From Xestospongia bergquistia (taxonomy: Eukaryota; Porifera; Demospongiae; Haplosclerida; Petrosiidae): a stretch of 64,000 nucleotides of DNA. Where the stretch lies: NCBI GenBank assembly GCA_963965975.1, contig OZ014420.1, positions 4,304,001-4,368,000 on the forward strand. Direction: 5' to 3'. Position numbers and translations under genes: made by a program. This document shows, piece by piece, positions 1 through 64,000 of the stretch. The notes below the pieces were generated by a model that had not been told where the DNA came from, searched no databases, and saw only the letters and a list, made by a program, of their open reading frames with translations. Within the stretch, counting starts at the first letter, position 1; the number at the start of each line of letters is the position of its first letter.

Positions 1-1600
1 ACTACAAATGATGGCTGGACACCTCTTATGATAGCCAGTCACAATGGTCATGGTAATGTCATTGAGTTATTACTAGAGAAGGATGTTCCTGTAAATGCAC
101 AAAGCACAAATGGAACAACAGCTATTTTTATTGCTTGTGGGAATGGTCACTCTTCAGTCGTTTCTACTTTACTTAACAATGGGGCAGATCCTAACATAAG
201 TACTAATGATGGCTGGACACCTCTTATGAGAGCCAGTCAGAATGGTCATGGTGTTGTTATTGAGTTATTACTAGAGAAGGAAGTTCCTGTAAATGCCCAA
301 AATACAACTGGAATAACAGCTATTTATCTTGCTAGCCATAATGGTCACTCTTCAGTCGTTTCTACTTTACTTAACAATGTAGCAGATCCTAACATAACTA
401 CAAATGATGGCTGGACACCTCTTATGATAGCCAGTGAGAATAGTCATGGTGATGTGATTGAGTTATTACTCTAGAAGGAAGTTCCTGTAAATGCCCAAAA
501 TACAACTGGAATATCAGCTATTTATCTTGCTAGCCATAATGGTCACTCTTCAGTCGTTTCTACTTTACTTAAGAATGGGGCAGATCCTAACATAACTACA
601 AATGATGGCTGGACACCTCTTATGATAGCCAGTGAGAATAGTCATGGTGATGTGATTGAGTTATTACTCTAGAAGGAAGTTCCTGTAAATGCCCAAAATA
701 CAACTGGAATATCAGCTATTTATCTTGCTAGCCATAATGGTCACTCTTCAGTCGTTTCTACTTTACTTAAGAATGGGGCAGATCCTAACATAACTACAAA
801 TGATGGCTGGACACCTCTTATGATAGCCAGTCAGAATGGTCATGGTGTTGTTATTGAGTTATTACTAGAAAAGGAAGTTCCTGTAAATGCCCAAAATACA
901 ACTGGAATAACAGCTATTTATCTTGCTAGCCATAATGGTCACTCTTCAGTCGTTTCTACTTTACTTAACAATGGGGCAGATCCTAACATAACTACAAATG
1001 ATGGCTGGACACCTCTTATGATCGCCAGTCACAATAGTCATGGTAATGTCATTGAGTTATTACTAGAGAAGGATGTTCCTGTAAATGCACAAAGCACAAA
1101 TGGAACAACAGCTATTTTTATTGCTTGTGGGAATGGTCACTCTTCAGTCGTTTCTACTTTACTTAACAATGGGGCAGATCCTAACATAAGTACTAATGAT
1201 GGCTGGACACCTCTTATGAGAGCCAGTCAGAATGGTCATGGTGATGTTATTGAGTTATTACTTGAGAAGGAAGTTCCTGTAAATGCCCAAAATACAACTG
1301 GAATAACAGCTATTTATCTTGCTAGCCAGAATGGTCACTCTTCATTTGTTTCTACTTTACTTAACAATGGGGCAGATCCTAACATAACTACAAATGATGG
1401 CTGGACACCTCTTATGATAGCCAGTGAGAATAGTCATGGTGATGTGATTGAGTTATTACTCTAGAAGGAAGTTCCTGTAAATGCCCAAAATACAACTGGA
1501 ATAACAGCTATTTATCTTGCTAGCCAGAATGGTCACTCTTCAGTGGTTTCTACTTTACTTAACATTGGGGCAGATCCTAACAAAGGTAGAGATAATGGCT
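1..1600 (+). repeat. 198-bp tandem repeat array (two ankyrin repeats per unit)
   Basis: About eight units of 198 bp are nearly identical in sequence, much closer than protein selection alone would require, which points to recent unequal exchange or gene conversion. Two unit types alternate: one with AQSTNGTTAIFIACGN and one with AQNTTGITAIYLAS. The array continues off the left edge of the window. Confidence 0.9.
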
Positions 1601-2068
1601 GGACACCTCTTATGATATCCTGTACCAAAGGATGTTGTAGAAGAGTTATTAAAGGCCCAAGTTAATGTCAATCATCAAACTCCTACAGGTACTACAGCAT
1701 TACATTTATTAAGTCAAAATGGATTTGAGAAAATTACTATTCAGCTACTAAAATGTGGTGCTAATCCACTTCTTAAAGATGTCTTCGGTTGTATACCTCT
1801 AGATATAGCTTATCAAGAATGTCATTATGACATTGTATCACTACTTCAAGACACTATTGCTGTTTTCCATGACGATGATCAAGAGTTATTAGCAGGTTCT
1901 ATTGAGTCAGGTTATACAACTGGTAGACTATCAACTGATCACTCATCAGTAGCAGACTCTTATATTGCACAACTCTCTGATCTGGAAGAAGACATTAGTA
2001 ACCAAAATTGTATTGTCTTGAAATATTTATATAACAATAACAGTTTGTATATTTATTATATTACTTAA
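1..2068 (+). pseudogene. Ankyrin-repeat protein gene, 3' part, broken
   Basis: The frame is open from base 1, so the gene starts upstream of the window. It encodes about sixteen 33-residue ankyrin repeats with the usual DGWTPLM...A...NGH...V..LL pattern. Identical in-frame TAG codons lie at 472-474, 670-672 and 1462-1464, each where other units read CTA GAG. At about 1618-1630 the repeat frame is lost. From 1631 another frame carries on with two degenerate ankyrin repeats and an acidic, Ser-rich tail, and ends at 2066-2068. Ankyrin repeats are protein-binding modules; nothing here tells the partner. The reading of the tail as the real C-terminus is inference, since a further exon could follow. 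With three stops and one frame break it is most likely a pseudogene. Confidence 0.8.
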
Positions 2069-3113
2069 TAGCAAATGAGAAATGTTTCATTTACCTTTTA
2101 TAGTGGCAAATTTACCTGACACATACTTATTCGCAGAGATGTACATAATACACGAAACATGTTGATTGTCTGTTAAATTAATAATATATTATAATATGAT
2201 TTAGTTGGTTACTTAATACTTTGTTTTTTAAAATTAGTATCTGTAATGAAGACATTAAATTATGTGGTGTATTATTTTTCAAATAACAAAAGTTATTCTC
2301 AAAACTCAAGGACAACAACACATGGTTGTTTATGTTAGAAAAGAAACTATTAACTATGTCAGATCACCAGGATAGCTGATGGACTCTGATCAGTGTTTGG
2401 TTAATTGATTTTTTCTTTGTCACTTTCCTCACTTGACATCAGCTCAGGTAAAAAGCACATTTCCCAATATAGTTACACCCACCAGTATGTACTGGTAAAT
2501 GTAAAATATGGACTTCCTGTCATAATAATTAATAGCTAGAGTGATTTTATTAAGTTTATAAACATTATTCTTGTTTATTTGCTAATAATGACACTATTCA
2601 ACAATATTGTTGTACAAGTAAAAATTTCTAAAAAGATTTATTAAATGTAGGGATGGTGGTAAAAACATCTTAAACAGGCCAAAGTAGGAATTGGCAGTAT
2701 GGACATCCCTAAATAGTAGCCAGTATTTAATGAATGTTTTAGAACTTGTATAACGTTAATATTGTTGAATAGTGTCATTATTAGAAATTAACAAATAAAC
2801 AATAATGATGTCTTAAAGTTAATAAAATCACAATAGTCAAGGACAAAATGTTCTGTACATGTTGCAACAGTTGTATGAGGCAAACAGTCCCATAAGAAGT
2901 CTAAAGTAAAAACTGTTCAGTTAGAATGTGACGCTAACATTGTGTGAATGAAAGCTAAAACATAAAGCCATCCCTACCATAGGCAGTGCTACCTGATGAT
3001 GACAAAAACTTATCATATTAAAAGATCTTTGTAAAAATAGTAAAATAAAGGACAATAACAGTGTTTTGCTAACAAAACACCAGTATTTATAATATATAAA
3101 GTGATCTTCAACA
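2069..3113. other. Non-coding stretch between ankyrin and peptidase genes
   Basis: AT-rich sequence with no convincing coding frame. Its only clear structure is the inverted repeat at 2542-2833, listed separately. Confidence 0.6.
2542..2833. repeat. Foldback / MITE-like inverted repeat
   Basis: Two arms of roughly 80-90 bp face each other, at about 2542-2622 and 2747-2833. Both contain the core AATAATGACACTATTCAACA, once on each strand. The 125-bp spacer has no coding potential. No clear target duplication was seen. Confidence 0.65.
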
Positions 3114-6100
3114 TTAGAAACCAAGAGATAATAAAAAGTCACTTATTAATTCATAGAGATGTATTCTAGTATGGCCACCAGACAAAGAGTGGTCTTGATC
3201 AGTGTAAAACTGGAGACAGATATACGATGATGCTATTGTGACATGATATGATGCTATTACCTGTAATCTAAACTGAACTTCTTTCTCTGTTAGAACATGG
3301 ACTAGCTGAGCAGTATTTTGAAAATGAACATTATCTATAAACAATGAATAAATAAATAGCTATGTTAATTTTCTCAGCTATCACTTATTTTTCTAATCTA
3401 TGAATTAATACACTGGTCTTACCATCACCAGTTCCATGAATTAACAAATAACTTATAGAAGAAAGATTGCCAGCTCTTAGTAAAAGAGAGGATCTCTAAT
3501 AATAAAATATATAATAATGTGGATATAATTTTACATCTCACTACATAAAATTAAGAATAAAACATTAATTATCAAACATTGACTAGTGAAAAGTAGTTTC
3601 TACTTTCTAACAAATATAGAATATAATGATATCTTTAACTCTAAATATCATAATTAGAGGTTAATATCCTGTCACAGTGTATTTGATAGGAGTGTCAAAT
3701 TAATTGTCACATGTGCAGTTGCCTTACATAGATAATCATATAGCTAACAGACCCACAGCCAATTAGCATGTTACCAGGCATAATGACTAATCAACTATAC
3801 CTCATAGCCTTGTAGATTATCCTCAACATCAGGTTGACCCATGTATCATTCAGTGTATATTGAGTCTATTAAAAGAAGTAATAATGATAGTACAGAACAA
3901 AGTAAGTATTATACCAAAGACACTATTCAAGTAAGTGTATCTGCTCCTACTCTCAATGCTAGCTTAGTTACATTTGCTAGTATTTTAACTGGTATATTCT
4001 ACTTCTAATTGACTAATGAATGGTTATACTATTCATTAAGTCCATCAACTATTATATAATTACTAATACTAAAACTAATAAAATACATAAAACATTACAT
4101 TATGTTATCTGTATCATCATTAAGGTATAACATCAACACGTACCATAATATAACCAATCTGATACAGGAGATTGTGAAATGGCTGCTGAAAAGAGACCAC
4201 TTCCACTAGCACCAACCATTCCTGCCATGTATCCACCATAAGACTATAAAATAAGAATAAAACAAAGTCTCTTAATCAACATTTTATTCAGATTATGACT
4301 TACAGCTCCATATATTGCCAAATGATCATTGTCTACATAACATTGTTGCTGAAAATACCTGTATTATAAACTATTATCTCAACACATTAATGATGTTACT
4401 TTACTAACTTTGATGTTCTTAGTTGATCTTCTGTTTCCAATATTCCCAACTGATGATAAACTGAATATTTAAACCTAACAATAACTGTAGAACACTTATT
4501 TATCATTATATTCCTTCTCACTTGTTACCACAGTAACCAGTTCCTCGTCCATCCACACTAACAATGATCATATTTAAATGAGAAGCAAGATAGAAAAGGA
4601 GGAGACGACTAGTAACAGCTGCTTCACCTATCTAATAATAAGATAAGAAAAAAATATTAACTGGATATCATAAACTGAGATCAATGCAGTATCATAACAC
4701 CACAGGCATCTGATTAATTAGATTCAATAACAGGTAATCAGCTCTTCATGTTCTTGTTGGATTGATATAGAGATATCCCTACATCACTACTGTCTGTCTT
4801 ACATTTAAATGCTTAGGTAAGAAATCAATTGGAAAGCAATATTCTTACCATTTGACTATTGGGACCTCCATACACATAAAACAAGACAGGATATTGTGTT
4901 TTACAGTCTTTATTAAATCCAGGAGGATATATCACTCTAGCATAAAGGGATGGTATGTGTACAAATGAAAATGTGAGAATAGATCAATAAATAGTGTATT
5001 TACCAGCTAATGAAGAAGGAATATTAATTGTTTCCACAGTTGGTAAAGAGAGTGGTTGAATAGCAGTATATAACAGTTCATTGTTCTCCAAATACTTCAC
5101 TGTTATGAAGAGACAATAGAGATAACTACAACAAATTACTAATTTATTAAAGTATAGCCCATTTAGCTACATCTTAGTCACATATTACATCTTAGAACTG
5201 CTTGGGACATGAATAGTGTATATTTAATGTATTTGTCAATACCTGCAGTAAACTGATTGTCAGAATACTTAACTAGTACAGAGAATGGGAGACAAGGTCC
5301 ACTACATTGTAAAAGACAATATGATACGTCAGGGGAATAACTTCCACTCCAATAATGACCCTCAGATGGTAATGATGAAGGCATATCTATCATAGAAAGT
5401 AAACACTATATCTGTAGTTACTGTAGATAATAACTAACTGTCTAGTATTGTCCATTGAGATTGATCACATGTTAAACATTGATCAACAGCTGAACTATAG
5501 CAGATTATAACAATAAGTATTATGTAATACAATTATGCTCCTTATGATACTATTGATATGGTACTCATTAATATAGTATCTTTAAAAATGCTGTGTCATT
5601 GATGCATATCAGAACTGGCAAACTACTATTTTCTCTCTATCTCTGGAGACTATAGTATTATGTCCACTACTTAAAGCAGCTTTGTAGTCAGGAAAATAGT
5701 TAGTGTTCTACAGTATAGTGTGTTTATCAACATATAAGTACCTGTATATATGTCGTTGCCATGGTTCAGTCCTTGTGCTAATATATAAACTATAAAACAA
5801 TGAGAAAAAACTAAACTTTATATTAGTCAAGAGTTGACCCTCTATTGGACCACACTTAATTGTCCTGAGGGTATGCAGAGACATTCACCAAAGGACATAA
5901 TTTGGTAGTGTGATGTGTTCATGTCATTATGATATACTTCTTACGTATCTGTCTCACTAGCTGAAATGATATGAGTCACCTCCTACTTTCCATTAGTCAC
6001 AGACACAGCCTCACCAGACTAAGTGATGCAAGACAAAGGTGCATTCATTATTATATGGAATAATTTATCATAATGGTGTAATAATTGAGAATATATTTGA

Positions 6101-7647
6101 CAATTCTGAACATGGTTCAAAAATATCTAAGCCACAATATCCCATTATGCAGTATACAAGATGATCACTAGGAAATACTATATAACTGTTTATTCAAGTA
6201 TTTAAATTGATGTTGAAGAACAAGAGAAGGTAGTTTTCAATGAAATAAATATGTTTATTTAGTATTAACATAGTTGTCATGTCTACCTCAAGATTCACTT
6301 CAAGAATGTGAAGATAGTCACTAGACTCAGAGTCAGTAAGTAACATCTTTTGACCAATCAAGACAGGAAACTAAACCTATATAATATTTATAATAACATA
6401 TACCATAACAGAGATTGCTAATACTGAAATAAATGCAAAGAACAGAAGACATATATTGTCACTAAATGTGATAGTGTTGTACAAATTTTGGTTAAGAATG
6501 TTTTAGAAGGGGTTATAATATAATCCTTGATTGTCTTCGTATCACTTTACATAAAACACTCAAGAATGACTAGTAAGCTCTAATAAACTTCACAAACCAG
6601 AAATATTGAGGCATACATTGTGGCCATTTTTATTAGTTGCTTCTACCATAATAATTAATACACTAATAATAACATACCACTTCAATCCAGGCATTGCTAG
6701 TCTGGTTGTAAACCTAATAAAATGAACCAATATTAAACAAGAAAATCTTTTATTGATTACAACAATACCTCATGACAAGATGCCAGATGATCAATGTTAT
6801 ATGTACAATGTATCATTATATTTTGTGCCCTGTTCATCCATGATACTAAAGGTGATGTTGTATTGATCCAATTAGCTGATATGATATAATGATCACTGTA
6901 TAATATGAACACTAACACATTATTTCTAATATGAAATTCCTACCTTGTACTGAAAGACTCTGGAACAAGTAATTCCATAGTTTCACTCACATCACTAATA
7001 TTTATTACCCATACACTCACAGTAGGGTTCTTATGACCAGCCTACATAATACATAGGATATTAATAGTATGGCACCGTGAGTATGGTGCTGGTATTAGTG
7101 TCAAAGAAATAAACTAAAATCATGTGTTTCTAGATGTATATAATACTAATAACAATACCTTAGGATAAGCAATAGACTCAATATGAGTATATTGATGATA
7201 ATATTCTCCATATATAGGAAACTTAAACTGTTCAACCTTCAAAATGAAAACAAAATTCTTATAAATAATTTGAATCTTTAACAAGGCAAGTACTATAAAC
7301 CTCGTCCATGAAGTGACTAATAAGGAGTAATAACCTCTACAATTATTGTAAGGTGTACCTGTGAGTCATTAAAGGTTATAAAGAGAATATGTCTACCATC
7401 AGGAGACCACCATAGAGCATAGTTACTAGATAACACCTCCTCTATATTAAAACAACACAACAATATAATGACAGATGCTGTCACTACAGATATCAACAGA
7501 TGCTCAAACATCACAAGACATACCTTCATACACCCAATCAGGGATACCATTATAAATGGCATTCTTTTGTCCATTATTTGTATGTCTTTGACTGGAAGTA
7601 TTCATAGACACATTAAATGTATAGATATCAAAATTAAGTACATAAAC
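3114..7647 (-). pseudogene. Dipeptidyl peptidase (S9B, DPP4-like), probable pseudogene
   Basis: Twenty exons with GT..AG borders can be traced (minus strand): 7647-7524, 7441-7359, 7236-7159, 7041-6944, 6895-6769, 6713-6678, 6370-6287, 6018-5945, 5789-5742, 5386-5243, 5099-5004, 4934-4849, 4631-4522, 4474-4409, 4358-4304, 4243-4144, 3865-3801, 3495-3423, 3334-3261, 3209-3114. They match the DPP4 family in order: NGIPDWVYEEEV, ALWWSP, QCSGP, DGRGTGY, the nucleophile motif G-A-S-Y-G-G, HGTGDDNVHF with the catalytic Asp, and YTDQDHS with the catalytic His. DPP4 relatives cut dipeptides after Pro or Ala and are usually type II membrane proteins. A TAG replaces the conserved Trp of GKWEV (5983-5985), and a TGA replaces Arg in YTERYMG (3846-3848). 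The 5789-5742/5386-5243 junction is out of phase by one base. About 130 residues of the N-terminal propeller are missing between this block and the candidate first exon. Confidence 0.85.
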
Positions 7648-8219
7648 CTAAAAAATAGGAACAGATACATAAAATAACAATATATATATATATATATATG
7701 ACCTGATTTGCAAAAAGGGACCACTTCTTTAAAAACATTTGTCACTTGATTTATAAAAAAACACTGTTAAAACATATCCAGAAACAGTTTGGTATACATA
7801 TAGATTATATATAGATTAGACTGTCATGTCATATGATTACATACAGATTAGACTATCAAAGCTACTACTACACATCTTAGCCTATGACCTCCTCGCTTTG
7901 CTTTTTTTACTATAACCTAGAGTATGGTAATGAGTACTGTAACACAAGAAAAGACGCAAACTAAATAATTAAATGCATGATAAGTTAGTTTGTCAAACAT
8001 TATACTATAACAAGAATAAAGGGACTTATGAACCAATACACACAATAAAGCCTCCAATTATCAGGATAGCGTTAATACACTTTAGGAGCAATTCATGACC
8101 TATCAACTCTTCTCATTTTTGAAAATTGCTAGATTAAACAGTTTATTATAATGTAAGCCATTCTGTGGCACAAGAAGTATTAAAAGACACTCCACCCCAA
8201 AGCCCAACAGTTATACAAC
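7648..8219. other. Gap where N-terminal peptidase exons are expected
   Basis: AT-rich, with a short (TA)n run near 7679-7698. No exon for the membrane anchor or early propeller blades was recognised, so these exons were probably lost. Confidence 0.5.
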
Positions 8220-8369
8220 CTTTTGCTGTCCTTCCAAAAGTCCCATTTTCTCCTCCATTCTGTTTGCATCCATGGTTTCAGTTTCTCCTTCGCTTAAATT
8301 AGATGTCTCTTCTGTTTCCTCTTCAAGTGTCACAGCTACACTCTCGTGCTCTAGAGAAATATCTGACAT
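8220..8369 (-). pseudogene. Possible first coding exon of the dipeptidyl peptidase gene
   Basis: A 50-codon open stretch starts at ATG (8369) and ends at a GT donor in phase 0, which fits the phase of the next recognised exon at 7647. It encodes a very acidic, Ser/Thr-rich peptide starting MSDISLEHESVAVTLEEE, plausible as a cytosolic tail of a type II membrane protein. No membrane anchor or early propeller exon was found in 7650-8219, so the link is an inference from position and phase only. Confidence 0.35.
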
Positions 8370-8465
8370 AGCTTTTTTGTTGTCTTATATTCATAGTCAT
8401 AGCCACGCCCATCACAGAACACGTTGTTATGCGGTACGTGCTGCTTGACTTCAAAATAGAATTAA

Positions 8466-8679
8466 AGGGAGGGTATCATGAAAAATCACTATATTTTTTT
8501 TTAATTTAAAAAGAATCCTTTGGTGATATATAGCTTAGTATATTTTTTTCAGATTTTTTCTGGCTACCATTAGCTAGAAAAAAATAGTTGTTTCCAGCTA
8601 TTTTTCAATAAGCTACAAACGTTTCCTGTTGAGGTTGAAATTGGGTGGGGCCGTTATGTGATGTCATCAAAGGGAGAGA
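8466..8679 (+). repeat. Left inverted end of TTAA transposon 1
   Basis: About 214 bp, matching the reverse complement of 10236-10449 with scattered differences. The match runs from AGGGAGGGTATC at the tip to the GGCCGTTATGTGATGTCATC stretch at the inner edge. Confidence 0.85.
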
Positions 8680-8754
8680 TTTCTGCTAATCCATGCGCAT
8701 CTATACAAGTATAGACCTTTATAGACCTTTTACACAGCAAGGTGTGAACATGCT

Positions 8755-9395
8755 TTGCTGACAAACACCTCTCTATGCAAGGATTTGACACGTCTGTCTC
8801 CAGAATACCAGACATCATCTTTAGAGGCCTACCACAGTGTGGTTATCCACTTTGCACCAAAGTCAAATGCCTTTTCTTATCCAGGGATGCATTGCAGGTG
8901 TGTATTAATTTGTGAATTAAGGTTTCTTTTGCTTACTACCAAGTTATTTTTGTAAGAATAATTGTTATTGGCTCCCATTATACAATTTTGGAGGTTGGAG
9001 TTTGCATCACTACACTTTAATGAAAACTCTAATCGTGATCAGGCAGTAACCAAACAGGGCAAGGAACAGTTTGACATTGTGTTTCCCAAATACAAGAAAG
9101 GGGGGTACATTGTTCGCAAAGTGACTGTAGACCAAACATATGTTAAGGCATGCTAACTAAATACCAATAGTCTTTGTTCCTTGTCAACAGCCTAAAGGTG
9201 TTAATTGTTCACTATAATTCCACTGCAGGATATGTTAGCAATGTATTTAGAAAGACATTTGAACTCTGTATAGATGGCAGTAGAGGGGATGCAAGTGTAC
9301 ATGATGAGGAGCTAGCACCATTAAGTAGTCAATACACAAGGCCAGACAAGGACACTGCCATTTCAAGTCATAAGAGTAGATTTAGATTGTCATAA
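8755..9395 (+). pseudogene. Transposase remnant (C-terminal part) of TTAA transposon 1
   Basis: Three exon-like blocks are visible. About 8755-8899 includes LEAYHSVVIHFAPK and FSYPGMHCR. About 8990-9140 includes LHFNENSNRDQA and FPKYKKGGYIVRKV. About 9231-9395 is an acidic C-terminal tail ending in TAA. The FPKYKKGGYIV block recurs in the transposase remnant of the sister element at 56938-57446, which ties both to one family. The N-terminal THAP region and most of the catalytic core are absent, so this copy is an internal-deletion remnant. The exon borders are approximate. Confidence 0.6.
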
Positions 9396-9426
9396 TAATA
9401 ACTATTGTATGCATAACAAACAAACT

Positions 9427-10221
9427 TCACAAATGTGGATATTTGAAACCTGTGTAGTTACTAAAATCAGATGGAAAAGTGTTCCTAATCTTCTTTACTG
9501 CACAACTTGGTAAAATTACTCTTACTCTTTTCCTGAGCCATCCCCAGCACCAACTGGTTAGCTGGCAGTATGCCATATAGTGGTAACATCTGCAGGAAAT
9601 AAGAATGCAACGTGAAGCGATGTATAATAATATTATGTGTGGGCAAACTTACTCATGAACAGATTTTTCTCCAGTGTCCCCATAACGACTCCTGTAACTA
9701 AAATAGGCTGTCTGTAGCACCCATACATTTAAGCACACAGATTGAAAACCTTCATGGTCTGTGATACAATGTATCTCATTGCTACTCTCTTTCATCTTGT
9801 CTTTTACAATGTCTCTTTCATCTTGTCTTTTACAATGTCTATTTCACAGCAACACACATTCACGGCCTGTTGCCATCACTTCACATTGTCCACATTGACA
9901 CCTACAAAAAGGCAGAACAGTACTATAAATAGGGCTATACTTCTATTATTTGAAAGACTTACCAGTCTGTATTGTCAAGCCTGGAGAATTTACTTTCATA
10001 TTCCACTGGAGAGTGGGATGGAAGTATTCACCACTTGCAATCGGCTCAAAACTGTATGGTTCTATGATTTCTGAGCCTGTATCTTCATGACTGCTCTCTA
10101 TAGGATCTGGATTTTCTTCCTGAAAACTGGAAAAGGAGCAAGACAGTCTTATTTCACTAGCTGCATAGCTGTCAGCATCATTGGTGCCAGAAGAACTGAT
10201 CGAGTTGTCGCTTTCTTCCAT
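9427..10221 (-). pseudogene. P2X7 ballast-domain-like protein gene carried by the transposon
   Basis: Three exons lie on the minus strand: 10221-9963 (acidic N-terminus from MEESDNSISSS, with EPYSFEP), 9901-9653 and 9589-9427. The product has the signature of the cytosolic Cys-rich tail (ballast) of vertebrate P2X7. That includes NTDWCQCGQC, ECV..CC, CITDHEGF, VWVLQTAYFSYR and, in the last exon, SWCWGW, VILPSCAVKKIRNTFPS and YTGFK. In P2X7 this zinc-binding region sits on the channel C-terminus; here it is a stand-alone soluble protein with no channel segments. Decay is visible: a frame change before RLDNTDW, a short deletion at the CC motif, and a 26-bp tandem duplication (about 9786-9837). 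The original role in the element is unknown. Confidence 0.75.
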
Positions 10222-10235
10222 TGCAACGCTTTATT

Positions 10236-10449
10236 TCTCTCCCTTTGATGACATCACATAACGGCCCCACCCGATTTCAACCTCAACAGGAAGTGCTTTT
10301 ACATCCTGGAAAAATAGCTGGAAACAACTATTTATTTCTAGCTAATGGTAGCCAGAAAAAATCTGGAAAAAATATTCTGAGCTATATACCACCTAATGAT
10401 TATTTTTAAGCAAACAAAAAAAATAGTGATTTTTCATGATACCCTCCCT
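10236..10449 (-). repeat. Right inverted end of TTAA transposon 1
   Basis: Reverse-complement partner of 8466-8679. It ends ...GATACCCTCCCT and is followed by the TTAA target copy. Confidence 0.85.
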
Positions 10450-10453
10450 TTAA

Positions 10454-11579
10454 GGCAATAAAAATATACTGTTCTTTTTCAGCAAAAAATAGCCAGAATA
10501 ATACATATTAAACTCAAACTGGAAATACCACTCACTAAAGTACTGCTGCAAACAATGTGAGACAAGTGACATGATATTTTAAGGTAGAAATATCAGAACT
10601 TTTTTCATTTTTTTTTCATACAATGATGGTGGTAATTAAGCACATTCTATATACTAAATGTTGTTCTTGGGTGTATCACTTTGCTATAATATATATAGTA
10701 CTACCATAGACTAATATACAACTATACATATTCTGATTGTATTGACTCCATGAAGAAGAAATAATTTGAAAATGACTGACTTCTAATGTGTGTTTCTTAT
10801 GTCAAAATTTATCATACAAAAATGGAATGGCTATGTGTGCATTGTATAACTAAAATTAATGTTTAGGGTTTAAAAAGGTTTGGGATTGGTATAGTATATT
10901 ACAGTATAACAATATAGTATAATGCTTACAATACCACTCCCATAATTATCAGAACATTTTACACAAATGGCACACCATAGATTTCCTGTATTGTTGTTCA
11001 TTTCTGCAATGATGCATTATCTACAAAATAGACTTCTTACTGCTGATATGTAAGCCCCACATAGAATGTTCACTGACATGGTACAAAGTGAACATTGTTG
11101 TTCTTTTTTGTAGTGATACATGCAAGTGAAAGAAAGATATTGATTCTGGTCAGACTATGAAGCTTACAATCAAGTACCACTCAACCTCCTAGTTGACTAC
11201 ATGTAACTATTAATATCTGTTTGATATAGACAATGTAATACACTACACAAGGTATACATATGCATTCATAAAAATGGTTTTGAGTGTCTGGTTGATACTT
11301 CTTAATTATTGTAAAGATATGAACATACACAAATTATGTACATATCCAATAGTTGTTACATAATGAATAATTAATTAGTTTCTGTTGCATGCACATTCCT
11401 TGCAATTGAATGAATACACTAAAATTGATCTTCTTAAGGAAATGCAAATATCATTTTCTGCTGAAATACATGAATACTGAAAGAGTCTGAATATTAAATA
11501 TATTTATTGTTGCTTGGTAAGCTGTTGTTTGTCTTTGAGAGATTGATCTTTTTGAGTTTGTCATTATTAGCTCATCATC
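10454..11579. other. Non-coding stretch upstream of two-pore channel copy 1
   Basis: AT-rich sequence with no gene or repeat that I recognise. The last part would be the promoter and 5' UTR of the channel gene, but no clear TATA element stands out. Confidence 0.5.
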
Positions 11580-13250
11580 ATGGTAGATGAAGATGTTGAT
11601 AATCCCCTTATTGAATGTACTTCATTAGATGCTCTTAATTATCATCCATTGGTTCCAAAACTAACAAGGAGAAGGTTACAGTTAAGAAAATACTATCACT
11701 CATTTCCTTTTCAGCTGTTCTTCAAAGGAGCTCCACTTCTTATGTTAATACTGTTGCCCTTTTTTGAGAACCAGCATTCATCCTCATGGTCATCTGACTA
11801 TCAAGGTAAAGAAGAGAACTCTGGAAATAACAAGTCATACTTCTTGACTAGTACAGTACTTGAAGTAGTCTTCCTGTTAGTTGTGACAACAGATACTGTT
11901 CATAGATGGTTTATGCTATTTCCAAGTGGCAGAGAATTTAAAGCATTATACAAGTGTGAGTCTTATCTGTTGATTTCAGGTTAAGCATTTATTATATCAT
12001 AACATTACTTATAACATGGCCACTTTTATTCGCTAGCATTGGAATGTATGCCAAAAATGGCTATACAGATCAGTTGATTTTCGTTACTTTTTTCTGCCAG
12101 CTTGTAAGACCAATGTTTCTTATAGCTCAAGTTGAACTAATAAGAAAAGCTTTGAAAGCTATTTTTATAAATTTCTTACAACTTTTCAGTATTAATATAT
12201 TACTGTTACTAATAATATTTCTGTTTGGGATGATTGGGCTTATAATTTTTCCACGCCATTTGAACTACAATAATAATGGAACGACAACAGTTATTTTTGA
12301 CACATTTACTGTTGAAGAAGGTGATACGTATTTTAACTCTCTCTCACAAGCATATTGGAACTTACTAGTTTATCTAACAACTGCCAATAGTCCTGATATT
12401 CTCACACCAGCTTATAAACATCATCGAGCTTACTTTCTATACTTTGGAACATACTTTTTTATAACCAACTATTTTCTACTTAAAGTCTTTGTTGCTTTAT
12501 ATGCTGCAAGATTTATGTCATTTTTAAAAAATTCAATGCACGAAAGTTATAAGCAGAGGCTTACAAATCTTCGAGTTGCATTTGCTTTAATGGCAAAGAA
12601 AAACGGAGTTTACCCGTAAGGGTACAAATTTTCGAGGGTTTAAATTTTCCTGTTTTTTAAATTTGCTTTATTATTCAAATTTCGTGGGTATTAATTTTCG
12701 TGTTTAGTGGGTGTGAAGTATTAATTAATGTGTGTGGTGTCAGACACGTGTTGTGAACACAAGCGTGATTTTCCCGAAGTATGGCTACGTATTCCATTGA
12801 ATCCATGGTGAGAGGGTACCATGTATACAAGAAAATCTTGGAGGCAGTTGACGGAGAAGTACTTAAGTGTAAAATAGAAAGAAGTAACCCTTTACTATTT
12901 TTCATAACAGTAACTTTACTGATATTAATGCTATGACTAGATGTGGCTCATATGAAAACTTATATTACTATCCGTACAATTTTGAAGACTTTTCCTCATC
13001 AATGGTAACATTGTGGAGCTTAATGATAGTTAATAACTGGCATATTATTGTTGATGCATATGTCAGACATACTACAACAGCTGCTACGATCTATTTTGTT
13101 ATATAGTGGTTAATAATGGAGACAGTGCTTAATTGTGTGCTTTATGGAGTTCTGATAGAAATTGCTCTTAAAGCAATTGAAAAATTTTTGGGCAATTTTA
13201 ATGAGTTTAAAAATACCAGTCTTTGTAAACAAATCAGAATGACCTTGAAA
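11580..13250 (+). pseudogene. TPCN: Two-pore channel (TPC) gene copy 1, broken
   Basis: TPC proteins are endolysosomal cation channels with two six-helix domains. The start ATG at 11580 opens a cytosolic N-terminus and the first helices of domain I (FFENQHSS, VVFLLVVTTD). After a one-base frame loss near 11982-11986, the next frame runs from about 11987 through LITWPLLFASIGMYAKNGY to 12619. It contains RPMFLIAQVELIRKALK, the pore-I signature LLVYLTTANSPDILTPAY and helix S6. Domain II helices S1-S5 are missing. Pore II reappears at about 12905-13245 with CGSYENL, NFEDFSSSMVTLW and MIVNNWHIIVDAY. A TAG at 13104-13106 stands where the family has Trp in IYFV.WW. Sequence between the two parts includes a fragment of an unrelated gene (12781-12893). 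Host pseudogene, truncated at its 3' end by a LINE. Confidence 0.85.
12781..12893 (+). pseudogene. N-terminal fragment of a MVRGYHVY-type (HIRAN-like) protein
   Basis: From ATG 12781 the frame reads MATYSIESMVRGYHVYKKIL, then ...GEVLKCKIERSNP, and stops resembling the family there. I recall this N-terminus from many multi-copy uncharacterised proteins in sponges and cnidarians; the HIRAN link is from memory and unsure. The preceding 12620-12720 has degenerate AAATTTTCG repeats that may belong to the same inserted segment. It lies exactly where domain II helices of the channel gene are missing. Confidence 0.4.
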
Positions 13251-13269
13251 CATTACATAATCGAAAGCC

Positions 13270-15941
13270 AAACATCACAAAGCTGCGCTGGAGAGGAGAC
13301 TAGATACCTGGAAGAATGGAGATCTTAACGACCTGCTCCTAGAAGGAAGAACTATACGACTACCTAAAACAAATACATTTGCAGGTCATCACCAGAAGAG
13401 TTTGTCAAGATCATTCGCAAACTTAATGTTTCAAGGAAAGACTAAAGCCGCAGTAAGGTTGCTAAGTGAAGAAGAGTCTGGAGGACCGCTATGCCTTGAC
13501 GATCGTGTAGACAACCATAAAACTGTTAGAGACATTCTAATTGAGAAGCACCCAAAAAGCCTGCCTGTCTACAGTCAATGTATCATCGACAACCCTCCTG
13601 ACAGCGTTCATCCAGTACTGTTTGAGGCAATCGACGCAACACTGATCAAAACAATGGCTCTTAGGGTGAACGGATCTGCTGGCCCTTCAGGGCTAGATGC
13701 TACTCATTGGAAAAAGCTATGCACTTCATTTAAATCTGCATCTACTGACCTCTGTCATTCTCTGGCACTTTGTGCCCGCCGTTTATGCACAGAATACATT
13801 GACCCCTGTGTTACAGCCCCTCTCCTGACAAGTCGATTAATTGCCTTAGACAAGAAGCCAGGTGTGCGCCCCATCGGAGTGGGTGACACGGCCAGAAGGA
13901 TTATTGCAAAAGCAATACTGACAGTGACAAGAAGTGACATCCAAGATGCTGCAGGATCGATGCAACTATGTGCAGGTCAGATTGCAAGCATTGAAGCAGG
14001 AATCCATGCAGTGAGGCCTGTTTCAATGATGATGAAACTGAAGCAATCCTGTTCATAGATGCTAGCAATGCTTTTATCTGCCTAAACAGACTTACCGCAT
14101 TACACAACGTCCGAAGGACCTGTCCATCACTAGCAACAGTGCTCATTAATACTTACAGGTCACCTACTGAACTACTCATTGACGGAAGTGCCATCTACTC
14201 TGAAGAAGGTACAATACAGGGAGACCCTCTGTCTATGCCCATGTATGCATTGGCAATAATCCCTCTTATTCAGAAGTTAAAGAGCAGCAATGCAGGAGTT
14301 TCACAAACATGGTATGCAGACGATGCTTGTGCCTCAGGCAAAATCTTCAACCTCCGCGAATGGTGGAACCAAATTTCTGATGTCGGGCCCATGTACGGTT
14401 ACTTTGTGAATCCTACTAAGACGTGGTTAGTGACCAAAGATCATCACTTGAGAGCTGCTTTGGAATCATTTGCCAACACTGGTGTACAAGTTACCTCAGA
14501 GGGAAGACCATATCTAGGAGCAGCGATAGGCTCCCAGGAATACGTGGAGAAATACGTCAATGAGAAGGTGGAGAAGCTGAGAATTGAACTTGAGAAGTTG
14601 GTGACTATTGCAAACACACAAGCCCATGCTGCTTATTCGGCATACACACAATCCCTGTCTCGAAAATGGTCTTTTTTGGCACGCACAATCAAAGGCATTG
14701 GCCCACTACTTCAACCGCTGGAACTCACATTGAGATCAAAGCTAATCCCTGCCCTAACAGGGCAACAACCTGTTAGTGATGAGATACGAAACCTCTTGGG
14801 CCTACCTTGCAAGCTGGGGGGAATAGCACTGCCTAACCCTGTTACTACCGCTGAAGTTGAGTTCAATGCCTCGCTTAAGATAACTACACCACTCACGAAC
14901 ACAATCATGGAGCAGCTGTTTGATTACCCATATGAAGTGAGTTGCAGCCAACTAGACGCAAAGAGATCAGTAAATAAAGAGAGACATGAGATATCTAAAC
15001 AATCTGCTGACAACATTAGGGGCACTCTCCCCATTACACTCCAACATTCAATGGACCTGGCCCAAGAAACAGGTGCATCGAACTGGTTGACCACCCAACC
15101 CATTCAAGAACATGGCTTCACGTTACACAAGCGTGCATTTTACGATGCTATTGCTCTTCGATATAGCTGGAAACCTCTCTCTACCCCCTCAAATTGTGCC
15201 TGTGGTATTGCTTTTTCCATTGAGCATTCACTATCATGCCCAAAAGGAGGTTTCCCTTCACTGAGACATAACGAAATTAGAGATCTAACTGCAAACTTGC
15301 TAGCAGAAATATGCAGTGATGTGTGTATTGAACCCGACCTCCTCCCTGTTGAAGGCGATTTTCTCGACGCCCGCTCTGCAAACAATCAAGATGGAGCAAG
15401 GCTAGACATTGCGGCAAATGGTTTCTGGGGTAGCAGGTATGAGCGTACCTTTTTCGATGTGAGGGTTTTTAACCCCCATGCTCTTTCGAATCGCCACTCC
15501 AGATGTTATCGAAAGCATGAGCTCGAAAAAAAGAGGCACTATGAGCAGAGAGTACGCGAAGTAGAACAGGCCTCATTTACACCTTTGTAATGTCTGTCAC
15601 TGGAGGTTTGGCAAACGAAGCAACTACATTTTATAAGAGGCTCGCAGCCGCCCTTGCTACAAAGTGGGAGCAGCCTTATAGTCTAACAATGTCATGGCTA
15701 AGGTCTAGATTAATGTTCTCTCTACTGCGGTCATCTATACAGTGTATTAGGGGAGCAAGATCGAGATGTGGGCACGCAGTACACCAGCAGCTCGAGCTGG
15801 CTGCTGCTGAGGCAAACATTCATTAACTGACACTAAATATACAAGATCTATGAACTATTTCTTACATGTATATGCTCTTACTTTGCTCTTTTGTTCTCTT
15901 TTTCTTTTCTTTATATAGAATTTGCACATTTGAAAAAAAAT
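13270..15941 (+). mobile_element. Non-LTR retrotransposon with restriction-like endonuclease (RLE LINE)
   Basis: The coding part runs from about 13280 to 15826, with a short 3' UTR ending in an A-run at 15934-15941. Blocks in order: LERRLDTWKNGDLNDLL, the RT region with GPSGLDATHWKKL and KPGVRPIGVGDTARR (to 14058), then 14139-15590 with GTIQGDPLSMPMYALA and the catalytic WYADDA. After that comes a CxC...H...C zinc motif (CACGIAFSIEHSLSC), followed by EPDLLP, ARLDIAANG and FFDVRV, which look like a PD-(D/E)xK nuclease. This order fits R2/NeSL/Utopia-type LINEs; the exact clade is not placed. A frame change separates 14058 from 14080 and another separates 15590 from 15826. The 5' end is probably truncated. 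Confidence 0.75.
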
Positions 15942-16269
15942 TGAATGTACTTTGTTAGATGCTCTTTTTTGAGAACCAGCATTCATTCTCATGTTCATCT
16001 GACTATCAAGGTAAAGAAGAGAACTCTGTAGATAACAAGTCATACTTCAGGACTAGTACTGTATTTGAAATAGTTTTCCTGTTAGTTGTGACAACTGATG
16101 TGTTCTTAGATGATATACGTTATTTCCAAGTGGCAGAGAATTTAGAAATTATACAAATGTGAGTCTTATGCTGTTGCAAGTTAAATATTACATACATCAT
16201 AGCAATACTTATGACATGGATACTATTAGTTGTCAGTATTATAATGTATGCTGTGAATGTGAGGTAACC
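15942..16269 (+). pseudogene. TPCN: Two-pore channel gene copy 2, fragment
   Basis: The sequence repeats copy 1: TTGAATGTACTT...AGATGCTCTT corresponds to 11611-11640, then jumps to TTTTTTGAGAACCAGC, which corresponds to about 11760. It then follows copy 1 through the MYA segment to about 16260. The jump is an internal deletion of about 120 bp with CTTTT-type microhomology at its edges. No long frame is left. The left border is the LINE poly-A and the right border is a Gypsy LTR, so this is a twice-truncated relic of a tandem duplication. Confidence 0.8.
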
Positions 16270-16460
16270 TGAAGACCACGCTAACGTTTGACTGAGATTA
16301 GAGAAGATTGACAACAACTTATATTTTTAAGAACAGGAATAACTAACGTGACATACACATAGACTACGGACGCTCACAAAAACAAAACATAAACATTAAA
16401 TCATCATTACACAATCATTACTTAATTAGTAACAAGTAATTAAACACACAAATTATTACA
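16270..16460 (-). repeat. Gypsy element LTR (3' LTR on the minus strand)
   Basis: 191 bp, with TG...CA ends as read on the plus strand (TGAAGACCACGC...AATTATTACA). It is the partner of 20512-20701. Confidence 0.9.
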
Positions 16461-19400
16461 CTTCCCCCCAACCAGGGTGGAATTGTCCAATAACTACAAA
16501 AATCATAAGAGTAAATATTAACTCACAAAACAATATACAAGTTACAGTAGTTACTGGAAACTTGGGTCCCATCTATTGGGTGCTGTACGGTGACGTGTAG
16601 AACGACGAACTGTCACACCACTGGGTGTTGCTGGATCATTTGATGTAGGTGGGCCACCTAAGTCCACAGACTGTGAATCAACTGGTATTGGTATAGGAAC
16701 ACTAGATGTCCAATCTTCAGTATTACTATCAACAGACGTTACTGGTGAAAAGTCTTGGTCTGGTACTTGACACTTTCGTAAATGATCAAAATGACGTCTA
16801 TGAAATTCTCCATTCAACAACTTGACTCGAGCTGACACCGTACCCAACAATTCTACTATCTTTCCAGGCAGCCAATGTTTACTGCCAGGACAGAAGTGCT
16901 TAATAAAAACTGAGTCACCTATAGCAAACTCACGAGTAGCACTATGAATATCATGACTTTTCTTCTGATTGTCCTGACGTCGTTCAACCACTTGCTCAAC
17001 ACTAGGAACCAGGATATCTAATCTGGACCGTGGGCAACGTTTAAGTAACAACTCAGCTGGAGACTGTGACGTGGTAGCATGAGGAGTGAGGAGGTAAGTG
17101 AATAAGAACCGTGACAACTTGGACTCTATGGATCCACTGGTAAACTTCCTCATAGACTGCTTAAAACTCTGGACTGCCCTCTCTGCCAACCCATTAGAGG
17201 CTGAATGGTAAGGGGAGCTAGTAGAATGAGCAATACCATTTGCTTCTAAAAATTCCTCACTAGTGAACACGCTACCATTATCCGTTACCACTTTCTCTGG
17301 AAGACCATGTGTGGCAAATATTGACTGAAGACATACTATGGTGGCTTTTGATGTTGCTGCAGGTACTGTCTTGACTTCTAGCCACTTTGAGTGGGCATCC
17401 ACAACAACTAAAAACATCTTCCCCATGAATGGTCCCGCATAGTCCAAATGTAACCTGCACCAAGGACGTTGTGGCCACTCCCACGGATGTAGTGGAACAG
17501 CAGCATGTGCATTGAGCAAACTTTGACAAGGTATGCATGCAAGTCCTCACCATTGTTTCAATATCTTTATTAAGTGAAGGCCACCAGACATAACTACGAT
17601 CGAAAGACTTCATTCTTGATATACCAATATGCGTATCATGAAGCTCTTTTAACACTGAATCTCGAATTTGTGGAGGTATAACAACCCTTGAGCCCCACAA
17701 TAAACAATTATCACTCACAGTCAGTTCTAGACGTCTACACCAATATGGCTGTAAACCTTGATTGTCCACTTCGGTAGGCCAACCTTGGAGAGTAAACCTA
17801 ACCACTGCTGATAACACCGGATCACGAGCTGTGAAATACTTGACTTGTTTACTAGTGACTACCGTTGGGCCTTGGTGTTCTGCAAACAAAAATACTTCCT
17901 CTTCCTGTGCTTTAATTGTGGAGGGCGTTGGGACATCTAGTGGTAACCTACTCAGTGCATCTGGATGAAGTATTTGACTACCCGGTTTGTATGACACATT
18001 GTAACTATATGAACTCAAAATCAGTACCCAGCGATGAATACGAGCAGATGCTAGTGTTAGCACTGCTTTATTCTCTCCAAAGAGATACCTTAGTGGTTGA
18101 TGGTCAGAGCGAAATGTGAAATGTCTCCCAAACAGATATGAGTGAAAACGTCGTACACCAAATATGATGGCTTAACCCTTCCTTCTCTATATGAGCATAG
18201 TTACGCTCTGCCTGTGACAATGTCGTAGAGACAAAAGAAATAGGGCGTTCTGTGCCATCATTCATGAGGTGAGATAGGACCGCCCCCACTCCATATGGTG
18301 AGGCATCACAGGTCAAAATAATCTTCTTATTTGGGTCAAAATGAACTAACAACAGATCTGAAGACAATCCTGACTTGACAGCTTGAAATGCATTCTTTTG
18401 GGCTTTAGTCCAACACCACCGACTGTTCTTTCTTGAGCAACAAATAGAGTGGTGACAACCTAGAAGACAAATGAGGTAAAAATTTGCAATAATAATTTAC
18501 CAAATCGAGAAATGCCTTGAGCTGAGTCTTGTTAGTTGGAGCTGGAGCTTTCTGGATTGCTTCTACCTTTCCAGCTGTTGGATGTAATCCTTCTTGGTCA
18601 ATACGATGGCCAAGGTACTCTACGTGAGACACCATAAACTGACATTTACTTCTCTTTAGCCGCAAACCAACATCATCTAATTTCTGCAACACTAATTTCA
18701 AGTGCTCCAAGTGCTCTTTTTCTGATGCTCCTGTGACTAGAATGTCGTCCAAGTATACACATACACATGGAAGGCCTTGTAACACTGTTTCCATAGTCCT
18801 TTGGAAAATTGCTGGTGCAGAAGCTATCCCAAAGTGTAGCCGTGTATATTGGAACAACCCCCTGTGTGTGTTTATTGTTACCAGTTCTTGACTCTTCTCA
18901 TCTAACAAGAGCTGTTGGTACGCATTCTGCAGATCCAACTTTGTAAAAGTTTTACCACCTGAAAGTGATGCAAATATTTCCTCTATACGAGGTAGAGGGT
19001 AAGTTTCTGTGTTACTAACTTGATTAATAGTCAGCTTGTAATCGCCACACACTCTAATTGAATGATCTCTTTTAACCACAGGCACTATTGGTGCTGCCCA
19101 GTCTGATGTAGCAACTGGCTTCCAACTCTTTCTCAACTCCTTCTCTAATTGCAAATGACACCGGACGAGGCTTGTGGAATTTGGGGACACTATCTGGATG
19201 AACATGTAACTTGACAGTGACATCTTAAGTAAACCTAGTCCTTCCTGGAATAGTGCAGCATGCTTGTCCAGTAACTTGTCTAAAGCAGGGGAGGGGCTCG
19301 ATAATAGATTTATTTGAGCCCAATTCAATTTGATCGACTAGAGCCAGTCTCTGTCTAATAAACTAGGTCCATCCCCCTTTACAACATGTAGTTGTACCAC

Positions 19401-20511
19401 TTTGTTTTGACCCTCGTAACTAGCTTGAACATTTAGTACACAAACAACTTCTACCATGCTTCCTGTATATGTCTTTAAACGAACTTTTGATGACTTGAGT
19501 GTTGGTCGGCTATTTGAATTAAACAACTTGGAAGTATGTTGACTCACTCATAAGTGATACAGACGCACCAGTGTCGAGTTGCATGTCCAAGTTTTGACCA
19601 TTAATCACGACTGACACCCGAATTGGCTTCACAGATGTCGTTTTCACTGGGTACATAGTGAGAACCTCAGTTTCTGGCTCACCATCATCAACAGTAAGTG
19701 TTTTGGTCTCTAGATCATGTTGCTGTCCTTTTTGTGAATGCTGTTGTTGTGTCTTTCCATGACCATTCTTCTTCTTATGACACACCTTCTGCAAGTGTCC
19801 TGTTTTACCACAATAATGGCATTGGTAGTCCTTAAATCGACAACCTGTAGGAGGGTGTTGACCTCCACAACGATAACAGGCAGTTCCTTGCTTTTTATCT
19901 TGTACTTGGTGAATGGAAACATCTCTAACTAAGGGCTGAGCTTGTGACGGTTGTATATCTAAAAGGTCCTTGCTGGCTGTTTCTAAGGCTTGTGCTAAAT
20001 CAAATGCTGACGTCAAAATTAATTTCGGTTCTGCCAGAAGTCTTTTTTTGTATCTTTGGCTCGTTAACACCACAAACTAATCGGTCACAGAGGATATCAT
20101 CCAAAGCATCATTAAACTCACAATGTTTGGCTATGTTGCGTAAGTCAGCAAGAAAATTCGCTATCGATTCACCTTGATTCGGTACTCGTGTATGAAACTT
20201 GTACCGCTGAACGATAATGGACGGGGTGGGGGAGTAATGTTTCTTGATCAGTGCCACGAGGTCATCATACGATTTATCACCCGGGTTGTTTGGTGCTACC
20301 AGGTTACAAGCTAACGAATATACCTCTGGACCAGCTACTGTCAACAGGGTAGATCGACGCTTGGCTTCCGTTGTTATGTCATTTGCGATAAAGTAATGTT
20401 GTAACCTCTCAACATAAGTAGACCAATCGTCGGTTGCTGGATCAAAACACTCGACTCTTCCGTGAACAGGCATTGAATAGGTTTTTACCCTCGTCACCAA
20501 ATGAGGTAAAG

Positions 20512-20701
20512 TGAGGACCACGCTAAAGATCGACCGAGATTTTAGAAGATTGACAACAACTTATATTTTTAAGAACAGGAATGACTAACGTGACATAGAC
20601 ACAGACTACGCATGCTCACAAAACAAAACATAAACATTACATCATCATTACACAATCATTACTTAATTAGTAACAAGTAATTAAACACACAAATTATTAC
20701 A
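20512..20701 (-). repeat. Gypsy element LTR (5' LTR on the minus strand)
   Basis: 190 bp, TGAGGACCACGC...AATTATTACA. It is the partner of 16270-16460, with about 14 differences seen by eye. Confidence 0.9.
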
Positions 20702-20983
20702 GAAGGATGAAACTACTGAACAACATAAAATGTTGGATAATATACTTAGCAAGTGCATCCATAATTACAGTGATGCTGAACATTTTTTGAGACTGGTGTT
20801 AGGTATCAGAAAGAGATTGGTAGATTTAGAATCTACCATGGAGGAGGTACCTAATCAATATGGTCCAGTGTTTGGTCAAGAAAAGTAGAAGATTGAGAGA
20901 GATATAACCAACAGTATTGAACTAGCTACTAGTATGATTAATCATTATAGAAAGTTTCAAGATAAATCTATATTAAAATAATT
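20702..20983 (+). pseudogene. 3' part of an unrecognised cluster gene
   Basis: The frame enters directly from the LTR border and encodes a charged, helical segment (for example LRLVLGIRKRLVDLEST and SMINHYRKFQDKSILK). I do not recognise a family. The 5' part is missing at the LTR border. Length and composition match the other small genes of the cluster, so it is probably its first preserved member. Confidence 0.4.
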
Positions 20984-21083
20984 TTGTTAAATAAAAATGG
21001 TTAAATGAAAATGGTTAAATAAATAATAAATACATCAATGTATCAATGGTTATTAATAAAAGAGTGAATGAATTATGTAACAG

Positions 21084-21512
21084 TCAAAGATAATAAAAAG
21101 GTGTGGTCCTTAGTCCATTTAATCTGGTTTTATCATTCATAACAGCTTGTCCAAAGACTTCATTAGCTTCATTCTTCTCTAAACCAATTATCTCTCTAAT
21201 CTCTATTTCAGTAGCTCTATCATGCACTTTTCTTGGTCTTAAACCTTCAGATGTTAGATCATATTTTTGCACAGGTGTCCAAGCTGTTTCATCAGCCTTC
21301 CATGATGGTTGATCACATTCAGGTAATGAATTAAAACCACCATCTAGTTCAGTAGTAGTGGTATTGCTTTTAGCTTTTTCTGTAATATCAGCTAACCAAT
21401 CAGAGTAAACAGGACAGTTATCATAATGACTATACCAACTATTTTCTACACATGGTTGTTCACATAAATCACAGGTTGGATCTTTAGCAGAAATTTCATA
21501 AGTAGTAGCCAT
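21084..21512 (-). CDS. Small zinc-finger protein of the cluster (142 aa)
   Basis: The ATG at 21512 begins MATTYEISAKDPTCDLCEQP. Residues about 14-36 form a CxxC...HYDNCP pattern, a likely C2HC zinc site; HYDxCPxY also occurs in the neighbouring gene at 22202-22594. The rest is acidic and unmatched, with WTPVQKYDLTSEGLRPRK in the middle. The promoter-like gap 21513-21637 lies directly upstream. It could bind nucleic acid or protein; no family is recognised. The frame is uninterrupted. Confidence 0.6.
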   Translation of the reverse strand: MATTYEISAKDPTCDLCEQPCVENSWYSHYDNCPVYSDWLADITEKAKSNTTTTELDGGFNSLPECDQPSWKADETAWTPVQKYDLTSEGLRPRKVHDRATEIEIREIIGLEKNEANEVFGQAVMNDKTRLNGLRTTPFYYL

Positions 21513-21637
21513 TTCAATTATTAGTTAAATTGTGATAAATATTTTTGGTTTGATTCTTAAATAAAAAGTATACTAACAATTACAATGTAACAAAAAGTAA
21601 GTAACATAAATATGTTAACTAGTAATTGTTAACTGTT
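21513..21637 (-). promoter_or_regulatory. Promoter-like gap with GTTAAC motifs
   Basis: Read on the minus strand it has GTTAACAATTACTAGTTAAC, then TTATGTTAC and TTTGTTACATTG, then a TATA-like TAGTATAC, before the ATG at 21512. The same order of words occurs in front of other cluster genes. Confidence 0.5.
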
Positions 21638-22063
21638 TTATTTTACTCTTTGAACTTTAGGACATACTTTAAAATGCTCTGTATAGTCAGCTTTCTTGAT
21701 AGTTTGTTGACAAAAGTTACATACCATTGTGTTCTGAAACTCATCAATAGTAATTTCATAATGATGTATTAAATCATCCTTTGCTTCTATGGTAGCTTCA
21801 TGTTGGTTAATAATAGTATTCATATCTTCTATACTAGCTTCACATTGTTCCAGTTGAGATGTTAATTGGATCTCATTCTGACTCTTTTCATTAGCAAGTC
21901 TTAATAATTCATTTATGCTTTTATCTTTCTCAGCTAACATAGCTTGTAATCCTTTAATTGTAACAGCATCTTGAATAATCCTCCACAAAGCAGTCTCTAA
22001 AATTTAATCTAAAGGAAGTGATGATTCAGTAAAAAATTGGAGAGTAAAGTTTATCAGCCATTT
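21638..22063 (-). pseudogene. Coiled-coil plus zinc-finger protein of the cluster
   Basis: The well-preserved part (21638 to about 21990) encodes roughly 80 residues of heptad-like coiled coil (SINELLRLANEKSQNE, EASIEDMNTIINQHEATIE). A C-terminal CNFCQQTIKKADYTEHFKVC zinc motif follows. The CNFC...HF..C ending recurs in the gene at 26029-26232. An ATG (MADKLYSP) lies at about 22063, just downstream of the shared gap, and is the probable original start. The coding region is not continuous to it. The function is unknown; coiled coil plus finger suggests an oligomeric binding protein. Confidence 0.5.
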
Positions 22064-22201
22064 TTTCTTTTAGTAACAGTTTTAATAATTTAGAAGATGA
22101 GTTTTATAGACTCTACATGTTAACAATTTTAATGTAGCCAATTATTGTTAACAACTCAAAGATTATATAACTGATATTAAGGATAGGTGTTAGTATCACT
22201 T
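22064..22201. promoter_or_regulatory. Divergent promoter-like gap
   Basis: An inverted pair GTTAACAAT...ATTGTTAAC spans about 22117-22154 and is followed on the plus strand by TTATATAAC. It lies between two head-to-head cluster genes, so it may drive both. Confidence 0.5.
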
Positions 22202-22594
22202 ATGCAGCAGTGTCCTCTCTGTGGTTGTTGGTATATTAATTGGATTACTCATTATAATAATTATCATCAAAAGACTCTGGTGGCTGAAGCTAAATTTGAT
22301 CAAGTAGCTACCAATTCACCTTGTGAACATTGTATTAAAGAGAAAGCAATGAAAGCTAAGAAAATTCTAAAAATTCCAATATATGATCTATGTAATTCAT
22401 GGATGCTTGAGTGTAGTTGGTGCTGTCATTATGATAAATGTCCAGGTTATAAAATTTGGAAAAATGGTTCATTTACTGCAAAACAAGTAAGAAAACAATT
22501 GAAAAGGACTACTCCTTACCAAAGAGAAGAATCTAGATTCTTTGACTCAAATACTGGTTTTGTTAAACCACAAATAACAATTAGAAAATATTAG
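22202..22594 (+). CDS. Two-finger zinc protein of the cluster (about 130 aa)
   Basis: The start is ATG 22202 (MQQCPLCGCWYINWITHYNN), chosen over upstream GTG codons because it follows the TATA-like box at a normal distance. The first finger is CPLCG...H...H. The second is ECSWCCHYDKCPGYKIW, matching the SWY.HYDNCPVYSDW block of the gene at 21084-21512. The tail is basic (KQVRKQLKR), which may suit nucleic-acid binding. The family is not recognised. The frame is uninterrupted. Confidence 0.6.
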   Translation: MQQCPLCGCWYINWITHYNNYHQKTLVAEAKFDQVATNSPCEHCIKEKAMKAKKILKIPIYDLCNSWMLECSWCCHYDKCPGYKIWKNGSFTAKQVRKQLKRTTPYQREESRFFDSNTGFVKPQITIRKY

Positions 22595-22730
22595 TAGTTA
22601 ACTAATTTTTGTTAAATAATTATTGTTAACTAGTTTTGTTACACAATTATTGTTAACTAATTTTTGTTACATAATTAACAACTAACAAGTATAAATACAA
22701 TACAACTGTTAATAATTATTATACCCCAAA
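22595..22730 (+). promoter_or_regulatory. Promoter-like gap with repeated TTATTGTTAAC
   Basis: Three imperfect copies of AATTATTGTTAACTA(G/A)TTTTTGTTAC follow each other, then GTATAAATAC about 50 bp before the ATG at 22731. It is the clearest example of the cluster promoter. Confidence 0.6.
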
Positions 22731-23060
22731 ATGTCTATGCTAGACAAAGTTAGTTTTGATAGTTACAAAGATTTTGCTAGAAAATATTACCATTTATATG
22801 ATGAAAGTGAATATATTGGTTATCCATTAACTGCTGTAAGCTGTTATCTATCTATTTTAATGGTTTGGCCATCAGATAAGAGAGTAAAAGAAGCTTGTGA
22901 AAGTTTAATAAGTGTCTTGGATTATGATGATGATGAAGATGAGCCTGGTAATGTTAAAGAGCTCCACAAATCTATACACATGTTAGCTGAAGATATACTA
23001 ATGGAGTTACAAGTATCAAAGGATTGGTGTGAAAGAATGAATCTTAATGTTGTTAAATAG
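22731..23060 (+). CDS. Cluster paralogue A (109 aa), unknown family
   Basis: The frame runs uninterrupted from MSMLDKVSFDSYKDFARKYY. It is a clear relative of 26359-26697. Shared blocks are ARKYYHLYD/ARDYHMMYD, SCYLSILMVWPSD/SCLNIIEDWPSD, EACESLISVL/AACEQLCDVL and ELHKSIHMLAEDILMELQ/KLHKCIREMAFELQ. The predicted fold is all-helical with an acidic middle. I do not recognise the family. Two diverged, still open copies in one cluster suggest the protein mattered. Confidence 0.65.
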   Translation: MSMLDKVSFDSYKDFARKYYHLYDESEYIGYPLTAVSCYLSILMVWPSDKRVKEACESLISVLDYDDDEDEPGNVKELHKSIHMLAEDILMELQVSKDWCERMNLNVVK

Positions 23061-23091
23061 TTTCATTGATAAATGAAAATATATATTTTAA

Positions 23092-23412
23092 TCAAGCTTT
23101 AATCAAATCCACACACCAAGATAGCTTGTCACCAATATTCTTAGCATCAACAGCTGGTGAATTCAATGTTTGAATAAGATTATTCCAGGATCTAGGTGAG
23201 CACATGGTATCATTCCAACTTGATAGAATCTTGGATAGCTTAACAGTATTACTATCATAACTGTACTTTAACCCCTCCAATGTATATTCAGCAACTCCAA
23301 GTGTATCACCTAGTTCATACCATTTATGACTAATTGGGACTGGAAGATTAAGTAGAGCACTCTTCTGCTTAGTAATCTCTTTATCTTCAGTAATAAACTT
23401 GTGAAAAGACAT
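23092..23412 (-). CDS. Death-domain-like protein of the cluster (about 106 aa)
   Basis: The start is ATG 23412 (MSFHKFITEDKEITKQKSAL). Residues from about 34 onward follow the Death-fold pattern of sponge and cnidarian genes: KWYELGDTLGV, then LEGLKYSY, a helix with LSKILSSW, then SWNNLIQTLNSPAV and DKLSWCV. Death domains mediate homotypic contacts in apoptosis and innate immune signalling. A single-domain protein would act as an adaptor or a decoy. It is paired head-to-head with the TRAF-like gene across 23413-23584. The call rests on pattern recognition, not a profile search. Confidence 0.6.
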   Translation of the reverse strand: MSFHKFITEDKEITKQKSALLNLPVPISHKWYELGDTLGVAEYTLEGLKYSYDSNTVKLSKILSSWNDTMCSPRSWNNLIQTLNSPAVDAKNIGDKLSWCVDLIKA

Positions 23413-23584
23413 CTTGATCAATTTTTACTATAACTTAGTAAGTTAAATCATTACATTTATAATGTTAGGTTGTTACATTTTATTTGTTAAAAGTTTTAGT
23501 TAACAATAAAATGTGAGAGAACTCAATATAAAAGTAGAGTTAACCTGATTTTTTATTATACTTATCTTCTACACTAAAATACAA
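23413..23584. promoter_or_regulatory. Divergent promoter-like gap
   Basis: It contains TTAGTTAACAATAAAATG and TGTTACATTTTATTTGTTAA. TATA-like boxes point both ways: ATTATAAATG on the minus strand and AATATAAAAG on the plus strand. Confidence 0.55.
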
Positions 23585-24439
23585 ATGGACCTCAGAACCT
23601 TCAAGGACTTTTCAATATTCATTAAAGATGATGATGAGCTGGCTAGATATAAATGTTCTAAATGCAATTACATCCTCTGTGATGCTGTTCAGTCTGGGTG
23701 TGGTCATTGGTTGTGTCAACGTTGTGCTAATGAAGAGTTATTCAGGAACAAGGAACCAAAATGTCATGCTTTCAATACAAGATTAGTAGAGTTCTTCCCT
23801 GCATAAGGAGAGAGATCAGGAGTTTAGCTGTTACATGTATTCATGAAGGTTGTACGTGGTTTGGCAACTTTGGACAATTGTATGGTCATTTAGGTGAATG
23901 TAAATATGAAAAGAGAGAATGTCAACATTGTAAAGATGAAATTCATAGTCTCAAAGCTGAAAATAAAGCACTCAATGATAAGGTGGAGTTGTTAGAGGAG
24001 ACAATGTGAAAGATGGCTGTAACCAATGATTTTAGATTGTCTATGTTGGAGAATATTAGTTATGATGGTACAATGGTATGGAAGATACCAGAGTTTGCTG
24101 AAAGAATGGAGAATGCTAGAACAGGAAAGTACACATCCATCTACAGTCTACCATTTTATTCAGGGAGGTATGGATACAAAATGTGTCTAAGACTCTACAT
24201 ACATAGGTGATGGTATTGGGAAAGGCACTCACATGTCACTATTTATAACCATTTGTAAAGGAGAATTTGATGATATACTACAATGGCCATTCAACCACAA
24301 AGTTACATTCAAAATTATTAATCAAAGTGGAGGAAGAGATGTCTATGATTACTTTCAAGCTGACCCCATGTCAAGTTCATTTGAGAAACCTAAGAGTGAT
24401 ATGAATAGAGCTGCTGGATGTCCTAGGTTCATAGGTTAA
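23585..24439 (+). pseudogene. TRAF-like protein gene of the cluster
   Basis: The parts come in TRAF order. A RING-type finger lies near 23650-23770 (YKCSKCNYILCDAVQSGCGH, LCQRCA). A TRAF-type zinc finger lies near 23835-23935 (CIHEGCTWFGN...HLGECKYEKRECQHC), then a short coiled coil (HSLKAENKALNDKVELL). A MATH/TRAF domain spans 24040-24430, with MVWKIPEF, YSGRYGYKMCLRLY, GIGKGTHMSLF, WPFNHKVTF and PMSSSFEKP. TRAFs link receptors to ubiquitin and NF-kB signalling. It appears intronless, which is known for retroposed or virus-captured copies. The frame is interrupted in a few places, so this is a fossil. Confidence 0.75.
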
Positions 24440-24563
24440 ATGAACTCATGAATCATGGATTTTTAATTAATGACACTATTTATATTAAATTAACTGTAGA
24501 TACAACATCTATGAAACATCCATAAACTGTTAACAATTAAAATAATCACATATTAATAATCAG

Positions 24564-25171
24564 TTAGTGATAATATTTATGATAAGTATACCATGCTGCT
24601 GTAGGCCAAGAATGACTAGGTGATCTAGATTGTGGTGAATATGGTGGTGAAGGTGGTATGATTCTTTTAAATTCAGTTTCAAAGTAAATACAATATTTAT
24701 ATCCTTTTTTCTTTTTAATTGGGTCAATGATGGTATAAAGGAAGACATCCTTAATTTTTATTTTACATTTATCATAGTCTTTAAGTCCTTTAGCTTTCAA
24801 CTCTTCATATTGTTCTGTGGGTGTGAAAAAGCCACCTCCCATTATTCCTTCAATGTAACCTATATAAATATATTCTTTAGGAAATTCCTTACACAAAGGC
24901 ACAAAATATTTTCTGGCTATTCCTTCATTAACTTTAAATTGTAAGTAGGTGTAGCCTGTAAAATCTTGTACAAAACTTTTCTGAAATTTAACAAACAGTA
25001 CTTTCCTTTAAGATCAGGTATTAATGGCTCAACTATTGATGTAAGCCAATCTTTATTGTTAAATTCTGCTAACTTTTTGTGATATTCCCTTGGTGGTAGA
25101 ACTTTTAATTTTTCAATCAACAATTCTTCATTAAGTAGATCAATTTTAGCTTTCTTAGCTGATTTTTTCAT
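24564..25171 (-). pseudogene. Unrecognised cluster gene
   Basis: The N-terminal part, from about MKKSAKKAKIDLLNEELL (25171), is basic and helical. A downstream part (24902-24564) is lysine-rich with a Pro/Ser-rich end (PPSPPYSPQSRSPSHSWP). They may be one gene or two small genes. No family is recognised. The promoter-like gap 25172-25344 lies upstream. Confidence 0.4.
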
Positions 25172-25344
25172 TTTAAATGAAAAGTGTAATAATATCTCAT
25201 AAGCTATCACATATATATGTAGACTAGTGTTAACTAATATTGGTTAACAATTTTCTGTTACATACTTATTGTTAACTAATTTTATGGTGTATATAAAGAG
25301 AAGAGATACACTATTAATCTATCATACACAAAGCAAAACAAAAA
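25172..25344. promoter_or_regulatory. Divergent promoter-like gap
   Basis: It reads GTTAACTAATATTGGTTAACAA, then CTGTTACATACTTATTGTTAAC, then GTATATAAAG ahead of the plus-strand gene. The minus-strand gene has ATATATATG on its side. Confidence 0.55.
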
Positions 25345-25617
25345 ATGACTTCATTCAGTGAAGTATCAGATAAGATTATTCTCTATGAAGCCTTACAACT
25401 TATTGCATATAGGTATTCTACAATTGGTTTAATGTTGGATGTGCCTGATTATGTGACTGAAAATTTGAAATATGAACCAATTTCAGTGGATGTTAGATTG
25501 TTGAGAGTTATTGAACATTGGCTTGATAATGCTAGTGAAGCTGATAAGAGATGGTATACTATCCTCCACATGCTGGAATCTAATGCTATAAGCAATAAAC
25601 TAGCAGCTGTAATCTAA
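25345..25617 (+). CDS. Second Death-domain-like protein of the cluster (90 aa)
   Basis: The frame is uninterrupted from MTSFSEVSDKIILYEALQLI. The Death-fold layout is visible: YSTIGLMLDVPDYVTENLKY, then RLLRVIEHWLDNASEADKRW, then YTILHMLESNAISNKLAAVI. It is a diverged counterpart of 23092-23412, on the opposite strand and under its own promoter-like gap. The whole protein is one domain, as expected of an adaptor or a dominant-negative decoy. That role is inference. Confidence 0.6.
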   Translation: MTSFSEVSDKIILYEALQLIAYRYSTIGLMLDVPDYVTENLKYEPISVDVRLLRVIEHWLDNASEADKRWYTILHMLESNAISNKLAAVI

Positions 25618-26028
25618 GGATGAGACTTGGATGAAAATATGATAGGAGGAAGAAGATATGGCATCCCAACAATTAACTGTGAACTATATTTTATGATTTT
25701 AACTATAATAAAGGATATTACATAATTTTATTAAATAATTAATAAATTATATTAATAAAAGTCTTAAAATGTTTAAATCAAAGACACTGTATCAGTTTTA
25801 TCTCTAGTAGAGCCACCATACAATTTTAAACAGAACAAAAACAACTTAAAATTAATTTTGAGAAGGATCCAATCAAATGACATCTTGTTGTTAAAGAGCA
25901 AATGATGTGATTTTAAATTTAAGACTCTTTTATAACTGTAAATAAACATGGTTAACTATTTGTAGTTAGATGAATGTTGTTAAAACTGGTTGAGTATAAG
26001 TGTAAGATGCTTTTAATTATCATTAAGA

Positions 26029-26232
26029 ATGTCAACTCACAGACCAAAGATGTATAGATCTTTCCATCCTTATCAACACAAGCAAATATATACAGTTATG
26101 TGTTGTAATTTCTGTGGTAAAGATATCCATAGATCTACCATGAATGATCATTTTGACAATTGTATCGATTTTTCATTATTGCTTTTAGAATATAAATTAA
26201 GACATAACTTTGATCATGGTACTATTGATTGA
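26029..26232 (+). CDS. Small zinc-finger protein of the cluster (67 aa)
   Basis: Starts MSTHRPKMYRSFHPYQHKQI. The centre is CCNFCGKDIHRSTMNDHFDN followed by Cys, a C2HC site with the same CNFC...HF..C spacing as the C-terminus of the gene at 21638-22063. The frame is uninterrupted. A GTTAAC/TATA gap (25950-26028) lies upstream. The function is unknown. Confidence 0.5.
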   Translation: MSTHRPKMYRSFHPYQHKQIYTVMCCNFCGKDIHRSTMNDHFDNCIDFSLLLLEYKLRHNFDHGTID

Positions 26233-26358
26233 AATGTTAACCATTTTTAGTTAGATGATTGAATATTGTTAACAATTTTGTGTTACATAGTTATTGTTAA
26301 CTTGTTTACAATATATAAATGAGATGTATTTTGTGTAGATTCATATTAAAATTTTACA
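26233..26358 (+). promoter_or_regulatory. Promoter-like gap ahead of paralogue B
   Basis: Order: GTTAACCATTTTTAGTTAGATG, ATTGTTAACAATTTTG, TGTTACATAGTTATTGTTAAC, then AATATATAAATG. It is nearly the same series as 25172-25344 and 22595-22730. Confidence 0.6.
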
Positions 26359-26697
26359 ATGGCAAGTTCAGCTCTTGGTAAATCTGATGTGAAACATTAT
26401 ACTTACTCTGCTAGAGATTATCACATGATGTATGATAGGGAATATAAACCAGCTAGTACTGTTTGTTCATGCTTGAATATTATAGAAGATTGGCCATCTG
26501 ATGGAGAAGCGTCTGCTGCTTGTGAACAATTATGTGATGTGTTAGAGAATCTTGAGTATAGTGTGTTAGACATGGGATATATAAAAATTGAAACAGCTGT
26601 ACAGAATATTGCTACAATTGAAAAACTCCACAAATGTATTAGAGAAATGGCTTTTGAGCTACAAATGAAGATAGCTAAACCTGTAATTACAAAATAG
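26359..26697 (+). CDS. Cluster paralogue B (112 aa), unknown family
   Basis: The frame is uninterrupted from MASSALGKSDVKHYTYSARD. It matches 22731-23060 along most of its length (see that entry for the shared blocks). It has an insertion in the middle (EYSVLDMGYIKIETAVQNIA) where paralogue A has an acidic run. The family is not recognised. The stop is at 26695-26697. Confidence 0.65.
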   Translation: MASSALGKSDVKHYTYSARDYHMMYDREYKPASTVCSCLNIIEDWPSDGEASAACEQLCDVLENLEYSVLDMGYIKIETAVQNIATIEKLHKCIREMAFELQMKIAKPVITK

Positions 26698-26760
26698 TCA
26701 ACCATTTTTAGTTACATGAATGTTGTTAACACTGATTTACTATAAATATACGTTGATTTT
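26698..26760 (+). promoter_or_regulatory. Orphan cluster promoter without a gene behind it
   Basis: GTCAACCATTTTTAGTTACA, then ATGTTGTTAACACTG and ACTATAAATATACG, have the same order as the promoters before the other cluster genes. No open frame follows in 26760-27200, so the cluster seems cut off here. Confidence 0.45.
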
Positions 26761-26889
26761 ATTATTATTATCATAAGACACAGAAAAAAAAGGGGTTGGG
26801 GTGGTTCTGAAAAAGGAATAATGAATGTAATTGGAGTGCAACATGTAATAGCAGTGATGAAAATACAGTATAAATACATTAAAATATGG

Positions 26890-28466
26890 ATTCTGCACTA
26901 GTTTTGGTCTTGTACAGCTGTGATTGTTCTACTTAATACACCTCAACTCTATATTAAAATTCAACTTCCAATGGGGTAGTACAATTTTTTGCTCTCAACT
27001 TCCAACCTAGTAATACAGATTTTCTACTTAATAACTTTTAATTAACTTCTATCTACTTTTTCAACTTCCAACCTACTAATACAGATTTTTGATCTCAACT
27101 TCCAACACAGTAATACAGATTTTTACTTAATAACTTTTAATTAACTACTTCCAACATAGTAATACAGATTTTTTACTTAATAACTATTAATAATTTTTAA
27201 TTAAATCTCAACTTCAACAGCACTAATATACTATGTATATGAAAGAATTCAAGAATGAAAATTCTGAAATAGGTGTTTTTCTCTTTTGTTGTAGCCAGGA
27301 ACATCATTTTCTCAGATTATCTGCAGAAAACACTTGTCAAATGACTTGGGTGAATGGAATCCAGTTCCTTCTTCTTGTCTTGCTAAACAGCCCTGCAAAA
27401 GTAAAGTCTTGACAGACTGGTTCCTAAAATGAAGTAATGCCAAAAAAACAATGTTTTGCTAAAAGTTTATATACTGTAGTGGCAGTATATATTAAATTAT
27501 GTAGGTAAGAGATTACCAGTAATATAATTATTGTATGTACAATATATCAAACTTACAAGGTAACAGTTGAGAGAACATAACCAGATCATCTTAGAAGATA
27601 ACTACATAACGGAATATATAGTTAAATTAGAGAATACATTAGGACAAGGTTAGGACACAGTGGAAGGGAATGTTGCATTAGGACACAGCAGGCTTAGTTC
27701 AGCTAACAGATGCACTAAAACTAAGGGCTAAAGCTCACTGAATATAAAAAGTTCAGTTGGGCATGCTAGGATGTACTAAGACACATGGAGTACTGCTACT
27801 CTGACTGTAATTGTTACTACTGTCTCTCTTTTGTTGTAGCCAGGAACATCATTTTCTCAGATTAACTGCAGAGAACACTGACAAATGACTTGGGTGAATG
27901 GAATCCAGTTCCTTCTTCTTGTCTTGCTAACAGCCCAGCAGAAGTAAAGTCCTGACAGACTGGTTCCTAAAATAAAGTAATGCCGTCTAAGTTTATTAAT
28001 TTCTAGTAGAAATTTGGCACCACTAGTCTTGCTAAACAGCCCTCCTGAAGTAAAGTCCTGACAGACTGGTTGCTAAAATGAAGTAATACCGTCTAAGTTT
28101 ATTAATTTCTAGTACAAAGTTGGACCCACTAATGCGGCTAATCGAACTGAGCATGCTCAACTGATCATGATAGTAACAACAATATAACTCTCTATGTCTT
28201 ATTTAGTACACAATGAACGTTGTCTGTCTGAATATAAGTTTATTAACCAACATTTATAAAGCCCTGCCTTTGTGTTGCAGTATGTCATCACTTCGTTACA
28301 CGGGTAGAGTTACTGCCTAGCATTTGGACCAATTGAGGAACATAAGCCAGCAAACCATATGATTTATTAAGTGTGCTTCTCAATGTACAATAGTTGAAAC
28401 AGTATAAATATAAAATCATATCAATATAAGAAGATACTAATATTAACATAAATAAAAGTCAAACAT
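26890..28466. repeat. Non-coding repeat-rich stretch
   Basis: Two layers are visible. At about 26950-27225 there are four or five degenerate copies of CAACTTCCAACCTAGTAATA with CAGATTTTT and TTAATTAAC. A block of about 160 bp beginning TCTCTTTTGTTGTAGCCAGG occurs at about 27282-27442 and 27821-27983. A third partial copy lies at about 28022-28135, tandem with the second. No gene is seen. Confidence 0.7.
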
Positions 28467-28492
28467 TATTATTATTATTATTATTATTATTT
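28467..28492 (+). repeat. (ATT)n microsatellite, tail of the LINE
   Basis: About nine ATT units, sitting exactly at the 3' end of the minus-strand LINE. Confidence 0.8.
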
Positions 28493-28724
28493 ATGTTTTA
28501 CAAGGAGGTACAAAACGAAGTAAATGAAAACAGTGCAACAATTAATCAAAGCAACTTCTTGAAGGGCTATCAATAAGATCTATTGATACCCAGGGAAAGA
28601 GAAAGAAAGAAAGAATAGAGAAACTTAAAGTATAATGCATAAATATAAGTAATTAGCAAAATGAAAAGTGAATAAAGAATGTAAGTGATCTTTGGTAAAT
28701 TATTGGAAAAGAGAGTAGAGAAAA

Positions 28725-31500
28725 TTAAATGGAATGACTAAAGTCACTGAAAGCTGGGTAATTAAGGTGACAAGTAGAGCATGGACATAAATAGTGAAAT
28801 GAACAAGGATCGTCAGGATCAAAATGACAAACAAAATGCTCCCAGAGGACATTTAGTAAGGTCAATTTGATACAGGAGAGAGAACGAGAGATGTCAATCA
28901 GTGGAAGACTGTTCCACAACCTAACAACTCTGTACACTAATTTACAAGTAGAACTAGAACGAGTTGAGAGGTTGGAAAAAGACACAAAAGCTCTAATGTC
29001 AAAACTTGGATCTGGAAACTGTAGACACTTGATTAAAAATAGAATATCCATGAGCTCTAAGTACATGAGAGGTAGAAGGTTGAGAGCTAACAACCTAGAA
29101 CAATAAGAAGACAATCTGTCATTGAGGATATACTTGGTAGCACGCTTCTGAATCCTCTCTAGGATAACAATGTCTTTAATATGCATTGGTCTCCATATCT
29201 GAGAACCGTATGTAAGATGAGACCTACAAGGGATAGGTAGAGTAATCTTTTAACTTTTACTGAAGAATCAACAGAAAACATCCTCCGTAATAGTCTAAGG
29301 TGACCGTATGCTCTCTGCAACATTTGCTTATAGTGCTCAGTCCACGACAAATTCTCAGAAAAGATGATGCCTAGGTCACGGCAGGTAGTAGTTTGATGTA
29401 GTGCAGAGTTACCAAGAAAGTAGTTCGAGGAGATAGGGGAAGAGCAGGTATGGAAACAAAGAAAGAGACACTTTTGGGCATTAAAAGAGAGGCCATTTAC
29501 ATTGCTCCACATACAAAGAGAGTTGAGGTCAGACTGAAGATCTGCACTATCAGAGATGGATGAAATGGCCTTTGAAACTTTGGTGTCATCTGCAAAAAGA
29601 AGAGTGTTTGAAAAAGAGATGCTGCTAGGAAGATCATTAATATAGAGAATAAAAAGCAAGGGCCCAAGGATACTCCCCTGTGGGACACCAGAGGAGACAG
29701 GGAGCCACTCAGAGTGTTGATCATTAACTACAACACATTGCTTCCTGTCTGATAAATAACATTTAAGTAGAGACTGCAGGGAACCAGTGATACCAGCTTT
29801 CCAGAGTTTTGAAAGAAGGAAATTATGTGAAACAGTATCAAAAGCTTTCCTTATGTCTAGCATAACTGAGTCATACTGCTGGTTTAATTCAAAAGCCTGA
29901 AGAATATTGTGTGTGTAGATCAGTAACTGCTTAACAGTAGAACGGTTTTTCATAAACCCAAATTGAGAGGCAGAGAGACAGGAGGAAGAGAAAAAACTCA
30001 TACATTTTGTCAAACACGAGTCTTTCGAACAGCTTAGAAACAGAAGGCAACAATGAAATAGGTCTATAGTTTGAAACCTTGGACCTGTCACCAGATTTAA
30101 ATATTGGTTGTAATTAAATAACGACGCCACTCAAGAGGAATAACTGAGCGTTTGATACAAGTGTCAAATAAATGAAGAGGCTTAAGTAGAGCAGTAGCAG
30201 CACCCTTTAGATTAACAGGGGGGATACCATCACCATCTGAAGCCTTTTTAATGTTAAGACAGCAGAGAGCCTCAAAGGTGTCATGAATGGAAATGTCAAT
30301 TGAGCAAATAGAATTGGAAGCAAGTATGGAGGTGGTAAAGAAGTAGTGACAGAAGAGTGGCTAAAAACTGAGTTGAAAAACTGATTAAAAGTGTTGGCAA
30401 TGTCCCTTGCATTGTCAGCCACAATAGAGTCATGAAACATCACTGAAGGAATACGAGCTTTGCCAGAAAGATCGCGGATGTAACGGTAAATCTCATAATC
30501 TATATTGGAAGCAAAGTTACTAACCAGGTTGGACTCAAAGGAGGAATGAGCATCAAGGATATTAAGTTGTAACAGACACTCAGCTGAGGAGAGACGAAGA
30601 AGATTACTTGAAGATTGGTTGTGCTTGTATCGCTTCCTAAGAGAACGAACAATGTGCAGACAATGACAAATGGTCGAATTAAACCACTTTGGCAATGAAT
30701 TGGTTTTGACCTTAGCCATGGGAGTAAACAGAGAGATTGCAGAGATAACAATGCCCTTAAAGAAAGACCAAATGAATTCAACATCGGCAGACTCAGTAAG
30801 TGGACTGAAGTCGTAGTCTAAAAGAAAAGAGTTGAGACTGTTGAAATCAGTTTTCTTGTAATTGTAAATCCAAGATATAGCTGATTTGTGGAGGCCCAAG
30901 GAAGGTAAGGAAAATGACAAGGAAAGAGGATAATGATCAGAGACTAAGAGCAGTGAAGACAAGGGAGAAACATTAGTAGACAAAGCAGGACTACAAATAA
31001 CTAAGTCAAGTAAGCTACCACCCAAATGAGTAGGAAATGTAACAAGTTGAGCCAGGTTATACTGAAAAATGAGGTCACATAATGCAATTGAAGTATGAGA
31101 TTGGCCATGCATAGAAGACCAACAGATATCGGGAGAATTAAAGTCACCCAATATAACTAAATTGGGATAAGTGACGGCAAGTGTTTCAAGATAACGAAGC
31201 ACATCAGAGTAATGCTGCTGGTCAGAAGAAGGAGGAACATAAACTAGACAGATTGTGACTGGGGGCTTAAAAGAAACTTGAATACAAACAATCTCTAGGT
31301 CAGGAGGAGAGGGAAGAAGAGAAGAGGGTATGGAGTGATGTATGGCAAGCATAACACCACCACGCCTAGATACTCTATCATGCCCCATTGCCAATGTCAG
31401 GGGTGAGCCAGGTTTCTGTTAAAGCAAAGACTCAGAAATCAGAAGAATAAACGAAAGATTGAAAGTTAGGAAATTTTTAAACTATGCTATGGGTGTTCCA
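28725..31500 (-). pseudogene. LINE ORF2: endonuclease and reverse transcriptase
   Basis: The APE endonuclease appears as ALTETWLTPDI near 31420, RRGGVMLAIH, VILGDFNSPDICW, SLLDLVIC and VSDHYPL. The RT block at 30130-29159 has ASQFGFMKNRSTVKQLL, DIRKAFDTVSH, SSGVPQGSILGPLLF and the catalytic FADDTK. A C-terminal segment at 29186-28725 carries LERIQKRATKYIL and VVRLWNSLP, common at the end of Jockey-superfamily pol proteins. Stops or frame changes lie near 31390, between 30207 and 30130, and near 29160. Confidence 0.85.
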
Positions 31501-31529
31501 AAGGCAAACAGATAATAGATGAGAAGGTA

Positions 31530-32571
31530 GTCAATTGGAGGCAGAAACAGTGCCACTCGAAGGAGAAGCATTGACTGCATTGTTGCTATTGACAGCAAAG
31601 TTACTATTGGCAACATTGTTACTAGCATGTAAGTCAATAAATTGAGGCGCAGGATCACCAAGGCTATGAGCTGAGACAAAAATACCATTCCTCACCCTTC
31701 CTGTTAACTGACCACTTGCATAAATTTGAGAATATCTGATCTTTATGGAACTTCTGTCAAAACCATCGTCCAACAACCTTGTCCTTTCTTTGAGAAGAGT
31801 GCCACGACGTTTGCGCTGTTGAGGCAACAGATCAGGGCGTATGGAAATGGATGAAGGTAATGAATGACAGTTTGAAAGGATGTTAGAAACATCCACTGTG
31901 GAGCTAAGGGTCACCAGGATACGACGAGCACTCTGGGAATCAGGACTGTATTTACCAAGCCGAAAGCAATCGCGAATCAGGCTACAGTGAGACTACTCCC
32001 TCTCTATATTTGAAAGAATGTCAAAGACTTTGTCATGATCAGAGCGAAATCTCACTGAACGAGAAGTACCCTGAGGCTGTTTAGAAATACCTCGAACAAC
32101 GACATTAAACTTACGACTCCGATTAGAGCTATCAGACGATGAGACAGTGACAGGGGGAGCATCAAATGAAGACATATCAATGGGGGAGGAAACCCCAGCA
32201 GATGTGTCAAGCTTGGTAGTCACACTCTCTCTAAAGGCGAATAATTCCTCAGAAAGGGCAGCAACAGATTTCTTCAGCTCAGAAATTTCACTAGATTGAA
32301 GAATGAGACGACAAGAGGGACAGTTCCACGAAGGAATCTTCTTAGCCAGAGTCAGGCCAAGCTTCGATAAACCCCCGCAACTGTGGTGAATCCATGACTT
32401 ACAGTTTCCCTCACAGAATATGGAGTCCTGAGTATTGTTGTTGATTTCATCGAGACAAATAGGGCAGGTATGCCTTTTGAGCTTCTTTGGCAGTTTAGAA
32501 TTTGAACTGGACGAGCCCTTCTTCGTAGAAGAAAGAGGAGACTCAGTCACTGATTTCCCACGTGCTGCCAT
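31530..32571 (-). pseudogene. LINE ORF1 with PHD finger
   Basis: Starts MAARGKSVTESPLSSTKKGS. Residues about 34-80 form a PHD finger: CPICLDEI, CEGNC, WIHHSC and CPSC. A helical segment follows (ISELKKSVAALSEELFAFRE), then RKFNVVVRGI, which begins an RRM-like nucleic-acid-binding part. Near 31993 a stop splits it; the other half (31914-31531) continues with RILVTLSSTVDVSNILSN and ends in an Asn-rich tail. ORF1 proteins coat the LINE RNA. Confidence 0.75.
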
Positions 32572-32877
32572 GTTTTGAATTCAATCAAATCAGTTTCATT
32601 GATGTATACATCTGTAATGTCAATATTTTACAGTTATCTTTGTAGAGTGTGCAGTAGTCAATGACAAAGATATGGTATGTCTATGAAGTTGACATTCTTT
32701 AAACTATACCATCTAATATTATAATAAAAGGATGACCACTTAATAACAACTGTTGAGCAGTAGTTCCAATAAAGTCACAGGATCAGGGACAAGAATGTCA
32801 GATATCATATACCTCCATTATAAGTAGTAAAAGATATAAATTCAAGGGTTGTAGAATTTAGAATACAGTCAAGCGTT

Positions 32878-33824
32878 ATGGAATTTTCGACAACTCAAAG
32901 AGGTCCTCGCCCTCTCATCTACTGTTTGCTTCCCAGTAAGCCACAAGAAAGATATGGGAGAGTTTTTACACTACTTAAGACTAAGTCAGAGGAGTTATGC
33001 ACAGAATTAAAGCCTAAAACAATACTCTCAGACTTTGAGCTAAGTATTATTCAAGCAGCACAACTCCCTTTCCCAATGTCAGCACTTAGGGGTTGCTACT
33101 TCAATTCTGGTCAATGCCTTATCAGAAAACTGAAATTCCTTGGTCTACAAACAATTTATAGATAAAATCCTAGCTGAAAAGTTTTATTTGTAAGACTGCA
33201 GCTTTAGCATTTGTTCCACGGCAGTACGTACATTTAACATGGCAAGCTCTGAAGGCTGAAGCTCCACAGAAAATAATGAGACTTGATGACTTTATTAGCT
33301 ACTTCGAGAGTACTTGGCTTGTGGGAAGCTATCCACCATCTTTGTGGAATGTCTTTGAGACAAAATTTGCTAGAGCAAATAACCACATTGAGGGATGGCA
33401 CAGCAAGTTAAAAAAGGCTGTAGGCAAGGCTCATCCCAATGTTTATGAAATTGTTGAAATTTTTAAGAGAGAACAGGGTGTGACAGAAATCACCATTAGT
33501 CAATTGGCAGAGCCTTTCCTCCTAGAAGAGGGAAGAAGTCTACAGACAAAGATAAAAGAATACAAGAACTGAAACAACAATTTTCAGAAAATACAATTAC
33601 TCTTGAAGAGTATGTTCAAGGAATGTCTGGACATACAAACATTTAATCAAAGACAAAATAACTTACTATTATTATTAATTAGTATTATTATTAACAATGA
33701 CTTTAGACAAAATAACTTACTATTATTATTAATTTACAACTTTAGACCAGTTGGCAATGAATTGTGTATTTTAGACAATATAGGATTAGATGAACTGGGA
33801 ATATCCCGAGTGACAAAACCCTAA
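32878..33824 (+). pseudogene. Mutator-like (MULE) transposase remnant
   Basis: Blocks of the MULE domain: PLIYCLLPSK, RVFTLLK, KTILSDFELSIIQAA and LRGCYFNSGQCL (32878-33165). A second frame follows (33276-33572) with LVGSYPPSLWNVF, FARANNHIEGWHSKLKKAVG and HPNVYEIVEIFKREQ. The third part ends LDELGISRVTKP. This order is known from FLYWCH/MULE transposase-derived proteins in many invertebrates. The usual His of the GCFFHF motif is Asn here. Three frames are used, and terminal inverted repeats were not found. Confidence 0.75.
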
Positions 33825-33962
33825 ACAATGATTATTCTTAATTAATGGGTGTGGTCACTTACTAAGAGTGCCTCATCTGTTAGTGTCAGTACATCATCAA
33901 AATTTACGTATGTAATATTGGAAGTCCTTGACCAATAAATTGAAGAGCTTCTTGAGTTAACT

Positions 33963-33991
<29 letters not shown>
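33963..33991. repeat. (AG)n microsatellite
   Basis: About 14 AG units. Confidence 0.85.
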
Positions 33992-33994
<3 letters not shown>

Positions 33995-34709
33995 TATCAT
34001 TGCTTACAATGACATAATAATAATTAACCTGTGTACATCTTGATAGATCTAAATGTATAAATTTACGACATCCTTTACCAACCATTATAGATTGGAGTCC
34101 TTTACCAGTAAATTGAGTACAATGAGCTAAACTTAGATAGTTTAGACTAATACAATATCTAAGAGAGAGAGAATAAAGTTATATTACTTGTTTTATGATC
34201 AAATAAAACAATATTAATTACTTTAACTTAGAAATTACTCAGAGGAGAGAAATCAATCTAAATATATAAATAAAGTATATCACTATATTATAACACCAAA
34301 TACAAGTATTTTATTCCACAGTCTTGTATCTTCAGTCATCTCTCTCCATGAACGACATACTTGAGCAGATCAACAGACTCCTTGTATACCAACATGACTA
34401 AAGATCTGGATAACAAAGTCGACATGATTATAACAAGTTAATATGTACCTTTATACTGACATCATGTGGAAAGAGAGAAATGAGGTCTTCAGTCTTAGGC
34501 CAATACCATCCCTCGTCTTCATTGTCATGTTCACCACATCTTCTGTTCAAGAAAAATTGCTTTGCTTTGTGAGATTCTTAAGTATCTTTCTTCCAGGATT
34601 GAAATAAAGTCTTCTTAATATGAAGTTGAAATAATTTGATCAAAAGACCAATAGCTTTCTCTTCTCTTTCTTTTCATCACAGAATAATTGTAAGTATCAG
34701 TTAAGACAG

Positions 34710-34898
34710 TGGTAACTAAGATAAGTACACTGTAAACTAAGATAGGTACATTGGTAACTAAGGTAAGTACATTGGTAACTAAGATAGGTGGTACATTGGT
34801 AACTGATAGGTAATTCATTGGTAGCTAAGGTAAGTACATTGGTAACTAAGGTAGGTCCATTAGTAACTAAGGTAAATACATTGGTAACTAAGGTAGGA
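34710..34898. repeat. Minisatellite, about 20-bp unit
   Basis: Nine or ten variants of ACATTGGTAACTAAGGTAGT lie between exon-like pieces of the F-box gene. Confidence 0.85.
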
Positions 34899-36339
34899 GA
34901 TACAATTAGTATATTAGTTCTTAATAAAGAAGGATAAATGCCATTTAGTAAAGATGGTACGACCATATTTGGAAGCATAATAACGTCAAGGTCTTTGTAA
35001 CTTTTTCAACGTAACTTCATTTTCTTCTCTAACAAGTAGGTGATATTGAACCCATGCCCTATAATTAAGAATAGTATTAATAAGAGGAAATTTAAAGGTT
35101 TCTAAATATCCATAATAAAGGTGAAATAATTTCTTACAATGAACATTTCTTCAGTGGGTAGATCTGTCTCATCCATTATAGAGTCCAACATTCCACGATG
35201 TAAGAGAGAGTGTTGAGGTCGTAATGATGGATCAATAAACATGTCCCTACAAAACAATAGAAACTGACCTATACCACATATAACTGACCACTGTATATCT
35301 GAACATCCTTGATCTTTAATTTGGAGCAAGCTATTCTCCACAAACTCCCGAGGATTATCTGGTAGCTTGATAGTTAGACCACTAATGAGGGCCTACAAAG
35401 ATACCATCATGCAGAACTGTAGGTATTTGAGCTTAAAACTGAGCTATGACAATAACCAGTCCTTCTTTTAACAGACATAATGTTCATCAAATGTTTTTTT
35501 GGTTTTTGTTTTTGTTTTTCCATTACAGCATCTCTGTTTAAATACTATTCTCTCTCTGTTCTAATTCACTACGAGATGGTGAGTACATAGATGATTGTTG
35601 TGATGTGTGGAAGGAGTATATGACATAAGTGAATGTAAACCCTAATAAGGGATCTAGAATGGATGGGGGACAGAGAGTTTAAAAGAGGGTCACATGTGTG
35701 ATCTACAGAGAGACAGTGTTAACATGTTTTTTTAACATATCAATCAGTACATTATCACATATTTTAGTTATTATTAACATATAGTATGGAATACAATGGA
35801 CACGGACATACTTATATAACCAAAAGCAATTAGACTTGTCTCAAATCTATCATCTCTTTCTTCTCTCCATGTACGAGACTTTGCCAGAAATAGTTGAGGC
35901 TTTGGAGTGCTAGTCTTGTCCTTCTATACATACAATAACTAGTAATATAACTAGTAACTACTATGTGTGATGTGTATGATCTATTAGGACTGTTTTAGTA
36001 CATATATCATCTTGTTGTGTATACATAACTACTGAGCTATTTATGTCACTATATACATTGTGTATAAGCATAACAAAAAACTTAGGAAACTCATTGTGTA
36101 CATGCTGTGTTATCCAACAGCAAATAAGTCCAACCCAAACAGATTTTGGCAAACTGAGCATACGCAGATTGTAAAAATTTGCTATTATGTAGATTTTGTT
36201 GATCACTCCCTTCGTTTTGCCATTCTTTGAGTCTGCTTAATTGTATGATGACTTGGTATTCATGGTAAACACAGTTTCTTGATAAAGTGTTTTATGAACA
36301 TGTATTAACTTGTCATCCTCTTTTATTATACATTAGATA

Positions 36340-37320
36340 TTACCACTATGGACAGTGAACAACAGCAAGACCAATCATCAACAGACTTCTTATCAGGTAC
36401 ATGTACACTAATATAGAGATAACTATGTACCTAATGTAAACAGAGAAGATAAAGCTATTGGATAAAGCAAATGAAGTAAAGACATTTGAGATAAAACAGT
36501 TAACAGGAAAGACAGAAGGTGAGCTATTGTACTTTTAGTAGTACAAACCATGTCATGGTTATGTTCTATTGCTACTGTTAAGGTATTAACAAAGAATAAG
36601 AAAACACTGAGAAAAGTGAGGATCAACCTAACACTGTAGAAGACAACACATCAGATGAAGAAGATAGTAGTTCACAGAAAAGTGATAACTCATATTTCAG
36701 TGAAAATAGTAAAACAGATGATCATATAGATCCAAAAACTAATGAAATTAATCTGCAAGTTTCTAATTATGAAGGTAAAAGAACATATCTACCCAACATC
36801 CTATGTTAAGAATCACAAAAAGTTAAAAATGAAACAAACAGTGATAAAGATTCAGATTAACATGTTTCTGACAATAAAGGTATTCACTGACAAATAGATA
36901 TTTCATTATGGAAATTTATCTATTTACTTTTAGAAAGTGAAATCTTGGAAAGTGATGAAGTTCAAAATAAGCCATTGCCAAAAACTGAGATGACAATCAG
37001 TGCTTCAGATAATGGTATAAAACAATATTCTTATTTTTAAAGTAACAGAATATGCATATTATAGCTGCAGGTGAACTAGCTAAAAAGCTCATACATACTT
37101 TTGTAAAGTTTATTATGAAGAGAAAGCTATGTTGGAGTGGCAAGTCATGTTTGTTGTTGTAAAAAATCTTGATGCACTTCAGCAGGCAATAATATCATAT
37201 TTTATATGATTTACATGTATAATTTTACTGCAGTATATTAAGAAGCATCATCCTCATGCTGAGGAATGTATCACAAAAGAATGTTGAGTTTGATGTTCAA
37301 AAATATCATCATAATTAACT
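36340..37320 (+). pseudogene. 5' exons of a ZU5/Death-type NLR-like gene, copy 1
   Basis: Exon-like pieces with GT/AG edges: about 36344-36395 (MDSEQQQDQSSTDFLS), 36597-36773 (acidic, EDNTSDEEDSSSQKSDNS), 36935-37013 (ESEILESDEVQNKPLPKTEM) and about 37063-37330 (AGELAKKLIHTFVKF, IKKHHPHAEECI). The first exon is duplicated at 39060-39122. The last resembles the DYLAQMIYEG...FIVAKHLNAL exon at 41224. The block is therefore one half of a local duplication. Frames are broken inside the last exon. The family link comes from the downstream copy. Confidence 0.5.
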
Positions 37321-37499
37321 CGTGGTTGGAAAATTATACCTCAGAGGATACCTATGATTGTAAGAAATATATCTCCTTAAATTACTATAACTTTAATCTT
37401 TAATCGTGAATAATTATATAGTATTTCTCATGAAGTAATCCATTATTAAATTATTAATCTCTTATACATTTATAATGTTCTGATATTTTTTAAAGAAAG

Positions 37500-37710
37500 C
37501 ATGTTTGAAGATTAGGTGAATTTTAGGAAAACAAAAAATTTGACGAATAGATTGGCTAAAGCGAACTATATTGCTAACTTGGCAAGGAAAATGAAAAATG
37601 AAGCACCCAAGTTTTGGAGGCAGGTAAATTTTATTTCTGGTAGAAGTAAATCTCATCTAGCTGATTATCAGTATATGCCTGATGAACAGTCATATACAAC
37701 AGCTTGATTG
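37500..37710 (+). pseudogene. Possible LINE fragment
   Basis: The frame RKTKNLTNRLAKANYIANL...NEAPKFWRQVNFISGRSK resembles the linker between endonuclease and RT in Jockey-type LINEs (KFWR.vn.ltGr). It is short and isolated, so this stays a guess. Confidence 0.3.
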
Positions 37711-39054
37711 AGTTTAGTAACCTACATCAAGATGAGAGAAACTCTGTGGAGGTTGGCAAGCTGCTTTAATCCATGTAAAGGCATTAAGTTTGGCTACTTT
37801 TACAAAAGATATGTCTCCTATTTGAGACAAATAGTATGGATTTTCATGCCATTCATCTGCTTTTTTGGAAAACAAGTAATTAAGGAGCACATCTGAAGCT
37901 TTATCTAATGTTTTGTGGTTAGATAAAATGAATAAACTCCTCAAATGTCACTTTAGTACATAGCCCAAAATAATGAAGAAAAGATAACCATAAATCCACG
38001 AAGAAAAAAGTAATGGTAGAGTAATAAAAATGTTTACATATATCATTACAAAGTACATGTCAATAGCTATAGGAATAGTTTAAATCCACATGTCATTTTG
38101 TATATCAGGCAAGCTGTAGGACTGTGTATATAGGGATGACCCACATTGTTCAATCATGCCATGGAACCTCCTTATGAAATTTTGTTGTCTAAAATGAATT
38201 TCTACTTGATTAAATACCTGCACACTCTGAATTATGAAATCTCCTTATTTTGTTGACAAATTATTTAATGTTGTTAGGAGAATTGCCTTCTCATAAGAGA
38301 AAGTTGTTGTGCCCAATGATATCAATGACATTACGTCTGTTGAGAAAATCTCTAGCCAATTCCCCATACTCTTTCTTTAACTTAGGGATCAATATATTCA
38401 TTGTATACTGCTGGCTTGAATATTATCTTTGCCATTTTATAGTTTAACAATTATTGATGAAGTGAGAATAACATAGCTTATGTAATTGAATATCAAATTA
38501 CAAGAAAGATATATTTTGTAACCTCAAAATGTCATTAGTGTATAAACTTAGCATATTCTTTAATGAGATTCATAAACTATCGAAGGTGCAAGAGTGTTGA
38601 TGTATAAGATTCATAGTCATAATTTTGATTAGGGGCTGTTTCCATATAACACATATAAAGCATTAGTTCCTTTTCTGTGTGACAACTAGTGCCATACAGT
38701 CCTATAATCATTTTGGTCCATGTGCTTACTATATATATATATTAATTTTCTGTGTTCATTTGTTAATTTTTTGTTTATGTGACAATTGAAAGTGCCAAAT
38801 GAAATTAAACTGTATTATTTAACAACCTACACATATAGCAACCGACAAATATTATTAATGCTAATTGTGAGTGCTATGATGATGAGTATGACTGATCATG
38901 CTAGTTTTCTATGTTTGTATCTATAAGATAATGATTAATACCTAGCTGCTTTAATCATTTTAGAAGTAATGTTTTCTAACCAATCCTCCCACCATATATC
39001 TGGCATTCATCTATCCTAGCTTCATGTTCTTTCAAGTTTGAAATGACTTTTTAA
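37711..39054. other. Stretch without a recognised gene
   Basis: On the minus strand there are two open pieces of unknown origin: 37944-37714 (KKADEWHENPYYLSQIGD) and about 38420-38280 (LIPKLKKEYGELARDFLNRR). They could be parts of one decayed gene. Nothing else stands out. Confidence 0.35.
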
Positions 39055-42000
39055 TGTATTAGATTATACTACTGTAGACAGGGAACAACAAGGAAAGCAA
39101 TCATTAACTGACTTTTTATCAGGTAAATAGATATATGTTAACTGAGATACATAACTGTGCACCTAATATAAACAGAGAAGTTGAAATTGTTGAATGGAAT
39201 GATTAAGGCAAAGATATTAGAAATAATGAAAGAGAAAGGTGACTTATAGTGCTGTTAGTAGTACACATCATATATCAGTATGTTTTATAACTATTGATAA
39301 AATATTAGCAGAGAAACAAGAGGAGATTGAGTAATTTACCAGAGAGAAAGAAGGTAAGATATAATATTAGCAGTATATGATGATTACTTAGCGCTAGATG
39401 GAACTTATATTATAGTGTACAATCACTGGATAACTTGATAAAGATAAATAAAACAGTCTATAATTCTATAATTCAACACAATGCTATGCTATATATAATG
39501 GCCTTGTTATGTATTGGTTACACACCAAGATAAAAGTTTATACTGAATTTATCAAACCAGATTTTACAGGTTTGGTCACGCAGTAGAAAGCATACTGAGG
39601 TCAACCAATTTTATTAGGCAAGTTGGTAAAAGAAAAGTAGAATAATAATAATCACTATTACTATTATTTTGTGATCATAAAGTACTTTTCAAGAAAGATA
39701 TATTTTAGTTTTTTTGTCTTAGGTAGATTATTTCAATATACAATGACAAACAGTAGTTTTGACATTGTCATAGTCGACTACTATATTGCTTGCATCTACT
39801 GTCTGCCTAACATAGTAGCCAGAACTCTGTTCTTTGTTGACATTAATATTGTACAACCAATTAATTTCACTATAAGAAAGATGTTCTTAGTGCTGAAAGT
39901 ATCAGTTATTTATTAAATGCTTTTATATATTTACTGCAATTTTCTTTGTTTATAGAAACATTTCAACAAATGCTAAATGGTATAAAGCATAAATAAAAGG
40001 AGATGAATGAGTTAATGAAAGTTGAGAAAAAATGAGTAGTATGAAGACAAAAGAAATAGAGAAATTAAAAGGTACGAAAGATTATTAGTCAAATATAAAT
40101 TGTATACACAATCTCCATAATTTACATGTAACTTGTATTGTGTTTTGTATTATTAAGAAAATGAAAAGTTGTTCTCTAAGTTTAAAGAAAAAAAAAGAGA
40201 TAGAAATGTTGTCTAAAAGAGAGACATCACAATATTATATGTCTTACTTCCATTGTATTTGTACCTTTACTTAATTGACAGCAGTTGCAATGGAGATAGT
40301 AAGTGTACAGACAGAGGTAATGGAGCTATCAGTGCGTAAACAAGATGTGTTTATTCAATTTAACTATCTCATCCCATCAAATGGTATATTGACAACAACA
40401 TAATGGATTATTTTTAAATGTCTGCCTTTTAGATACTCTTAAAGGTGTTTGTATTGAAAATGATAAATTATTCCTAATTCAAGGAGACTCTCTTCAGTTC
40501 AAGGCACTTTATCTTTAACAGACACCTGTGAATTGTCCGTGGCAGCACTGATTTGTGGACAGCTTCAATTACCTGAGGAAACTGAGTTGATCAGTGCTTT
40601 ATATCATATAAATGTCTCTAAGCCATTACTTAAATCAATAAAATTAGAGTGCACATCTAGTCACTAAAGATCATAGAAGTTGTTTAAGTTTTGCTACAGC
40701 TTCTATTCAACAATCTACTACTCTTCCTTACAAGTTTCAACTACAAAAAGGGGGACAGTTCAATCCTGGTAATCAATATGGTAGCATGAGTCTTACTCAT
40801 TTTTGCTTAAAAGCTATTGTTAAATCTTGGACTGATTCATTATGGAGTAAAAGTGTATTACCACAGGAGATACCTTCATTAATTCAATCCATTGACTTGA
40901 TTGGAGGGTCTGAATTAGAAAACTTAACTAACTATGGAAGACTTTCCATTAATTAAGCCTCTGCTCCAAAACCTTCAGACCTGTTGTCAGAGTCCAGTAA
41001 TGATGTCCCTGATATAGCAAGTTTAGAATGCATACAAGGTAATAAACGTGCAGAAAACGAGTTGATACATAATATTTCTTCAGATAACTCAACAATTAAA
41101 TTTGAACGAAGAGGCTGTGGACAAAGTACATACTTTGCCTGGTAATGAAGCTGAAATCAAGCAAAGAAAAGGTAACCAGTTATTTTTTATATTGTTAAGA
41201 TGTTAATCAATGTCTCCCTTTAGACAGTTCTACTGATATTGACTATTTGGCTCAGATGATATATGAAGGATGTAAGAACAATGAATGGTTAATATGCTTT
41301 ATAGTAGCTAAACATCTCAATGCTCTGACTGAGGTAACTGCATTGCAAACATTTCTTTTTAATATACAGTATATAAAGACTTCTCTTCAACATCATATTG
41401 AGGAGGACAAATGTCTATGCTTTACATTTCAAGATAGTGATAGTAACATTGAATTAGTCCTTAATGAAAAACAAAGTATCCTTACAATGGATGGAGTGTC
41501 ATTTCTCATGTAAATCCTTCAAGGGTATGTATATGAAGTGCTATTATAAAAACATACTAAAACAAATATAGATATGTAAGAGTGTAGTGGAAAGTTTTGG
41601 TGCTCAAAACCTTCAATCTGTCCCTTCTAGACTGATCACAATATTTGCTGAACAAGGAACTAATACAGTTACACAATTAAAATATTGTGTACCATTAAGA
41701 GGAGTCAATGCTGATGACATGGAGCTATATCTGATATGATCACTTGAAGATGGTTAGTACTACCTTATAGTTTATACTTTGTATGTATACTTGTTTGGAA
41801 TAGTGTCAATTACAACATTAGAGGCCAATGAAAGTATTCCTGCTCAAAGAGATATAGGTATTACATTCAAAAATTGTCACAATGTACATGTATATTGCCA
41901 AGCCATCTGATTAAAACATAAATATGAACATTAACTAACCATTCTATTATAATTGATCTATTCTGTCTGATTTATTACTAACAGCCCCATATTTGTGTTT

Positions 42001-42300
42001 ATATTCTAGATGGTACTCTGAACCCTGATGTAGCTAGACAACCTTTACCTAAATGTACCAATGCTATTGTTGAATCAGCTATTGAGCCCATTGCTCTAGC
42101 AAAGAAATTGTATGAAGAAGTTATTTCTGAGGCTGTTTACAAATTGTAAAAGACAAGAAAACTGGAGCTACTGGTGCGGAACGTCTCGAGCTGATTCGTG
42201 ACATGTCAAACTTAATGCTAATGCCTTTATGATTTTTCTGGATATATTGAGAGATGATAGTTTAAGACTTGGCTAATAAAATCATGTCAAAATATAAAGG
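39055..42300 (+). pseudogene. ZU5-domain NLR-like gene, main exons, broken
   Basis: The first exon copy at about 39060-39122 reads DYTTVDREQQGKQSLTDFLS. About 40283-40381 reads VSVQTEVMELSVRKQDVFIQ. About 40434-41165 is a decayed ZU5-like exon: DTCELSVAALICGQLQLPEE, ALYHINVSKPLLKSIKLE, FATASIQQSTTLPYKFQLQK, GSMSLTHFCLKAIVK. About 41224-41525 has DYLAQMIYEGCKNNEWLICF and DDxxxL-type helices. About 41570-41750 reads SVVESFGAQNLQSVPSRLIT. About 42008-42290 reads DGTLNPDVARQPLPKCTNAI and RLELIRDMSNLMLNAFMIF. I know this block order from large innate-immune-like gene families of sponges and cnidarians. Stops and frame changes are numerous, for example in the ZU5-like exon after 40515 and at 42148. 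Confidence 0.6.
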
Positions 42301-42658
42301 TACAATACATTAACTTTAATCCTTTCTTTAGTAATACTCTTTCTGTTTCAGAATTAGAAGTTCACAACAATAAACAGTTGTAAAGTATTATGTTAACTTT
42401 CGAATTGAATTAATGAGTACATGCAATTTCCAGTCATACTACCACAATAACCTATGTGCTAAACTAGTGTATGATGTGATCATTTTATTCTGTACAAATA
42501 GAATGTGCCAACAAGCTACATTAGATATATAAATCTTGTATATTAGGATAATGAGTGACCTTAGAACAGTGTAAGAAAATGATTCTCTCTCGATTGTATC
42601 TTGCTGCAAACCATAAGTTACTGAGCATGTGCAGATTGTATTAGCAAACCCAAACATA

Positions 42659-44575
42659 GCCTCGTCCCTAGGCGCTCACACAGAAAAGAACACCTTGTAA
42701 GTACTGTTTGTGCATCCATGTAATTACTGAAGTAATGAAGATCCTCAATGCTGTTGTGCATCTGGAAGTTGTACCTGAAGTATTGAAGTGTGGTGTCACA
42801 GGGCCCATCTATAAGGGAGGCAGGAAGGATCCTTTGAAGGTCGACAGCTACAGAGGGTTACACTCACATCTATGCTCTCCAAAGTTCTGGAATTCTTGCT
42901 ATTAGGACATCTGGAGTTGTCTTTATGGAAGCAGGTCTGTTCCACATTAACCAATCTGCTTACAGGAAAGCAGTCTCTTGCGATGATGCCATTTTTGCTA
43001 CACAAGAGGTTTTTGCTAAATACCTTAGAGGTGGTAGTTGTGTATATATGTGCCTGTATGTCTTGCAGAAAGCATTCGACTCTGTTGAATATCCAGTGTT
43101 GTTAGAGAAGCTGTTTGATGTTGCAGTGAATGGTAAGATGTGGAAACTCTTGAAGAGCTGATACGATGGATGTTCCTGCAAAGTGAGGATGGATGAGATG
43201 CTATCTGAGATTTTTTGGGTGGAGAGAGGTGTGAAGCAGGGGTCGGTGCTGTCCCCAGCACTCTTTTGGTGATGGATCCCCTTCTCAGGCAGGTGCAGGC
43301 ATCTGGTGTGGGTTTGACAGTCAACAATTTCTATTCTGGAGTTTTCCTCCATGCTGACGATGTCAGAACTTTAGCAACAAGTGAGGGATCTTTGGACTGT
43401 CAGGTAGCTTTGGTGAAAGCATTTTCTAAGGAAAACCTTTTAAAATTGAATGTTAGTAAAGGTGACATCATACTCTTTTCAAGTCAAAAGGGTATTGCTT
43501 TTCCAGTATATGACGTGGAAGGGCCCATCATGCCAGCTGGGGACATAGGAAAATTTCTGGGTTACTGGTGGAGGGGAGACCTATTGGCATCTACATCTAT
43601 GGACAAGAACATCAGGAAAGCCCGTCGTGCTTTTTTCCACTTTGGTAGCATTTGTGCAATTTCAGGTTGATGTTAGTCCATTGTCTTCAAGAACTGTGCT
43701 GGAGTCATGTGTTATGCCAGTCTTATTATTTGGATGTGAGAATTGGATCTTGATGGAGACCTTATCACAGAAACTGGAGGCCTTTCAGGGCGAGCTAGTG
43801 AACCAAGTACTAGAGTGGCCGAGGCATCACTCTAATACTGCAGCTATTACGGCTTTGGAGGTTCCAACAATGAGGTACTGAATTTGGGTAAGAAGGCTAG
43901 GCTTTCTCCATCGTGTCGTTGAGAGTAATCCTGTCAGCCTGACTGGACGTGTGATGCTGGCACTCTGTGGTGATGCTGATTCGTTATGTTCTTGAGCTTG
44001 ATAAAAAGAAGCATGCAGACAAATGCTTGGAGAAAGCCCCTATGGTTGCAGAGGTCTCAGTGCTGAGTAGAGCTCTGAGGCAATCACCCATGTCATCTAT
44101 GTGACGTTGCTTCACCTCCTGAGTTATCAGAATGACGAATCAATATGCTTCCTTTATTTTGATAACGTTTTATCACTACTCTAGTTCTATCATTCCTGAT
44201 GGATCACAAACTAGGTTTTGGCTTCAAACAGTCAAATATGTTGTTTGTTCAGAGACTTAGTCCAAGCAAATGAGCGTTAACACTTGTTTAGTAAAATTGG
44301 AATCCAAAATGATTTGGCATCATGAATAACAGGTTGATCCATCATTAGAGGTACTAAAGGACTTATTATCAACACAGAACAGCTCTTGTCAGTGCCAAAC
44401 AAGACCAAGCTTGTGATCCATCATGAATAAGATGACTTGGAAATGCAATATCTTTCCAAAACCATTTGGTGATCACACATAGGGATCTTTTTGTCATATT
44501 TATACAGCTTCAACGAACAAAAAGCTTTTTGAAAAAAGCATATTAAGTCTTCCTAGTCTACCTAGGGTATGAGAC
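42659..44575. mobile_element. TA-flanked inverted-repeat element, copy A (hosts a LINE)
   Basis: The left end GCCTCGTCCCTAGGCGCTCA and the right end ...CCTAGGGTATGAGAC are imperfect inverted repeats, each next to TA. The same ends and the same inner sequence (here 44127-44545) occur in copy B at 60881-61543. A LINE fills about 42705-44125. The family is non-coding and MITE-like; TA duplications suggest mobilisation by a Tc1/mariner-type transposase. Confidence 0.55.
42705..44125 (+). mobile_element. Non-LTR retrotransposon fragment (LINE 3)
   Basis: RT blocks in several frames: VTGPIYKGGRKDPLKVDSYRG, INQSAYRKAVSCDDAIFATQ, QKAFDSVEYPVLLEKLF, ERGVKQGSVLSPALF, GVFLHADDVRTLA with the catalytic ADD, then LESCVMPVLLFGCENWIL and HHSNTAAITALEVPTMR near 43690-43880. 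No endonuclease part is seen, so it is 5'-truncated. The clade is not placed. It has at least four frame changes. It is nested in inverted-repeat element copy A. Confidence 0.7.
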
Positions 44576-44859
44576 TACTCGAAATGATTGCCACTCCTTT
44601 GGCTTTTCAGTTACAAAACAATCCTTTTCAAACATGATGACGAAACATGGTAAATTACCTGTGGAATCATGTAAGCGGTTACCGAATGATTGATCTGTAT
44701 GTTAGAACATGTCCAGGAGAGGGACCTGGTGTTTTATCTTACATCACTAACCAATTATTTTTTAAAAATGTCATAGCTACGATATCTTTTTAAAATTTTA
44801 ATTAGTTCACATTTTGTCTTTTTTAAAATTTTAATTAGTTCATATTTTGTCCCTACACT

Positions 44860-46222
44860 CTAGGTGGTACTTGGAATTCTGACTTAGCTAGACAACTTCA
44901 GTTCAATGTACTGATATGATTGTTGAATCAACTTTTGAGCCAATGATCTGGCAATTAGACTTTATTGAGAAGAGATACAAGCACAATTAGCAGTTTCTCG
45001 ACATGAAGAAAGATGATATAGAGGCTGCTTTAATGTACTATCATGATTTGAACATCTATCTTTATTTTCCTAAAGTCCTCCATATTGTTGTCTTTCTTAT
45101 CCCCTAGCCACTCCTCAATAAACTGTCTAAATTGATGAACATCTTTGAAGATGTTGTTGATTCATATATTCCTCCTGGAGCTATTGAGAAACTCAAAAGA
45201 AAGGCTTTTCACTTGACCTCATTAGTCTATTTTTGTCACAAGGATTTTTAAAGACATTCTCAGCCAAAAATTTCTTATGTTGATGGAATACTTATTTATC
45301 ATATCATGTCTACCTGAGCATGAGAATATCCCTTGTGTCCTACCTACTACCACCAATTTACAGTCTTTACAACAGCCTACCACTAAGGATGTTGAACATC
45401 TGGTTTTAACATGGAATGAAAACTTTCTTTCTCAGGGTCCTTATTCTGCACTAGTTGTGGGCATTCTCACTCACTAATGTTTACCTATATATTGCACTGT
45501 CACCTCTACAAGCTGACAAGCCACAAGATATGCCAGTCTTGTAGTCTTGTAGGAGTAGTTCTATTAGTAGATACTACATAATTGCTTAATATATTCTAAT
45601 TGTGGTCCACTTAATGAGTGTTACAACATTCGTCAAGTTATTAAAGAGGGCATTGATGCAGTTGTAGACAAGTTCCATTATATATGTAGTCTAAAAGGAA
45701 CAACTCTGTTCAATTTGTAAAACAACAGAACACCATTTTTGCTTGAATGAAAAGAAGAGGAAACTCACATGTTGTAATATGTACATAACTGATGATCCTG
45801 ACAAGAAACTTCAACTACCATGGTTTACATCTCAAGTTGAAGGTGAAGCATTAGGTATATATTACATACAATATATATCTTTAACTAGAACAATGAAAAG
45901 GTGACTGACTAATATGACCTGTATATCATTAATGTTATATTGTTCCAAGTAATGTATTAATTGATAAATTTAATATGTAATATGCAGAACATCATGTCAT
46001 CATTGTATTTTATTATGATAAGCTGTTAGTGATATATTGGAGCACTATAAATCATTCATGTAATAGTATATATTTCATAATTGTTATTGTTGTTTCTAAA
46101 CAGGTTCTATACTTCACTCAGAACCAGATGTATATGATCTTCTTAACCTATTAGCTGACATTGAACATAAGAGATATGACATAGGATTTGCATTGAGAGT
46201 ACCTGATACAATGCTTGAAGGC
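44860..46222 (+). pseudogene. 3' exons of the NLR-like gene, up to a split Death domain
   Basis: 44865-45060 repeats the DGTLNPDVARQ exon of 42008 in a decayed form (GGTWNSDLARQ). 45110-45475 reads KLMNIFEDVVDSYIPPGAIE, then FIISCLPEHENIPCVLPTTT and LTWNENFLSQGPYSALVVGI. 45580-45860 reads RQVIKEGIDAVVDKFHYI, then ITDDPDKKLQLPWFTSQVEG. The last exon (from about 46103) is the first half of a Death domain: DVYDLLNLLADIEHKRYDIG, FALRVPDTMLEG. It is cut there by the Gypsy element at 46223. The second half lies at 49411-49500. Confidence 0.6.
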
Positions 46223-49200
46223 CTTTTTTTTGTTTTGGTTGTTTAGCTAGTTATTGTGTTATGCTGTTTTGTAAAGTTAATCAGTTGCTACAAAAGGTAC
46301 TAAGACACAACATATTGGCGATGAAGGTATATAGCTCGACACAGCACCCTAGCTCCATTCAATTCATCCAAAAAAAGTTGGTCACATTATGTTGAGAGAC
46401 TAGGCTAGTACTTTGTCATAAATGACATAGAAGAGATGACAAGAAACACTCCATACTGCTCTCCATTTATGGGCACCAGACCTTCAAATTAATAAGAAGT
46501 TTACTTGACGCTCAAGCACTTGAAACCAAGTCATACAATGACTTAGTGAAGATGTTCATGGACTATTATGACCTGAAACTGTCTTTTATTGTTCAGAGAT
46601 TCAAGTTTAACTCTCGTGTAAGAGCACCAGACGAGTCTGTTGCAACGTATGTAGCAGCTCTGCATCAGATAGCTGAATATTGTGACTATAAACTCATTAA
46701 GATAAGCTACGAGATCGACTCATATGTGGAGTCACTCACCAGTTAAATGGTTAAATGTTTACTGAATAGTGTACCGACAGATATGGAGTATGATACTGGT
46801 GCATCTCTTTTGACAATTAGTCAAGATACTTATGCCAAAAGATTCAAAAGAGTTTGTAACTGTCAATACTTCAAAAGGGTTGTTTCAATATAACAGGTTG
46901 CCATTTGGAGTGTCTTCAGGCCCAGCATTTTTCAGAGATGCATAAAAAATCTCTTACAGGGATGTAAGCGTGTTTCCATATATGGATGATATTTTGGTAA
47001 CAGGTAAATCCACTGAAGAGCATTTGCATAATTTAGAGAGTGTACTAAGCAAACTAGAATCAAAAGGTTTACGACTTAAGAAGTCAGTGTTACTTCTTGC
47101 AGCCTAAAGTTGAGTATTTAGGTCACATAATTGATGCAGATAGCTTACACCCAACCAAAGAAAAGGTAAAAGCAATCAAGGAAGCTCCTAAGCCTGAAAA
47201 TGTCACTGAATTACAATTGTTTTTGGGAATTATTAACTATTATAGTCAATTTCTGCCAAAACATATCTGCAAAGCTTGCTTCCTTATATAACCATTTACA
47301 TAACAATTGTTGATAGTCATGGTGTAATGGCCAAGACAAGGCATTTCAAATTGCCAAAGAAGCACTACAATCTCATTCCTTATTAGTACATTATGATCCT
47401 GCTAAGCAAATTATTTTGATGTACGATGCTTCGCCTTATAGCATTGGTGCTGTGTTATCACATACCATGGAGGATGGTACTGACAGGCCACTACCCTATG
47501 CCTCTCGAACACTAACAACAGCAGAAAGGAAAAACTCTTAGTTGGAGAAAGAGGAACTTGCAATAGTGTTCGGTACTAAGAAATTTCACAATTATTTGTG
47601 TGGCAGATATTTTTACATTGAGTCAGATCATCAACACCTCTCTTATCTCTTTAACGAAGCTAGGGAGATTCTGTGTGTGGCTTCATCACATATTCAAAGA
47701 TGGGCTCTTACATTAAGTGCTTATCAGTATTCTATCTGCTACAAGCAAGGAAAAATGTGAAGTAATGTTGATGCACTCAATCGTCTACCTAGATCCAATC
47801 ACAACATCATTAGATTGTATTCCAAGAGACCTTGTACATCTTATTCACCACCTCTCTACTATGGCTATGAATGCCAACAAAATAAAAGAATGGACTAGAA
47901 GGTATCCCATTTTATCAAAGGTTTATTACCATATATCCAGTGGGTTGCCAAATAATGTAGATGAATCACTTCATCCCTATCGAACTAGAAAGGATGAATT
48001 GAGTGTATCGAATGGATGTATTCTTTGAGGCACTCATGTTATTGTACCCACCACCAGGAAGATAGCATGTATTAAACGAACCACATGATACTCACCCAGG
48101 CCTTTTGTAAAATGAACGCACTTGCTCACAGTTACATTTGGTGGCCAAAAATGGATGCAGAGATTGAAATGACAGTAAAATTGTGTATTATCTGTCAAGA
48201 AAATCAACCATCACCACCTTTAGCTCCATACACTCTTGGGAGTGGCCAGAACAGCCTTGAAGTCAACTACATCTTGACTTTGCAGGACCATACATGGGAC
48301 ACCTGTTCCTCATACTAGTTCATTCTCACTCAAAATGGTTAGATGCTCATATTATGCCTAATATTACTTCCTCTAGAACCATAGAGAAGTTGAGACAGAT
48401 TTCTAAATTCATGGACTTCCAAGGAAACTTGTAACTGATAATGGAGCATCATTCATGACTGATGAGTTCAAGAGATTCAGAAAAGCTAATTAAATCAATC
48501 ATGTAACATCTGCTCCATATCACCCTTCCATCAATAGACTCATGGAGAGGAAAGTACAGACAGTGAAAAGAGGACTTCAGTGTATACAAGGTAGTTTCAT
48601 TCAAGAAAAATTGTCTAAGGTTTTATTCACGTACTGGATGACACCTCATTCTAACTTTTCATGGGAAAAATTTGTGCTTGCCTAGATGGACTGTTTCCTG
48701 ATGTAAATAAGAAGGTAGAATCTCGAAAAGAGAAACAGAAAGAAGCTCATGAAAAAACTCGGCCCTTACGAGAATTCAACATTGGTGATCTAGTTCTTGC
48801 TGAAGAATTTAGAGCAACAGAGTCCAGGTGGAAGCCAGGAATGGTGTTGAAGGTGACAGGTCCTTTGTCTTACTGGTTAAGTTAATAAATTGCCACACTT
48901 TGTCTTCATATTGACAATGTTAGAAGAAGATATACTGCAGTAGACAATGGTGTAGCTACTAGTACAGACTTTAAACCACAAACAAACTTTGATAATGCTC
49001 TGGCAGACTAGGCTGAGGATTCAACAGTTAATTCAGACTCATTCACTGAACAGTCTTCTCCAGTCCTAGTTCCCATGTCTACTAATTGACATTCGAGTTC
49101 CTTTGCATCTCAAGTTGAGATGTCATCTGTTAAAGTGCCAGTACATCATTCCACTCGAACAAATAGACCTCCTGAAAATGGTTTCTGGAGGTCTGTTGAA

Positions 49201-49408
49201 TATTGTGTGTGTTACATAGTAATTTTTCTATTTTCAACTAAGGATGGGGAAGTGTGGTATTTCATTTAGTAATTAACGCATTATTCTATGATATAATATG
49301 TTTAGTGAGTAATTATTTAATATCATGTTTTGGTTGTTTAGTTAGCTATTGTGTTATGGTTGTTTTGTAAAGTTAATCAGTTGCTACAAAAGGTACTGAG
49401 ACACAATA
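46223..49408 (+). mobile_element. Second Gypsy LTR element, fossil
   Basis: Parts in order: a shortened 5' LTR (about 46223-46312), gag near 46.4-46.8 kb, RT near 46.85-47.3 kb (EYLGHIID, LGIINYY), RNase H near 47.35-47.75 kb, integrase about 48.05-48.65 kb, and a C-terminal part to about 48.9 kb. The 3' LTR is 49253-49408. It is heavily decayed, with more than ten breaks, and older than the element at 16270-20701. It sits inside the Death-domain exon of the NLR-like gene. Confidence 0.85.
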
Positions 49409-49410
49409 GC

Positions 49411-49600
49411 TACTTAATGTATCAAGCTGTTGGATTAATCAGTGCACTATAGCAGTAACATGGAAGAATACCATTACTGCTGTAGAGAGTGTCACTGAGA
49501 CTCAAAATGCCCAAATGATTGAACCATATGTTTTACAAGATGACTATAACATAATCAAGTGGACCAGCTAAAGACACATCATACAATAGAAGAGTATTAC
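49411..49600 (+). pseudogene. Second half of the split Death-domain exon
   Basis: WINQCTIAVTWKNTITAVES has the helix-5/6 pattern of Death domains (W...C....TW..II.av.s). It starts within about 25 bases of the Gypsy LTR, as expected if the element split one exon. The rest, to 49795, holds no recognised domain. Confidence 0.5.
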
Positions 49601-49795
49601 CAGAGGATACATTTACATCATCAAAAGTATCAGTTGAGGAACAGAAATCAGCCAACATTATGTTATATAATAGATTTTTTTAGTTCTTTACTTATTTGCC
49701 ATAGGAACTAAAAAAGAAAAAGGCAAGAGTCAGGGGAAATACAGGGGATCTGTTATACAAGCAAGTGAAGACATATCACACAAAAAGCACAGACA

Positions 49796-52264
49796 CAGGG
49801 CTGTAGCCACCGGTACAGTTGGTACAGTTTTAACCTGACCACTTTTTTCGAATGAGTTAATAAATTTTATTAATTCTCGATCACACCTGGCTGCCAGTGG
49901 GTGGGAATGAAATCAATTCATGATTGATGAACCGTACAATATCAATGGCAGCAAGCAGTTTGAAAGATTGTCTTCCCAGCCTTCCAGAAAAACCTCATCA
50001 GCCCAAAAAATATCTTGTTTCCTAAATGAAGTTTTGGAAAGGCAAACCCTGTGAAGTGCTCTGCTCAGTCCCAGTTGTCTAAATCTAGGCCATTTCTCCA
50101 CTACGATTAGTGTCAAGATGTGGTTTTCTGTCACACGTATGTTGCAGCTGTGAACCAAGGAAAGATTTTGTTTAGCAACAATAAGCTTTTTGAACATTTA
50201 TTATTCAATTATATTAAATTCACTTATCAGTGATTAGGTTACTAAAGGTTTCTGTAATTGGAAAGATGCATCAGCTGCTTTTACGTAGCATCAACAATCT
50301 AAACCCCACCATGATGCTCTTGAAGCCATTGTAACACTCCCAAAGTCAACAAAGCTGATAAAGAGCATGCAAGGGATATGCTGCGTTTGATATTGGCAAT
50401 TATCCGCTTTCTTGGTCAACAAAGGCTTGCACTTCGTGGTGATGTAGAGAAGTCATCAAATTTAATCCAGCTACTTCGGTTGAGGACAGAAGATAAGTCT
50501 GAAATTTTACAGTGGATAGAGAAGTCTGCACACAAGCATACTTCTCCAGAGAACCAAAACGAAATGTTAGACCTGATGGCTCATCATGCTTTGAGAAAGA
50601 TTTTGGAGAATATCCGCAGTTCTCCTTTCATAGCAGTCTTGGTTGATGAAACAACAGACAAGTCACATAAAGAATAGTTGACCTTAGTCTTGAGATGGAT
50701 CAGTGAAGATTTTGCTTTGTCTGAAGAGTTTGTAGGCCTGTACTATCTTTCAACAATTGATGCACAGAGTATTGTGGAGGTCACGAAGGATGCCTTCATA
50801 AGATTTCAGATTCCCCTGACAAAAGATTCGTGGGCAGTGTTATGATGGATGCAGCACTATGGCTTGAGCAAAAGCAGGTGTAACCACCAAGATACAGGAG
50901 CTAGAGCCCAGAGCAGTGTTCCTACATTGTTATGGGCATGCCCTCAACCTGGCTGTAAGTGACACAATGAAGCAGTCATGTCCTATGAAGGACTGTCTAG
51001 ACACATGTTATGAAATTATTAAATTAATCAAGTTCTCTCCAAAGAGAGAAGCCATGCTACAAGACGTGAAAAAAGAGAGTGGCAATGATACTTCTGGTGT
51101 ATGCACCTTATATCCAACATGATAGAGAGTCCGTGCAGAGTCACTTGCCAGAATAATCGCTAATTATCAAAGCATTCAATCATTATGGGAGGTTGCCATA
51201 CCTGCTACATCTGACACCGAAATCAAGGCTAGCATTAGTGGAGTTGGAAGTCAAATGCAGACCTTCAAGTTCCTGTTTGGCATTTCACTTTCAGAACTGA
51301 TCCTGTGACACACTGACAAACTAAGTCAGACTTTGCAGATGCCTAAACTTTCAAGTGTTGAAGGTATAGCTATGCTGACAGTAAGCACTCTTGAAAGCAT
51401 GCGTACACCTGAAAAATTCAACCTGTTTTGGGAGAAGGTTAAAAAAATGAGATGCCACCAGGAGCTTGATGTTGATGACCCACAACTACCTAGAAGGAAA
51501 GCTCCAAAACACTTTGAAGAAGGCAGTGGTCCAAGTGAGTTTCCTTTATCTGTTGAAGAAGAATATTGTCGTGTGTATTTTGAAGCAATTGATCTCTCTG
51601 TGATGAGCATTCGTAATAGATTTGACCAAAAAGGCTTCCAAACATTCTCCAATGTGGAACAGCTCCTTTTCAAGGCATGTACAGGGTAGTGTTTCAAAGA
51701 AGAATTAGATTCAGTGTGTTCTTTCTTGTTTGATGACTTTGATAAGGTTGAACTGGAGTTTCAGCTATGTACTCTTCATCAACTCCATTCTTCAGTTGTA
51801 GTTGAAGAAATGCCATCAATTGATAGCATTAAAACTGCATTGTTAAGCCTCTCCACAACACAGAGAATGCTAGTTAGTGCAGTTTCCCATCTTTTTCAGC
51901 TGCTACTGATCTTACCTGCAACAAATGCAACTTCCGAGCATTCATTCATTGCCCTTCGTCTCATCAAGTCCTATCTCAGATGCATGATGAAACAAGCAAG
52001 ATTGAACCACCTGATGATTCTTCATTATCACCAACATGTATGTGATCATCTTGATTTAAATGTGATAGGCAATGAATACATTTCTAAATCCAATACAAGA
52101 AAAAGTACATTTGCTAAATTTAACTAACTCTTCATTTTCAGTGTCTCTACCATTTCAGTACTATTATCATTTATTTTTCGTTTTATCATTTAACTAAATC
52201 TCATGCCAAGTTTTCATCAAAATCAAATCAACCTGACACCTCAAATTTTGTGGCTACAGCCCTG
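49796..52264 (+). mobile_element. hAT transposon 1 (ZMYM/DUF4371-type transposase), broken
   Basis: Terminal inverted repeats CAGGGCTGTAGCCAC (49796) and GTGGCTACAGCCCTG (ending 52264); AGACA flanks both sides. The transposase frames run on the plus strand. About 50240 reads CNWKDASAAF and KPHHDALEAI. 50378-50677 reads SSPFIAVLVDETTDKSHKE. About 50870-51120 reads FLHCYGHALNLAVSDTMKQS. 51333-51689 is VSTLESMRTPEKFNLFWEKV. 51714-52127 carries the C-terminal dimerisation block LPATNATSEHSFIALRLIKS. These are the marks of hAT elements related to ZMYM-type host proteins. Five or so frame changes or stops make it inactive. Confidence 0.85.
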
Positions 52265-52820
52265 AGACATCATTATGACTGTAAATATTTGATAGTGACT
52301 CATACTTATACGACACTTACTAAAGCAGACGTAGAGAAACAGGCAAGAAAATCTCATAAGATAAAATCAAACATGGAAGAAAAGACCACAAGTAAAATAG
52401 GTATTATTAAATTGATTTGGCTGAGAAATTTGACTTATCACAGAAAATAAAAGGGAAAGATCAGAAGACAGAGATCCTAATCACTATGGTAGACATTGTT
52501 CATCTCAAAAACACAGAGCTCATTCCAAAAGATCTTACAATGATTATTAGTACATGATCATAAGATAAAGATAATACTTATCACGTTCTATAAATACACA
52601 TGATCATCTAATAAACATACTTTATACTACTACTTATTATTAATTGACAGGTAATGACTGATTTATTACTTTATTATAAATTGTTTATTGGACAGAAAAT
52701 GAAGGCCATGTAACATAGTATATGTTATCATGGTAAGCATTGTTCTTAACAACAACTTTATTTAGACCTTTTGCACTTCCAGAGCTGATGAATCTATATT
52801 TAGAGCTTATGATAAAGATC
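52265..52820. other. Stretch between hAT remnants
   Basis: One open piece (about 52265-52399) ends at a GT donor and encodes a Lys-rich segment (KADVEKQARKSHKIKSNMEE); no family is recognised. The remainder is AT-rich. Confidence 0.35.
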
Positions 52821-52839
52821 ACATGTTGCTATGGCCACA

Positions 52840-53130
52840 TGGGTGTAGCAATAGGGGGGTCTGGGGGGGCTTCAGCCCTCCCCACACTTTTTGAGATGAT
52901 ACACATTATTGCCTTTTATTCAGTTTTGGTGAAAAGGAAATTTTATAGAATAATGTCTGAAGTTTGCAAAGTAGCCAGACTCATACTTGTGATGCCAGCA
53001 TCCAATGCCATCAGTGAGTGTTCCTTCAGTAGACTACACTGCATAAATGTTACTTATATTCCATGAAGAATCAGACAAGCCTTAACAGCACAATGATCTT
53101 AGATATTCATAAAGAAATGACAGATAATAT
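52840..53130 (+). mobile_element. hAT remnant 2 (C-terminal fragment)
   Basis: The G-rich segment ATGGGTGTAGCAATAGGGGG with a GGGGGG...CCCTCCCC near-palindrome at 52838-52886 resembles a hAT terminus. It is followed by the C-terminal block KVARLILVMPASNAISECSF. Only the end of the transposase is left. Confidence 0.55.
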
Positions 53131-53229
53131 ATGTTTAAAGGAACCTCCACTTCAATATTACTATTGTTACCCCTGGCTATGGGTGTGGTCTATCATAATG
53201 AGACTATGATATCATTAAATACAGAAGAT

Positions 53230-54900
53230 AGCATGGCCGTAGGAGATAGTCCAGTTGGTCAGGTTTTGGCCAGACCAACTTTGCTGACGCTAATTAATTA
53301 TTATTATTGAGTAATTGGATCTTGGGTGTGGCTTTATGTAAAGCACATGTGTACAATTCATGGCTTCAAGTTCTCAATCTGTTTTGATAACTTATAAAAA
53401 TGTGGTTATACCATCAAAACCACATCAACAAAAAACTTTTCATTTTCCAAAGAGGTCATTTGAAAAGTCTAAGGTTGTAGAAAGAAGCAGGTTAGTTTAA
53501 TAAGTGACCTTTTTTACACTATGACGAGTCCATTGATTCTGTCTTTTTGTCGTGTGTTTAATGAGCTTTAAACTAAAAAAGATGAAGTCCAGTACTAGGG
53601 CTGATTTAGTATGTCACACATGGTTTCCATAATTGGAAAGATGCCACTATTGCATTTAGAAACCATGAGCAAAGTGCCAGCCATGCTGAGGCAATGGAGA
53701 CAATGGTAACAATTCCATATACAGTTCCTGATGTTGGTAAGATGTTGTCACAGCAACATGCATCTGAAAAGTCGACATGCATTGTAACATTTGTCATAAC
53801 AAATCTATTTCAAAGATTTAACTTGAATATTGGGAAATTACAAGGACAATGCTATGATAGTGCTAGTGCCTATGTCAGGGAGCAGAAGTGGTGTTCCCAA
53901 AAGGATAAGTGAACTTGAACCAAGAACTATATTTACTCACTGTTATAGGCACACCCTTAACTTAGTTGCTGGTGACATTTTTAAAAAATCAGGTTATGAA
54001 GAATGTTCTTGAACTTACGAAATTACTAAGCTTATCAAATGTTCTCCAAGAAGGGAAGGCATTTCCCACAAATTGAAAGAAACTATTCCATCAAGTGGTA
54101 GCCCTGGCATTTGAATTTTATGTCCAACACATTAGACAGTGAGAGTGGAATCACTTTCAAGTATAATTAACAATTTTAAGGTATTACAAGCTACATGGGA
54201 AGAGGTCATAGAGGTTGTTCAGGACAGTGAGACTAAAACAATAATACATGGAGTAGCTATTCAGATGGAGACTTTTGATTATTTCTTTAGTAATCTCCTG
54301 GGTCAGCTGATACTGAAACATGCTGACAATTTGAACATCACAACATATCTGCTTTAGAAGGCCAAACAGATTGCCAAAATGACTGTTGAAACTCTTAATA
54401 TTGATTCGAAATGATGAATTCTTATAATCATTTTTGGAATACCACTACTGAAAAGCCAAATATTTAGATATTGGTGAGCCTAGTCTGCCAAGACGTCGAA
54501 AGGTTCCTACTAGATATGAAGATGGTATGTCTAGTGGACATTTCCATGAGAGTACTGTGGGATATTACAAGCAATTATATTTGAAGTCCTGGATTTGATC
54601 ATAAACTGCATTGAGGACAGATTTGATCAACCGTATATATCACTCTATTGAGTCACTACTGGTTAAAAGCTTGTAAACAAGAGGAATGGGAATATGAACT
54701 CGAAAGTGTTTGTGAGACATACAAAGACGATTTTGACAACGAGGTTTGAGTACCCAGCTAAGAGTACTTGGAGCTAATCCAAAGATAACGAAACTATCAC
54801 AATATTCAACATCAAGGATTACTTAGCATCTCTCTCTTCTGATTTACTTGATACAAAAGTCACAGTAAATGAATTTATCAGTAACTCCGAACATTGTGGT
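53230..54900 (+). mobile_element. hAT remnant 3
   Basis: The start CATGGCCGTAGGAGATAGTC resembles the left end of hAT 1. Transposase pieces: HNWKDATIAFRNHEQSASHA near 53620, ISELEPRTIFTHCYRHTLNL near 53905, EITKLIKCSPRREG near 54020, and FKVLQATWEEVIEVVQDSET near 54180. It is the same family as hAT 1 but more diverged and decayed. The right end was not located; 54900 is an estimate. Confidence 0.6.
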
Positions 54901-56005
54901 AGCATCTTTGCAAAATATTGAGAAAAAGTAAACAAAATAAAAATTAGGCGTGTCAATAGGGTGTGTTTAATTGTTACACCCACTTCCTGGCCTGACCGCC
55001 TGCTGGCTATGGCTGAATCAAAGGTAGTTTCGATAATCCCTCTAAATAGAAGCAACTATCCAACATGGAAGATTCAATGTCAGATGGCGTTAATGAGAGA
55101 CGGCTTGTGGAGTATCGTTAATGGATTAGAAACTGCCCCTGCAGATAATACTATGGACAGATACCCGAAGTTTGTTACACAAAGAGACTGAGCCCTAGCT
55201 ACGATTGTATTGTCAATTGATCCATCACTATTTTATGTGATAGGTACTCCAGAGGATCTGGTAGTAGTATGGCAGTTGCTGTTGAATCAGTTTCAGAGAG
55301 AGACGTGGACGAACCGACTAGCACTGAAACGTAAGCTACACTTGCTACAATTAAAAGATGGGCAACCAGTCCAGGAACACGTCAAGGTGATGACAGATGT
55401 TTTTAACGAACGTGCTATGATCGGGGACAACATAGACAATGAAGATCATGTGGTGTATCTGTTAAGCAAGTCTCCCAGAATCGTTCGATATGCTGGCGAT
55501 CGCACTGGAAGCCAGTAGCGATGTACCTCAAATGGAAACAGTGATTGAGTGATTGCTTTATGAAGAGCAGAAAATGAAGAATCGCAGTACATCAGGCAGG
55601 ACTAGTACTACTGAAGAGGCTATGATTGTTAAACAAGGAAGAAAGGACCAAAGTGTTATTTCTGTGAGAAGTATTGTCATATTCAGCGTAGTTATAGAGA
55701 ACGCGAGAAGTCACAAAATGCAGACAAAACGAAGTACACAGCAAAGCACAAGATAAAAAGTACCCATTCCAGACAGCCAGTTGTTAGTACCAGCTCAGAT
55801 AGTGATGAAGTAGGTATGGTAGTGAACCACGTTCTGTCAGCAAATGAAATGACCCAGTTAACAGGAAAATGGATTGTGGACTCTGGTGCAACAAGTCATA
55901 TATGTAATGACTGAAACCTATTTGTCAAATTAGATCCTTTGAAGATACCTACAGTACGGGTTGGGCATGTTTTAAAGGCCACTGCTCGAGATATTGTCAG
56001 TTTAA

Positions 56006-56212
56006 AGGGTAACTGAACCCCAAATTTTTTTGTTCCCAATTTGTTTGTGATGAAGTACTATTACCTGCAAAAATATCCAAAATTGCCAAAACCGCTACTT
56101 CCACTCAAAATTTTGGATCAAAAGTTGCAGATTTCTAGCAATCCGCCATTTTGTCAAAAAAAAACTTCCGTTAATGGGCGTGGTCAATCAGTGACGTACA
56201 AGGGGAACAACA
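56006..56212 (+). repeat. Left inverted end of TTAA transposon 2
   Basis: About 207 bp, running from AGGGTAACTGAACCCC to GTGACGTACAAGGGGAAC. It matches the reverse complement of 57466-57672 with small differences. Confidence 0.85.
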
Positions 56213-56277
56213 TTAGAGCAGTCATCACTTCTCCTCTGTCTTCCATTAACAATGACAGTGACGAGGAGCAATAATAT

Positions 56278-56895
56278 ATGGAGCTCAGCCTTTTCTGTTT
56301 GAGCCAGAGGTAACAGATAGTAGCAGTGGCTCAAGTAGCAGCAGTGAATCTGATAATCAGGACTCACCAGAGAGTAGCAGACTTGGAAATACTAATTGGT
56401 AAGACTAAAAAAATAGTAGAAATGTAATAAACTAGAGGAAGGTGTAACTGTTGCCATTGTGTACCTATGCCAACTGCTATTGAATGTGTTAGCTGCTGTG
56501 AGATACAAGAAGTTCAAGACAAGAAAAGTCATGTTACCCAATCCAGCTCACCAGTGAAGTGTATTACAGACCATCCCGGTTTTGACAATGTTTGTCTTGA
56601 CATATGGGTACTTCAGACTGCCTATTATGTCTACCGTCAGCATTATGGATCTAGTGCACGCCATGGTTCCTTACATGAGTAAGTATGCATAATTATTTTA
56701 ATTGGTGTAATCATTTGTTCCATTTTATTGCAGACAATTACGGCATACAGCATATCGTCAGTTAGTCAGTTGGTGCTGGCCCTGGCTTGGAAGACACAAC
56801 CGAGTTGTCTTACTGGCTTGTGCTGTTAATAAAATATGAGAACAATTTCCTTCTCAAGGAAATTATGTTGGTTTTAAAATATTAATTAATTATTG
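56278..56895 (+). pseudogene. P2X7 ballast-domain-like gene in TTAA transposon 2
   Basis: Exons: about 56278-56398 (GAQPFLFEPE, a Ser-rich acidic run, RLGNTNW), 56442-56678 (CNCCHCVPMPTAIECVSCCE, CITDHPGFDNVCLDIWVLQT, AYYVYRQHYG) and 56734-56895 (LRHTAYRQLVSWCWPW, VVLLACAVNKI, FPSQGNYVGFK). GT..AG borders and phases agree with the gene in element 1. The order CxC..C, ECxxCC, CIT, AYR, SWCW, FP...Y.GFK is that of the P2X7 C-terminal ballast. One TGA (56837-56839) replaces the expected Arg after VNKI. A start codon in frame with exon 1 is not intact; an out-of-frame acidic stretch (NNDSDEEQ) precedes it. Confidence 0.75.
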
Positions 56896-56937
56896 ATTAC
56901 TTAAATCTACTTTTATGCTCTAAAATAGCTTTCTCCT

Positions 56938-57446
56938 TCACTGGTTTATCGGTTTATCATATGTGCTACATAATGGAGGTGGAACAACAGCTTTTTCTGG
57001 CATGATGCCTGCTGTTGCTATTTTAAGTACTTCATCTGATACATTTTCTACAAAGCCTGTAAGAATATTATCAATATTCACCACTACACATGTACATGTA
57101 CTTACTGTAACAACTCTTCCTTTATCTTCCACACTATGTATCCTCCTTTTTTATACTTAGGGAAGGCAATGCTAAACCTTTTAGACCCAAAACAACACAA
57201 AGTCAAAACCTAACATAATACTGTTAATGTCATGCCTGAAACAACAGACTGTGATTCAAAACTGTCTTGAGTAAAGTACTTACTACACACACATGAGTAC
57301 TCAGAAGGAGAATGCCAGTCAGGTCTATTGGTCTTTATCTGCCTGTTCCACGTTGCTCTCAATTAAGCATTCTTTGGGAATGTAAACAGGCTAACTTTAT
57401 CCTTGTGGGTACTGCTACAGTTGGCTACTACACATGTTTTTCCCAT
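56938..57446 (-). pseudogene. THAP-type transposase remnant of TTAA transposon 2
   Basis: The ATG at 57446 starts MGKTCVVANCSSTHKDKVSL, then FTFPKNA and TWNRQIK, then CVCSKYFTQDSFE: a THAP-like C2CH finger (C-x4-C...W...C) whose final His is Tyr here. After a large internal deletion the frame resumes with FPKYKKGGYIVWKIKEELLQ, an intron, and GFVENVSDEVLKIATAGIMP to the stop at 56938-56940. The FPKYKKGGYIV block equals that of element 1. THAP plus TTAA ends is the combination known for Kolobok transposases. One in-frame TAA lies after FPKNA. Confidence 0.65.
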
Positions 57447-57465
57447 TCTTACTCTTATCACATGT

Positions 57466-57672
57466 ATAAACGTGTTCCCCTTTACGTCACCGACTGACCA
57501 CGCCCACTAACGGAAGTATTTTTTACAAAATGGCGGATTGCTAGATATCTGCAACATTTGATACAAATTTGAGTGGAAGTAGCGCGTTTTGGCAATTTTG
57601 GGTATTTTGCAGGTAATAGTACTTCATCACAAACAAATTGCAAACAAAAAAAATTGGGGGTTCAGTTACCCT
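57466..57672 (-). repeat. Right inverted end of TTAA transposon 2
   Basis: Partner of 56006-56212, ending ...GGGGTTCAGTTACCCT. Confidence 0.85.
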
Positions 57673-60539
57673 AGATGACGTATGATTGTGAACACGTAAA
57701 CGTAAACTACATGATGTTACATTTTCCTGATCTGTCGTACAATCTTTTAAGTGTGTTGAAAGCAGTTGAGAAAGGAATAACTGTGAAGTTTGACGAGTCT
57801 AGGTGTGTCATTCGTGACACTAATTGAAAGATAATTACTGTGGCTGCAAAAGCTGGTGGTTTGTATCATATCAACACAGCACCTGTTGAAGTTCACTCAA
57901 TGACGGCGCATCATAGTTCATTCTCAAGAGAAGATTTGTGGCACCGACGGTGTGGTCATTTAAGTGTGAAGTCTTAAGAAGTTGGCTCGAGATGATCTCA
58001 TCAAGTATTTTGACTATTCTGCATCAAAAGGAATACAATTTTGTGAATCATGTCTAGAAGTGAAGCAGTGTAGAAGTCCATTTCCATCTCATTCAGAGAG
58101 CTGTTAAAAAGAAGTCTTAGATCTAGTACATAGTGATGTGTGCGGGAAAATAAATGCAAAATCAGTAAGTGGAGCAGGATACTTTCTGACATTGATTGAT
58201 GACAAAACAAGGTACGCGTGGGTATATGTTCTCAAACACAAAGATGAAGTTTTTAACAAGTTTCGTGAATGGAAGGTAATGGTAGAAAAGTCGACTGAAA
58301 AAACCCTCAAAGTCCTTCATACTGATAATGGGGAAGAGTTTTTAAAGAAAGAAGGTATCAAACATGAACTGACAGTTCCAAAATGCCCTTAACAAAATGA
58401 TGTGGCTGAAAGATTAAATCGAACACTTACAGAAATGGTACGTTCAATGTTAGCTGGTTTCAAGTTGCCCCCGACATTTTGTACAGAGGCTTTAGCCACA
58501 GCTGTATACCTTTGTAATTGATGTCCAAATAAAGCTGTACAGGATAAAACACCCTTTGAAACTCTGGCAGGAAAAAAGTCAAATGTGGGACATTTACGAG
58601 TCTTTGGATGTGCAGTATACTGTCATATAGCAAAAGATGAACGACAGAAGTTAGACTTGAAATCGAGAAAGTGCATATTGATAGGATATGGAGATAATCG
58701 CAAAGGATTTCGGTTATATGATGTGCAGAAGTGGAGGATAATGTATAGTCGTGATGTTGTTTTTAATGAGATGTCTGGTGGATTAGAGAAGAGTGAAGCT
58801 AAGAGCAAGTTACCAAATGTGAGAATTGAATGGTCTTATGATGATGAACAACAATGTTTGGGATTTGGTTGAGTTATCCAAGGATGGTAAAGTGGTAAAT
58901 TGTAAGTGGATTTTTAAGTGTAAGTTAGGAGATAATGGTTTGGTTGAACGGTACAAAGCAAGATTAGTAGCCCAAGGATATTCACATAGACCTGGAGTTG
59001 ACTACGAAGACACGTTCTCTCCAGTAGTTAGATTTGAATCTGTTAGAACTGTCATTGCTCTGTCAGTAAAATGCAACCTGAAACTTCACCAGATGGATGT
59101 TACAATGGCGTTCTTAAATGGCGAATTAAAGGAAGTTGTTTATGTGAAACAACCCGAAGGATATGTCAAGAAAGGTCAAGAGAGACTGGTTTGTAAGTTA
59201 AAACGAACTATCTATGGTCTTAAACAATCTCCCCACTGTTGGAATTCAATATTCGATTCACAACTAAAGAAGATGGGATTTATTCAAACAAACAGTGATC
59301 CATGTCTGTATGTCGCGTCAGAGAGAGAACCATTTATAATAGCTGTGTATGTTGATGACATTCTTCTAACTGGGAAGTCAGATAGACGAATAACCAAAGT
59401 AAAAAAAGAACTAGCAAGTCCTTTTAATATGAAGGATATGGGAGAGCTTCAGTACTTCCTTGGTGTAAAAGTGATACAAGACCTTGAAGATGGAACAGTA
59501 TGGATTGGACAACCATCTAACACTGAGAGTATCTTAAAACATTGTGGAATGATCAATGCAAAAGCAGTTAAGACACCAGTAAATCCTTGTATGAAGCTAA
59601 ATAAAGCAACAGACAAGTCAAAATGTGTAGATCCTGAAATTTATCAGTCAGTTATTGGAAAACTACTGTACCTGTCATCCTGGAGTAGACCCGACATTGG
59701 ATTTGCTGTGTGTAATGTTGCCAAGTATACTACTCAACCAACAGATCAACACTGGAAGGCAGTAAAACACATTTTGAGATATTTGGCTGGTACTGTCAAC
59801 TATGGTCTGCTGTATCGAAGAGATAACCCAATTGAATGCTGTGGATATTCTGATGCTGACTTTGCAAGGGATCTTGACGTTCGCAAGTCCACTTCAGGAT
59901 ATATTTTTTTAAAATTGGAGGTGCTCCTGTTAGTTGGAAGTGCTGTAAGCAATCGTGTGTAGCACTCTCTACCACAGAATCAGAATATATTGCTCTGTCA
60001 TTGGCAGCTCAAGAGTCAATTTGGATGTGTCAACTCATATCTGAACTAAAGAGAGAGACAGCAAAACCAATGACAATCTATGAAGATAACCAAGCAGCTA
60101 TCTGTTTATCAAAGAACCCTCAATACCATGGGCGAAGTAAACACATAGATATCAAGCATCACTTCATTTGAGATAAAGTAAAGAATGGATCTATTGAAGT
60201 GAAATACTGTAAAACAGAAGAAATGATAGCCGATATAATGACAATGGGTTTGTACAGTGAAAGATTTGTCAAGTTGAAAAAGATGACTGGGATCACAGAA
60301 ATGAAACAATGAGTTTCAAGTGAGATGGAGTGTTAAAAAAGACACTTAAATTAATTGTTGCATACACTGTTAATTGTATTCATTGTTCTAGAATCTTCTA
60401 ATGCACATGGTCACTATTGTTTATTCTAGAACATTTGTTGATTTTGTATATATATTTAGATTAAGTTGTTATTTATTCATTCTGTTTGATGAGATAAATC
60501 TAACAATGTCATCTATTTTAAAGCTTGGAAGTTAGTAAT

Positions 60540-60880
60540 AATTATTAGTCAGTGGTGGAGAAATGTAATGAGTTGAGGAAATATTAGCTCAATCCCCATA
60601 CAGTCAAAATCTTCAGTTGATAATTTTCTTTAATTATACATGTAAACTAGTTAGACACATATGCATAAAGCCTCATGCTATGTGGACAGATATGTTACCA
60701 GTAATAGTTGATTTATTCATTAAAAATAAACATTCTTGTGGTTACATGTTCTGAAAAGTAATTGATTACATGCTTAAGTGTAGCAAATATACAAAGATGT
60801 GAGGTCAGTCCAAGACATTACTGAACCTGTACATGATTAATTGTCTTGCACTAAGAGACTTGGTAATATATATGTAGGTA
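60540..60880. other. Short non-coding stretch
   Basis: AT-rich; no gene or repeat recognised. Confidence 0.5.
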
Positions 60881-61543
60881 GCCTCATACCCAGATATTCA
60901 CAAAAGAAAAGAACACCTGGTATCTACTTGTGTGTAATTATTCAAATTATGACATCATAGTTACAACATTCTATAGAAAATGACGAATCAATAGGTTGGG
61001 TTTATGTTGATTACATTTTATTCACTACACAAGTCCAACGATTCTTGATGGATCACAACCTAGGTCATGGCTTCAAATGGTCTAGTTTTGTTGTCTGTGC
61101 ACAGGTTTAGTGAAAACAATAGAGTGTTACACTTGTTCAGTAGAATTGGGATCTAAAATGATTGAGCTTTGTAAATAACTGGTTGATCCATTATTAGAGG
61201 TACTAAAGTATATGATCCATTATTAATGAGAGGATTTGGAAATATGAAATCTTTCCAAAACCAGTTGGTAACTACACAAATGCATCTTTTTTGTCATATA
61301 TGGCTTCATCAGACCAAAACTTCTGCTTTAAGTGATAGAGTTAGGTGCTTTAGATCATAACATAAAGCAGCAGAGATGTTACTATCTGCACTACAGGCAG
61401 TCATCATAGGTAATAGAACATTATGGTAAAAAGAATTTTTATGTCATAGTTGATGAAGTATTCGTACTTCCCAAGAAGAAATTGCATGCACAAGCAGTAG
61501 TTACCGAGTGTCCTTTTCTTTTGTGAACACCTGGATATGAGGC
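60881..61543. mobile_element. TA-flanked inverted-repeat element, copy B (MITE-like)
   Basis: 663 bp. The left end GCCTCATACCCAGATATTCA with AAAAGAAAAGAACACC has its inverse at 61500-61543, and TA lies on both sides. The inner part (60976-61330) matches 44127-44545 of copy A at an estimated 70-75%. No coding frame is seen. Confidence 0.65.
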
Positions 61544-61623
61544 TAGTATGTAAGATATTCTTTATGTACTTTAATATATAACATATTAAAGTACATGAAG
61601 AATATTCTACACTCCTTACTAGC
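61542..61623. repeat. Perfect-looking hairpin
   Basis: Two arms of about 36-40 bases (GCTAGTATGTAAGATATTCT and its partner AGAATATTCTACACTCCTTA...AGC) enclose ATAAC. It directly abuts, and overlaps by two bases, the right end of inverted-repeat element B. Confidence 0.6.
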
Positions 61624-61964
61624 ATACTAAATATAATCACATATACAAATGTATGTATGTATATGATATATGAATTATATATACTGAGTTCAAGGTGTTT
61701 GACTTGAACAAAGTCTGCAATATTAATATAATAATTGAGGGTGCGGCTTTTATATGTTGTATAATTATAAGAATCTTCTTTATCCAGAAATCTAAGAAAG
61801 GATTAGGACTTAATTATTGTGATGTTCTCATCTCTTTTAAGAGATATCCTGGTACAATCATTTATATCATGACTCCACTCCTAGTAGTGTATCTATGAGA
61901 CAATGAGTTATTTATCATAAACACTTGTTGAGAAAATTGAAATGTCTAAATCATATGAACTATA

Positions 61965-63999
61965 CTCTGTCCGAGTTGAGAAAAGCCACCCAGACGTGTG
62001 AATAACTTTGCCGTTTTACGTGCTATCCACATGGGACTTGCACCAATCGATTCAGCTTGCAAACGCGCATTTTATATATAAAATTTGGCTCTCTAGCGTT
62101 ACGAGAAAGTACCAAACTATAAAACTCCATACATTTTGAATGGCATACCTTTCGCATACTTTAAATTGCACACCTTCGAGCAGATAACAAAAATCGATTT
62201 TCACCTCAAAAAGTCAGCCGACTATCACGTGGCAAGTCAAAATTACAATTCTAATTATACGAATAAATGCCTTTGTATCAATTATTACTATTAAGATAAT
62301 AACCAGGAATCATCTTTTGCGATTTGGGGCAGCTATAAAGCCACCATGGTTTTGAAAAAAACCTTTTGACAAAAAAGGAAAACTGAAAATGTCTAAAATT
62401 ATTCGTCATCAGAACTGTCAGATTGATCGGAATCATCAGACTCATCCGATTCACCGCCAACTCGAATGATGAACTCATCCACTAGCTCCTCATAGAGGCC
62501 ATCATTAGACCAATAGTGGTCTTCAAAGTGGATCTTAACATGTTCAATGAGGCTCTTCCAACGGTCAGGTGTCACAACATCAAAACCCTTCCATGCCAGC
62601 TGCTCTACCTCACGGAGATTAAATATCTGAGTATTGGCCTTGATGTGACCTTTAACCTGTGCCCATGCCAACTCAATTGGATTGAGAGTGCAGTGAGCAA
62701 CAGGCAGCCGGACAACCTCATGACCTGTATGATGTACATATCTATAAATAAAATATTTTCTTGACTGAATACTTACCAGCGGCAGAAGCCATGTCATCAA
62801 CAACATAGCAAGGGGTGGGTTTCAATCTTTGTATGATGCTATACAATTCAGACTTCAACGCATTTGTTGGGAATTCAATTCCCTTTGCCTGAAGCCAATC
62901 TTGCATCTTTTTTTTTGTCCAACTTTTGACAGGGACAGGGTCACTACGACGACTATGATATGTGGCATTATCCATGACAATAAGACTATTAGCTGGAACA
63001 TTTGGGAGAAGTTTGGTGGCAAACCACTCCTCAAAATGACCAGCAGTCATCTCATCATGGTAATCACCAGTATTTTTTTTGGATCTGAATATGAGAGTGG
63101 TATTGGGAATCCAACCAGTCTCACCACCAGCTCCAAGAATAATAAGCCGTGCACCCTTCCCAGGAGGCCTTCTTACACCACCAAGGGTTCCACCAGTCAC
63201 TTCATCCCTCTCCACCCAAGCACAATCCTTACCATCATGAGCATTGGCCCAGGTCTCATCAAGGTAAACAACTGGCTTATTCTCTTGGCGGTTCGTCATC
63301 ATTCGACGAAGGTAAGCGTGCCTCTGTTCAATAATGCGTGGTTGTTCATAATAGTGGCGTCTGTCACACTCTCTTATGTCTACAAAGTAGAATATTAATA
63401 GCCATTATAAGATAAGTTATGGTGACTCACTTGAAACCCATTTCCCTTAGCAAGATGTGAAGGGTTGATCTCTGACCGCGAAAGAGGTTATCCTTTTTCA
63501 AAACAACAAGCAACTTGGACAGTGTCACATGTTGTTTTGTCTGATAAAGGTGGTATATTTTTCGTCTGATGGCTTCACGATCAATATCATCAACTAACAG
63601 GCGTCTGGAGACTGAGTATCTCTTCGCTGGACTAGTGAAGGCAGCTCCCCCTGTGTCAACTTTCTCCTTCCGTATCTTTTTGATACTGGAACGTGAAAGT
63701 CCTGTGGCATCACAGGTTCGTTTCATAGATCCTTCAGTCCGTTTGCGCCTGCCAAGTTCCTTGAAATATTCATAGACATTCACAGCAACCTCCTTTGTTT
63801 GTGATCGCAATCTTTTTCCACTTGGCATGTTTACAAGCACGAGAAAAAACGTGGTCTGTTCGCATGACATCCACGTGAACAAATAATGAATACACTTAAC
63901 ACGTACTTCAGCGCTAACAGGCGAGGAAATACCTCACCTTACATTCCATGCATAAAACACCTTTTTTTTAATAAGGGGCTTTTCTCAACTCGGACAGAG
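61965..63999 (-). mobile_element. Whole-looking Tc1/mariner-related transposon (DD82E-like)
   Basis: 2035 bp with perfect 23-bp terminal inverted repeats (61965-61987 and 63977-63999, tip CTCTGTCCGAGTTGAG). TA precedes the left end; the window ends with T right after the right end, so the second TA cannot be fully checked. The only gene is the three-exon transposase on the minus strand. No disabling change was seen, so it may be recent or still active. Confidence 0.85.
62399..63828 (-). CDS. DDE transposase, three exons, intact
   Basis: Exons 63828-63431, 63372-62777 and 62724-62399 join in phase to about 439 residues. Start ATG 63828 (MPSGKRLRSQTKEVAVNVYE) is chosen over upstream in-frame starts because conserved sequence begins there. 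The N-terminus has a helix-turn-helix (TCDATGLSRSSIKKIRKEK). The catalytic core has VYLDETW (first Asp), IVMDNATYHS (second Asp) and NPIELAWAQVK (Glu), with about 81 residues between second Asp and Glu. This is far longer than the 34-41 of common mariners and close to the DD82E (Sailor) group as I recall it. The C-terminal tail is strongly acidic (ESDESDDSDQSDSSDDE). It cuts and joins element ends in the nucleus. The second intron (62776-62725) separates the second Asp from the Glu. Confidence 0.85.
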
Positions 64000-64000
64000 T

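Follow-up and report, generated by a model that had tools for sequence, protein, structure and literature searches.

Within a window of 64,000 nucleotides, the whole stretch of sponge DNA analysed here, a 2-kb segment between inverted ends carries a gene whose product resembles the C-terminal ballast of P2X7, which raises the question of what this segment is and why such a domain lies in it. We read the segment as very probably a non-autonomous, internally deleted cut-and-paste Kolobok DNA transposon, most likely of the KolX-carrying Kol0 lineage. According to Kojima and Bao (2022), Kol0 Kolobok elements, with TTAA duplications and 5'-RR ends, encode KolX, a protein with the ballast fold (PMC9587614, here and below cited from part of its text); its assignment to Kol0 as the most likely lineage is based on KolX and the ends.

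Positions 8462-10453 of the window form one element with TTAA on both sides and inverted arms, as described in an initial annotation made from the sequence. The arms (8462-8679 and 10236-10453) span 218 nt including TTAA and show 89% complementarity. The element contains the following features:

8462-8465, no strand: left TTAA target-site duplication, read in the sequence
8466-8679, no strand: left inverted terminal repeat, beginning 5'-AGGG, 89% complementary to the right arm
8740-8898, plus strand: remnant of transposase C-terminal exon A, from protein matches to transposase-bearing loci, start approximate
8983-9141, plus strand: remnant of transposase C-terminal exon B, from protein matches, boundaries approximate
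9229-9395, plus strand: remnant of the last transposase C-terminal exon, within the open reading frame (ORF) 9171-9395, start approximate
9427-9589, minus strand: KolX exon 3, the end of the P2X7 ballast with stop codon, from Pfam P2RX7_C and P2X7 in the PDB
9653-9901, minus strand: KolX exon 2, zinc-cysteine part with an early stop, splice sites by eye
9963-10221, minus strand: KolX exon 1, beginning MEESD, its end out of phase with exon 2
10236-10449, no strand: right inverted terminal repeat, pairing with the left arm
10450-10453, no strand: right TTAA target-site duplication, read in the sequence

The termini read AGGG...CCCT, i.e., they are of the 5'-RR / YY-3' type. Across 17 elements of several families the termini were 5'-AG, and TTAA was present on both sides in 15, a count that includes two elements with a printed edge shifted by 1-2 bases.

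The plus-strand exons within 8740-9395 match the C-terminal parts of transposases elsewhere in the genome, with 46-65% protein identity outside the family. Exon B has matches at C1:21456244 (51%) and C10:3076954 (56%), where C1, C2 and so on denote contigs, and a comparison by eye relates the last exon to the end of the ORF at C10:3076855-3077271. This remnant, to which KolX lies tail to tail, was absent from the initial annotation. Its description of a "stand-alone" gene holds insofar as KolX is present, but it is incomplete: KolX is partnered with the transposase, and the element still contains the tail end of that protein. The catalytic part of the transposase is gone from the window element, and the C-terminal exons remain.

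Fuller relatives were found at three loci. At C1:21456035-21458926, a TTAA element of 2,892 bp without KolX, whose 19-bp inverted end is perfect, encodes a THAP domain (E 1.4e-18) together with a core whose matches to MULE/Mutator are weak and below cut-off. THAP scored above the cut-off in loci related to the window element, and a DIWH string fitting DxxH was read by eye; a comparison of the core with the PDB gave no match up to E 1. Two loci combine THAP, core and KolX. The first, C1:639910-643082, has 207-bp inverted ends, TTAA and stops in the core; at the second, C10:3074354-3077688, element ends were not found. Inside the former, the fullest KolX element, a foreign-looking ORF of 81 amino acids (RNYFVQNWMNGQFKPRMWNYF...) lies on the minus strand near the KolX start (C1:642637-642879). 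Searching the whole genome with a single core exon returned the same three loci only. KolX is missing from the locus whose exons are open, which speaks against a strict need for KolX in the same element.

The arrangement of the two genes was scanned in 31 stretches (all 30 merged segments, of which the window gave two) using 13 queries taken from the same loci, so that self-matches are included. KolX was detected in 25 stretches, the core in 3, and KolX together with a transposase part in 22; in all 22 the two lie on opposite strands. The KolX element C7:6895906-6897865 and the element without KolX, C1:21456035-21458926, are 97% and 95% identical in their ends and 90% in the transposase tail, and they are complementary in content, the former lacking the catalytic stretch and the latter the KolX stretch. 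Similarly, C1:17138632-17140394 corresponds to C1:639910-643082 with a stretch including the core removed. Derivatives with KolX and without the core occur in several families, which may reflect ordinary internal deletion or indicate a use for KolX. The proportions of element types are biased, because the loci were found via KolX, family DNA or transposase.

The resemblance to the P2X7 ballast, which the initial annotation had proposed to check by a profile search, was borne out by a Pfam search and by matches to solved P2X7 chains. The minus-strand ORF 9427-9648, which holds the last exon, matches Pfam PF20478 (P2RX7_C) with E 6.6e-9 and 36.4 bits, above the curated cut-off of 23.5, and P2X7 chains in the PDB with a best E of 7.2e-5. 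The minus-strand window ORFs 9649-9843, 9844-9942 and 9946-10230 gave no Pfam match individually. The cysteines of the ballast are interrupted in the window copy and readable in one frame in a sibling: the ORF C1:18981651-18982010 matches P2RX7_C positions 82-192 with E 2.2e-11 and P2X7 chains with E 4.6e-6, the match to chain 9e3m beginning at residue 477. Its CQCGQC, CC, CIT and LPSC align with P2X7 cysteines, for which a role in zinc binding is described (PMC9587614; PMC7016195, the latter likewise cited from part of its text). The three-exon layout (10221-9963, 9901-9653, 9589-9427) is plausible, with GTAAGT donors and AG acceptors seen by eye. An AlphaFold2 model of a damaged 138-amino-acid sibling ORF, built on 9 alignment rows, had low confidence (mean pLDDT 43.9).

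KolX thus shares with the P2X7 ballast (PF20478; 6u9v, 8tr5, 9e3m) the CxCxxC, CC, CIT and LPSC cysteines and the motifs R-x-x-A-Y, K-I-R and Y-x-G-F-K; in contrast to P2X7, it has no channel part and sits in a transposon. In alignments read by eye, R546 and R578 of the rat P2X7 GDP site have equivalents in KolX, whereas H547 has one in some copies only and R574 and K583 have none. The roles of these residues in rat were described previously, and outside deuterostomes only R546 and R578 are reported to be kept (PMC7016195). An R-H pair (RHTAY) at the position of rat R546-H547 occurs in KolX copies of two families, including the copy at window positions 56734-56884; the copy in C7:6895906-6897865 has R-Y in place of this R-H.

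TTAA duplications would also suit piggyBac, the other TTAA-duplicating superfamily, an assignment to which we give next to no chance. The 5'-AG ends are of the Kolobok type by a published criterion, piggyBac proteins are described as lacking most of the seven cysteines that sibling KolX keeps (PMC9587614), and the related transposases combine THAP with a MULE-like core.

We searched the genome to which the window belongs (21 contigs, 146 Mb) for siblings, and long matches were 91-99% identical to the window element. The first 31 bases of the end, with up to three mismatches, occur at 21 places, compared with none for a reversed control pattern, so the end pattern is not due to chance. These places correspond to nine two-ended elements and four one-ended pieces; the left end at C1:18980689 has diverged too far to fit the pattern and was placed by separate comparison. 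The KolX region is covered by all nine two-ended copies of the family and by the one-ended piece C5:6892746. The pieces C1:15793055, C1:4512999 and C1:4528442 are without KolX, judging from match ranges. The arms of long-armed siblings also differ from each other by 9-15%; most of the mismatch is therefore inherited and gives no date for the insertion. No transposase core was found in the genome search inside any element with the exact ends of the window element.

Judged by its lesions, the window copy of KolX, described as a three-exon gene in the initial annotation, is broken. Exon 2 has a stop after ECV, with a 26-bp tandem duplication beside it, and the end of exon 1 (SRLDNTD) lies in another frame than its start, an assignment made partly by eye with SRLGNTNW and SRLGKTYW of two related families as frame reference. 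We aligned eight copies, i.e., seven two-ended elements and C5:6892746, leaving out the two-ended C7:605363 and C2:11683620. All eight carry apparently disabling KolX lesions; none keeps the exon 1 phase of the relatives, and two lack the splice donor. The exon 2 lesion is common to the window and C8 copies, the C4/C2/C5 copies have other lesions in common in exon 1, and the C1a/C6/C1b copies have a common deletion over the second splice donor. KolX thus appears to be broken throughout the aligned family, and because lesions are common within subfamilies, it was probably already dead when these spread.

A rival reading takes the 2-kb element as a functional two-gene unit in which both KolX and the transposase tail are still expressed and under selection. 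Exons A-C have no in-frame stop before the terminal one in the eight aligned copies, the exon A protein is identical in six of the eight, and four of six indels in the tail exons are multiples of three. However, the other two indels are not, and the changes summed over exons A-C, counted on majority-reference frames, fit neutrality (6 synonymous and 19 non-synonymous, with 6.5 synonymous expected). There is no start codon in the open frame before exon A, a spliced upstream start being possible, and the KolX lesions affect every aligned copy. We regard a functional unit as extremely unlikely and retain the reading of a non-autonomous deletion derivative.

Selection on KolX itself was assessed in exon 3 over 40 codons from eight of the 16 P2RX7_C places, two per family, skipping stop codons. 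Between families, 56-91% of synonymous sites, an estimate that is often saturated, and 20-27% of non-synonymous sites differ. Within families, three pairs had 0 synonymous differences, and the fourth differed at 11% of synonymous and 8% of non-synonymous sites; for the window's family, there was no sign of present constraint. At the level of codon comparison, the differences between families point to purifying selection on KolX during their divergence. Such selection on a gene travelling with a transposon argues for a real, testable role in transposition.

The window contains a second Kolobok element with its own KolX, 46 kb from the first and divergent from it. Its inverted ends are ~200 bp long, and its last KolX exon contains a single stop. 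TTAA is kept on its left (56002-56005) and lost on its right. It comprises:

56006-57672, plus strand: second Kolobok element with its own KolX, from family comparison and a P2RX7_C place
near 56442-56678 and 56734-56884, plus strand: KolX exons
near 56938-57150, minus strand: transposase C-terminal exon
near 57210-57506, minus strand: THAP pieces

Genome-wide, at least 16 P2RX7_C places exist, and all 16 returned are Kolobok sequence. Ten lie between two inverted ends, three are one-ended (C5:3600821, C15:3247922 and C5:2780774, each with one end in the stretch examined) and three are internal fragments (C4:5018013, C4:5503845 and C13:2995023) with 88-91% identity to the inside of one Kolobok family. 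The initial annotation had asked whether the gene always lies between such ends: every returned place is indeed transposon, but some ends occur without the gene, namely three of the four one-ended pieces of the window's family and one pair of the second window element's family, C4:6909760-6910066, whose ends are only 307 bp apart, too short for KolX. Beside one KolX fragment lies an ORF of 397 amino acids with zinc-knuckle-like motifs (stretch L018, 1813-3006), retrotransposon gag-like by eye.

A search for the P2X channel gave five matches at a single locus, C7:8116584-8118439, with stops in some matched stretches that are possibly introns. No ballast match was found near this channel locus, the only one found; on C7 the nearest P2RX7_C place returned is 1.2 Mb from it (8.117 Mb). 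With no ballast match near the P2X locus and ballast genes only in Kolobok sequence, the genome looks like the state before the fusion.

These places also bear on whether a TTAA transposon picked up a host ballast gene, KolX not being a native transposon gene. The domain is present in host proteins of other animals, namely P2X7 and nanor (PMC7016195), but a host ballast copy was not found among the returned places, the tail-to-tail arrangement recurs in several divergent families (22 of 22 stretches), and KolX has been described as the second Kol0 protein (PMC9587614). Capture from the host is very unlikely in our judgement, and KolX is better taken as part of the Kolobok element. An ancestor would have encoded a THAP-DDE transposase and KolX; in a derivative, THAP and the catalytic part would have been deleted, and this derivative would have multiplied through transposase made elsewhere that recognised its ends (mobilisation in trans). 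KolX, presumably with a zinc-binding ballast fold, would once have functioned in transposition as an accessory protein, most likely by assisting the transposase; in the window's family it would now be a passenger.

The initial annotation had suggested a mobile source for the P2X7 ballast. This idea holds but is not new: Kojima and Bao (2022) reported that P2X7 arose by fusion with KolX, the likely source of its tail, and proposed that a P2X4-like gene captured KolX, which became the tail of vertebrate P2X7 (PMC9587614). The literature searched contained no further report linking Kolobok or KolX with the P2X7 ballast. The window element is a previously undescribed non-autonomous Kolobok with KolX, whose link to P2X7 was already known, and it lends independent support, from another genome, to the published derivation of the P2X7 ballast from a transposon gene.

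The P-element transposase, which also combines THAP with RNase H, needs GTP (PMC7776569, cited from part of its text). By analogy, KolX could work in trans as a guanine-nucleotide and zinc cofactor separable from the Kolobok transposase, a proposal that we consider unlikely and, for the nucleotide role, speculative; KolX may then be a detached counterpart of the GTP-binding insertion domain with whose help the P-element transposase pairs and cuts its ends. If so, the P2X7 GDP site would be a leftover of transposition chemistry, and elements that have the transposase but not KolX, or KolX but not the catalytic core, like the pair of one family described above, would be halves of a two-component system.

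Among known systems, Kol0 elements of the Kolobok-1_XT type share TTAA duplications, 5'-RR ends and the KolX ballast cysteines with the window element (PMC9587614), and its fuller relatives carry a THAP domain with a putative DDE transposase core. The window copy and aligned siblings differ in lacking the THAP and catalytic parts, in their broken KolX and in their long ends (218 nt). Kol0 is reported from vertebrates, annelids, cnidarians and sponges (PMC9587614). Rump et al. (2020) reported the domain on its own from a sponge, from cnidarians and from other animals, and make no mention of transposons (PMC7016195). These ZCD or nanor-like proteins have the same domain without a P2X channel, whereas here all 16 returned places, of at least 16, are transposon sequence. 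In Kolobok transposases, an H2CH motif usually accompanies DDE and THAP (PMC6004289, cited from part of its text). The Xenopus T2-MITE and XKol Kolobok elements resemble the window element in TTAA target, AG termini and the spread of non-autonomous derivatives beside transposase-bearing elements (PMC6004289); unlike them, the window element retains much coding sequence and KolX.
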